Assembly (NCBI GenBank): GCA_014730235.1
Contig: WJIO01000212.1
Span: 1 to 44,141 of the forward strand
From: Candidatus Poribacteria bacterium
Lineage (GTDB): Bacteria > Poribacteria > DTPJ01 > WJIO01
DNA length: 44,141 nucleotides
Direction of reading: 5' to 3'
Each line of letters begins with the position of its first letter. Position 1 is the first letter of the stretch. The notes under the pieces were generated by a model that saw nothing but the letters and a program-made list of their open reading frames with translations, did not search any database and was not told the DNA's origin. Positions 1 to 44,141 of the stretch are shown one piece after another. A program made the translations under genes and the position numbers.

Positions 1-21
1 CCATTTTACTTGCATATTAAT

Positions 22-1173
22 TTATTTTGTATCCGCTTTGGCCAGAGTTTTATTTGTAGATCTGGTAAAATTTACAATAGCTTCAAATAATGCCTCCGCT
101 GCTTTTTGCCTGAAAGAAATGCTTTCAAGCTTTTGTCTGTCATATCTGTTAGAGATAAATCCCAATTCCACAAGTATGGCCGGCATTTTTGTACCAGCAA
201 GCACGTAAAAGGGCGCTCTTCTTACTCCCCGGTTGCGAAATCTTAGCTGACTTGACAACATACTCTGGACTTTTTTTGCCGCATCAATGCTGTAAGGTTC
301 GTTGCCGACATGATAACAGTGGTTGAGAATAAAGGCTAAGTCCATTTCTGCATACGCATTTTCTCTTTCTGCCAGGGCTGCCGCTTCCCTGTCTGTCGCC
401 TTAGTGTCAAACACATAAGTTTCTAAACCTCTTCCGGCTGAACTTGGGCTTGCATTACAATGTATACTTATAAACAGAGTACTGTCGGCAGGATACTGGT
501 TGGCTATTGCTGTTCTGTCCTGAAGCTGTATAAATGTATCGTTGTTTCTGGTTAAAATACATTTCCATTCTGATTTACTTTCTATTATATTTCCTAACCT
601 TTGAGCTATATCAAGAACTATATTTTTTTCCCGAAGTCGTCCTCGGTTAGCACCGGGATCTTTTCCACCATGACCTGCATCAATTACAATAGTTTGCAGT
701 ATAAATTTTCCATTTCCCTGATTTCCCTGTTTGGTTTCAATAGTAGCTGTATCCTCGTACCAACATATATCCATAGTGGGTCGAAGATCAGATAAAAGGT
801 TGACGATATCAAAAGGAGCTAAAGCCAGCCTGCCTTTGATAATGGCAGGAGCAGTAGCCAGAGGACGAAAAACCGGTGCTAAACCATAAGAACCGGAGAC
901 TAATGCTCTTTTGCTTCCAAGGATAAGTTTTACCTCTGTTCCATTTTTGGACAACAGGGCTTCTTCCCTTTCAGGTTGCCATTTAAAATCTATTTTATAA
1001 TGAGGAACGACTGCATCTATTGGCAGCATAATGGCGGGAGTTACATTAAGCGATTCCACTTTTATCTGACTGTCCTCGAATTTCAGTATAATGGAATCAA
1101 CTACCGGGGATGATGCAATCGCTCCCAGAATAAATATTATAATCAATAAAAATATAAATAAATATAATTTCAT
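22..1173 (-). CDS. N-acetylmuramoyl-L-alanine amidase (Amidase_3) with N-terminal anchor
   Basis: A zinc amidase that cleaves the bond between MurNAc and L-Ala in peptidoglycan, for cell separation or wall turnover. The 383-residue protein begins with a very hydrophobic segment (residues 3-20), a signal peptide or anchor. Residues 35-150 form a beta-rich region resembling the copper-amine-oxidase-N-type stalk found in other amidases. The catalytic domain spans about 160-370: DAGHGG gives His168, the REKN motif gives Glu182, SIHCN gives His238 and VELGF gives the catalytic Glu336, so all usual zinc and catalytic positions are present. It is the last gene seen in the dcw run, 51 bp after the radical SAM gene. 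No clear Shine-Dalgarno precedes the ATG. Family assignment is secure; the physiological substrate is inferred. Confidence 0.93.
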   Translation of the reverse strand: MKLYLFIFLLIIIFILGAIASSPVVDSIILKFEDSQIKVESLNVTPAIMLPIDAVVPHYKIDFKWQPEREEALLSKNGTEVKLILGSKRALVSGSYGLAPVFRPLATAPAIIKGRLALAPFDIVNLLSDLRPTMDICWYEDTATIETKQGNQGNGKFILQTIVIDAGHGGKDPGANRGRLREKNIVLDIAQRLGNIIESKSEWKCILTRNNDTFIQLQDRTAIANQYPADSTLFISIHCNASPSSAGRGLETYVFDTKATDREAAALAERENAYAEMDLAFILNHCYHVGNEPYSIDAAKKVQSMLSSQLRFRNRGVRRAPFYVLAGTKMPAILVELGFISNRYDRQKLESISFRQKAAEALFEAIVNFTRSTNKTLAKADTK

Positions 1174-1224
1174 AGCAATTATACCATTTTTTTAATTTCT
1201 GTTATTTCTGAAAGTTAAACTCAC

Positions 1225-2868
1225 TTAAGAATAAATACCAGGACGAAGTTTTTTCAAATTTTCCCTAGATATTCCTAAATCAATATGATCCCAGGGAAAT
1301 ATTTCTTTGTTTTTTTCAAGGTAAAAATCAGGGGATAAACCATTGGATTTTATTGCCTGCTGCCATGATAAAGACCTTTCGGCCATTTCCGTTAATACCT
1401 TTGCCAGTTTTCTGTCTCCCCGGGATAATACACCCTGAATTGCTGATAACCTGGCACTGGATGAAGGAACTTTAATTCCACCTACACGCATTAGCTCTTT
1501 TCTGAGAAACTTAAGCTTTTTCGACAGGATTTTTGCATCCTCCATCTTGCACCATTGAAAAGGGGTATGAGGTTTTGGGACAAAAGGTGAAATTGATATA
1601 ACGAGGTTTGGGGGTATAATGTTCTTATCCCGGGCATAATCAAGAAGCAAATTTCTGGCATTATTACTTACTGATATAATACCCAGAACATCATCTTCCT
1701 CTTCACCAGGAAGTCCCACCATGAAATAAAGTTTTATATTACTTATCCCTTTTCTTACGGCCAATTCAATAGTGTCATAGACCACCTCTATAGACATATT
1801 TTTACCGATAGCTTTGCGAAGTTTATCTGTAGCTGCTTCAGGCGCAAGGGTTATGGTTCTCTGGTTACTTGCAACCAGAGCATCCAGAAATTTTTCGCTT
1901 ACTGAATCTGCCCTTACTGATGCTACGGATATTTTGTGACCAGCGTTTAAAAGACTTTCAGTAATCCGGTCTATATCCGGATGATCTACAACTGATGAAC
2001 CCACCAGACCTATTTTATCTGCCTGATGAGCTAATTCCCCTTTGGTTAAATTCAACACCTCTTTAGTTGACCTGATCCTGCATTTCTGAGAATAGCTTGC
2101 AATACAGAATTTACATCTATTAGCACACCCCCGGACAACCTCCACAAGAAAACAACTGGAAAACTCGGTGTTAGGTGTAATTATCTTTGATGCAGTATTA
2201 ATATTATCCAAGTCACCTGAATTAAAACGTTTTACTACCGATTTAACACCGGCACTAGAAGTAACAGATGAAATCGTACCGTCCTTATTATATTCAACAT
2301 CATATAAGGATGGCACATAAACTCCATCAATTCTTGATAATTCTAATAAAAGCTCTTTACGATCACGCTTCGTTTTTTGCCATAATCTGTATCTGGTAAC
2401 AATTTCCCGGGATATTACCTCACCGTCTCCTATCACAATAGCATCGATAAAAGGAGCTATTGGTTCCGGGTTAAAGGTTACACAAATTCCACCAGCTATA
2501 ATAAGGGGATCATGCTTTCCTCGCTTTTCGGATGTCAAAGGCATTCCTGAGTTATGGATTATACTGACTACATTAATATAATCCATCTCAAAAGCAACGG
2601 AAAAACCCACTATATCAAAGCTGGAAATAGGTTTCTGGGTTTCAAACGAAACCGGAAGACTTTGAGAATTGTATTCCTCATAGAAACCTCTTTCACATGA
2701 CGCCAGAGGATGATCATTAATCTCATTTAAAATAACCTGAAAACCCAGGCTGGACATTCCCAGATAATAAGAATTGGGAAAAACAAGCACAACCCTTGTA
2801 CCTATTTTTGGGTTATAAATACCCCCTTTTTCCTCCCGGATCAGTTGTTCTGCTTGTTTTTCCCTCAT
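1225..2868 (-). CDS. B12-binding-type radical SAM protein (TIGR03960-like)
   Basis: A 547-residue radical SAM protein of unknown reaction. Residues 25-165 look like the Rossmann-type cobalamin-binding domain that precedes many radical SAM cores. The [4Fe-4S] ligands are Cys248, Cys252 and Cys255 in VRGCANRCKFC, the standard CX3CX2C spacing. The core continues to about residue 450, and the rest resembles the N-terminal half of proteins annotated as the TIGR03960 family, which often sit beside or are fused to a DUF2344 partner; no such partner is seen here. It lies 26 bp after ftsZ and 51 bp before the amidase, so it is probably co-transcribed with the division genes. The radical SAM call is firm; the subfamily comes from memory of family features and the substrate is unknown. 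Confidence 0.85.
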   Translation of the reverse strand: MREKQAEQLIREEKGGIYNPKIGTRVVLVFPNSYYLGMSSLGFQVILNEINDHPLASCERGFYEEYNSQSLPVSFETQKPISSFDIVGFSVAFEMDYINVVSIIHNSGMPLTSEKRGKHDPLIIAGGICVTFNPEPIAPFIDAIVIGDGEVISREIVTRYRLWQKTKRDRKELLLELSRIDGVYVPSLYDVEYNKDGTISSVTSSAGVKSVVKRFNSGDLDNINTASKIITPNTEFSSCFLVEVVRGCANRCKFCIASYSQKCRIRSTKEVLNLTKGELAHQADKIGLVGSSVVDHPDIDRITESLLNAGHKISVASVRADSVSEKFLDALVASNQRTITLAPEAATDKLRKAIGKNMSIEVVYDTIELAVRKGISNIKLYFMVGLPGEEEDDVLGIISVSNNARNLLLDYARDKNIIPPNLVISISPFVPKPHTPFQWCKMEDAKILSKKLKFLRKELMRVGGIKVPSSSARLSAIQGVLSRGDRKLAKVLTEMAERSLSWQQAIKSNGLSPDFYLEKNKEIFPWDHIDLGISRENLKKLRPGIYS

Positions 2869-2894
2869 TAAAAGCTTATTTCCCCCGCAGGTCT

Positions 2895-4055
2895 TTATTC
2901 TTCAATTTTTCTACTGCTTCGCAGGAATGCAGGAATATCCAGATTATCTCCTGACATGTCATTTGTCCTGTTATTACCTACACTCCCCCTCATATTACTT
3001 TGTCGCTTCTTCCTGAGGAAAGTAGGTCTATCAAAATTGCGATTCAGTATTGCATCCATATCAATACCATCAGCATCCATCATTTCCGGGTTGTTTCTTA
3101 TAGTATCAAAGCCCGTAGCTATAACTGTGGTTTTTATCTTTTCGCCCAGGTCTTCATCAATTACAACGCCAAATAATATTATGGCATCAGGTGAAACGGC
3201 TTCATGTATTGGATTCATAGCTTCATGAATTTCGTGCATACGCAGGTCTGAACTACCTGATATGTTAACCAGAACCCCTCTGGCCCCTTCAATAGATGCC
3301 TCTTCCACCAGTGGGTTGGATATAGCTTTTTCAGTGGCTTTTTCCGCCCTGTTTTCGCCATCTCCTATACCAATACCCATAAGTGCGCTCCCGGTTTCAC
3401 TCATAACAGTACGGACATCAGCAAAGTCAACGCTTATGTAACCAACGCCAGTTATCAGGTCAGATATGCTTTGCACCCCCTGACGCAGAACATCGTTAGC
3501 TATCTTGAAAGCCTCTATAAGGGAAACATTTCTGTCAACAACATCCAGGAGTTTCTGATTTGGTATAGTGATAAGAGCATCTACAAAATTCTTAAGCTCT
3601 TTTATACCATCTGCCGCCTGAGCGGCACGAACCCGACCTTCAAAGTCAAAGGGTTTTGTTACAACTGCAACAGTAAGGACACCGGCATCTTTTCCTATCT
3701 CAGCGATTACAGGTGATGCCCCGGTTCCTGTTCCACCGCCCATTCCGGCGGTAATAAACAGCATATCAGCACCAACAACAAGTTCCTGCAGTTTCTCTTT
3801 ATCATCCTTTGCTGACTGCTGGCCCATCTGTGGATCAGAGCCTGCACCCAAACCATTTGTGGTACTTTCACCTATCTGGATTTTAGTAGGCGCATTGCAT
3901 TTACCCAAATCCTGTATATCAGTGTTTACCACGTAAAACTCAACATTCTGTAATCCAGCATCCATCATTGTGTTGACAGCGTTTCCTCCAGCGCCGCCCA
4001 CGCCTACAACTCTAATAACAGCCGGTCCCGATTTTCTTTCCTCAAATTCTAGCAT
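2895..4055 (-). CDS. ftsZ: Cell division protein FtsZ
   Basis: Tubulin-like GTPase that polymerises into the Z-ring at the division site. The 386-residue length is normal. The glycine-rich tubulin signature GGGTGTG is at residues 106-112 and the N-terminal nucleotide-binding segment GVGGAGGNAVN at 18-28. The GTPase and C-terminal tubulin folds run to about residue 320, followed by a low-complexity linker. The conserved C-terminal peptide DIPAFLR, which binds FtsA and other partners, lies nine residues from the end. It is 58 bp downstream of ftsA. A G-rich ribosome-binding site (GGGGGGATC) precedes the ATG. Confidence 0.98.
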   Translation of the reverse strand: MLEFEERKSGPAVIRVVGVGGAGGNAVNTMMDAGLQNVEFYVVNTDIQDLGKCNAPTKIQIGESTTNGLGAGSDPQMGQQSAKDDKEKLQELVVGADMLFITAGMGGGTGTGASPVIAEIGKDAGVLTVAVVTKPFDFEGRVRAAQAADGIKELKNFVDALITIPNQKLLDVVDRNVSLIEAFKIANDVLRQGVQSISDLITGVGYISVDFADVRTVMSETGSALMGIGIGDGENRAEKATEKAISNPLVEEASIEGARGVLVNISGSSDLRMHEIHEAMNPIHEAVSPDAIILFGVVIDEDLGEKIKTTVIATGFDTIRNNPEMMDADGIDMDAILNRNFDRPTFLRKKRQSNMRGSVGNNRTNDMSGDNLDIPAFLRSSRKIEE

Positions 4056-4113
4056 TTGATCCCCCCGTCAAGTCTAAAACAAGAAACAACTTGTAGATTA
4101 AACTCATAAATAG

Positions 4114-5355
4114 TTAAAAATAATCTGATAGCCAATCCTTCATCCTTCCTAAAATTCTATTGAAATGGTTGGCCTTGATAATACGTCTGGAGCCGTTTCC
4201 CATTCTGCGTTCTCTTGCTCCATGAAGAATTAAACCTACTCCAGTGGCGTATAACGGGTCATTTACCATTTCAGTTAGTCCTGTTACTTTATCAGGATAT
4301 CCAATACGAACAGGCAAGCCGAAAACTCTCTCCGCCAATTCCGGCGTTGCGTCCAACATTGATGCTCCACCGGTAAGTACAATACCAGCAGGCGTCATAT
4401 CACTATAACCGCTGGTCTGGATTTCCCTGTGAATTAACTGTAGAATCTCAGACATTCGCGGTTCTATTATCTTTGCCAGCATACGTTTGGTTATATTTCT
4501 GCTTTGTCTGCCGCCAACTCCGGGCACCTCAACGGTTTCACTTCCGTTGGTATAATTTGTAAGAGCACATCCGAAGGCCTTTTTAATTTTCTCTGCGCTG
4601 GGAAGTGGAGTGCGCAAGCCAATTGCAATATCACTGGTAATCTGATCACCCCCAATTGGTATTACGCCGGTATGCCAGACCGCACCATTGACATAGATAA
4701 CAATATCAGAAGTTCCTGCTCCTATATCAATTAAGATTACCCCAAGATCCTTTTCATCCTGCTCAAGAACTGATTCGCTTGATGCCAGGGGTTGTAATAC
4801 TATGTCCTCAACGGTTAGTCCTGAGTTATTAATAGCCTTAACTATATTTTGAATTGACGTAACTGCGCCAGTAACTATATGAATAAGGGCTTCTAATCTT
4901 GTACCGGACATCCCCACGGGATCGCGTATACCTGTTTGATCATCAACGATAAATTCTCTCGGCAACGCTTCCAGTATTTCACGCTCAATAGGCATCTCTA
5001 TGGCCTTTGCCTGATTTACTACTCTTTTTACATCAGCTTCAGTTATAGAGCGATTCTTACGATTGGACACTATAACCACGCCATGATGATTTATTCCTCT
5101 TATATGTCCACCTGCAACTCCAGCAAATACTGAGCCAACCTCTACTCCGGCCATAACCTCCGCATCTTCGATCGCTTTTTCTATAGATGCCATAGTTGCT
5201 TCAAGATTAACCACAACACCCTTGCGAAGGCCTTTTGAAGGGGTTAGTCCTACCCCGATAATCTGGATTTCACTTTCTTTGCTTATATCACCAATTACCG
5301 CTGCAACTTTGCTGGTGCCAATATCCAGACCAACCACAAGATCATCTCTTGGCAT
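4114..5355 (-). CDS. ftsA: Cell division protein FtsA
   Basis: Actin-like ATPase that tethers FtsZ to the membrane and recruits later division proteins. I chose the ATG at 5355, giving 413 residues and the normal N-terminus MPRDDLVVGLDIGTSK. A G-rich ribosome-binding site (AAGGGGGGTGGG) lies just upstream. The open frame extends further to 5442 but would then add 29 unconserved residues and overlap ftsQ. Phosphate-1 (GLDIGTSK), phosphate-2 (DIGAGTSD) and adenosine (TGGASMLD) motifs are visible. The last 18 residues form an amphipathic helix (FNRILGRMKDWLSDYF), the membrane-targeting sequence. It is 37 bp after ftsQ. Confidence 0.97.
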   Translation of the reverse strand: MPRDDLVVGLDIGTSKVAAVIGDISKESEIQIIGVGLTPSKGLRKGVVVNLEATMASIEKAIEDAEVMAGVEVGSVFAGVAGGHIRGINHHGVVIVSNRKNRSITEADVKRVVNQAKAIEMPIEREILEALPREFIVDDQTGIRDPVGMSGTRLEALIHIVTGAVTSIQNIVKAINNSGLTVEDIVLQPLASSESVLEQDEKDLGVILIDIGAGTSDIVIYVNGAVWHTGVIPIGGDQITSDIAIGLRTPLPSAEKIKKAFGCALTNYTNGSETVEVPGVGGRQSRNITKRMLAKIIEPRMSEILQLIHREIQTSGYSDMTPAGIVLTGGASMLDATPELAERVFGLPVRIGYPDKVTGLTEMVNDPLYATGVGLILHGARERRMGNGSRRIIKANHFNRILGRMKDWLSDYF

Positions 5356-5392
5356 ATACCCACCCCCCTTCTTGCAATAATCTTTCCAGCAT

Positions 5393-6319
5393 CTACTTCT
5401 CCATGTCTCTTCCACAATAAAGAGCGCCAGGAAATCTGGCATCTATATACTTCACAGCCTTGTTATCACGCATTCTCTCTAACAAAACCGTTGAAACGCT
5501 TTTCAAGGCTTCTTTAATTCGATATCTTGCAATTCTTATTGTTAAATTTTCATTCAGGGAATAGACGCTGGAAATCACAGTATTTATTCCATTATCTAAC
5601 ACTATGTTATCATTATTTTGCACTTTTAGAATTATATCTTCAGGATTCCGCGCGTCCACCAGGAAAATTCCGTTCAACAACTCAGGAACAGTACTCCGAA
5701 CATAAGATATTAACTCCAGAGCCGCATCAAAAGCAGGTGCTTTGTCTATGTCAAAATTGCTGTTTGACAAAAGCGATTTTATATCACCAACAATAACCGG
5801 ATATTCCAGTTGTGAACAATATATTTTTTCCTCCAGGACAAAGCCATTATTATCAATTAGCGAGTATATGGGTTCTGACTGCTGATCCAGCATTTCAGGA
5901 TTAACTACCAAAGCGGTTGGTTTGCGTTCTTTTACAAAAATATCAACCCAACCATATATACCGTTGTCAGCAATAAGCCTGCGTCTGACTTCAACCTCGT
6001 CAACATATCTCAACTGATGTTTAATAAGATTTTCCACATAATACGTATTAATGGAGCAAATACTGGAACCTTTAGAAAGATTGGCGGCTTTTAGAATTTC
6101 GTCAGTTTCAATTATCTTATTTCCATCTACAGATATACCCCGAATTTTTAAATAGCTGGAATTAATAACATGAAGTTTCAATTTTTCAAAACCTAAAATT
6201 CCACCCCATGTCATAATTATCAGCATTATAAGCACAAGAAGTATATGCCTTCCCCGAAGTCTATCATCTTTCCTTCTTTTTGTGCGTTTTGATCTAATTG
6301 TCGCAGTGGAATACCCCAA
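5393..6319 (-). CDS. ftsQ: Cell division protein FtsQ/DivIB
   Basis: Bitopic divisome protein linking early and late division factors. The 308-residue protein has a short basic cytoplasmic N-terminus (residues 8-24), one transmembrane helix (about 25-44), then a POTRA domain beginning LKIRGISVDGNKIIETDEIL (about 57-125) and a beta domain typical of FtsQ. The start overlaps the end of murB by 26 bp, suggesting translational coupling. Sequence conservation in this family is low, so the call rests on topology, the POTRA-like segment and the position between murB and ftsA. Confidence 0.93.
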   Translation of the reverse strand: MGYSTATIRSKRTKRRKDDRLRGRHILLVLIMLIIMTWGGILGFEKLKLHVINSSYLKIRGISVDGNKIIETDEILKAANLSKGSSICSINTYYVENLIKHQLRYVDEVEVRRRLIADNGIYGWVDIFVKERKPTALVVNPEMLDQQSEPIYSLIDNNGFVLEEKIYCSQLEYPVIVGDIKSLLSNSNFDIDKAPAFDAALELISYVRSTVPELLNGIFLVDARNPEDIILKVQNNDNIVLDNGINTVISSVYSLNENLTIRIARYRIKEALKSVSTVLLERMRDNKAVKYIDARFPGALYCGRDMEK

Positions 6320-7214
6320 TTTCCAACTCCAGTTCTACCCCGGTTTTTCTTTCAACAACTGTTCTAACTTTATCTATCAGGTTTACAACATCCCTGGCTG
6401 TGCTGTTATTCGCGTTAATAATAAAATTGGCATGCAATTCAGAAACCTGCGCGCCACCAATCTTTTCACCTTTAAGACCGCACTCATCAATTAATTTACC
6501 TGCCGACATACCAGGTGGATTTCTAAACACACATCCTGCGCTGGCGGCTGATATTGGCTGTGTTGACTTTCGTTTTTGTAGATAAGTTTTCATGCGTTTA
6601 AATATTTGTTCTGGTTCATCGGATTTCATACGGATAAATGCTTTAGTTATACAAATGAATTTTTCAAGACTGCTCCATCTATAGGCAAAATCAATTTTAT
6701 TCCTGGAAATAGAAATAACTTCGGATTTATTTTCAGTCATGTCCACAACTTCCACAGATTCAATAACATCAGCAACTGATCCCGAGTTGGCCCCGGCGTT
6801 CATTATCAAAGCACCGCCCAGACTTCCCGGAATCCCAAAGGCAAATTCAAGACCTGCCAGACTTTTTTTTGCTGTATATCTGGCCAGTTTGGGCAGGGGA
6901 ACTCCAGCTCCTGCGGTCAAACTTTGTCTTTCATCATAAAACTTAATCCCGGAAAATTGCCCCGACAATTTTGCGACAACACCTCTTCTACCCTGATCGC
7001 TGAAAAGCATATTAGTTCCACGACCTATGAATAACAACGGAATGGAATTGGAATTGCAGAAGTCAATAACCGTATTCAACTGCAATTGGTTGCTTAATTT
7101 AGCAAAAACCTCAGCAGGACCGCCGATCCTGAATGATGTATGGACTGACATGGGTTCATTCAGTTTTAATTCCGCGTCAGTTTCACTTTTAAGTCTGCTT
7201 ATCCATTCCTGCAT
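6294..7214 (-). CDS. murB: UDP-N-acetylenolpyruvoylglucosamine reductase MurB
   Basis: FAD/NADPH enzyme reducing UDP-GlcNAc-enolpyruvate to UDP-MurNAc in the cytoplasm. The 306-residue protein has the FAD-binding motifs GRGTNMLFSD (64-73) and GIPGSLGGALIMNAGA (128-143), then the MurB C-terminal domain from about 200. At the position of the usual catalytic serine (the GSxFKNP motif) this protein has Cys228 in SAGCVFRNP; cysteine variants are, as I recall, known in some bacteria. The length suits the shorter type of MurB. It starts 6 bp after the murC stop and overlaps ftsQ by 26 bp. In many dcw clusters a ddl gene follows murB; none is present here. Confidence 0.97.
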   Translation of the reverse strand: MQEWISRLKSETDAELKLNEPMSVHTSFRIGGPAEVFAKLSNQLQLNTVIDFCNSNSIPLLFIGRGTNMLFSDQGRRGVVAKLSGQFSGIKFYDERQSLTAGAGVPLPKLARYTAKKSLAGLEFAFGIPGSLGGALIMNAGANSGSVADVIESVEVVDMTENKSEVISISRNKIDFAYRWSSLEKFICITKAFIRMKSDEPEQIFKRMKTYLQKRKSTQPISAASAGCVFRNPPGMSAGKLIDECGLKGEKIGGAQVSELHANFIINANNSTARDVVNLIDKVRTVVERKTGVELELEIGVFHCDN

Positions 7215-7220
7215 GATTCG

Positions 7221-8600
7221 TTATTTCTCAAGTTTATCCACAATTGTCTTTCCGACTTTCCATATATCCCCGGCTCCCAGTGTGATAATCAAATCTCCGG
7301 ATTCAGCCATATCACACACCAGATGCGGTATATCCTCTTTATCGGGAATATATATTACATTTTTATGGCCATATTTCTTTGCAGCTTCTGCCAGCTTTTC
7401 TCCGGATGTACCTTCAATTGGCTCTTCCAGTGCTGAATATATCTCCGTTACTATCAAAATGTCGGCTTGGTAAAAACAACGGGCAAAATCATCAGCCAAT
7501 AAACTTACCCTGGAATACCTATGGGGCTGGAAAATGGCAATCAATCTTCTGTCATAGGTTTCCCTCGCTGCATTCAGCGTAGCCCTTATCTCTGTCGGAT
7601 GATGTCCGTAATCATCTATAACTAATATGTTATTTACATCGCCAAGAAGCTCAAATCTGTGACGAACACCGGGAAAGGCCTCCAGCCCTTCAGCTATTTT
7701 TTCAAAGGGGATATCCAATTCAACTCCCACAGCAACGGCAGCCAGGGAGTTGGAAACATTATGCCTGCCCGGAAGCTTTATCTTTATTTTGCCCAACGGT
7801 TGTCCATCCCGATTGGCTGTATAGGTAGAGCCAGTCCCGGCCACCTGAATATCAGATGCGGTGAATTCCGCCTGGGTTTCAATTCCATAGGTCATAAAGC
7901 GTTTTTCTATATTTGGAATTAATTCCTGGATATTTTCTTCATCAAGACACAATATGGCAACTCCAAAAAATGGTATACGGTTTATATAATCGAGAAAAGC
8001 TTTTTTTATCGCTTCCATATTCTGGTAGTAATCCAGATGGTCGTTATCAATATTTGTCACAACCGCTATTGAGGCCGATACCTTGTGAATTGATCCATAA
8101 GCTTCATCGGCTTCCACCACCATAAATTCACTGCCGCCCAATCTTATATTGCTGCCCAAACCTGTTATTATACCACCATCAGCCACAGTTGGATCCAAAC
8201 CTCCATGTTCCAAAATCGAAGCCACCATAGCAGTAGTGGTAGTTTTTCCATGAGTTCCAGCTATGGCAATGCTGAATTTTAACCGCATGAGTTCAGCCAG
8301 CATTTCAATCCTCGGTATAACGGGAATTTTTCTTTCTTTTGCGCTGACTATCTCAGGATTTGTCGGAGGTACAGTGGATGTAAACACCAGCACATCCGAA
8401 TCTCCCAGGTTATCCGCTGAATGACCTATGTATATATCCATTCCCATATTTTTCAGACGTTCAGTGGTTTCTGATTGTCTTATATCCGATCCGGAAACCT
8501 GGAAGCCCTGATTCAAAAGCACCTCGGCGATCCCGCTCATGCTAACCCCGCCAATTCCAACAAAGTGTATACGTTTTGTCTTTCCAAACATGCGTGTCAT
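7221..8600 (-). CDS. murC: UDP-N-acetylmuramate--L-alanine ligase MurC
   Basis: ATP-dependent ligase adding L-Ala to UDP-MurNAc, the first stem-peptide step. The 459-residue length is typical. The N-terminal Rossmann segment IHFVGIGGVSMSGIAE (11-26) binds the UDP-sugar, GTHGKTTTT (115-123) is the ATP P-loop and DDYGHHPTEI is the conserved Mur ligase motif of the last third. The first ATG, at 8600, has GGAG 12 bases upstream; a second ATG three codons later is also possible. It lies 29 bp after murG and 6 bp before murB. Confidence 0.98.
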   Translation of the reverse strand: MTRMFGKTKRIHFVGIGGVSMSGIAEVLLNQGFQVSGSDIRQSETTERLKNMGMDIYIGHSADNLGDSDVLVFTSTVPPTNPEIVSAKERKIPVIPRIEMLAELMRLKFSIAIAGTHGKTTTTAMVASILEHGGLDPTVADGGIITGLGSNIRLGGSEFMVVEADEAYGSIHKVSASIAVVTNIDNDHLDYYQNMEAIKKAFLDYINRIPFFGVAILCLDEENIQELIPNIEKRFMTYGIETQAEFTASDIQVAGTGSTYTANRDGQPLGKIKIKLPGRHNVSNSLAAVAVGVELDIPFEKIAEGLEAFPGVRHRFELLGDVNNILVIDDYGHHPTEIRATLNAARETYDRRLIAIFQPHRYSRVSLLADDFARCFYQADILIVTEIYSALEEPIEGTSGEKLAEAAKKYGHKNVIYIPDKEDIPHLVCDMAESGDLIITLGAGDIWKVGKTIVDKLEK

Positions 8601-8629
8601 TTATCTTAAATACTCCGTTATTATAATCT

Positions 8630-9718
8630 TTATGAAGATGCAAGCCTTAGAGCTGCTTCAGCTAATATTTTTGCTGCTCCCGGCTGTCCCTGCAAATGGC
8701 TTTTCTCCGTCATGTCAGCAAGCCTGTTTTTATCTTTAATGATTTTTCTTATAGCCTGACTTAAACTATTTCCTGTTAGCTCCTGATCCAGCATCATTAT
8801 GGCTGCGCCTTTTTGTTCCAGGGCTTCTGCGTTGAATTTCTGGTGATTATCCTTATGATACGGATAGGGTACTAATATTGCAGGCAAACCACATGTGGTT
8901 ATCTCCGAAAGGGTCATGGCCCCGGATCGACATACTATTAAATCCGTTGCGGAATAGAGATATTCGATGTTATCGAAATACGGTTGAACAACACCCTGGA
9001 ACGGTGAATCATCATAAGCTTTTTTTACTGTCTCATAATCGGATGTTCCCGTTTGATGTATCATTTGCAGTTCATTAGCCAAATCTTCCATGTATTTCAG
9101 GGCATCCACCATGGCCATGTTAATCGAATGAGCGCCCTGGCTGCCACCCACAAAAGAAACAGTGGTTTTATCCATGCTTAACCCAAATTTTTCCCGACCA
9201 TCTTTGACTTCTGCCATACCGGGTCTTACAGGATTTGCTGTTATTCTAACCTTTTCTTCGGGGAAAAATTCAGCGGCTTTTTCATAAGGTACATGTATTT
9301 CGTCCACCCATCTTGCCAGTATCCTGTTTGTAAGTCCCGGAAAGGCATTTTGTTCCTGTATCATTGTCGGTATTCCCCTTAAAGCCGATGCCAGCATAAC
9401 AGGACCGCATACATAACCACCAGTACCTACAGCAACAGATGGTGATAACTCCTTCAATACAAACATGGACTTTATAAAACCAGCAGGAACTTTATACGCA
9501 ACCTTGAACCACCGGGCTGATAATGATCGGGGAAAACTCTCCACCGGAACAGATATAAATTCAAAACCAAAGTTGGGAACTATCCGCTCTTCCCTTCGGT
9601 CTTTACCTCCTATATATACAATTCTTGCCCGGTTCTCCATCTGGATAATCTCTTTTGCTATGGCAATGGCAGGATATATATGTCCTCCGGTTCCACCGCC
9701 GCTAACGATTACTACCAT
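8630..9718 (-). CDS. murG: MurG glycosyltransferase (lipid II synthesis)
   Basis: Membrane-associated GT-B enzyme transferring GlcNAc from UDP-GlcNAc to lipid I to make lipid II. The 362-residue protein shows the GGGTGGHIYPAIAIA loop (7-21), the second G-loop GGSQGAHSIN and the UDP-GlcNAc-binding segment CRSGAMTLSEITTCGLPAIL followed by PYPYHKDNHQ. Its ATG overlaps the ftsW stop codon (ATGGTAG), a classic coupled arrangement. Confidence 0.98.
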   Translation of the reverse strand: MVVIVSGGGTGGHIYPAIAIAKEIIQMENRARIVYIGGKDRREERIVPNFGFEFISVPVESFPRSLSARWFKVAYKVPAGFIKSMFVLKELSPSVAVGTGGYVCGPVMLASALRGIPTMIQEQNAFPGLTNRILARWVDEIHVPYEKAAEFFPEEKVRITANPVRPGMAEVKDGREKFGLSMDKTTVSFVGGSQGAHSINMAMVDALKYMEDLANELQMIHQTGTSDYETVKKAYDDSPFQGVVQPYFDNIEYLYSATDLIVCRSGAMTLSEITTCGLPAILVPYPYHKDNHQKFNAEALEQKGAAIMMLDQELTGNSLSQAIRKIIKDKNRLADMTEKSHLQGQPGAAKILAEAALRLASS

Positions 9719-10920
9719 GCTTTACTGCGCCCCTGCATTTCCGAATCAGTACCCGCGTATCCCAGATTCCTGGGTCTTGATATGTTAAGCAATATCCCTG
9801 TTGATGCCATACTCACCAGCATTGAAGATCCGCCAAATGACATAAACGGCAGAGTTAGTCCTTTAGTTGGCAAAGAACCAGTTGCAACGGCTATGTTTAA
9901 CATAGCCTGAAATCCAATAAGAATTGTAATACCAAAAGCAAGAAGCGCGCCAAATCTTTCCGGTGCGGAAAGGGATATATGTATCCCCCGCCAGGTAATA
10001 ATCATAAATCCCATAACTACAGAAAATGCCCCTACAAATCCCAATTCTTCACCGATAACAGCGAATATAAAATCCGTATGGGGTGTAGGCAGGTAATGGA
10101 GCTTTTGTATACCTGCACCCAGGCCTCTACCCAGAACACCGCCTGAGCCAAAGGCATAAAGTGACTGGATTATGTGGTATCCTGCACCTTCCTTGTCTTT
10201 CCAGGGATCAAGAAAGGTTGTCCATCTGACCAGTCTGTAAGGTTCCTGCCAAATAGCCAAAGCGATAAGCAACAAAGCTATTCCAGATAACAAAACCATG
10301 TGATGTATCCTTACACCACCAACCAGTAACATGGTGTATACCAGAAATCCAATTATAAGAATTGATCCAAAGTCCGGCTGACCGTAGAGCAAAACCGAAA
10401 AGATAAAAAGCATTATCAAACTTGGCATTATGACTAATTTATAATTCCTCACATAATCCGCTTTTCTGTCCAGCAGTTCCGCCATGTAAATAACAATAAC
10501 CAGTTTTGCTATTTCCACCGGTTGAAAGCTAAGTCGCCATATTTTGATCCATCTTGTACCACCACCGCGAGTAATGCCCAAAAATGGAACATATACCATA
10601 ACTAAAAGAAATCCTGCGAATATCAGCATAAACCGGGCAAATTTAGCGTAATTCTGGTAATCGAAAAATGCGGTAAAAATCATAGCAGCTAAACCCAGTA
10701 TGCACCAGATGATCTGCATTTTGAAGAAATGATAGCTTGTTCCCAGGCTTTCCCTTGCAACAGCATTACTCGAACTATAGACCATTACAATACCTGTCAT
10801 AACCAATATACCAACTGTTATCAAGAGAATCTTATCAAAACCACCGGCGTAATTGATAGATTTTTTACTGCCTCTATTCCGGGTTGAATACCTGAAACGT
10901 CCATATCTGTATTTTGTCAT
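9712..10920 (-). CDS. ftsW: FtsW, SEDS-family peptidoglycan glycosyltransferase
   Basis: Polytopic septal glycan polymerase working with the class B PBP encoded by ftsI. I chose the ATG at 10920 (402 residues, MTKYRYGRF...). AGGA lies just upstream and the start falls 4 bp after murD. The open frame continues to 11142, but that extension lies antiparallel in composition to known FtsW N-termini and would overlap murD by more than 200 bp. About ten transmembrane helices are visible. Conserved SEDS segments include GGGTRWIKI, QPDFGSILII, PHTDFIFAVIGEELGF (with the acidic residue held to be catalytic) and SFGGSSML near the end. Confidence 0.97.
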   Translation of the reverse strand: MTKYRYGRFRYSTRNRGSKKSINYAGGFDKILLITVGILVMTGIVMVYSSSNAVARESLGTSYHFFKMQIIWCILGLAAMIFTAFFDYQNYAKFARFMLIFAGFLLVMVYVPFLGITRGGGTRWIKIWRLSFQPVEIAKLVIVIYMAELLDRKADYVRNYKLVIMPSLIMLFIFSVLLYGQPDFGSILIIGFLVYTMLLVGGVRIHHMVLLSGIALLLIALAIWQEPYRLVRWTTFLDPWKDKEGAGYHIIQSLYAFGSGGVLGRGLGAGIQKLHYLPTPHTDFIFAVIGEELGFVGAFSVVMGFMIITWRGIHISLSAPERFGALLAFGITILIGFQAMLNIAVATGSLPTKGLTLPFMSFGGSSMLVSMASTGILLNISRPRNLGYAGTDSEMQGRSKAW

Positions 10921-10924
10921 GATA

Positions 10925-12301
10925 TTATCCTGCCAGACCTCTAACCAATTCCTTAAAAATCCTACCCCTCTGGGCGTAATCCTGAAACATGTCAAAACTG
11001 GCGCAAGCCGGTGAAAGTAAAACGGTGTCTCCCGATTTTGCCAGAGAGTATGACAGCTTAACAGCTTCCTCGAAAGTTGAAGGTCTATGACATTCTGCAT
11101 AGACACCCAGATTGTTAATAATTTTATCTGAGCTTTCACCAATAACTACCATATGGCTGACTTTATTCTGAATCAAGTTTCTTACTGGTTCGTATTCATT
11201 ACCCTTATCCCTGCCACCGATTATAAGCACTATATCAGCCGGGAAGCTTTCCAGGGCAGCCTGTAGTGAAATAGCGTTTGTTGACTTGGAATCGTTTATG
11301 AATGTCACACCGTTAATTTGCTCTACAAATTCCAGGGCATGTTCCAATCCTGCAAATTTTTTAAGGTTATTGCTTATAGAATCCACATCAGCACCGTATA
11401 CAAGACTTGCACCTGTTGCCGCCATTGCATTATTCAAATTATGCGTTCCAGGAATATGAAGCTCTGAAGCCTTCATAATTTCGATTTCCTTATTATTTAA
11501 CTTAGCGACTATACTTCCTTTCTTTAAAAATACTCCCTGTTCCAGTTTCCGATCAGTGCTGAATAATACCGATTTGGCTTTAGTGCGTTTTACGCAGCCT
11601 AAAGTCAATGGATCATCGGCATTCAGGATTATATAGTCATGGGCATCCTGGTTTTCAAATATGCGATATTTAGCGGCGGCGTAATCACCTTTACTTTCAT
11701 AGCGATCCAGATGATCTATTGTTATATTCAATATCACGCTGATATAAGGTTTAAAATAAACTATGGTTTCAAGTTGAAAGCTGGATACTTCCAGCACCAG
11801 CAGGTCATTTTCCTCTAAATCTATTACATATTTTGTTATAGGCTTGCCTATATTTCCAGCTACAATCGTCTTACCCATCCCGTTTTTCCGTCGGTAATTA
11901 GCAAGAATTTCTCCTAACACAGTTGATGTAGTGGATTTACCTTTTGTGCCGGTTATGGCTATTACAGGACACTTACAAACTCTGTAGGCAAGCTCAATCT
12001 CACCAATAACGGGAATACCCCTTTGTCTTGCGTGATTTAGTATTGGTATATTAGAAGGTACGCCCGGGCTTATAACTATCATATTTGCCCAATCCAGTAA
12101 ACCCTCAGGATGTCCTCCAAGACAGAACATTATACCCGAATGTTCGCTTTTCAGACGATCTATACGTTCTTTTAGTTCTCCTTCACTCTTTTGATCGCTG
12201 ACCAATACCTCTGCACCCATATTACTTAGCATTCCGGCAGCGGCTTCGCCACTTCTGGCAAGACCCATAACAACTATTTTCACGCCCTCGAAATTATCCA
12301 T
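10925..12301 (-). CDS. murD: UDP-N-acetylmuramoylalanine--D-glutamate ligase MurD
   Basis: Adds D-Glu to UDP-MurNAc-L-Ala. The 458-residue protein has an N-terminal dinucleotide-like fold (VVMGLARSGEAAA, 10-22), the Mur ligase P-loop GTKGKSTT (118-125), the central acidic/histidine segment TIDHLDRY, and NDSKSTN plus GGRDKG in the C-terminal part. A GGAG ribosome-binding site sits immediately before the ATG. It lies 9 bp after mraY and 4 bp before ftsW. Confidence 0.98.
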   Translation of the reverse strand: MDNFEGVKIVVMGLARSGEAAAGMLSNMGAEVLVSDQKSEGELKERIDRLKSEHSGIMFCLGGHPEGLLDWANMIVISPGVPSNIPILNHARQRGIPVIGEIELAYRVCKCPVIAITGTKGKSTTSTVLGEILANYRRKNGMGKTIVAGNIGKPITKYVIDLEENDLLVLEVSSFQLETIVYFKPYISVILNITIDHLDRYESKGDYAAAKYRIFENQDAHDYIILNADDPLTLGCVKRTKAKSVLFSTDRKLEQGVFLKKGSIVAKLNNKEIEIMKASELHIPGTHNLNNAMAATGASLVYGADVDSISNNLKKFAGLEHALEFVEQINGVTFINDSKSTNAISLQAALESFPADIVLIIGGRDKGNEYEPVRNLIQNKVSHMVVIGESSDKIINNLGVYAECHRPSTFEEAVKLSYSLAKSGDTVLLSPACASFDMFQDYAQRGRIFKELVRGLAG

Positions 12302-12310
12302 ATCTCCAGC

Positions 12311-13402
12311 TTACCTTATCTTTAGGGTACTTAAAGTAGCCAATAACAATATAGCAGCGATGATCCAGAACCTTATTACTACCTTGGTCTCAGGCCAGCC
12401 CATTAATAAAAAATGATGGTGTATCGGTGTCTTTTTAAATACCCTCTTCCCGCGAGTCTTGAAAGAAGAAACCTGTATTATAACTGACAGAACTTCGGCA
12501 ACAAATATACCACCCACAACCACCAAAAGTATCTCATTTTTAGTAAAAACTGCAACTGTTCCCAGGGCGCCGCCTAACGCTAAAGCCCCTGTATCTCCCA
12601 TAAAAACCTGGGCAGGATGGGCGTTATACCATAAAAATCCTAAAGATGCCCCTGTGAGGGCGGCACAAAAAACAGCTAGTTCACCAGCCTGTGGTAGATG
12701 TACTATGTTAAGATATGTACTGACAGCAAAGTGACTTGTAGTATATGAAAGTATTGAATAAGTTATAGCGACAAAAAGGGTGCATCCGACAGCCAGGCCA
12801 TCAAGACCATCCGTAAGATTAACAGCATTAGAAGCGCCCATTATAACGATCATGGCAAAAGGTATAAAAAATAAACTCAGATTCGGATGTATCTCCTTGA
12901 GAAATGGAAAACACAAAGCTGTAGAAGGAACCCCGCCGGTTGACGGTTCAACGAATATATACATATATATAGCTATTACCAATGCGCCCACACCCTGGGC
13001 CGCAAGCTTTTGCCATGCCCTTATACCACCCTTTTTACGAACTTTTGAGTAATCGTCCAGAAAACCAATAAACCCAAACCATATCGCGGAAAATATAGCC
13101 AGACCAACAAATGCGTTATCAAGACGGGCCCATAAAAGTGTAGATATTATCAGAGATGCCAGAATTAACAGACCGCCCATAGTTGGTGTTCCGGCTTTAT
13201 GGTTATGGGTATCCATGATTTCCCATCTTATGCTTTCACCGAAATTAAGGCTTTTTAACTTTTTTATAACAAAAGTGCCCATTATAAGACATATTAGTAA
13301 GGCCGTTATGGCGGCATAAGCAGCCCTGAAAGTAATGTATTTGAATACATTAAAGGGTGAAATATATCTACTTAAACCTTCATATAACAGATGATAAAAC
13401 AT
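12311..13402 (-). CDS. mraY: Phospho-MurNAc-pentapeptide translocase MraY
   Basis: Integral membrane enzyme transferring phospho-MurNAc-pentapeptide to undecaprenyl phosphate, making lipid I. The 363-residue protein has about ten transmembrane helices and the family motifs FLDDYSKVRKK, NLTDGLDGLAVG, NAHPAQVFMGDTGALALGG and the histidine motif PIHHHFLLMGWPE. The GGAAG ribosome-binding site lies inside the last codons of murF, three bases upstream. Confidence 0.99.
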   Translation of the reverse strand: MFYHLLYEGLSRYISPFNVFKYITFRAAYAAITALLICLIMGTFVIKKLKSLNFGESIRWEIMDTHNHKAGTPTMGGLLILASLIISTLLWARLDNAFVGLAIFSAIWFGFIGFLDDYSKVRKKGGIRAWQKLAAQGVGALVIAIYMYIFVEPSTGGVPSTALCFPFLKEIHPNLSLFFIPFAMIVIMGASNAVNLTDGLDGLAVGCTLFVAITYSILSYTTSHFAVSTYLNIVHLPQAGELAVFCAALTGASLGFLWYNAHPAQVFMGDTGALALGGALGTVAVFTKNEILLVVVGGIFVAEVLSVIIQVSSFKTRGKRVFKKTPIHHHFLLMGWPETKVVIRFWIIAAILLLATLSTLKIR

Positions 13403-13405
13403 AAT

Positions 13406-14797
13406 TTATTCTTCCAAAAGCTTAATAATCTCTTCCATCTTCATCCCACGAGAGCCTTTTATAAGAACCAGGTCATCTTCGTTGGCTTCCCAGCGAAGGT
13501 GATCCGCCGCTTCCAAATTGGATTCGCATGTTATCGCTTTCTCCTTTGGAAAACCGGTTTTTAAAGCGGAATCATATATAATTTCTGCATCTTTACCTGC
13601 GGTTATTAATAAATCAATATCCCCCTGGGCTACATAGCGACCAGCCTTCCGGTGCAATTCCTCTGAGCGCGTTCCTAACTCCAGCATATCACCCAGGACT
13701 GCAATTTTACGTCCTTTGCATTTCGCCGATGAAAGGTAATTCAATGCAGCTTTTAACGATCCCAGGTTGGAATTATATGTATCGTCTATAATGCTTATAC
13801 CATTTATTATCCTGCGCTGCATCCTCATAGGTACGTCTGTAAAATCCTGTAGTGAGTCACCTATTTCCTGTAGAGTCATATCAAACATTAATCCTGTTGC
13901 TGAAGCAGCCAAAGCGTTATATATGTTATGATTGCCCAGTGATTGTAAATGAATTCTGGCCTGGTCTGAGTTTGTAGAAAGGGTAAAAATTGATTTACCT
14001 TCATTATTTTGCATGATTTCTGAAGCTCTAACATCACCATTTTCAATGCCATAATATATTACTTCACCCTTCGTCCTCTTACTCATACCAGCCACTCTGG
14101 GATCATCGGCATTTAACACAGCCGAACCTGCCACCTCAACCAGAAGCCCTTTTTCTTCCGCCACCGCGTCCATAGTTTCAAAAAACTCAAGATGCGTAGG
14201 TCCTACATTGGTTACAACAGCCACATTAGGATGGGCCATTTCTACCAGCCAGGACATCTCACCGGGAGAGCCGGTTCCCATTTCCAGAACCCCGATTTCA
14301 TGATCGCTGGTAAAGTTGAATATAGTAAGAGGTAACCCTATAGCGTTGTTAAGATTACCTTTATTGCTGAGAATATTATACCTTCGTCTCAGCAGGTTTG
14401 TTATCATATCCTTGGTGGTTGTTTTGCCGTTACTGCCGGTTATGCCTATTATCGGTATGTTATATTCTAACCTGTATGCTTTGGCTATATCACCCAGTGC
14501 TTTTAAAGTATCATCTACCAGAATAATATTAGGGGCGCTGGTATCAGCGCCCCCAAGGAAAGAGAGAAAGAGGTTGTTGACATCTTTGGAGATAAGAAAA
14601 CCCATCGCACCTTTAGACATGGCCTGAGGAATAAAATCATGACCGTCAAATTTATCGCCTATAAGCGCAACGAAGAAATCATCTTTTTCCAAAGTGCGGG
14701 AATCGGTAGAGATACTGCTGATAAGCTGATCCATATCTCCGCTTATCAGCTTTCCGTCTGTAGCTTTTAATACATCTCTGATAGTAAAGTTCTGCAT
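13406..14797 (-). CDS. murF: UDP-MurNAc-tripeptide--D-Ala-D-Ala ligase MurF
   Basis: Adds D-Ala-D-Ala to the UDP-MurNAc-tripeptide, completing the cytoplasmic precursor. The P-loop GITGSNGKTT is at about 118-127, with the Mur ligase middle domain (NVGPTHLEFF) and C-terminal domain (DDTYNSN...LKAALNYL, VLGDMLELG). Two starts are possible: the ATG at 14797 used here (463 residues) and a GTG at 14809 four codons upstream; neither has a strong Shine-Dalgarno. It lies 54 bp after murE. The D-Ala-D-Ala substrate must come from a ddl encoded elsewhere, since none is in this cluster. Confidence 0.97.
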   Translation of the reverse strand: MQNFTIRDVLKATDGKLISGDMDQLISSISTDSRTLEKDDFFVALIGDKFDGHDFIPQAMSKGAMGFLISKDVNNLFLSFLGGADTSAPNIILVDDTLKALGDIAKAYRLEYNIPIIGITGSNGKTTTKDMITNLLRRRYNILSNKGNLNNAIGLPLTIFNFTSDHEIGVLEMGTGSPGEMSWLVEMAHPNVAVVTNVGPTHLEFFETMDAVAEEKGLLVEVAGSAVLNADDPRVAGMSKRTKGEVIYYGIENGDVRASEIMQNNEGKSIFTLSTNSDQARIHLQSLGNHNIYNALAASATGLMFDMTLQEIGDSLQDFTDVPMRMQRRIINGISIIDDTYNSNLGSLKAALNYLSSAKCKGRKIAVLGDMLELGTRSEELHRKAGRYVAQGDIDLLITAGKDAEIIYDSALKTGFPKEKAITCESNLEAADHLRWEANEDDLVLIKGSRGMKMEEIIKLLEE

Positions 14798-14851
14798 TCC
14801 CGTATACACTCTTATCCGTAATTTTAAAACCCCAAATTATCAATTTTAGAC

Positions 14852-16357
14852 TCACTTAAAGATAAACTCCCGGGCGATCTCCCGATCATCGAAATGAATC
14901 CTCTTACCGCCCTTTAGTATCTGGTAATTCTCATGCCCCTTGCCGGCGATAACAATAATATCACCTTTTCGAGCCATGTTAATAGCCTTGCCGATGGCCT
15001 TCTGCCGATCAGGGATTATCTCGTAGCAGTTCTCAAATTTGCTGTCAATACCTGCCTGAATCTGGGATATAATTTCCAAAGGATCTTCAGAACGGGGATT
15101 ATCAGAAGTTATTACTGAATAATCGCTCAGTTCCGCAGCCACACTACCCATAAGTGGTCTTTTACCCTTATCCCTGTCACCGCCACATCCAAAAACAGTG
15201 ATGAGCTTTTCACCAGTCAGTTTTTTTGCGGCTTTTAATACATTCTCCAGAGCATCTGGAGAATGGGCATAATCCACAACAACTGCGAAATCCTGACCAC
15301 AGTTCACCGTTTCAAATCTTCCGGGTACAGTTTTGAAATTCTCTAATCCTGACTTTATGGCTTCCAGAGAAATTCCCTGAGAAAACCCTATAGCCAATGC
15401 AGCCAGGGCATTATATAAATTATATTCACCCAATACCCGAAGATTTATTTTGACTTCATCCTTTCCCATCAATCGAACTGTAAAACCAAGTCCGTTAACA
15501 GTTGAAATAAAATCAGTTACCTGCACATCCGCCTGTTTGTGCAGTCCATAAGTGATAACCCTCGCCCCTGTATTTTTTATTATCTTCTCTGAAGCCGAAT
15601 CGTCCAGGTTTACAACGGCTACAGGGCTTTCCGATTTATTCAACAGTTCTTCGAAAAGTCTAAGCTTGGATGCCAAATAACCATTCATCCCCTTATGAAA
15701 ATCAAGATGATCCTGACTTAGATTGGTAAAAGCCGCAACATCAAACTTTATATCGTCCACTCGCTTAAGCTCAAGAGCATGGGAAGATACTTCCATAACA
15801 ATACCATATAAATCTTCATCAACCGCATCTTTAAGCATTTTGTGTATTTTATGAGCTTCCGGTGTTGTCATACCGGCGTTTATGTCCGCACCGCCGCTCC
15901 TCTGGATTATTGTACCTAAAATTCCTATATCCTTACCCGCCGCCTGGAATATTGATCTGGTCATGAAACAGGTGGACGTCTTGCCGTTAGTTCCTGTAAT
16001 GCCTATCATGAGAAGTTTTCCGGAGGGATTATTATAAAATCTATCAGCTATCCTGGATAACGCGAGTCTTGTATCTGAAACCTGAATTACTGTTACATTA
16101 TCCACCTGAATTTCGTTAATTGGTTTTTGAACCAACACAGCCGCCGCTCTACGTTCTACGGCATCGGATATATAGTTATGACCATCTGTAGTATATGACC
16201 AATAGGCGTTGGGTGAATTATATTCATCTGGCATACAGACAAAGGCAAAACCATTTTCCACAACCCTTGAATCATCGGTTACACCTGTTACTGAAACGTC
16301 AGGATCACCCTTTATGTCTATTATCTCAACATTTTCCAGAAGTTCCGAAAGCTTCAT
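14852..16357 (-). CDS. murE: UDP-MurNAc-L-Ala-D-Glu--meso-diaminopimelate ligase MurE
   Basis: Adds the third stem-peptide residue. The DNPRSEDP motif (about 419-426) is the signature of meso-diaminopimelate-specific enzymes, so the wall is predicted to be of the DAP type common in Gram-negative bacteria. The P-loop GITGTNGKTST is at about 119-129, and the TTPEAH and SSHAL segments of MurE are present. I chose the ATG at 16357 (MKLSELL, 501 residues) because AAGG lies 7 bases upstream. An ATG one codon earlier is equally usable, and an upstream ATG at 16375 would overlap the ftsI stop. Confidence 0.97.
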   Translation of the reverse strand: MKLSELLENVEIIDIKGDPDVSVTGVTDDSRVVENGFAFVCMPDEYNSPNAYWSYTTDGHNYISDAVERRAAAVLVQKPINEIQVDNVTVIQVSDTRLALSRIADRFYNNPSGKLLMIGITGTNGKTSTCFMTRSIFQAAGKDIGILGTIIQRSGGADINAGMTTPEAHKIHKMLKDAVDEDLYGIVMEVSSHALELKRVDDIKFDVAAFTNLSQDHLDFHKGMNGYLASKLRLFEELLNKSESPVAVVNLDDSASEKIIKNTGARVITYGLHKQADVQVTDFISTVNGLGFTVRLMGKDEVKINLRVLGEYNLYNALAALAIGFSQGISLEAIKSGLENFKTVPGRFETVNCGQDFAVVVDYAHSPDALENVLKAAKKLTGEKLITVFGCGGDRDKGKRPLMGSVAAELSDYSVITSDNPRSEDPLEIISQIQAGIDSKFENCYEIIPDRQKAIGKAINMARKGDIIVIAGKGHENYQILKGGKRIHFDDREIAREFIFK

Positions 16358-16361
16358 CATA

Positions 16362-18134
16362 TTACCTTGCTGCATAAGAACGCTGTCCGGCTGTCAGATA
16401 TTGCATGGTTTGTTCTGCAATTACACTGAAAGCTGGGCATGCCACAGTTCCACCTGTATGTTTTCCCCGGGGTTCATTTACAACAACAATTATGGATATT
16501 ATACGATCCTTCCCGGAAACAAAACCTGCAAAAGACCCCACGTATTTTCCCGGTATATATCCCCCTGTTTTGGAAGCTTTCTGCGCCGTTCCAGTCTTAC
16601 CGCCGACCTGATAACCCTTTACTTTTGCCTTCTTACCTGTGCCATCTTCCACTACACCTATAAGTATTTTCTTCATGGTTCTGGAAACTTTCTGGGATAT
16701 AGGTATCCGGGCTATATCAGGGGAAAATTCAACAGCGCTTTCAAGACTGGGTTTAGAATCTGAGAATACATTCAGGTTATCTATATTGGATTCCTTTTTC
16801 GTTATGGCTTTTACAATAAAAGGTTTCATTATAATTCCATCGTTGGTGATTGCATTAATTATACAGAGCATATGCAGAGGGGTTATAGCAAATTCATGAC
16901 CAAAAGGAATGGCCTGCATGGAATGTTTTGTCCACTGTTCCAGAGGTCTGACAAAGCCCTTGCGTTCCATAAGGTCTAACCCGGTTTTGTCATCCAGACC
17001 AAAGGCTTTCATGTATTCATAAAGTCGTTTATCGCCCAGTCTTGAAGCTATTTTAGTTATACCTATGTTGCTGGATTTCTGAACAACTTCACTGAAAGTC
17101 AGTATATCATACGGGTGGGAATCATGTATAACTCTCCCGTCAAAGTTATACACCCCTTTTTCACAATCTATAGTTTCTGTAACACTGAATAATTCTTCAT
17201 TTAAAGCCGCAGAAGCCGTAACAACCTTGAAAACTGAACCCGGTTCATATAAATCCCTGATGGCTCTGTTGCGTCTTTGCTCATCATCAAAAGAAAAGGC
17301 TTTGTTAAGGTTATAAGTTGGGTAATTTGCAAGAGCTATTATCTCACCGGTAGTTGGATCCATGATGATTACACAGCCACTTTCTGCCTGCCATGTTTCA
17401 CATGCTTTTTTCAGTTCTTTTTCTGCTATATTCTGAACCACTTCATCTATGGTAAGAACCGTATCCATTCCATATATAGGTTTTTCATAACCTGGATCAA
17501 AGGGTCTTAGGATTCGACCTTTTCTATCAATCCGGCTTTTTAGTTCCTGATTTCTACCCTGGATATATGGCTCATAGACTTTTTCCACACCTTCTAATCC
17601 CACATTATCCATATTTACAAAACCAATCACATGGGCAGCAAGCTCATCTTTTGGATACAATCGGCTTCCTTCTTCTCTGAATCCTATGCCGGCCAGTTCC
17701 AAACTGGCTATTCTTCTAGCTTCTTCATAGGGTAACTGTCTTTTAAGCCAGACAAAATATTTACTGGTTTTAAATTTACCCAGGATTTCGGAGCTTGGTA
17801 TATCAATTATAGGGGATAAAGTCTCAGCTATTTTCTCCCAGTTTTCCAGATTAGAGGGATCGGCATAAAGGGAATACGAGTTAAGCCCTATGGCCAAAGG
17901 CTGTAGATTTCTATCGTAAATATCCCCTCTCATGGATGCCAGACTGGTTTTACCATAATGCTGGACTGATGCTTCGTCTCGATATTGGGAACCCTTTATA
18001 CACTGGATCATAAAAAGGCGGTATATAAGAAATATAAAGCATAATTGCATTATAATCAAAAAGACAAAAGTCCTGATCTTCTGGCTTTTTTCCGGATCTC
18101 TATGTTTATCTATACTCTGTTTATAGGATTTCAT
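16362..18134 (-). CDS. ftsI: Division-specific class B penicillin-binding protein (FtsI/PBP3)
   Basis: Septal DD-transpeptidase cross-linking peptidoglycan, partner of FtsW. From the ATG at 18134 it has 590 residues: a short cytoplasmic tail, one transmembrane helix (about 21-42), the PBP dimerisation/pedestal domain beginning MRGDIYDRN (about 68 on), then the transpeptidase. The active-site motifs are SVFK (Ser300, Lys303), SSN (354-356) and KTGT (513-516). There are no PASTA repeats. The start at 18134 was preferred to 18167 because the latter would overlap ftsL by 29 bp and lacks a ribosome-binding site; GGA lies about 11 bases before 18134. Confidence 0.97.
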   Translation of the reverse strand: MKSYKQSIDKHRDPEKSQKIRTFVFLIIMQLCFIFLIYRLFMIQCIKGSQYRDEASVQHYGKTSLASMRGDIYDRNLQPLAIGLNSYSLYADPSNLENWEKIAETLSPIIDIPSSEILGKFKTSKYFVWLKRQLPYEEARRIASLELAGIGFREEGSRLYPKDELAAHVIGFVNMDNVGLEGVEKVYEPYIQGRNQELKSRIDRKGRILRPFDPGYEKPIYGMDTVLTIDEVVQNIAEKELKKACETWQAESGCVIIMDPTTGEIIALANYPTYNLNKAFSFDDEQRRNRAIRDLYEPGSVFKVVTASAALNEELFSVTETIDCEKGVYNFDGRVIHDSHPYDILTFSEVVQKSSNIGITKIASRLGDKRLYEYMKAFGLDDKTGLDLMERKGFVRPLEQWTKHSMQAIPFGHEFAITPLHMLCIINAITNDGIIMKPFIVKAITKKESNIDNLNVFSDSKPSLESAVEFSPDIARIPISQKVSRTMKKILIGVVEDGTGKKAKVKGYQVGGKTGTAQKASKTGGYIPGKYVGSFAGFVSGKDRIISIIVVVNEPRGKHTGGTVACPAFSVIAEQTMQYLTAGQRSYAAR

Positions 18135-18138
18135 AAGA

Positions 18139-18450
18139 TCACTTATCCAATATAATGACCTCAGCATCTGTAGATCGAACCATGTTAAGTTCGTTAACAG
18201 CGATTAGACTTATTCGTTCTGGAGATTCAAGTTCAGCGATCTTAATGGAAAGCTGCTTATTCTCTTCTTCAAGCCGCTTCTTCTCATCCATTAAGCCGTC
18301 TATTTCATACGCTATTTCAACAGCTTTTGATGAAAACCACACACGAAGTATAAGAAAAGAGAAAAGCAGTAAGACAATGAGGGTAATAAGAAGAGGTTTT
18401 AACCACTTCCAGTTCTTACTTCGGAATATGCCTTCCTCAACGTTTCCCAT
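18139..18450 (-). CDS. ftsL: Cell division protein FtsL-like
   Basis: Small bitopic divisome protein that usually forms a complex with FtsQ and FtsB. The 103-residue protein has a short N-terminal cytoplasmic segment, a transmembrane helix at about 19-41 and a coiled coil at about 45-88 (MDEKKRLEEENKQLSIKIAE). Sequence similarity in this family is poor; the call rests on size, topology and the invariant position between rsmH and ftsI. It sits 6 bp after rsmH and 4 bp before ftsI. Confidence 0.9.
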   Translation of the reverse strand: MGNVEEGIFRSKNWKWLKPLLITLIVLLLFSFLILRVWFSSKAVEIAYEIDGLMDEKKRLEEENKQLSIKIAELESPERISLIAVNELNMVRSTDAEVIILDK

Positions 18451-18456
18451 GAGAAA

Positions 18457-19386
18457 CTACAGCTTCATTGCTGCTCGCAGTTTGGCACTTCTTGAACGGG
18501 GGTTATCCCTAACTTCATCCTGACTTGCCGTTAAAGGACGTTTCGTAAGTATTTTAAGCGTTGGTTTATGTTTGCATATGCAAATAGGTGTTTTTGGTGG
18601 GCATATGCAGTCTTTTTCCATTTCTTTGAAGGTATGCTTGACGATCCTATCCTCCAGGGAATGAAAAGTTATAACACAAATCTTTCCACCGGATTTTAAA
18701 GCCGCAACTGCCGATTCCAATCCCTTTTTAAGGTTTTCAAGCTCCTTATTTTTATATATCCGAAACGCCTGAAATGTTCTGGTTGCCGGATGTATCCTTC
18801 CTCTGCCTCTTGGTATTGACTTTTCTACCAATTCCGCTAGCTGGGTGGTGGATACAAACGGTGATTCCTCTCGAACTTCCACAATCTTCCGGGCTATCCT
18901 TCGGGCCCAGCGTTCTTCGCCATAACTACGAATTATGTCTTCCAGTTCCTTAACATCCTTGCTGTTTAAATCATCCGAAACCGGATTCCCTTTGGTTTGG
19001 TCCATCCGCATATCCAGTGGACCCGACTTACTGAAGCTAAACCCTCTTTCAGGGGTATCCAGTTGAAAACTTGATACCCCCAGATCCATCAAAATACCAT
19101 TAACTTCAGTAATATTTTGCTGGATAAGTATTTCACTTAAATCAGCAAAGTTCCCATGAATTATACAAACCCTTTCTCCATAAGAACTCAAATAATCCCT
19201 TGAAAACTGAACTGCCTTGAGATCTGTATCAATCCCTATAAGACAACCATCAGGGTATGTGGCTTCCAATATATCAGCCGCATGTCCACCCATACCTACT
19301 GTGCAGTCCAGATATATCCCATCTTTTCCAGACACAAGGTAACGTATAACCTCCTGAGGCATTACTGGTATGTGTCTGGAACTCAC
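18457..19386 (-). CDS. rsmH: 16S rRNA (cytosine-N4)-methyltransferase RsmH (MraW)
   Basis: SAM-dependent methyltransferase modifying a cytidine of 16S rRNA in the decoding site. I chose the GTG at 19386 (309 residues, VSSRHIPVMPQEVI...). A strong GAGGGG ribosome-binding site overlaps the mraZ stop and ends 7 bases upstream. An upstream ATG at 19467 would overlap mraZ by 70 bp and adds unconserved residues. Family motifs include LDCTVGMGGHA (SAM loop), RGFSFSKSGPLDMRMD, RIHPATRTFQAFRI and VITFHSLEDRIVK. Length matches the family. Confidence 0.97.
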   Translation of the reverse strand: MSSRHIPVMPQEVIRYLVSGKDGIYLDCTVGMGGHAADILEATYPDGCLIGIDTDLKAVQFSRDYLSSYGERVCIIHGNFADLSEILIQQNITEVNGILMDLGVSSFQLDTPERGFSFSKSGPLDMRMDQTKGNPVSDDLNSKDVKELEDIIRSYGEERWARRIARKIVEVREESPFVSTTQLAELVEKSIPRGRGRIHPATRTFQAFRIYKNKELENLKKGLESAVAALKSGGKICVITFHSLEDRIVKHTFKEMEKDCICPPKTPICICKHKPTLKILTKRPLTASQDEVRDNPRSRSAKLRAAMKL

Positions 19387-19397
19387 AACTACACCCC

Positions 19398-19889
19398 TCA
19401 GCTCGTTGGCACTGTTTGTGGTGAATGTGGGGATTGTGCTGCATCCTGTGACTGTCTTACCGGCCATGCTTTAAATCCCTCTAATACCGAGCGGTTACGG
19501 CTTTGGTTCCAGTTCCAGTGTTCTTCGTTCCATATTTCTATATGGCTTCGAGCACCCACAACCAGTACCTCAGATCCTAAACCACCGGCCTCGATTAAAA
19601 TAGGCGGTATGACAATCCTCCCGGATCCATCAAGCTTGCATGGTTCAGCCTCGGCACATATTCGCTCTATAGCCATTATATCAGCAATAGAAGCACCCTG
19701 GGGATTTTCAAACCGATGAGTAAGAGTCTCAAACTCCCTGCCGGGATACAAACATACCACATTCCCCGGCATTAGTATAAGAAAAAGATCATCCGGATCA
19801 TACTTTTTCTTTATTACATCCCGCATTTTAGATGGAATACTAAGTCTCCCATCCTTGTTAACCGTGTGTTTTGCCTTTCCGGTAAACAT
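19398..19889 (-). CDS. mraZ: Transcriptional regulator MraZ
   Basis: DNA-binding regulator of the dcw cluster with tandem SpoVT/AbrB-like folds. Both family motifs are clear: DGRLSIPSKMR (13-23) and DGSGRIVIPP (87-96). At 163 residues it is slightly longer than the usual 140-150, with a Pro/Ser/Gln-rich tail after residue 143 that may be disordered. It is first in the operon. The four 10-bp-spaced repeats and promoter directly upstream fit autorepression as described for E. coli MraZ; the regulatory role here is inferred from that precedent. Confidence 0.97.
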   Translation of the reverse strand: MFTGKAKHTVNKDGRLSIPSKMRDVIKKKYDPDDLFLILMPGNVVCLYPGREFETLTHRFENPQGASIADIMAIERICAEAEPCKLDGSGRIVIPPILIEAGGLGSEVLVVGARSHIEIWNEEHWNWNQSRNRSVLEGFKAWPVRQSQDAAQSPHSPQTVPTS

Positions 19890-19911
19890 TCAGTGCCTTC
19901 TTTGGACGTCC

Positions 19912-19947
19912 ATGCCAATTTATGCCAAAACATGCCATATCATGACA
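19912..19947 (-). promoter_or_regulatory. Probable MraZ operator: four repeats at 10-bp period
   Basis: On the minus strand TGTCAT is followed by three TGGCAT copies. On the plus strand these are at 19942-19947, 19932-19937, 19922-19927 and 19912-19917, exactly 10 bp apart and therefore on one face of the helix. They begin at the predicted start of transcription and end 22 bp before the mraZ ATG. Tandem short repeats with this period upstream of mraZ are the known recognition pattern of MraZ in other bacteria; the core there is TGGG-like, so the species-specific core is inferred. Confidence 0.8.
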
Positions 19948-19948
19948 T

Positions 19949-19977
19949 AGCATACACTGAAATATGCAGAATGTCAA
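19949..19977 (-). promoter_or_regulatory. Sigma70-type promoter of the dcw operon
   Basis: On the minus strand TTGACA (19972-19977) and TATGCT (19949-19954) are separated by exactly 17 bp. The start of transcription would be near 19942, giving a leader of about 50 bases. The first MraZ-type repeat overlaps the predicted start, so bound MraZ would block initiation. Confidence 0.8.
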
Positions 19978-20433
19978 GTGAAAAGTAATTCTTTTTCTCC
20001 CAAAAAAGGCGGTGCAAACATATTATATATATAATATATTATAAATATACAATATATCAAGGCCCTTTTGCATTTATTACATTTCAAATATTCCTATTGT
20101 TGAATAAATTTAGCTATTTGTAATTTGAAACTAAACAAAAAACACAAAAGCACAAATCACCTTCACGCCCAAACACTCTTTAAATTTATTTTGACAATTT
20201 GTATCTTATTGCTTAATGATTTAAATGCTGATGACTTAATTCCCGTTTAGGAAAATGGTATAACATAACTTATGGCTAATTAATAACTAATAATTTACAT
20301 GGAAATCCCTCAAACAACAAGACTAAAGTTAGCTGTTTTTAAGCATTTTTGCAGCCTTTTTAATACATATTTCATACCGATTTCATTAAAAACTACATAA
20401 CAAAATCCTGTTATATCATTTAGGAACGCAACC
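19978..20433. other. AT-rich intergenic region between divergent operons
   Basis: No gene is supported here. Positions 20021-20058 are almost pure A/T (alternating TATATA), upstream of the mraZ promoter, and could act as an UP-like or curved element. A weak plus-strand promoter-like pair (TTGACA at 20191-20196, then TAATGA after 17 bp) is present, but I see no open frame or structured RNA behind it. Confidence 0.5.
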
Positions 20434-20452
20434 TTGTTCCAAATTGGAACAA
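20434..20452. promoter_or_regulatory. Perfect 19-bp palindrome, operator-like
   Basis: TTGTTCCAA and TTGGAACAA form two perfect 9-base arms around a single A. It lies just upstream of the -35 element of the plus-strand promoter at 20473. The compact symmetry suggests a dimeric repressor site, though similar GTTCC/GGAAC palindromes also occur as dispersed repeats in other genomes. Confidence 0.45.
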
Positions 20453-20501
20453 AAGAGAAAATCTATTGGGGGTTGACAAAATATAGATTTTCTCTTATCC
20501 T
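20453..20501 (+). promoter_or_regulatory. Promoter embedded in a 14-bp inverted repeat
   Basis: TTGACA (20473-20478) and TATCCT (20496-20501) are 17 bp apart, predicting transcription from about 20508. A perfect inverted repeat flanks the -35 box: AAGAGAAAATCTAT at 20453-20466 and ATAGATTTTCTCTT at 20483-20496, with 16 bp between. The right arm fills most of the spacer and touches the -10. This arrangement suggests regulation by a protein binding the two arms. Confidence 0.6.
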
Positions 20502-20569
20502 GTATGCCAAATAAAATCAATATTAAATTTCAATCAAGTTATGGGATAATAAAAAGACGGAGGCATGCT

Positions 20570-20884
20570 TTGGAAAATGCTGATAGCTATAAATCTCAGC
20601 CAGCCCTGGATAAAATATTAGGTATTCTGAAGAATATTGCCGATTCAATAGAAATACTATCTGCCAATATCAAAGAAGTAATTCAGAATAAAGACAAAGA
20701 AGAAGAAGAAAAGCTTAAGAAATATAAGAAGGAAGGTATTTTGCTTGAGTTTACAATGGTTACAGGAGGTATTATAATAGGAACTATTGTTTGGGTGGGC
20801 AGTCAAAGTCTGGGAGTAAAGACTAAATTAGGAGATCAGCTCATCATTTACAAGCACGCCATAGCCTTTATACAAAAGCAATAG
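20570..20884 (+). CDS. Small membrane-anchored coiled-coil protein, unknown function
   Basis: I do not recognise this gene. The open frame starts with an ATG at 20504, but the promoter at 20473-20501 predicts transcription starting after that codon. A perfect GGAGG (20559-20563) is followed 6 bases later by an in-frame TTG at 20570. From that start the protein has 104 residues: an amphipathic helical segment (residues 8-38), a highly charged stretch (KDKEEEEKLKKYKKEG, about 41-56), then one hydrophobic segment (about 57-81, with MVTGGIIIGTIVWVG), consistent with a cytoplasmic coiled coil plus membrane anchor. The tail is short and basic. It lies 9 bp before the EamA transporter and is probably co-transcribed with it. 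Reality is supported by promoter, ribosome-binding site and spacing; function is unknown. Confidence 0.65.
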   Translation: MENADSYKSQPALDKILGILKNIADSIEILSANIKEVIQNKDKEEEEKLKKYKKEGILLEFTMVTGGIIIGTIVWVGSQSLGVKTKLGDQLIIYKHAIAFIQKQ

Positions 20885-20893
20885 GATTTTAAA

Positions 20894-21814
20894 ATGAAAA
20901 AGGGAATCCTTCCCTTGTTAGCAGCAGCCTGCGCATGGAGTTGGCCCAGTGTAATGATCAGGATGCTTAAGCCTGATTTTGATATTTATACTCAAAATTT
21001 CTTCAGATACCTGGCAGCCAGCATTTTTCTTTCCGTAATTGGTATATTATTTATGCGCAAAAAGCTTCTTGATGCTGTCAGCAGTATGAAACTATTGCTT
21101 ATTCCCGCCATCATAATGTCAATACACCAGGTATTCTTTACAACCGGTGTATTTAAAACCTCAGCAGTCATGTCAAGTCTTTTGGGACGACTTAATGCTG
21201 TTATTATCCCTGCCTTATCATGTATATTTTATGAGGATGAAAGAAAAGTAGTCATAAACCGTCATTTTATAATCGGTGCTTTGGTTTCTTTTATAGGTGT
21301 AACAGGGGTAATAATAGGCAGAGGTTCAAACCAGATAGAGGGATTTGGAACTGGTGCTTTATTTATAATCATTGCTACCACGTGCTGGAGTATCTATGCC
21401 GTATATATCAAGAAGCTTGTTCGATCAGTTGATCCCATAGCAATCATTACATTCGTTTCAATCTTCTCCACAATAGTATTTTTCCCTATTGCATATTTAT
21501 TTGGTGATATACCAAAAATTACTCATGTATCCACCGAAAAGCAAATTCTGCTCTTAGGCTCCGGGATATTAGGTGTCGGAATTGGTAATATATTTTATTA
21601 TCATGCGGTAAAACATGTGGGAACAAGTATATCCGCAGTGTTCTTTCTGTTAATGCCGCTAAGTGTGGGATTTATAGGATTTATGATATTGGGTGAAACC
21701 CTTACTATGATGCAAATGGTCTCTGGATCAATATTAATTGCGGGATGCTGGATCGTAACAAAGCTGGCAAAAAATAAAAGCTCCCGAGCTGCAAAACAGA
21801 AGGGGAGCTTATGA
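20894..21814 (+). CDS. EamA/DMT-family transporter
   Basis: A 306-residue integral membrane protein with ten predicted transmembrane helices arranged as two EamA repeats (about 4-140 and 150-292), typical of the drug/metabolite transporter superfamily. Recognisable features are the N-terminal AAACAWSWPSVMIRM segment and FYYHAVKHVGTSISAVFFLLMPL before helix 9. Substrate cannot be told from sequence. An AGGA ribosome-binding site lies about 8 bases before the ATG, and the gene follows the small membrane protein by 9 bp. Its last codons overlap the terminator used by the convergent trxC gene. Confidence 0.9.
   Translation: MKKGILPLLAAACAWSWPSVMIRMLKPDFDIYTQNFFRYLAASIFLSVIGILFMRKKLLDAVSSMKLLLIPAIIMSIHQVFFTTGVFKTSAVMSSLLGRLNAVIIPALSCIFYEDERKVVINRHFIIGALVSFIGVTGVIIGRGSNQIEGFGTGALFIIIATTCWSIYAVYIKKLVRSVDPIAIITFVSIFSTIVFFPIAYLFGDIPKITHVSTEKQILLLGSGILGVGIGNIFYYHAVKHVGTSISAVFFLLMPLSVGFIGFMILGETLTMMQMVSGSILIAGCWIVTKLAKNKSSRAAKQKGSL
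21770..21810 (-). terminator. Rho-independent terminator of trxC, overlapping the EamA 3' end
   Basis: Read on the minus strand, AAGCTCCCC (21810-21802) pairs with GGGAGCTT (21785-21778) and is followed by a T-rich run (TTTTATTTTT). It starts 26 bases after the trxC stop. On the plus strand the stem is not followed by a T run, so it probably works for the minus-strand operon only. The same bases encode the last dozen residues of the transporter. Confidence 0.75.
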
Positions 21815-21835
21815 ATTCTTTATTATCTAAAAGAC

Positions 21836-22282
21836 TTACAGGTCCTTAAGATGTTCCTTAATTGAAGCTTTTGGCTGAACTCCTACCATCCTGTCAACTA
21901 TTTCCCCACCTTTAAAAACCAACAGTGTTGGTATACTCATAATACCAAATTTAGAGGCGGTTTTGGGATTATCATCAACGTTAAGTTTTGCCACTTTAAT
22001 AGTTCCATCCATCTCTTCTGCCAGTTCCTCAATAGTAGGTGCAAGCATTCTGCATGGACCACACCAGGGAGCCCAGCAGTCAAGTAATACAGGCAAACTG
22101 GATTTTTCTACTTCCTGTTCAAAAGTCGCGTCCGTAACCACTAATGCTTCTTTCGCCATTGGCAATAACTCCTTACATTTACCACATTTGGGTTTAAGTC
22201 CAGAATCAACTTTAATTCTGGATACTCGGTTAATAGCTTTGCAGCTCGGGCATTTTACCTCAATAACTTCGCTGCTTGCCAT
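21836..22282 (-). CDS. trxC: Thioredoxin with N-terminal zinc ribbon (TrxC/Trx2 type)
   Basis: Cytoplasmic disulfide reductase of 148 residues. The N-terminal zinc ribbon has Cys11/Cys14 (CPSC) and Cys33/Cys36 (CGKC), as in E. coli Trx2. The thioredoxin fold follows, with the redox motif WCGPC at 73-77 and the cis-proline segment [11 protein letters not shown]. It is last in the minus-strand run after nadA, 130 bp downstream of it, and may have its own weak promoter there. The strong terminator at 21770-21810 ends the transcript. Confidence 0.95.
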
Positions 22283-22412
22283 AATAACACATCCTTAAAT
22301 GCTATATAAAATACTTTACTTTTTTAACCCTATAATAAGCTGAAAATATTTCAAAAGTTGAACAAAATATACAACAAACCTTTAGTATCAATAATTCCGG
22401 AAATTTTGTTTG

Positions 22413-23327
22413 TCAACTTAATTCCAGCATTTTTTCTATAGAATTAAAAGCCTTAACCCTTATGTCTTCATCCACTTTAACCTGGTAAACCATATCTTCC
22501 AGCGACCATAAAACCTTTTCCAGGCTGTTTAGTTTCATATTGGGACAATCGGCTAATACCGAAGCTGGATAAAACTTTTTATCAGGATTTTCTTTATTTA
22601 AACTGTGCAGAAGACCTATCTCTGTGCCTACAATAAATTCCTCATTACTGCTTTCCCTGGCATATCTGCGCATTCCTGCGGTGCTAAGTACCTGATCTGC
22701 CATTTCCACCACATCAGTGGTACATTCAGGATGAACCATTACCACAGCATCCGGATGCTCTTCTTTTGTCTGTAGAATATCCTTGGCCAGAATACGATGA
22801 TGAGTTGGACAATATCCTCCCCAGAGTATCATATCCCTTCCACACTGATTAGCTACATAGCTTCCCAGGCTTTTGTCAGGAACAAAAATTACTGGCACAT
22901 CCTCTGGAATTGAATTAACTATCTTCACAGCATTTGCCGATGTGCAGCAAATATCTGATTCCGCTTTTATTGCGGCAGTAGTATTTACATAGGAAACAAC
23001 CTTAGCACCCGGATGCTGATTTTTTAATTCTCTCAACTGACGAGGCTTTATCATATTCGCCATGGGGCATCCGGCGTTGTCATCAGGTATCAAAACAACT
23101 TTATCAGGGCATATAATAGAAGCAGTTTCAGCCATGAAATGCACGCCGCAAAATACTATTACATCTGCATCAGTCTTTGACGCTTCTATAGATAAACCCA
23201 GAGAATCACCTGTATAATCAGCAATATCCTGAATTTCACCTATCTGATAATTATGAGCAAGGATTACGGCATTTCTTTCAGTTTTTAATTTATTTATTCT
23301 TTTAATTATATTTTCATTAGATATCAT
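22413..23327 (-). CDS. nadA: Quinolinate synthase NadA
   Basis: Oxygen-sensitive [4Fe-4S] enzyme condensing iminoaspartate with dihydroxyacetone phosphate to quinolinate in NAD synthesis. I chose the ATG at 23327 (304 residues, MISNENIIKRI), which has GAGG 7 bases upstream; the frame extends to 23411 but would overlap the sulfatase gene. The three cluster ligands are Cys87 (AGCPMAN), Cys173 (GGYCPTHH) and Cys261 (ADCPNMK), matching the spacing known for the three-cysteine family. HNYQ and MVHPEC motifs are present. nadB and nadC are not in the window. Confidence 0.96.
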   Translation of the reverse strand: MISNENIIKRINKLKTERNAVILAHNYQIGEIQDIADYTGDSLGLSIEASKTDADVIVFCGVHFMAETASIICPDKVVLIPDDNAGCPMANMIKPRQLRELKNQHPGAKVVSYVNTTAAIKAESDICCTSANAVKIVNSIPEDVPVIFVPDKSLGSYVANQCGRDMILWGGYCPTHHRILAKDILQTKEEHPDAVVMVHPECTTDVVEMADQVLSTAGMRRYARESSNEEFIVGTEIGLLHSLNKENPDKKFYPASVLADCPNMKLNSLEKVLWSLEDMVYQVKVDEDIRVKAFNSIEKMLELS

Positions 23328-23361
23328 TTTATACCTCAGTTTATCACTGAATATTAAAAAC

Positions 23362-24822
23362 TTACGATTTTTCGGAATTAAAGGAAGAAAAATTAGGATT
23401 ATAACATTCAAAAAGCTGATCTGTCAGATTATTGATAACTTTTTTCATATTTGAATCATTGATTAAGTTTCTATATTCCCCGGGATCAACTTCAAGATCA
23501 TATAACTCGTGCATTGTTCCCCGGTTGAAATTGTATTTATAACGATGGGTGCGGATCATATACTGGGGTATTTTTGATTTCAGGGCATATTCACAAAATA
23601 CTGCCATTGGTCCATGGAGATCGGGATCTCTCAATATACTGGCAAAGCTTGAAGAATCTATATTTTCAGGAGCATCAGGCATATCTATCAACGTGGTTCC
23701 CTCAGACATAGCTGTATTGGTCATCTCCACAAGCGTTGGATAAATACCGAAATACTCGGTCAATGCTTCGGTAACTTTGTTTTCAGGAATAAGACCGGGC
23801 CAGCTTACAATTAGCGGCACTTTCACCGATGATTCAAACAGGCAAAATTTTTGATATAAACCGTGATCTCCATCCATTTCACCATGATCCGAAGTGTAAA
23901 TCACTATTGTATTATCAATCAGTTCCAGCTTCTCCAGTGCTTTATATACCCGCCCAATGCAGGTATCGACAAAAGCTAGGTTGCCCAAATATCCCGCCCG
24001 ACCGGCCTTCAGATATTTTTCATCCATATTCATATAATTTTTAATGCGCTTTTGGATATGAGGTGGATATGTGCTCATATTACCAACAGGTGGAAGTTCC
24101 ATTTCATCGACTGGGTATTTCTCAGCCCATTCTCTGGGAGGGAAAAACGGTGTATGGGGTTTCATGAAACTTGTCACCAGAAAAAAACGCTGATCCTTAT
24201 ACTGTTGGAGAAACTTAACAGATTCCCGGGCTATAAAGGCATCGAGGTGGTCTTCCATTTCCAACTCTGAGGCCATGCTGTCGAAGCTGTATCGTTCCAC
24301 ATTGCCCACCCAGGGGCTTTTATCATTCTCCCAGAGACGTTCCATATCCGGGAATCCTGCACCTGTATCAAACACTGTTTTAAAAAAGTGTGTTCCATGT
24401 GGATGGCTGGCGATCTCGTTTGCATAATGTCGAACTTTTGGCCCGAGATACATTAGCCAGTCGTTAATAGACATATAATACATAAAACCATAATTATGGG
24501 CGTTGTTGAAGTGCATCTTGCCAATAAGCCCGGTTAAATAGCCGTTATCGCTGAAATGATTGGCCATAGTCCGATAACGCCAATCAAGTTGATCCGTATT
24601 ATCCACCGCGCCGGTGCTGTGGGAATATAATCCAGTCAAAAGGCACATACGGGAGGCCACACATACCGGATATGGACAGAATGCGTTCTGAAATCTTACT
24701 CCTTTAGAAGCAATTTCATCTATATTTGGTGTAGGAACTAAATCCCGACCTGCACACGTCATAAGATCAGCCCGATGCTGATCTGTCATGATTATTAAGA
24801 TATTTGGTTTGTTTTCAGTCAT
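23362..24822 (-). CDS. Type I sulfatase (arylsulfatase family), Cys-type
   Basis: Alkaline-phosphatase-superfamily hydrolase of sulfate esters. The start at 24822 (MTENKPNILIIMTDQHR, 486 residues) is preferred over 24855, whose extra residues are encoded inside a hairpin. The active-site motif is CVASR at 54-58, so Cys54 would be converted to formylglycine; alanine takes the place of the more usual proline (CxPSR). Metal and substrate segments are visible: TDQHR (13-17), KPHTPF, and SDHGEMDGDHGLYQK in the middle. No signal peptide is seen, so it may be cytoplasmic or the start may be mis-set. No good ribosome-binding site precedes the ATG. Substrate is unknown. Confidence 0.92.
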   Translation of the reverse strand: MTENKPNILIIMTDQHRADLMTCAGRDLVPTPNIDEIASKGVRFQNAFCPYPVCVASRMCLLTGLYSHSTGAVDNTDQLDWRYRTMANHFSDNGYLTGLIGKMHFNNAHNYGFMYYMSINDWLMYLGPKVRHYANEIASHPHGTHFFKTVFDTGAGFPDMERLWENDKSPWVGNVERYSFDSMASELEMEDHLDAFIARESVKFLQQYKDQRFFLVTSFMKPHTPFFPPREWAEKYPVDEMELPPVGNMSTYPPHIQKRIKNYMNMDEKYLKAGRAGYLGNLAFVDTCIGRVYKALEKLELIDNTIVIYTSDHGEMDGDHGLYQKFCLFESSVKVPLIVSWPGLIPENKVTEALTEYFGIYPTLVEMTNTAMSEGTTLIDMPDAPENIDSSSFASILRDPDLHGPMAVFCEYALKSKIPQYMIRTHRYKYNFNRGTMHELYDLEVDPGEYRNLINDSNMKKVINNLTDQLFECYNPNFSSFNSEKS

Positions 24823-24835
24823 AATATGAAAATTA

Positions 24836-24863
24836 TATAGGGCATGCATTTGCATGCCCTATA
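24836..24863 (-). terminator. Perfect 13-bp stem hairpin after the UPF0182 gene
   Basis: TATAGGGCATGCA and TGCATGCCCTATA form a perfect 13-base stem with a 2-base loop, lying 23 bases after the UPF0182 stop and 13 bases before the sulfatase ATG. The following minus-strand tract TATAATTTTC is only moderately T-rich. It could be a partial terminator or an mRNA stability/processing element between the two genes. Confidence 0.55.
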
Positions 24864-24886
24864 AAGTTTTTAGTTATTATTTTTAA

Positions 24887-27814
24887 TCAATTCTTGGGTG
24901 TGGTAGCCTGGAGCATCTGTAGAGTTTCCTTAAGTTTTTTCATCTCTTGACCATATCTTGCCCAGTCACCGGATTTAATATATTCCTGAGCGCGATTATA
25001 TCTTTCCAGGGCCTTATTAGCTAGTTCTCTCTGTGATCTGGTTACAGGTTCAACCTTTATAGGTTCTTCAGCTTCTGTTACTGTATCAGATACAATTGTG
25101 GGTATGGATACGTTATACAAAGCACCCAATGCGCTTTCCAGATCTTCACCCCATTCAAGTCTACCTCCTTGAGCCACAACAACACGTTTCAACTGAGGTA
25201 TTGCGGCTGCTTCAGCCTGAAGATAAATAGGTTCAACGTAAAGCATTGATTGCTTTATAGGTATAGCCAGAAGATTACCCCGCAGAACATTTGACCCCCT
25301 CTGACTCCAGAGTGATAACTGCTCTGACATCTCTTCTTTCTGGTCAATATAGGCTTCGATTTGTATTGTACCATCCACCAGTTCACCCTTGGGAAAGTTA
25401 TAAACCAGCAGGTTGCTGTATTCACCAAGATTTCCATCTTCTCCGGGATCACATTTGGCAGCAAGCCATGCGATCATGTTTTTCTTACCTGAAGGTGTGA
25501 AGGGCAACATAAGCATAAATTCTTCCTTTTCACTACCGGGAAGCTGGAGAATAACATAATAAGGCTCAACCGGCTGTTCCCCGGCTGTTTCTCCAGAGGC
25601 TGTTTGATATTTTTCTGTACTTACCTGCCAAAGATCTTCTTTGGAATAGAAAGTCCTCGGATTATTCATGTGATACTTGGTATATTTTTCTGCTTGGATC
25701 ATAAACATGGTAAGGGGATACCTGATATGTTGTTTAAGATCATCAGGCATCTGTCTGAAATCTGTAAACAGATCAGGGAACATCCGCTGATAACACTCAG
25801 CGATGGGATCTTCTTGTCCATCTTCCTTTATCATAGAGTAAAATTTAACCGTACCATCATAGGCATCTATAACGACCTTGACAGAATTCCTTATGTAATT
25901 ACCCCATATACGTTTTCGGCGCGTTCTGTATCCCCTTTGCTGTCCATATTGCATAACCTCTGTAGTTTCTTCTATCATAGGTTCTGAATATGGGTACATG
26001 TGAGTTGTGGTATATGCATCCTGAATCCAGAATAACCTGCCGTTGGATACAACAAGATATGGATCTTTATCGTATTTAAGGAACGGTGCAATAACACGAA
26101 CTCGCTCAGAAATACTGCGGTGCATCATAATTTTACTGGTGCTGGTTATATCCCCTGAAAAAAGGATGTTGCGCATATCATCGGAAAATTTAAAGGCAAA
26201 AGCCAGCTTTCTCCAGAAACTATCAATAGGAATCCCTCCTTTACCAATATACTTGGTAAGGGCATCCTTTCCTTCCCTGGGGTAATCAAACTCCCCTGGT
26301 TCTTCTGATTTAGGATCCACTACTATATAGGGAAGTATTCCGTGTTCGCTACGGAAGCTTGCTCTTTCACCTTCTCCGTAGTAAATCTCAGGCCTTTCTA
26401 TATTCATAGTCCAGGGATCATGGATTTTTGGAGGTATATCGTTTATATACATCCTTGGCAATCCACCAGTTTCTATCTCACTGACGGGTATCATGGTCAA
26501 ACCATGACCATGAGTATAAAAAAACGTTCTATTAATCCATGTGCGGTTTTCAACCTTGGAGAATATAAGTTCCCTGGCGGAAAGCATAACCTGACGTACC
26601 TGACCGCCGATCATATATCTATCAATATCAACGTCAACGAAATCATATTGAGGTCTTCGGGCTTCACGTTGTTTAAATGTATCCCTTAGTGGTCTCCAAT
26701 CCCATAGACGTATATTTTGCATAACAGCTTTGTTTTGTGTTATATCTTCTAATGTCAGATTTCCTGTTCCTCTATACGCCTTTTCTTCTATATTATCCAG
26801 ATTATAGGCCTTACGCGTATATTCAATATTATGGGCTATATAGGGTTCCTCTTTGTTAAACTCCTGGGGATCTACCTGAAATCGCTGTACAACCCAGGGA
26901 ACCATCAAACCTCCAAAGAATGATACTATAAGGTATAAAGCAATACCACCTACTGCAATCCAGGTAAGTTTTCGCACAAATATACCTACCAGAAAAACAA
27001 CTGCTGTCAAAATTGCTACCGCCATCATGACTTTATGGACTGGTATACGTGCAACATGATCCGCATATCCCACTCCATAAACCCATCCATGCCGGACTGT
27101 TGTCTCTGTAGCCAGAAGTTCATACATGGCGAATAAACGCCCCCATGCTAGCAACAACATCGTTATGGCAGCCAGGGAAAAGAGATGGGCTCTGGGTGAA
27201 AACGCTAGACGTCCTTTGCTTTTGTCCTTAGAACCGCCAAAAAGCAGATATACGCCACCGGTGGCTATTGTTATGAAAAAGAAAGTCATAAACAGCCAAC
27301 CACGAACAAAACGCAGAAAAGGCATCTTAAATACATAATAAGCTATATCTTTGTTGAATATAGGATCTTTAAAAGTTTCAGGTGCTATCTGGCTAAAACT
27401 AATCTGGTCTGACTTAATATAACGCAAATAGGGTTCCCAGTATGTAGCCGCGCTGGAACCCGCAATCGTACCGAATATGACACAGATTATAAGGATCACA
27501 GCTATGAGAAGATTTTTACCAACAGCTACACCACCGATTATAGGTATAACGTCATCGTCAGAAAGAGATTTTGACAGCACAAATCTCCACAATAGATAGA
27601 AATTCCCCGCAGTTAAGGCCAGGAACAAAATACCAAAACCAAATCCCAGAGCAATTCTTGTCCTTAATATGGTTAGAAATACCGATGCAAAATCCAGAGA
27701 TTCGGAGTTAAACCATAACCATTCAGGATATATACTGGCCCATATTCGTAGACCAATGATAATCGCTGCAAGAACTATTATCACAACAATAATTTTTTTA
27801 GACGTGCTACTCAT
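24887..27814 (-). CDS. UPF0182 family membrane protein
   Basis: A 975-residue protein of the uncharacterised UPF0182 family. Seven transmembrane helices occupy the first third (about 8-28, 50-75, 103-121, 173-196, 213-235, 261-280 and 285-312), with the family segment WLWFNSESLDFASVF near the start. A large domain of about 600 residues follows, probably outside the cytoplasmic membrane. The last 45 residues form a charged helical segment (ELANKALERYNRAQEYIKSG). The GGAGGG ribosome-binding site is excellent. It lies 24 bp after the outer-membrane fusion gene, suggesting a shared envelope role. No biochemical function is established for the family. Confidence 0.93.
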   Translation of the reverse strand: MSSTSKKIIVVIIVLAAIIIGLRIWASIYPEWLWFNSESLDFASVFLTILRTRIALGFGFGILFLALTAGNFYLLWRFVLSKSLSDDDVIPIIGGVAVGKNLLIAVILIICVIFGTIAGSSAATYWEPYLRYIKSDQISFSQIAPETFKDPIFNKDIAYYVFKMPFLRFVRGWLFMTFFFITIATGGVYLLFGGSKDKSKGRLAFSPRAHLFSLAAITMLLLAWGRLFAMYELLATETTVRHGWVYGVGYADHVARIPVHKVMMAVAILTAVVFLVGIFVRKLTWIAVGGIALYLIVSFFGGLMVPWVVQRFQVDPQEFNKEEPYIAHNIEYTRKAYNLDNIEEKAYRGTGNLTLEDITQNKAVMQNIRLWDWRPLRDTFKQREARRPQYDFVDVDIDRYMIGGQVRQVMLSARELIFSKVENRTWINRTFFYTHGHGLTMIPVSEIETGGLPRMYINDIPPKIHDPWTMNIERPEIYYGEGERASFRSEHGILPYIVVDPKSEEPGEFDYPREGKDALTKYIGKGGIPIDSFWRKLAFAFKFSDDMRNILFSGDITSTSKIMMHRSISERVRVIAPFLKYDKDPYLVVSNGRLFWIQDAYTTTHMYPYSEPMIEETTEVMQYGQQRGYRTRRKRIWGNYIRNSVKVVIDAYDGTVKFYSMIKEDGQEDPIAECYQRMFPDLFTDFRQMPDDLKQHIRYPLTMFMIQAEKYTKYHMNNPRTFYSKEDLWQVSTEKYQTASGETAGEQPVEPYYVILQLPGSEKEEFMLMLPFTPSGKKNMIAWLAAKCDPGEDGNLGEYSNLLVYNFPKGELVDGTIQIEAYIDQKEEMSEQLSLWSQRGSNVLRGNLLAIPIKQSMLYVEPIYLQAEAAAIPQLKRVVVAQGGRLEWGEDLESALGALYNVSIPTIVSDTVTEAEEPIKVEPVTRSQRELANKALERYNRAQEYIKSGDWARYGQEMKKLKETLQMLQATTPKN

Positions 27815-27838
27815 TTTATCCCTCCAATAGTGGAATAT

Positions 27839-30733
27839 TTAGAATTCGGGACCAATGCCGAAATGAAACTCGTAACCTTCACCCAGTCTTCTCAGGTCTG
27901 TTTTCTTTGCAAAGTCAAAGCTAAAAGCCAGAGAGCCTGAACCTATTCTGAATCCAAGGCCGATGGATGATCTCAAATCTTTAAGGGTTATCTTGCCATT
28001 ATCTATTACCCAGGGTTTAAACTGCTGCTCATAATCAATTGGGTCACCATATATATCAGTTGCACCTTCTGGCCGAGGCCATACTCCAGCAAAATCCATG
28101 AATATTACCCCACGTATACCTCCTATACCCCATGAGAAGGGCCAACCAAACCGCAATTCGTCAACAAAAGGTATTCTAAACTCCAGATTAAGCAACCCTA
28201 CCCTGTTTCCGGATATTTCATAATATTCATAACCTCGCATAAGCGTCCTGTTAAAGTAGAAAGCGCTTTGGGACTGACGAAAGCTGCTTCCAAGATAGAA
28301 TTTCTCTTTATCCTGACCGAGACTTGCAGCACCCAGAAATCTCAATGAAAAATTGGATCGCTGACCAAGTTTAAAATATTTTCTGTAATCTCCTATTACA
28401 TTTGTCATTTTTAAATCCCGGTCGGTTAATTTCAAAGCCTGTTCCAGGGATAGATTATATCGACTGCCGATATACGGCCCAAAGCTGCTCCATATAGCAA
28501 CATCCTTCACATAGGAAAGGCTTAATGCTGTGATGGAATCCTTTGCTTTTCTTTTTTCTTCCAGATTGACATAGTTGAAGAAACGCAGAGACCTTTCCAG
28601 TTGCAGGTCAATCCTCCTGTATTGATCCAGGGGATAGCTTAAAAAACCTGCAATACCGGTAGTTCTTTGCCAGTATTCATCTTCTCCCTCGATATAATAA
28701 TCGCTCCAGTTATATACAGCGCCTCCAACATCAGCCCGTTTTTTCAGATAATAATAGGCCAGTAAAAATTCAGGTTGATTTATAAAGGAAACGAAATCCA
28801 ATCCTGCCGAAAGCCTGTGATCACCCATGATATCACTACCTATAAATTGGACAGAATTCTGGAAAGTTCCTCCTGAAACATATCCAAAGTCTATATAAAT
28901 AAGGTCTGGAGAAAAGTTCAAAGAATAATCTACACCTTTGACACCTCTATCATCTACGACATAAAGAGGTTTATCCGGTTCATGTTGAGATGGGATAGGT
29001 ACTTTTTCGTTTAAAAATTCTTTTGGTCTCAGGATATATATATCATTTCTACCTTCATAATATACTGTCATGGCAATTTTCTCACTATCAGGATCATAAA
29101 CCGGATTGAAACACCCTGTAAGTATATTGGTTAATCTGGTAAGATTTTTACCTTCAGATGTAATATTATATACATCATATATTCCATTCATATCTGAGGT
29201 AAAAACAATATGTTTACCGTCTTTTGACCATGAAGGTGAAACGTCATTTTGAGAACCAAAAGTTATTTGCTGGATATCTTTACTATTCATTTCCATGGAA
29301 AACAATTTGTAACGACCATTGCGCTCGGAAGAATAGATTATTTTATTTTCAAATGGATGCCATGAAGGTCCATTATCATCATAAACATCATCAGTAACTT
29401 GATCTATCTCATTATTGTCCATATTTACCATGTATATATCTGATCTGCCGTTATATAGACCTACTATTAAAATTGACTTTCCATCAGGTGACCAGGCCGG
29501 ACTATATGCTGCATCAAAAGGCATGGTAATTTTAGACACAATATACTTGCTTACAATATTTAGGATTATTAAATAATCTTTGCCATTTTTACCTGCTATA
29601 AAAGCTATTTTATCACCCTTGGGCGACCAGGTCAACCCACTACCTTTCTCCCGTATAAATTCATACTCATTACCACTAAGACTATCGGTAACTTTGGAAA
29701 ACTCCTTACCATCTTTTGATGATACCAGCTTGATTTCTTCGTATCCCGTATCATATGTAATATAAGCAATAAGGTCTCCACTGGGTGACCATGTGGGCTT
29801 TACGTTATAAAAGGCATTTTTATCTTCGCTGGTTAAGCCGGTTCCCATTGTACCGGGTATCTGTTTTTCTGCTACCCGGGGCCAATAGGTCTTTTTTACA
29901 TATCTCTGCCATTCCTCATCGAATTCCTCCAGGGTAATACCTATGGAATTTTGCAAAGCTCTATCCAGATCTTTAGATTTACTGATGCCCAATTCCCGCA
30001 TTATTTCAGGGAGTTTATCTATTCCATAAGTATTTACAAGATACTCAACAGCCGAATGTCCCTGTTTATAACCAAGATAAACCCTTGAACCCAGGGGGGA
30101 AAAATCCTGTAGATACTTCAAAGGAACTATGGAATTATTTATAACTGCATCCCTTAAAACCATTCGACCTTCAGCGTCCCAGTGATCGGACATATATTCA
30201 GATGTACCTTCAATAAACCATAATGGAGGGCTTCGAAGAAATTCTCCAGTATAAATATGAGCTAGAAGATCCTTGTAAAATATATCATACTGGAATATAT
30301 GATTTATTTCATGAGCTATAACCTTCTGGAATTCACTTATAGAACCGGAAAAAGGAATAACTACCCTGTATTTAAGCAGTTCAGCAAATCCGCCAACACC
30401 TTCGCTTAATGTTTCCAGAATTATATTTGTCTGCTGAAAATCCCCGTGTGATTTATAGAGAACCAATGGGGTGTTTTTACTAAGTTCATGCTCTAAAACA
30501 CTGCTGATTTTAGCATATGCTATCTCAGCGGCATCAGCCATAGTGCGCACAAGGCTTTCCTCATCTGGATAATAATAAATGGTAAAATGGGTTGTTTTAT
30601 AGGTGAGCCATTTGAAATTACTTCTGGATACCTTATTTTTACCAAAGGATTGACAGTATCCGTGAAAACTTGTTGTTATAAATATAATAGCAATAAAAAG
30701 TATGATAAAATATTTATGTTTTTTTATGAGCAT
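27839..30733 (-). CDS. Outer-membrane fusion: MA-clan metalloprotease, TolB-like propeller, C-terminal beta-barrel
   Basis: A 964-residue secreted protein with a signal peptide (about 7-27). Residues 40-290 form a zinc peptidase-like domain with HEINH at 141-145 and a likely third ligand in WFIEGTSEY (Glu175 or Glu179), as in gluzincins of clan MA. Residues about 300-575 carry repeated WD40/TolB-like blades (PTWSPSGDLIAYI, LTWSPKGDKIAFI, PAWSPDGKSILIV, PSWSKDGKHIVFT). From about 610 to the end the sequence has amphipathic beta strands resembling the surface-antigen (D15/BamA) barrel and ends in Phe, as outer-membrane barrels do. It lies between a CsgG-like lipoprotein (24 bp) and UPF0182 (24 bp). 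Domains are clear; the joint function is unknown. Confidence 0.88.
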   Translation of the reverse strand: MLIKKHKYFIILFIAIIFITTSFHGYCQSFGKNKVSRSNFKWLTYKTTHFTIYYYPDEESLVRTMADAAEIAYAKISSVLEHELSKNTPLVLYKSHGDFQQTNIILETLSEGVGGFAELLKYRVVIPFSGSISEFQKVIAHEINHIFQYDIFYKDLLAHIYTGEFLRSPPLWFIEGTSEYMSDHWDAEGRMVLRDAVINNSIVPLKYLQDFSPLGSRVYLGYKQGHSAVEYLVNTYGIDKLPEIMRELGISKSKDLDRALQNSIGITLEEFDEEWQRYVKKTYWPRVAEKQIPGTMGTGLTSEDKNAFYNVKPTWSPSGDLIAYITYDTGYEEIKLVSSKDGKEFSKVTDSLSGNEYEFIREKGSGLTWSPKGDKIAFIAGKNGKDYLIILNIVSKYIVSKITMPFDAAYSPAWSPDGKSILIVGLYNGRSDIYMVNMDNNEIDQVTDDVYDDNGPSWHPFENKIIYSSERNGRYKLFSMEMNSKDIQQITFGSQNDVSPSWSKDGKHIVFTSDMNGIYDVYNITSEGKNLTRLTNILTGCFNPVYDPDSEKIAMTVYYEGRNDIYILRPKEFLNEKVPIPSQHEPDKPLYVVDDRGVKGVDYSLNFSPDLIYIDFGYVSGGTFQNSVQFIGSDIMGDHRLSAGLDFVSFINQPEFLLAYYYLKKRADVGGAVYNWSDYYIEGEDEYWQRTTGIAGFLSYPLDQYRRIDLQLERSLRFFNYVNLEEKRKAKDSITALSLSYVKDVAIWSSFGPYIGSRYNLSLEQALKLTDRDLKMTNVIGDYRKYFKLGQRSNFSLRFLGAASLGQDKEKFYLGSSFRQSQSAFYFNRTLMRGYEYYEISGNRVGLLNLEFRIPFVDELRFGWPFSWGIGGIRGVIFMDFAGVWPRPEGATDIYGDPIDYEQQFKPWVIDNGKITLKDLRSSIGLGFRIGSGSLAFSFDFAKKTDLRRLGEGYEFHFGIGPEF

Positions 30734-30757
30734 AGAATTTCCTCTTAAATCAGAAAT

Positions 30758-31456
30758 TTACTGTATAAGAATTCGACGTTCATATTCATAATGAGGTATA
30801 AGACTTAGAAGAAAATTATCCATTGGTTTTTTGGCCATATATCTTAATACCTCTGGATCCGGGCCGCTGGAAAACGGCAATCCCCAGGCATTTCGCCTGG
30901 CGGGTCTCTCCACTGCTGATGGTCTGAAATCAAAAATTGTTTCCCCGGTCTTTCCGTCCACGAGCTTTAGATATATTAAAAGCCGGTTTACCTGTTGTAT
31001 ATATGTTCTGGCCTCCGGGCTGTATCTACCTGTGGAATAAGAATAGCGTTCGACTATATATGGAACGGCCTTGCTTATCTGGTAAAAATCAAAAGTTCCT
31101 ACTATTAAAGCATCTACATTAAGTCTATCTGAAATTTCAACCAGAGACTGGGAGGATTCGATCTTTTCTTTAACAATATTTTCATCCAGTATTTCCGTTA
31201 TGTTTTTTTCCTCCATTATATCGAATTCATCGCTTCTTCTTATCTGCTTCCTGAGCATCCGGGATAACATTCTTCCCTGTTCTGTAGCAATATTGCTTTG
31301 AGCATCCACTAAATCCAGAACTGCTACATTACGGTATTTCTTCATATTAACTTTGGATTCCACTTTGACTTTTATCTTAACGTCCTGTGTTCCATAACAT
31401 CCAAAAATAAAAATAAAACTTGATAATAGAATAAGGAAGGTTAGTTTTTTTACCAT
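30758..31456 (-). CDS. CsgG/FlgO-like lipoprotein
   Basis: A 232-residue lipoprotein: the signal sequence ends in IFGC with lipidated Cys20. The body resembles the N-terminal domain of CsgG, FlgO and related outer-membrane assembly proteins: YRNVAVLDLVDAQSN, then GRMLSRMLRKQIRRSDEFDIMEEKNI and LNVDALIVGTFDFYQ. That fold often forms periplasmic rings or channels, but this protein may only share the domain. I chose the ATG at 31456; an in-frame TTG at 31474 lies inside the upstream TPR gene. It follows the TPR gene by 4 bp and precedes the outer-membrane fusion by 24 bp. Confidence 0.75.
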   Translation of the reverse strand: MVKKLTFLILLSSFIFIFGCYGTQDVKIKVKVESKVNMKKYRNVAVLDLVDAQSNIATEQGRMLSRMLRKQIRRSDEFDIMEEKNITEILDENIVKEKIESSQSLVEISDRLNVDALIVGTFDFYQISKAVPYIVERYSYSTGRYSPEARTYIQQVNRLLIYLKLVDGKTGETIFDFRPSAVERPARRNAWGLPFSSGPDPEVLRYMAKKPMDNFLLSLIPHYEYERRILIQ

Positions 31457-31460
31457 TTTA

Positions 31461-31874
31461 TTATATATCCGCAATTTCCGAATTTACTCCATTTGATCCT
31501 TTCTCAACATTTCGCTGATAGTTTATCATAAACTTGGAGTAATTACTTCTATAAACTTTGTTATCAGGATCAAGTTCAATAGCTGTCTTATATCTGACCA
31601 TTGCCATTTCAAAATTACCCTTGGCTTCGTATGCAACACCGAGATTATTATGGGCCTTTGCATTATCGGGATCAAGCTCAATAATATTTGTCCATCTCAT
31701 TATCGCCTCGTTCCACAAACCCATTTTTGCACATTTAACGCCGTAGCTGTTGTAATCTTTGGTCATGTCACCGGCGTAGAAACTACATGCCTGTAAGAAT
31801 AATACTAGAAAAATTATTACTGGTATTTTATAAATAAAGTAATCGTTAAAAAATAGATATAATTTAGTTGTCAT
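31461..31874 (-). CDS. Small TPR lipoprotein whose 5' end lies in a repeat
   Basis: From the ATG at 31874 the protein has 137 residues: a hydrophobic signal ending in LQAC (lipid Cys30), then two or three tetratricopeptide repeats (ARWTN-type helices: AIMRWTNIIELDPDNAKAHN and AMVRYKTAIELDPDNKVYRS). TPRs mediate protein binding. The frame stays open upstream to 31997, but residues there (SLRKQESR, WISAFAGMT) are the well-known translation of a GTCATCCC-type palindromic repeat, so that extension is doubtful. The chosen ATG is itself part of the repeat's inner terminus. No alternative start lies between it and the signal sequence. It is first in the envelope gene run. Confidence 0.75.
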   Translation of the reverse strand: MTTKLYLFFNDYFIYKIPVIIFLVLFLQACSFYAGDMTKDYNSYGVKCAKMGLWNEAIMRWTNIIELDPDNAKAHNNLGVAYEAKGNFEMAMVRYKTAIELDPDNKVYRSNYSKFMINYQRNVEKGSNGVNSEIADI

Positions 31875-31945
31875 CCCTGCGAAAGCAGAAATCCAGTTTC
31901 TCAGAATAGTGTTTTTTCTGGATTCCTGCTTTCGCAGGGATGACA
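31869..31945. repeat. 77-bp palindromic repeat (GTCATCCC family)
   Basis: Termini TGTCATCCCTGCGAAAGCAG (31869-31888) and CTGCTTTCGCAGGGATGACA (31926-31945) are near-perfect inverted repeats around a short centre containing a second pair (ATCCAG / CTGGAT). It belongs to the dispersed GTCATTCCCGCGAAAGCGGGAATGAC class seen in many bacterial genomes. Here it covers the start of the TPR lipoprotein gene and supplies its ATG. Confidence 0.8.
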
Positions 31946-32041
31946 AATTTTGTAATTTACCATAATCATAAAGGTGTTTTCTAAACATATTTTTCATTTT
32001 TTAACTATTATATAAAAGATAAGAAATTCATTTTTAAATTT

Positions 32042-32184
32042 GTTTGGCTCTTCCCGGTTTAGTATGATTATAATTGAAAATTATCTCAGCTTGTCATTCC
32101 CGCGAAAGCGGGAATGACAAAAAGAGGATATTATTTCTCAATCAGATAATGTTTTTACATTTCTACACTCAAGTCGGAAGTACC
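32042..32184. mobile_element. MITE-like inverted-repeat element, copy A
   Basis: A 143-bp non-coding element centred on a 30-base palindrome (32091-32120, TTGTCATTCCCGCGAAAGCG...). Its ends are imperfect inverted repeats: GTTTGGCTCTTCCCGGTTTA on the left and CACTCAAGTCGGAAGTACC on the right. TTAAATTT occurs directly on both sides (32034-32041 and 32185-32192), a possible 8-bp target duplication, although the AT-rich context weakens this. The left half matches the right half of the element at 39582-39793. It fills the gap between thiL and the TPR gene. Confidence 0.6.
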
Positions 32185-32192
32185 TTAAATTT

Positions 32193-33179
32193 TTAGACAA
32201 AATGATCATAGCCCTTTGATGATAATTGCATAATCTTACCGGATATATCTTTTATTTTTACAGACTTATCCGCATCCTCAATACACCCCAGCTCAGTAAC
32301 CTCTGCATTTCCTTCATTATCCATCATATCCTTAAGTTCCTGGACTTTATCAGGTTTACAGGTAAACACCAACTCATAATCTTCACCACCAAACAGGGCA
32401 AAATCATAGGGATTTTTTCCGATAATATCTGACACCTGACGGACATTCTGAGAGAGGGGTATGGACTTCATCTGTATAGACGCCCCGGTTTTACTCATCT
32501 TGCAGATATGGTTGATCTCGCTGGCAAGACCATCACTAACGTCTATCATAGATGTTACCCAGCCGCTCCTTGCCAGTAAAACCCCTTCATTAACTCTTGG
32601 AATAGGTTTAAGATGCTTCTCTGTATCATGAAACGTTAATTTGTGCTCTAATATTTCCAAACCCGCCATTGAGCCACCAAGATCGCCAGTTACCATAACA
32701 GCATCACCAACTTCTGCACCAGAACGCAGGATCAGGTTATCTTTATTCACCTCACCCAATAGAGCTATATTTATTATAACCTGGGGTGAAGATACTGTGT
32801 CACCTCCTGCAATATCAACAGAATAAAGCTTTGCTATCTCATTCATACCAGAATAAAATTTATCCACAAATTCCACTGTAGTAGTTTTTGGCAGTCCAAT
32901 GGATATAAAGGCATAAGTAGGTTCGCCCCCCATAGCTGCTATATCACTTATATTTGCAGCAAGGCTTTTCCATCCAATCTGTTCAGGAGTTGCTGTTGTG
33001 GTTCGAAAATGCACATCCTGAATAAGCATGTCAGTGGTAACAAGTTGCAATTTATCCCCGTTAAAAGGCAGAACTGCAGTATCATCCCCGATCCCTACAA
33101 TAACATTCCGACCGGATGAAGACAAAGCCTTTGACATGCGCTCTATAAGGTTAAATTCACCTATTTCTCTTATTAACAT
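32193..33179 (-). CDS. thiL: Thiamine-monophosphate kinase ThiL
   Basis: Phosphorylates thiamine monophosphate to the active cofactor thiamine diphosphate. The 328-residue protein has the normal start IREIGEFNLIERM, the Mg/ATP segment GIGDDTAVL (Asp32, Asp33), VTTDMLIQDVHFR, the AMGGEP motif, GGDTV and MIDVSDGLASEI, all typical of ThiL of the PurM-like superfamily. It starts 6 bp after argC and is probably co-transcribed, although the two pathways are unrelated. Shine-Dalgarno is weak, consistent with coupling to argC. Confidence 0.97.
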   Translation of the reverse strand: MLIREIGEFNLIERMSKALSSSGRNVIVGIGDDTAVLPFNGDKLQLVTTDMLIQDVHFRTTTATPEQIGWKSLAANISDIAAMGGEPTYAFISIGLPKTTTVEFVDKFYSGMNEIAKLYSVDIAGGDTVSSPQVIINIALLGEVNKDNLILRSGAEVGDAVMVTGDLGGSMAGLEILEHKLTFHDTEKHLKPIPRVNEGVLLARSGWVTSMIDVSDGLASEINHICKMSKTGASIQMKSIPLSQNVRQVSDIIGKNPYDFALFGGEDYELVFTCKPDKVQELKDMMDNEGNAEVTELGCIEDADKSVKIKDISGKIMQLSSKGYDHFV

Positions 33180-33185
33180 GATTAC

Positions 33186-34226
33186 TTAAGGCATAAGACC
33201 GGCAATTTGCAGGCCTGCAGTTTCGTCAAAACCGGCAATAATATTCATATTTTGCAAAGCCTGTCCCGATGCGCCTTTTGTTAGGTTATCAATAGCTGAT
33301 ATAAAGATAGCCATGTTATTTTTACTGACAACTTTCATCCCGATGTCGCAGAAGTTGCTTCCCCTTACTGCCTGGGTTTGGGGAATTTCCTTTCCTTCCA
33401 GAACGCGTACAAAAGGTTCATCCTTATAATAATCCATATATATTCCCAGCAATTCCGAATCTGAAATATCCCTGCTTAGTTTAACATAAGCTGTAGTTAA
33501 AATGCCCCTGGTCATGGGAACAAGATGGGGAACAAAACAGACTTTTATATCCTGACCTGATGCAACCGCTATCTCCTGCTCGATTTCCGGTTGATGACGA
33601 TGAGAAGCTATGTTATAGGCTGTAAAATTTCCCAGACGATTGGGAAGGTGTGTCACTTCTTTCGGTGTTTTCCCGGCTCCTGAAATGCCGCTCTTTGAAT
33701 CTATTATAATTTCATCCGAACCCACCAATCCAGCTTTTAATGCCGGCAGAATCGCCAGAATTGCTCCGGTAGGATAACATCCCGGATTTGCGACAAGTTT
33801 TGCATCCTTTATATCCTCACGATACATCTCCGGCAAACCATATACAGCCATAGGTATTAAATGGGAACTCACATGCTTCTGATAATATTCCTCATAAGTT
33901 CCAACTTCTCTTATTCTGTAATCCGCGCTGAAATCAATTACCTTAACGTCATTTTTTATAAAACCCGGAGCATAATCCATAGCTGCCCCATGAGGCAAAC
34001 CGAGAAACGCTATGTCTACTTTTTCGGATACCTTTTCAATATCTAGATCTTCAAATACCAGATCTGTAAACCCTCTAAGGTTAGGCTGAATATCTGCAAG
34101 TTTCTGTTCTGCCAGTGTTCGGGAAGTAATACACTCTATTTTTACCTGTTCTGGATGCCCAATTAAAAACCTTATTAATTCGCTTCCGGTGTATCCTGAA
34201 GCTCCTACTATTCCAACGCGTAACAT
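33186..34226 (-). CDS. argC: N-acetyl-gamma-glutamyl-phosphate reductase ArgC
   Basis: NADPH-dependent third step of arginine biosynthesis. The 346-residue length is typical. GIVGASGYTGSELIRFL (5-21) is the nucleotide-binding start, LGLPHGAA lies at 75-82, the catalytic cysteine is Cys150 in NPGCYPTGAI and the catalytic histidine is in SHRHQPE. AGGAG lies 8 bases before the ATG. No other arg genes are in the window; thiL follows directly. Confidence 0.98.
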   Translation of the reverse strand: MLRVGIVGASGYTGSELIRFLIGHPEQVKIECITSRTLAEQKLADIQPNLRGFTDLVFEDLDIEKVSEKVDIAFLGLPHGAAMDYAPGFIKNDVKVIDFSADYRIREVGTYEEYYQKHVSSHLIPMAVYGLPEMYREDIKDAKLVANPGCYPTGAILAILPALKAGLVGSDEIIIDSKSGISGAGKTPKEVTHLPNRLGNFTAYNIASHRHQPEIEQEIAVASGQDIKVCFVPHLVPMTRGILTTAYVKLSRDISDSELLGIYMDYYKDEPFVRVLEGKEIPQTQAVRGSNFCDIGMKVVSKNNMAIFISAIDNLTKGASGQALQNMNIIAGFDETAGLQIAGLMP

Positions 34227-34293
34227 TTTTATTTCTCCTGCAAAGAAGATTGATATAAGTTAAAAGAGATAAAAAACACCTTCTGCTCATTAA

Positions 34294-34322
34294 ATGATAA
34301 ACTATCGTAACACTTTTGGCAA
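34294..34322 (-). promoter_or_regulatory. Sigma70-type promoter for argC-thiL
   Basis: On the minus strand TTGCCA (34317-34322) and TATCAT (34294-34299) are 17 bp apart, each matching consensus at five of six positions. The leader to the argC ATG would be about 60 bases. No riboswitch or attenuator structure is obvious in it. Confidence 0.7.
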
Positions 34323-34393
34323 CTGAAAATTAATAAGCTAAACCTGTATTAGGCTACCTTATGAAATTAAAACTGGATTTTCCTAATCAATAC

Positions 34394-34422
34394 TTGTTTT
34401 GAGAGAATTCATGAGCTATAAT
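34394..34422 (+). promoter_or_regulatory. Promoter for the Gfo/Idh/MocA oxidoreductase
   Basis: A perfect TATAAT (34417-34422) is preceded after 17 bp by TTGTTT (34394-34399). Transcription would begin near 34429, giving a leader of about 44 bases before the ATG at 34473. Confidence 0.6.
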
Positions 34423-34472
34423 CCAATAGTTATCTAATTTTAAAATATTTGTAATAGTGATTGGAGGATAAT

Positions 34473-35579
34473 ATGGCAAAATACAGAATTGGTATAGTTG
34501 GTTGTGGAGGTATATCCCGCGTTCATGCCAAAGCTTACCAAAATACGGAAGATACAGAAATAGTTTGCTGTGTTGACATTAAAGAAGAAGCTGTAAATAA
34601 ATTTGGTGAGGAATTCAATATACCGGAGGATTCCCGTTATCTGAACCATAACGACATGTTGGAATCCAAAGATTTAGATATAATAAGCGTCTGTACATGG
34701 CACGGATCTCATGCGCCTATAACTATAGACGCATGCAAAGCTGGATTAAAAGGTGTATTGTGTGAAAAACCCATGGCCACATCCCTGGGTGATGCTGATG
34801 CTATGCTGGAAGCTGCTGAAGCCAGTGGAACGAAAATAGTTATAGGTCATCAGGGACGTTTCAGATCTTCAAATGTAAAAGCCCGGGAATTAATTCTTTC
34901 TGGTGCTATAGGGCAACCCACAGCCGTTTTTCGCAATTCAAGCGACGGTTTATTAAATAACGGTACTCATGCAATAGACGGCGTTCGCTTTATCCTGGGA
35001 GATCCAAAGGCCGAATGGGTAATGGGACAGGTTTCCAGACATACGGACAAATGGGAACGAAGGGTCAGGATCGAGGACTGCTGTATGGGTCTGATATGTT
35101 TTGAAGGTGGAACCAGGTTTGTTATGGAAAGCGACTTACCAAAACCCGGCCCTCCCGGTCCAAGTGTTTATGGAACTGAAGGATCAATGAAAATTACCGG
35201 TGAAAAAATCTTTCTGATGAATAAAGACACAGATGGATGGAAAGAAATAAAAATTTCAGAACCAGTTCAAAAACCCGACAATGTTGTTATGCAGGCCGGT
35301 TGGTCAGCACCAGCAGAATCCTCACCTACTCAGGTTGCGGAACTTATAGCATGGATAGAAGGCAAAATTAACGACCATCGCGGTGCAGGAAAACACGCTA
35401 GGGATACAGTAGAAATAATGATGGCCATATATGAATCCCTTCGGATACATCATCCGGTTCACCTGCCGCTCAAAACAAAAAAATCACCCCTTGAACTTAT
35501 GATTGACGGTGGGGCTATGCCAGTCACAAAACCAGGAAGGTATGACATAAGAGTGCCTTTTGAGAACCAAAACAAGTAA
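34473..35579 (+). CDS. Gfo/Idh/MocA family oxidoreductase
   Basis: NAD(P)-dependent dehydrogenase of sugars or sugar-like compounds. The ATG at 34473 gives 368 residues and is preceded by a perfect GGAGG five bases upstream; an in-frame TTG at 34461 precedes that site and is unlikely. The Rossmann start YRIGIVGCGGISRVHAKAY (4-22), VCCVD at the end of strand 2 and the EKPMATS motif (about 99-105) are typical. The C-terminal alpha/beta domain follows. It has no tight neighbour and its own promoter. Substrate cannot be assigned; a TIM-barrel sugar isomerase, a common functional partner, lies at 43099. Confidence 0.93.
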   Translation: MAKYRIGIVGCGGISRVHAKAYQNTEDTEIVCCVDIKEEAVNKFGEEFNIPEDSRYLNHNDMLESKDLDIISVCTWHGSHAPITIDACKAGLKGVLCEKPMATSLGDADAMLEAAEASGTKIVIGHQGRFRSSNVKARELILSGAIGQPTAVFRNSSDGLLNNGTHAIDGVRFILGDPKAEWVMGQVSRHTDKWERRVRIEDCCMGLICFEGGTRFVMESDLPKPGPPGPSVYGTEGSMKITGEKIFLMNKDTDGWKEIKISEPVQKPDNVVMQAGWSAPAESSPTQVAELIAWIEGKINDHRGAGKHARDTVEIMMAIYESLRIHHPVHLPLKTKKSPLELMIDGGAMPVTKPGRYDIRVPFENQNK

Positions 35580-35622
35580 ATTTTTAAAAGTTAGCATATT
35601 TTATAACATGGATTCTCGGTTT

Positions 35623-35650
35623 GTAGGAACACGATATATCGTGTCCCTAC
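35623..35650. repeat. 28-bp palindromic repeat (GTAGG..ACACGAT type)
   Basis: A near-perfect palindrome with arms GTAGGAACACGATA and TATCGTGTCCCTAC (one mismatch). It sits between the convergent oxidoreductase and HEAT/PDZ genes and may double as a bidirectional terminator. Its left flank (GGATTCTCGGTTTGTA) matches, in inverted orientation, the right flank of the repeat at 42906-42933. Confidence 0.7.
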
Positions 35651-35698
35651 TAAAAGCTTATTAATATTGGTTATATAAAAATGCGTAACTATAATTAT

Positions 35699-37135
35699 CT
35701 AAGAAACAGTTTCTTCGGTTAGAAGCTCTTTTACAAAAGCCCTTATACCAGGTGTTCCGGAATTGGCAATCCTTCTTAATTCGGCAATTGCTTCAGCATC
35801 CCCGATTTTATAAAGAGCCTGTATAGCGGTAAGTTTAACAGTAGAAACTTCGTCTTCATCCCTGAGCACACCGATAAGTTCCTGTCTTACTTTTTCTCCG
35901 CCTATATTACCCATTGCAGCAACGGCACTGTCCCTTACTCTACTATCTTCATCCTGAAGTGCTTTCACAAGCACTTCAATAGCAGGTTCACCAATTCTTC
36001 CCAGGGCATAACCCGCCTCAAGACGAACTCCTAAAGAAGAATCTTTTAGCGCTTCACCCAGTGGTTCAATAGCTTCCAGAGGCTTCATTCTTGCTATTGC
36101 TCTTGCGCAGCTCCTTCTTACCTCAGCATCCGGCTCATTTTTTTCCAGCATGTGATATACAAGAAGTTGTACGGCTTTTTCTGCATCCATCTCTTCCAGG
36201 GCTTCGGCGGCGGCTCTTCTTATCCACTTATCATCGCTTTCCAAAGCTTCTAGCAGATGGTCTAAAGCTTTTTTATCACCGATTTCCCCGAGGGCGCTTA
36301 TAGCAGCTAACTTTATTCCACCTATTTCACCCCGTTTGAAAACAACCCTATCTGCATCTAAAGCCTTGTCGATAGCATCTTTATAAGTATCAATACCAGT
36401 TATTTCCATTTCATCAATAACGTGGGTTATTGCATCTCCCTCCATGATACCTTCCATATAAGCTACCTTTTCTTCGTTATCATCTTTCTCCAGTTCTACC
36501 ACTACAACAGCGTCATCTCTGTCCTGAGTTTTTTTAATTCCAACTTCGCTCAAATTTGAAGCAACTACATTCCTGAAAACTCCCAATACTAATTGATTGG
36601 AGCCGGCCAAAGCTTTGGATATAACATCATTATATTCTTCCATACTACTTATAGTTTCACCGTTAATTTCATTAATAATTGTATTTGCTTTTATACCCGC
36701 TTTATCTGCCGCTTTGTCAGGCTCTACAGAAACGACAACTAGGCCTCTTTGCTCCGGATCAGATTCTCCCTTAAGACCAAGGTTCTGAATGGAATTTACT
36801 GATAGAGTTTTTATTACTTTCAACATGGCCTTTTCATCTTCATCCAGGGCGTCTTCTAAAAATTCTTCAAATTCATCCGAATTTGAGACCTTTCTTTCAT
36901 CCACCACATGGGAAATAAGTTCCCCGGTTTCTATAAGTCCATCTGCCGGAGAGCCCGATTTTACTGTCTCTACAACTACACCCTTTAAAGCCCAACGATT
37001 ATCCAGGTCTGAACCCAGATCTCTCACGGTTATGCCTGTTGCCTCATCTTCATATCTATGACCACAACCGGAGACAATGACTAATATGGTTAAAATAGCC
37101 ACAATTATCAATGGCCATGAATTTCTAAGCGCCAT
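35699..37135 (-). CDS. Lipoprotein with three PDZ-like domains then HEAT repeats
   Basis: Not a named family to my knowledge. The 478-residue protein has a lipoprotein signal (VSGC, Cys24). Residues 35-110, 112-187 and 190-268 are three successive PDZ-like modules, each with a GxxxGDxI-type loop and a closing helix (for example GLIETGELISHV, AGIKANTIINEI, GIMEGDAITHVI). From about 270 to the end there are some six HEAT/PBS-lyase-like repeats (ALGEIGDKKALDHLLEAL, AAEALEEMDAEKA, AGYALGRIGEPAIEVL, AVAAMGNIGGEKV). No catalytic residues are seen, so it is probably a periplasmic scaffold. A GGGG-containing ribosome-binding site precedes the ATG. It follows a paralogue by 161 bp. Confidence 0.82.
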   Translation of the reverse strand: MALRNSWPLIIVAILTILVIVSGCGHRYEDEATGITVRDLGSDLDNRWALKGVVVETVKSGSPADGLIETGELISHVVDERKVSNSDEFEEFLEDALDEDEKAMLKVIKTLSVNSIQNLGLKGESDPEQRGLVVVSVEPDKAADKAGIKANTIINEINGETISSMEEYNDVISKALAGSNQLVLGVFRNVVASNLSEVGIKKTQDRDDAVVVVELEKDDNEEKVAYMEGIMEGDAITHVIDEMEITGIDTYKDAIDKALDADRVVFKRGEIGGIKLAAISALGEIGDKKALDHLLEALESDDKWIRRAAAEALEEMDAEKAVQLLVYHMLEKNEPDAEVRRSCARAIARMKPLEAIEPLGEALKDSSLGVRLEAGYALGRIGEPAIEVLVKALQDEDSRVRDSAVAAMGNIGGEKVRQELIGVLRDEDEVSTVKLTAIQALYKIGDAEAIAELRRIANSGTPGIRAFVKELLTEETVS

Positions 37136-37296
37136 ATAGGTTATCCCCTTTCCTGTATTAAAATCAATTAATTAACCAAAAACAGCCAAATGTTTTGATC
37201 GCTAAATAATGGGTTAAGTCTGCATTAAGCCTTTCTAGTTTTCTATAAATCTATGCTTATGCTCATAGTAAAATAAGTTAATTAGCGATTAAAACA

Positions 37297-38877
37297 TTAA
37301 ATCTTTATTTCTATTGGGTTAGCTTCTTCTTCAAGCATTTCTATGAGAGAATCAACAGCAGCTTTATCTTTAATTTCTCCCAGAGCTTGTGCAGCATCAA
37401 AACGAACAAGTAGACCTTTATTCCTTAAAACATCAATCAACTTATTAACGGCTTCTTTGTTTGTTACTGATATAGTGGTTTCACCGTCGGCAAGTCCTTC
37501 TTTTATAAATTGATTGTATTCTTCAACGCTGTTTATCTTTCTTCTGTTGATAATATATGTTATTATCTGACCTTTTCTGATACCTGCTTCTACTGCAGGG
37601 CTGCGCGGTTCAACCTCAGTTACAACTATACCTACTGCTCCTGTGTCAAGTTCTTTAATCCTCATTCCCAGATCATCGCTATCCTCAGGTATAGAAACGG
37701 ATATAAGTCTATACTTATCATCATTGGCAATTCTAAACCTTATTTCCTGAGCTTGAGATACTTTTTCCCGGACTAATCTCTTATATTCTTCCAGGGAACT
37801 TACAGGATGATTATTAATATGAGATACAGTCTCGCCTTTTTCTATACCCCTTTTTCGAGCCCTGCTGTCTACAGTCATTTTACCTATGACAATTCCTTTT
37901 CCATCGTTTGATACTTTTAATTCCTCTTCCTTAATGCCCAATTCCTCAAGGCTGTCTACTGTAACACTTACAATTTTGGGCAATCCGAAAGTTATTTCCT
38001 CACTATTCTGCAGGGCATCAGAATAAAGATACCTATAAACATCAAGGGAAGTTATATATTTATTATCAATAACATGAGTTATTATTTCATCTTTCTGTAG
38101 AGTAGTATTCTCAGTTACTCCACTGGAAATTCTGACCCCCTCGCTTACTGGTTCTACCTGGACACCAAAGGAATCCCCATTTATATCTATGTTTCGTTTG
38201 GCAATCTTACGAAGGGATACAACAGCAGCTCGACGGACTTCTTGCTCTTCACCTTCTTCATCTTCCGTTTTAAGGGCGGTAATTCTTTCCATGAGATGGT
38301 CAATTGCCCGGGAATCTCCAATATTGCCCAGTATTCTGACAGCATTAAATCTGGTTTCCATTCTATCGTGCTTTATTACATCTTTTTCAGTTACCCGGTC
38401 AATAACTACCCTATGGTTATGAAGTTTGCTAAGGACAAGGGCTGCATCCTCACGATCCCTTGAATCCTTTGATTTCAGAGTCTTAACCAGGGGTTTTATC
38501 ATGGAATCCATCTGCTTATGTATATCTTGCAATGCTTTGGCTGCGCTTTTGCGCACATTCTCATCACGATCTCTCAAAGCTTCTTCTATAAGTACATCAA
38601 GATATTTTCTTTTATCATGCTTATAGGCCAGAACCATTTGTTCTGCCCTTTTGTCAATTGTAGCGTTTTCATCATAATATCCCAGCAAATAATGAGCTTC
38701 TGCATTATCAGGTTCCTTTTGAACAGCAAGTTCAAACTGAGCCACTGCTCTGGCAATCCTTCCCCTTTTGTCAGATTTCACCCATTCTTTACCTTTGGAT
38801 AGATACTCATTTTGATTTCCACATCCAATCGTCACCACCAATGTAACAACCAGACATGCAAAGGCTAATTTTCTCAT
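37297..38877 (-). CDS. Lipoprotein with TPR, HEAT and PDZ-like domains
   Basis: A 526-residue paralogue of the downstream gene. I chose the ATG at 38877 (MRKLAFACLV): GGAGG lies 9 bases upstream and the lipobox TIGC (Cys19) then has the right distance; the frame extends to 38919. After the lipidated cysteine come a TPR-like hairpin (about 25-65, AVAQFELAVQKEPDNAEAHY), HEAT-like repeats (about 75-230, including VRKSAAKALQDI and AVRILGNIGDSRAIDHL), three PDZ-like modules (about 235-460, including GIEKGETVSHI and GIRKGQIITYI) and a closing HEAT unit (ALGEIKDKAAVDSLIEML). The order differs from the downstream gene, where PDZ modules precede HEAT. A scaffold role at the envelope is inferred. Confidence 0.82.
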   Translation of the reverse strand: MRKLAFACLVVTLVVTIGCGNQNEYLSKGKEWVKSDKRGRIARAVAQFELAVQKEPDNAEAHYLLGYYDENATIDKRAEQMVLAYKHDKRKYLDVLIEEALRDRDENVRKSAAKALQDIHKQMDSMIKPLVKTLKSKDSRDREDAALVLSKLHNHRVVIDRVTEKDVIKHDRMETRFNAVRILGNIGDSRAIDHLMERITALKTEDEEGEEQEVRRAAVVSLRKIAKRNIDINGDSFGVQVEPVSEGVRISSGVTENTTLQKDEIITHVIDNKYITSLDVYRYLYSDALQNSEEITFGLPKIVSVTVDSLEELGIKEEELKVSNDGKGIVIGKMTVDSRARKRGIEKGETVSHINNHPVSSLEEYKRLVREKVSQAQEIRFRIANDDKYRLISVSIPEDSDDLGMRIKELDTGAVGIVVTEVEPRSPAVEAGIRKGQIITYIINRRKINSVEEYNQFIKEGLADGETTISVTNKEAVNKLIDVLRNKGLLVRFDAAQALGEIKDKAAVDSLIEMLEEEANPIEIKI

Positions 38878-38979
38878 AAAAACATGCCTCCTAACCAAAG
38901 ACGGATTATATTCCAGCACTTAATAGCCAGACCGACTTGAATTATAAGTTTTTTATGTATACTACACATATAACATAAA

Positions 38980-39426
38980 TTAAAGCTTTTTCTCCAAGAT
39001 AATTGTTTCCTTTTCGCTGAAACCCCAACTTTTATATTTTTCTATTATCTTACCATCAGATCGCTGCGCTTCGATGTGTATAACTTCCACACCGCTTTGT
39101 TTTGCCATATCTGAAACAGCTTCCACCAACCTGTCAGCCACAGGAGAACCTCGAAAAGGCCCTGTAACCACAAGATTATGTATCTGAGCGGCTTTACCAT
39201 CTTTTTTGTTAAATTCAAGCTGTATATTACCTACTGCGTAACCATTTACCTCAGCTACCAGCCTGAACATTTCACCCTTTTCCATCTTATCCAGATCCCT
39301 CTTCAGACGTTTTTCCACGTCTTCCAGAGTATCAGAAGGAAAGCAATAAGTGCGTAAAGCCGTAGAATCTTCCATAGTGGCTTTTCTGATGCGCAAACCT
39401 GCTGATATATCAAAAGCTTGTTCCAC
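38980..39426 (-). CDS. GNAT-family N-acetyltransferase
   Basis: A 148-residue acetyl-CoA-dependent acetyltransferase. It starts IRKATMEDSTALRTY, and the central beta strands FRLVAEVNGYAVGNIQLEF lead to the acetyl-CoA motif IHNLVVTGPFRGSPVADRLVE, where RGSPVA replaces the common RGxGxG/A loop. It ends with the typical EKYKSWGFSEKE. Its GTG start at 39426 has AAGGA 9 bases upstream. A consensus promoter lies at 39481-39509. The acceptor substrate is unknown. Confidence 0.88.
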   Translation of the reverse strand: MEQAFDISAGLRIRKATMEDSTALRTYCFPSDTLEDVEKRLKRDLDKMEKGEMFRLVAEVNGYAVGNIQLEFNKKDGKAAQIHNLVVTGPFRGSPVADRLVEAVSDMAKQSGVEVIHIEAQRSDGKIIEKYKSWGFSEKETIILEKKL

Positions 39427-39480
39427 AGCGAAATATCCTTTTTAAAGCATTTTCGTCAACCTCAGTTTAATATATAATAA

Positions 39481-39509
39481 ATCTTAACATACCATGATCT
39501 CACTGTCAA
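39481..39509 (-). promoter_or_regulatory. Sigma70-type promoter of the GNAT gene
   Basis: On the minus strand TTGACA (39504-39509) and TAAGAT (39481-39486) are 17 bp apart. The leader would be about 48 bases. The HEAT/PDZ genes further downstream could also be read from here. Confidence 0.75.
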
Positions 39510-39581
39510 CAGAGAAATATCTGCCCAAAGTATAAATTTTATATCCCTGTGTCATTGCGAAGAACGGGGTAACAAATAAAG

Positions 39582-39793
39582 TTTGGTTCCTTCGGGTTCA
39601 ATGTGTTAAAAATAAGAAACTTCTATATGCTGTCATTCCTGCGAAACTCTTATTCCTTTTTGCTCAAGCTTTTTCAAAAAGCTTGAAGCAGGAATCCAGT
39701 AGATCCGCATAAAGACTCGATTCCTGCTTTCGCAGGAATGACAAGCTGAGAAAATTTTCAAATTATAACCATACTCAAACCGGAAGAGCCAAA
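39582..39793. mobile_element. MITE-like inverted-repeat element, copy B
   Basis: A 212-bp non-coding element. Left end TTTGGTTCCTTCGGGTTCA and right end AAACCGGAAGAGCCAAA are imperfect inverted repeats that continue inward for about 60 bp to TGTCATTCCTGCGAAA (39631) and CGCAGGAATGACA (39731-39743). The right half (39735-39793) matches the inverted left half of copy A (32043-32100) in about 55 of 60 aligned columns, counted by eye. The left inner arm is interrupted by a 40-bp insert. Just outside, at 39551-39564, lies GTCATTGCGAAGAA, resembling a fragment of another common dispersed repeat. The rest of the 491-bp gap holds the promoters at 39481 and 39839. Confidence 0.65.
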
Positions 39794-39838
39794 GTTTTCA
39801 CGGACAAGAAATTTATGCTTGGTAATTTTATTAGATAC

Positions 39839-39867
39839 TGGATATTATATGGACATTCTGATATAAT
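39839..39867 (+). promoter_or_regulatory. Promoter of the LolA-like lipoprotein gene
   Basis: A perfect TATAAT (39862-39867) with TGGATA (39839-39844) 17 bp upstream. Transcription would start near 39874, giving a leader of about 47 bases. Confidence 0.65.
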
Positions 39868-39920
39868 ACTGATAAAGCTATCTGAAAATAAGATTTCAAT
39901 AATATAAAACGGAGGATATG

Positions 39921-40730
39921 ATGAAAATTTTTAAAAGTATTATTGTGTTAATTTCGCTTTTTATGTTGCTGATATCATGCAGTAATTCAGGCAAATCAAA
40001 AACTCCTGAAAGTGCCAGGGAAATTTTGGAAAAGACTTATGATAAATACAGCGATTTGTTCAAAAACGACGCAAAAGAACTTAAGACCATAGATGCAAAA
40101 ATCACTGTGAAAGGTGGGGCCAACCTGCCTATGGGTGAGGGCGGGGAAATGCCTATGGAGATTGACGTTGCTCTGGAAATGAAGGCTAAACAGCCTCAAA
40201 TGTTTTATCTTGATATATCAGGCAACCTGGGTAATGCTATCCTCGTAGCATCAGGAAAAGATGGGGAAACCGGCAAACCAAAAGCAACTCTCATGCTTCC
40301 CAGCACAAAACAATTTGCAGTTTTGGATGCACCTGATAATTTTATGAACCAGATACCAGAAGATGAACAGGAAGAAGAACAGAAAAAAGAAGAAATACTG
40401 GAAAAAGCAATTTTAGAACATGAAGGCATGGTAAATCTGAAAAATGGCAGAGCCCATAAAATTATTATAAAATCCAAAAATCCGTCGGAAAATAGCCATG
40501 TTGTGGTATATATACTGGACAAAAAATGGGATCCTGCCCGTTTGGAAATGTATGAAGCAGGGGAAAATAAAGCTGTTGTTGAATTTGAAAAGCTGGATCT
40601 AAATAAGAATATATCCGATAGAGAATTTATGCCCAACACAGAGGGTTACAAAGAGGTTACTCAAAACCAGATTGTCACCATTATCATGATGCAAGTTATG
40701 GCCTCTATGATGCAAAAAGGTCAAGAATAA
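39921..40730 (+). CDS. LolA-like outer-membrane lipoprotein-sorting-type lipoprotein
   Basis: A 269-residue lipoprotein with the lipobox LISC (Cys20 from the chosen ATG). The second of two adjacent ATGs is chosen because GGAGG lies 5 bases before it and only 2 before the first. The body has the beta-strand pattern of LolA/LppX-type lipid-binding proteins: LKTIDAKITVKGG, MPMEIDVALEMKAKQPQMFYLDI, TLMLPSTKQFAVLDA, then a charged helix (EDEQEEEQKKEEILEKAI) and strands ending EFEKLDLNKNISDREF. This suggests handling of lipids or hydrophobic ligands in the periplasm. Similarity is structural rather than motif-based, so the call is moderate. It has its own promoter and a strong terminator. Confidence 0.65.
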   Translation: MKIFKSIIVLISLFMLLISCSNSGKSKTPESAREILEKTYDKYSDLFKNDAKELKTIDAKITVKGGANLPMGEGGEMPMEIDVALEMKAKQPQMFYLDISGNLGNAILVASGKDGETGKPKATLMLPSTKQFAVLDAPDNFMNQIPEDEQEEEQKKEEILEKAILEHEGMVNLKNGRAHKIIIKSKNPSENSHVVVYILDKKWDPARLEMYEAGENKAVVEFEKLDLNKNISDREFMPNTEGYKEVTQNQIVTIIMMQVMASMMQKGQE

Positions 40731-40772
40731 AAAGTTACCGGGAAATTCCGGGTAACCCGATGTTTCAGAATT

Positions 40773-40823
40773 ACATAGCTGATCCCCCATCAAAATTGAT
40801 GGGGGATCAGCTATGTTTTTTTT
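40773..40823 (+). terminator. Strong rho-independent terminator with 21-bp stem
   Basis: A perfect stem pairs 40773-40793 (containing GCTGATCCCCCATCA) with 40796-40816 around a 2-base loop, followed by eight T residues. A smaller hairpin (GTTACCGG / CCGGGTAAC) lies 16 bases upstream. It ends the LolA-like transcript, and the stop codon of the convergent RecQ-like gene lies within the right arm. Confidence 0.9.
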
Positions 40824-42816
40824 GAATTCTTTTAAGACGATTATGACCTAATTCCGTAATCTGAACCGAGGGATAAAAAATCCCGCTAACTATAAGGCAC
40901 CCTCGCTCTATCATTTCATCAATTAAATTCAATATAGACTTCTCACTCATATTGGCCAATATACCATATTCTTCTATGCTATCCAGCCTGTATCTACCTA
41001 TTTTTCTGGTTTTTTGGCCTTTTAGTATCTTTAAAAGACTTCTTCTGCTAACCTGACCATTAGCTTTATAAGCACACCTTAATACTGCTGCAAAAATATC
41101 ATCATATTCTATATCTTCGACTTTTATTGCATAATCTTTTTTTATTAAGGAAGTATCCGTATCCTTCTTTTTATTTTCGCAGTTATCACAACCAAAACAA
41201 TCACGTATATCCAAATCCATATAATTCATCAGGTATTCATGTCTACATTCTGAGGTATCAATATAGCCTTCCATTGCTTTCAGAGAACCGCTTTTGATTT
41301 TTTTTACTTCAGCCATGATACTGTCAGGGAAAGACTTATTCAGATTCATTATGTGTATTGCTATGGTTTTTCTTCTATATCTTAGAGATAATAAACCCTC
41401 AAAATGAAGTTGATTGAGACTTTCCTCGATATAGTGCATGGAACATGATAATTCGTCGCTTAACCGGGCCAGATTTATATTAGAATCCCCATTATTATTA
41501 TCGTTTTCTAATAACCATTTTAATACCGGGGATTTTTCTTCGACAGATTTTGCGTTGTCTTTTAACCTGATCCTACACTCTAAAGGAAAATCCGGAAGCA
41601 ACCTTAACATTCCGCATCTTTCCATTAAACTCAGTATATCAAGAATCCTATATATTTTAGTGGCTGTTCTATCCTCAATTAACCGGAAAGGTATCATTAC
41701 TGCCTGATCTCGGGGATAGCTGGAGAGAAATTTCTTTACGTTATCGAACTCAACAGAAGATATAAAAGATGCTTTTAACCCAGAGCGGCACAAATCCCGG
41801 TCTGAGTAACAGAAAATAAGAACACATCGGGCAGGTTTTCCATCAATCCCGGCACCGCTGATTTGATGTAAATATGTATCGGGACATAAAGGCATATAAA
41901 AATGTACGATAAGCCTTATGTCTTTTCTTGTTATTTTTAAATCGGAGAAATGGTTTATAATGATAACAGGAGATGGGGTATTTTCAAAATGCTTTTTAAT
42001 TTCAGATCGTTTTTCCTGATTGATCATATTATGATATGCCATAACATTCGATTTTACTTTTGCCAGGAAACGATAAATGACTTCGGCATCTTTTCTTGAG
42101 CCTGCATATATCACCCCCGGGCCGTCTAAGTCATAGATTAATGAACTCAATATCCTGAGCTTTTCCTCCATGGTTGAAACCCTTACCAGACTCAGATGCA
42201 GATTATTTAACCCTATATACGGTTTAAAACGCTTTGCCTGGTCAATTTGCAGTTGATAACAAATGTTATCCTGAATCCGAGGGATACAGGTATCAGCCAG
42301 GGCCATTGTGACTGGCGGGGGATCGGATTCTATAAGTGCTTTACTTATATAAAAATACTCAGGCCGAAAATAACGGTAAAACCTGGAAATGTACTGGGCT
42401 TTTTCTATCACCATGAGGTATACGGGTATTTTGTCAAGAGCAAAGAGAAATTCACTATTTTTAAACATATCGGGACTGGTAAATATCAACTTATATTTAC
42501 CCTCTGCAATTCCTTTGATACGCTGTTGCAGATACTCATGGGATATGTTTCGGTTTATGCATGTGGAAGGTAAAAGGGGATCATTGGAATCCAGAGTAGT
42601 TTCATTGGATTCTGAAACCACCAATGTTATACCGGGAAATATTAGTGCAGGAATTTTATATAAAACGGAAGTATCAAACCTATGGTTTGATGTTACCAAT
42701 ACATCAGAACCGGATAAAACAGCATTGATTATCTCTTTTTGATCAGGGCTGATTTCCTTCTGATTGATGTGTTTAAGTAATTTATCCAGTTCCTCGTTAT
42801 TGATGGAAGATTCCAC
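40807..42816 (-). CDS. RecQ-family protein with eroded helicase motifs (pseudohelicase)
   Basis: A 669-residue protein co-linear with RecQ helicases: SPDQKEIINAVLSGSDVLV (23-41), RFYRYFRPEY (145-154), the second RecA-like lobe (235-340), a linker with winged-helix-like segments (380-500), the RecQ zinc site (Cys524, Cys540, Cys543, Cys546) and an RQC winged helix (570-665). The catalytic motifs are changed: Walker A reads SNHRFDTSV (no GKS), DEAH is replaced by IEKAQ, TATAT by ADTCI, and motif VI QxxGRxGRDG reads QISGAGIDG. ATP hydrolysis is therefore unlikely, while DNA or protein binding through the C-terminal domains may be kept. The frame is intact. It starts at GTG with a weak GGCGG site. 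It lies 282 bp after the TIM-barrel gene. Confidence 0.85.
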   Translation of the reverse strand: MESSINNEELDKLLKHINQKEISPDQKEIINAVLSGSDVLVTSNHRFDTSVLYKIPALIFPGITLVVSESNETTLDSNDPLLPSTCINRNISHEYLQQRIKGIAEGKYKLIFTSPDMFKNSEFLFALDKIPVYLMVIEKAQYISRFYRYFRPEYFYISKALIESDPPPVTMALADTCIPRIQDNICYQLQIDQAKRFKPYIGLNNLHLSLVRVSTMEEKLRILSSLIYDLDGPGVIYAGSRKDAEVIYRFLAKVKSNVMAYHNMINQEKRSEIKKHFENTPSPVIIINHFSDLKITRKDIRLIVHFYMPLCPDTYLHQISGAGIDGKPARCVLIFCYSDRDLCRSGLKASFISSVEFDNVKKFLSSYPRDQAVMIPFRLIEDRTATKIYRILDILSLMERCGMLRLLPDFPLECRIRLKDNAKSVEEKSPVLKWLLENDNNNGDSNINLARLSDELSCSMHYIEESLNQLHFEGLLSLRYRRKTIAIHIMNLNKSFPDSIMAEVKKIKSGSLKAMEGYIDTSECRHEYLMNYMDLDIRDCFGCDNCENKKKDTDTSLIKKDYAIKVEDIEYDDIFAAVLRCAYKANGQVSRRSLLKILKGQKTRKIGRYRLDSIEEYGILANMSEKSILNLIDEMIERGCLIVSGIFYPSVQITELGHNRLKRIQKKHS

Positions 42817-42888
42817 TTAATCCGCCTATTGCAAAGGAAGAGAATTTAAGTTTTTTGCAAAATTCCTGTAGTTTATTTTTTAAAAGAC

Positions 42889-43009
42889 ATAGTATTTATG
42901 TGTTTGTAAGGACACGACATGCCATGTCCTTACTACAAGACGAGAACCCTTATGAAATCTATATTTACCGTTTTGATATATGAAAAGTGCGAAAGTATAG
43001 TATTTATGT
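42889..43009. repeat. 13-bp direct repeat preceding two palindromes
   Basis: ATAGTATTTATGT occurs at 42889-42901 and 42997-43009, 108 bp apart. Each copy is followed within about 20 bp by a different palindrome (42906-42933 and 43026-43045), so the 282-bp gap between the RecQ-like gene and the TIM-barrel gene looks like a stepwise accumulation of related insertions. Confidence 0.55.
42906..42933. repeat. 28-bp palindromic repeat, second copy
   Basis: Arms GTAAGGACACGACA and TGCCATGTCCTTAC form a near-perfect palindrome of the same family as 35623-35650. Its right flank (TACAAGACGAGAACCC) matches the left flank of that copy when reverse-complemented, so the repeated unit extends beyond the palindrome. 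Confidence 0.7.
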
Positions 43010-43025
43010 AGTTTTGCGAAAGATC

Positions 43026-43045
43026 GGGCACGCGTCAGCGTGCCC
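43026..43045. repeat. 20-bp REP-like palindrome
   Basis: GGGCACGC and GCGTGCCC form perfect 8-base arms around GTCA. It is GC-rich against an AT-rich background and lies 53 bases after the TIM-barrel stop on the minus strand, so it could stabilise that mRNA's 3' end. Confidence 0.6.
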
Positions 43046-43098
43046 TTAAAAAACTTATGGCCATTGGTTTTATTTAAAAATTGCGGAAATATCAGATC

Positions 43099-43824
43099 TT
43101 ATATACAACCTGTTTCTTTAAGATAATTAACTGATTTTTCCAGGGCGGCAGCCATTTCGTCTTTGCTTGTGGACTCAAGCTCAAAGGTAAATGGGCCGTA
43201 AAAATCCAGTTCGTTGAGTATACGGAATACTTCTGGAAAATCCACAATTCCTTCGCCTAATGGTGGGAAATTGAAGGATTTTGGTTTTCCATCGGTGTCC
43301 TTTAGATGCACACTGGCAACGTATTTGGCAACCTTTTTAAGTTCCTCGACCGTATCAATATTCTCATTGTAGTAGTATATATTAGCTGTATCGAAATTCA
43401 GCCTGATATTAGGATGGTTTACACCTTCCATAGTCTGAAGGGCAACATCGCCGTTATGACATAGAATAGGGTGGGTTTCTATGGCGATGGTAACATCATG
43501 TCCAGCAGCTTTATCACCGATCTTCCTGAGTCTTTCGAATGTAACCTCTCTGGGAATTTTATCGCTGGCCTTTGCACTGACAAAGATAATCTTTGATCCC
43601 ATGTTGACAGCACCATTGAGAAGCGTATCAAAGTCATCAATACCTTTGTCATCAGTAACGTCTATTCCTCCGCTGATACTCAGGGCTTTTAGATCATATT
43701 TACTGAGTTCAGCTTTAAGCTTATCCACATTTTCAGGTTTTGGTGGGCCAATTTCTACACCCTTTATGCCTAGCTTTTGTAACGTTTCATAGCTGCCCGT
43801 TCGGGATGAAAGTATGTTTTTCAT
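43099..43824 (-). CDS. Sugar-phosphate isomerase/epimerase-like TIM barrel
   Basis: A 241-residue protein of the xylose-isomerase-like/AP-endonuclease-2 TIM-barrel superfamily. Strand-end residues typical of the divalent-metal site are visible: KGVEIGPP near the start, VTIAIETHPI, IRLNFDTANIYYY, VASVHLKDTDGKP and GPFTFELEST. Such enzymes isomerise or epimerise sugars and often work with Gfo/Idh/MocA dehydrogenases, one of which is at 34473. The length is slightly short for the family. GGAGG lies 9 bases before the ATG. Confidence 0.88.
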   Translation of the reverse strand: MKNILSSRTGSYETLQKLGIKGVEIGPPKPENVDKLKAELSKYDLKALSISGGIDVTDDKGIDDFDTLLNGAVNMGSKIIFVSAKASDKIPREVTFERLRKIGDKAAGHDVTIAIETHPILCHNGDVALQTMEGVNHPNIRLNFDTANIYYYNENIDTVEELKKVAKYVASVHLKDTDGKPKSFNFPPLGEGIVDFPEVFRILNELDFYGPFTFELESTSKDEMAAALEKSVNYLKETGCI

Positions 43825-43887
43825 CTGGAGATCCTCCTGGAGTGATTTTAGGAGTAACCGATTTATTGAATTATTAAAACCTGAGTG

Positions 43888-43916
43888 ATAATACTATGAA
43901 TTTTGTTTTAAATCAA
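43888..43916 (-). promoter_or_regulatory. Sigma70-type promoter for the TIM-barrel gene
   Basis: On the minus strand TTGATT (43911-43916) and TATTAT (43888-43893) are 17 bp apart, just after the stop of the upstream HTH gene. The leader would be about 57 bases. Confidence 0.6.
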
Positions 43917-43931
43917 GGCATTACTGAAATA

Positions 43932-44141
43932 TTACCGAAGTTCCAATTCAGTGATTTTGTTTCTTATATAATCGGGAAGCATACCACATTCTTCTGCCAG
44001 TTCTTTTACACTCATACGTTTATAATTTTCTTTCAGGAATTCCTCTTTTTTCTTGCTCCATTTTGTCTTACGTTTTCTTACAAGTCCCAGACGGCTGAGT
44101 TTTTTAGCCAAAGCAAGTTCAGTAATACCCAGTTTTTCGGC
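43932..44141 (-). CDS. Tandem helix-turn-helix protein, C-terminal part (runs off the window)
   Basis: The last 69 codons of a gene whose start lies beyond the window edge. It shows two HTH-like units of about 45 residues: the end of one (EKLGITELALAKKLSRLGLVRKR) and a complete one, WSKKKEEFLKENYKRMSVKELAEECG followed by YIRNKITELEL. The pattern of a tryptophan, an acidic helix and an ELAE..G..xxYIRNK recognition region resembles Myb/SANT-like or GcrA-like modules of bacterial and phage DNA-binding proteins. Basic residues are frequent. Target and partners are unknown. Confidence 0.65.
   Translation of the reverse strand, partial: AEKLGITELALAKKLSRLGLVRKRKTKWSKKKEEFLKENYKRMSVKELAEECGMLPDYIRNKITELELR

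Follow-up and report, generated by a model that had tools for sequence, protein, structure and literature searches.

The gene on the (-) strand at 40807..42816 of the window, the whole 44,141-nt stretch of Candidatus Poribacteria DNA analysed here, probably encodes a retained RecQ-family pseudohelicase, in which two helicase domains (HelN and HelC), a winged-helix insert, a zinc-binding domain and an RQC domain follow one another, the ATP site has been lost and selection to fold appears to have persisted. To our knowledge, pseudohelicases are few in number, and a literature search found neither a RecQ pseudohelicase nor a paper on RecQ in Poribacteria. If the protein is indeed retained and non-catalytic, it is a natural case in which the binding of DNA and partners by RecQ is separated from the motor, and would allow one to test which RecQ functions run without ATP. 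RecQ gene counts based on profile matches alone can include such dead ATPases.

Gene, domain architecture and predicted fold

The reading frame comprises 669 codons and a stop, begins with a GTG start immediately 3′ of an in-frame TAA and is preceded by a GGCGG-like ribosome-binding site, 5 nt before the start. The 2-kb frame, described as intact in the initial annotation, is free of internal stops over its 669 aa, and its codon usage is indistinguishable from that of the other genes in the window. The changes in its ATPase motifs are substitutions that keep the frame and are spread along its full length, which excludes a frameshift or assembly artefact as their cause. The genome to which it belongs spans 5.5 Mb in 451 contigs and is 91.6% complete.

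Upstream on the same strand, after a gap of 283 bp, lies a TIM-barrel gene resembling sugar-phosphate isomerases (43099..43824, (-)), and a lipoprotein gene on the opposite strand (39918..40730, (+)) is convergent with the pseudohelicase gene; neither neighbour gives any hint of a role in DNA metabolism. Where the two convergent genes meet, a perfect 20-bp hairpin followed by seven T (40773..40816, (+)) has the form of a terminator for the + strand and extends over the final codons and the stop of the pseudohelicase gene; it is the sole copy within the window. Further along, two adjacent genes on the (-) strand (35699-37135 and 37297-38919) encode lipoprotein-like proteins that each carry PDZ domains and HEAT repeats, an unusual pairing, and one of the two also has a TPR match.

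Homology to RecQ extends from end to end, as had been claimed from alignment by eye. The NCBIfam model TIGR01389 (recQ) matches in two stretches at 1.3e-64, the score of 218.7 bits lying far below the RecQ cut-off of 640, and TIGR00614 gives 147.7 bits, below its RecQ cut-off of 220. A phmmer search of the PDB recovers E. coli RecQ (1oyw) at 5e-32 over residues 18-341, with a weaker second stretch at 501-658. The motif alignment places helicase domain 1 (HelN) at residues 1-203 (42208..42816, (-)) and helicase domain 2 (HelC) at residues 204-350 (41767..42207, (-)); the Pfam DEAD domain has no match anywhere in the protein, and Helicase_C is barely found (23.4 bits, 7e-05). The RecQ zinc-binding domain (residues about 496-556; 41149..41331, (-)) exceeds the PF16124 (RecQ_Zn_bind) cut-off of 25 with 32.3 bits (1.7e-07) and keeps, in the alignment, the four cysteines already noted in the initial annotation (Cys524, Cys540, Cys543 and Cys546). 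The RQC winged-helix domain (residues about 569-669; 40810..41112, (-)), likewise reported as kept, scores 57.5 bits against PF09382 (1.5e-15, cut-off 23). Eight intact RecQs give 85-106 bits for DEAD, 59-92 for Helicase_C, 34-59 for the zinc domain and 55-98 for RQC where it is found. The loss is graded along the protein: DEAD is invisible to the profile, the zinc domain slightly weak and RQC in the normal range.

Between HelC and the zinc domain lies a winged-helix-like insert of ~150 residues (roughly 350-500, drawn at about 351-495; 41332..41766, (-)), which the initial annotation overlooked. Like bacterial RecQ, as known from E. coli (1oyw) and D. radiodurans (4q48), the protein runs from a pair of RecA-like domains through the zinc domain to RQC, but it differs in lacking the ATP motifs and the HRDC domain and in carrying this insert, which E. 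coli-type RecQ does not have. Intact Poribacteria RecQs, whose proteins end after the zinc domain, also carry the insert, and it is found together with RQC in intact RecQs of Planctomycetota, Chloroflexota and Myxococcota (L054, L056, L058, L060 and L055). These last have the same domain order and a similar span, but their ATPase motifs are all intact, and they include no resolved sister of the pseudohelicase.

Comparison of a predicted structure with RecQ, proposed as a check in the initial annotation, gives a match to the RecQ fold. When supplied with an alignment of 38 relatives, AlphaFold2 yields a model with a mean pLDDT of 88.5, which aligns end to end with D. radiodurans RecQ (4q48; VIA Z 37.6, 484 residues aligned) and matches RECQL5 and BLM with Z of about 36. 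Without the alignment the prediction fails (pLDDT 33.6), so that the model, leaning as it does on the alignment of intact relatives, shows compatibility with the RecQ fold rather than independent proof of it. A helicase fold from which the catalytic residues have been lost, the mark of a pseudohelicase, is thus predicted by a model that depends on the alignment.

Loss of the ATPase motifs

The motifs were compared with those of 34 Poribacteria RecQs, including the canonical RecQ of this genome, and 80 RecQs from named bacteria of many phyla, making 114 aligned rows that represent 111 distinct genes (three genes are present twice). All five motifs are intact in 114/114 relatives, with conservative variants only. 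In the pseudohelicase, every ATPase motif that had been named as lost is found without its key residues: GKS of Walker A (residues 42-50) has become DTS, DEAH of motif II (136-142) EKAQ, TAT of motif III (172-177) ADT, T-FGMGIDK of motif V (about 287-297) N-SDLKITR, and QE-GRAGRDG of motif VI (about 313-326) HQ-SGAGIDG, with both arginines absent. None of the features that mark an active RecQ (GKS/T, DEAH box, TAT, motif V and the motif VI arginines) is therefore present. What persists are remnants, namely S50 in Walker A and A322, G323, D325 and G326 in motif VI, together with two elements of helicase domain 1 that had escaped notice, the glutamine of motif 0 (Q26) and the FRPxY with which the aromatic-rich loop ends, retained as FRPEY (residues 150-154).

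The losses are concentrated in the ATP motifs. In a set of 38 relatives, 101 positions reach an invariance of 90% or more; of these, the pseudohelicase has lost 28/38 in the ATP motifs, against 28/63 elsewhere (Fisher p 0.007), the latter made up of 13/27 in DNA-contact motifs and 15/36 in the remainder, the boundaries of motifs and classes having been drawn by the author after the usual RecQ motif map. Identity to the relatives is low, at about 27%, and the assignment of single residues is uncertain. A RecQ without the Walker A lysine, the DEAH acids and the motif VI arginines cannot couple ATP to movement, and the pseudohelicase would be expected neither to hydrolyse ATP nor to translocate.

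Distribution, retention and rival explanations

Searches for an orthologue of the pseudohelicase found none in its own genome, in 39 relatives or in 84 Poribacteria genomes, none in 400 genomes of Chloroflexota, 392 of Planctomycetota and 395 of the phylum to which the RecQ L055 belongs, and none in viral contigs; a contig scan by exact 8-residue words, which is nearly blind to distant relatives, was also negative. The strongest foreign matches inspected in the alignment (L133 and L134) are intact RecQs. Relatives with intact motifs, whose presence at the same locus had been named in the initial annotation as a sign of recent decay, are abundant, but none was found at that locus. In the phylogenetic tree, the pseudohelicase has no supported sister and sits on an end branch of 4.06 changes per column (median 0.37), and AU tests reject neither a grouping with the short RecQs of Poribacteria nor one with the RecQs of Chloroflexota. 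The one genome of the same order that was searched (G001) has no match to the pseudohelicase or to the canonical RecQ and no RecQ zinc domain; it is 88% complete, so that the absence of RecQ reflects either loss or incompleteness. In this fragmented assembly, a thymidylate kinase gene adjoins a homologue of the neighbouring lipoprotein on a 3.5-kb contig. Most Poribacteria have one to four RecQ-like genes above 1e-30, of two main kinds, one of about 600 aa with the winged-helix insert and a larger one of up to about 1100 aa.

Outside the motifs, 114 positions carry a hydrophobic residue in 85% or more of the relatives; the protein is hydrophobic at 105/114 of them, while its overall composition is just 43% hydrophobic. 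Its median identity to the relatives is 29% in HelN, 28% in HelC, 26% in the zinc domain and 23% in RQC, against 53%, 46%, 36% and 23%, respectively, when the relatives are compared with each other. The usual constraint thus appears to have gone from the ATPase half but not from RQC, where 23% over 90 columns is near noise. In a neutral simulation starting from the pseudohelicase gene (without indels, 200 runs at each step), a mean of 20.9 stops had accumulated at 53% amino-acid identity and 37 at 23%, and no run was stop-free (0/200 per step) at 0.1 or more substitutions per site. As 20-40 stops would be expected under neutral decay and none is present, the frame has probably been under coding constraint, and translation and selection of the gene appear to have continued through most of its past. 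Taken together with the preserved core and with an RQC that diverges at the relatives' pace, this provides strong, if indirect, support for a protein that stayed under selection to fold, and sides with the earlier proposal of retention over recent decay.

The competing view that this is a recently inactivated recQ copy, decaying and yet to meet a stop codon, draws on the very long branch and on the failure to find either an orthologue or a conserved neighbourhood, but it is very unlikely: the loss of so many invariant residues would have brought the simulated number of stops in the absence of selection, codon usage is normal, and the hydrophobic core, zinc cysteines and RQC have been preferentially kept. 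A subtler possibility is that the ATPase half persists only as a spacer, with little constraint on its structure, and that the selected function lies entirely in the winged-helix, zinc and RQC part; RQC-minor proteins, which bind DNA and lack helicase domains, would be a parallel. The normal pace of divergence and the normal-range score of RQC would suit such an arrangement, as would the weak matches of the NCBIfam models RQC_minor_1 and RQC_minor_2 to the RQC part; a pure spacer, however, would be expected to shrink or to lose its core, and the helicase domains keep both an open frame and a hydrophobic core, with 35/63 near-invariant positions outside the ATP motifs kept protein-wide. We consider this explanation unlikely, although less so than decay.

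That nucleotide is still bound or hydrolysed by an altered site is highly improbable, since the kept Q26, S50, A322, G323, D325 and G326, which might suggest it, are set against the loss of the Walker A lysine and glycines, of both motif VI arginines and of DEAH, now EKAQ. It is also extremely improbable that the protein belongs to a defence or toxin-antitoxin system as its RecQ-like subunit. The PADLOC models DpdF (1.2e-56) and PsyrT (3e-54) do match it, but over the RecQ helicase core, as they would match any RecQ, and a scan of five neighbour proteins revealed no system partner, only weak repeat-type matches. A retained pseudohelicase, deprived of its ATP site, is the reading that we favour.

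Putative role beside the canonical RecQ

A separate canonical recQ in the same genome, the search for which had been recommended in the initial annotation, does exist as a single gene with all motifs intact. Its product, of 713 aa with RQC, HRDC and helix-turn-helix domains, is the only other RecQ in the genome. Beside this gene and on the opposite strand (L052, 1-4242), a very long protein with WD40 repeats and a TPR-like start is encoded, followed by a PP2C-like phosphatase, both read by eye.

The genome also encodes two full-length SSBs, both of which end in DDIPF; a third SSB match (L139; G000:C168:4796-5008) is broken by two TAA codons. In E. coli, the SSB tail binds a basic pocket in the RQC domain of RecQ that includes R425 and R503, and these residues fall on lysines 584 and 662 of the pseudohelicase in the phmmer alignment and its extension by hand. 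The isoelectric point of its RQC domain is 9.65 and that of HelC, which is net basic, 9.2, against a median of 6.2 for HelC in the relatives. The basic RQC and HelC fit nucleic-acid binding, and the lysines of the putative SSB pocket, combined with the DDIPF tails, suggest, as the most likely role of the protein, binding at SSB-coated or branched DNA independently of ATP. The loss of half of the near-invariant DNA-contact residues (13/27) weakens the case for DNA binding.

Judged from its sequence, the protein most likely serves as a scaffold that binds DNA or protein, and not as an enzyme. With less certainty, the basic surface of HelC and the winged helix of RQC would bind branched or single-stranded DNA, and the DDIPF tails of the cell's two SSB proteins may offer the protein a docking site. 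At forks or recombination intermediates it could then work independently of ATP, as a scaffold or modulator, and would possibly compete with or recruit the canonical RecQ. A bolder proposal, conceivable though doubtful, is that it is a lineage-specific, constitutively inactive RecQ paralogue whose dedicated task is to assist or antagonize, without catalysis, either the active RecQ or SSB at forks, which would make it the first bacterial RecQ pseudohelicase and part of a level of RecQ regulation not known in model bacteria.

Helicase homologues that have lost their motor are documented elsewhere. D. radiodurans PriA is a pseudohelicase without ATPase and unwinding activity, which keeps DNA binding and interacts with DnaB (PMC4504706). 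It resembles the Poribacteria protein in being a bacterial homologue of superfamily 2 DNA-repair helicases whose helicase motifs are degraded, but it belongs to the PriA family and is that organism's own PriA; in the Poribacteria genome, by contrast, a canonical RecQ is also present. Utp25 of the yeast SSU processome is a DEAD-box pseudohelicase in which the helicase fold is kept and the motifs are dispensable (PMC9539457); it differs in its descent from DEAD-box RNA helicases and in its place in eukaryotic ribosome assembly.
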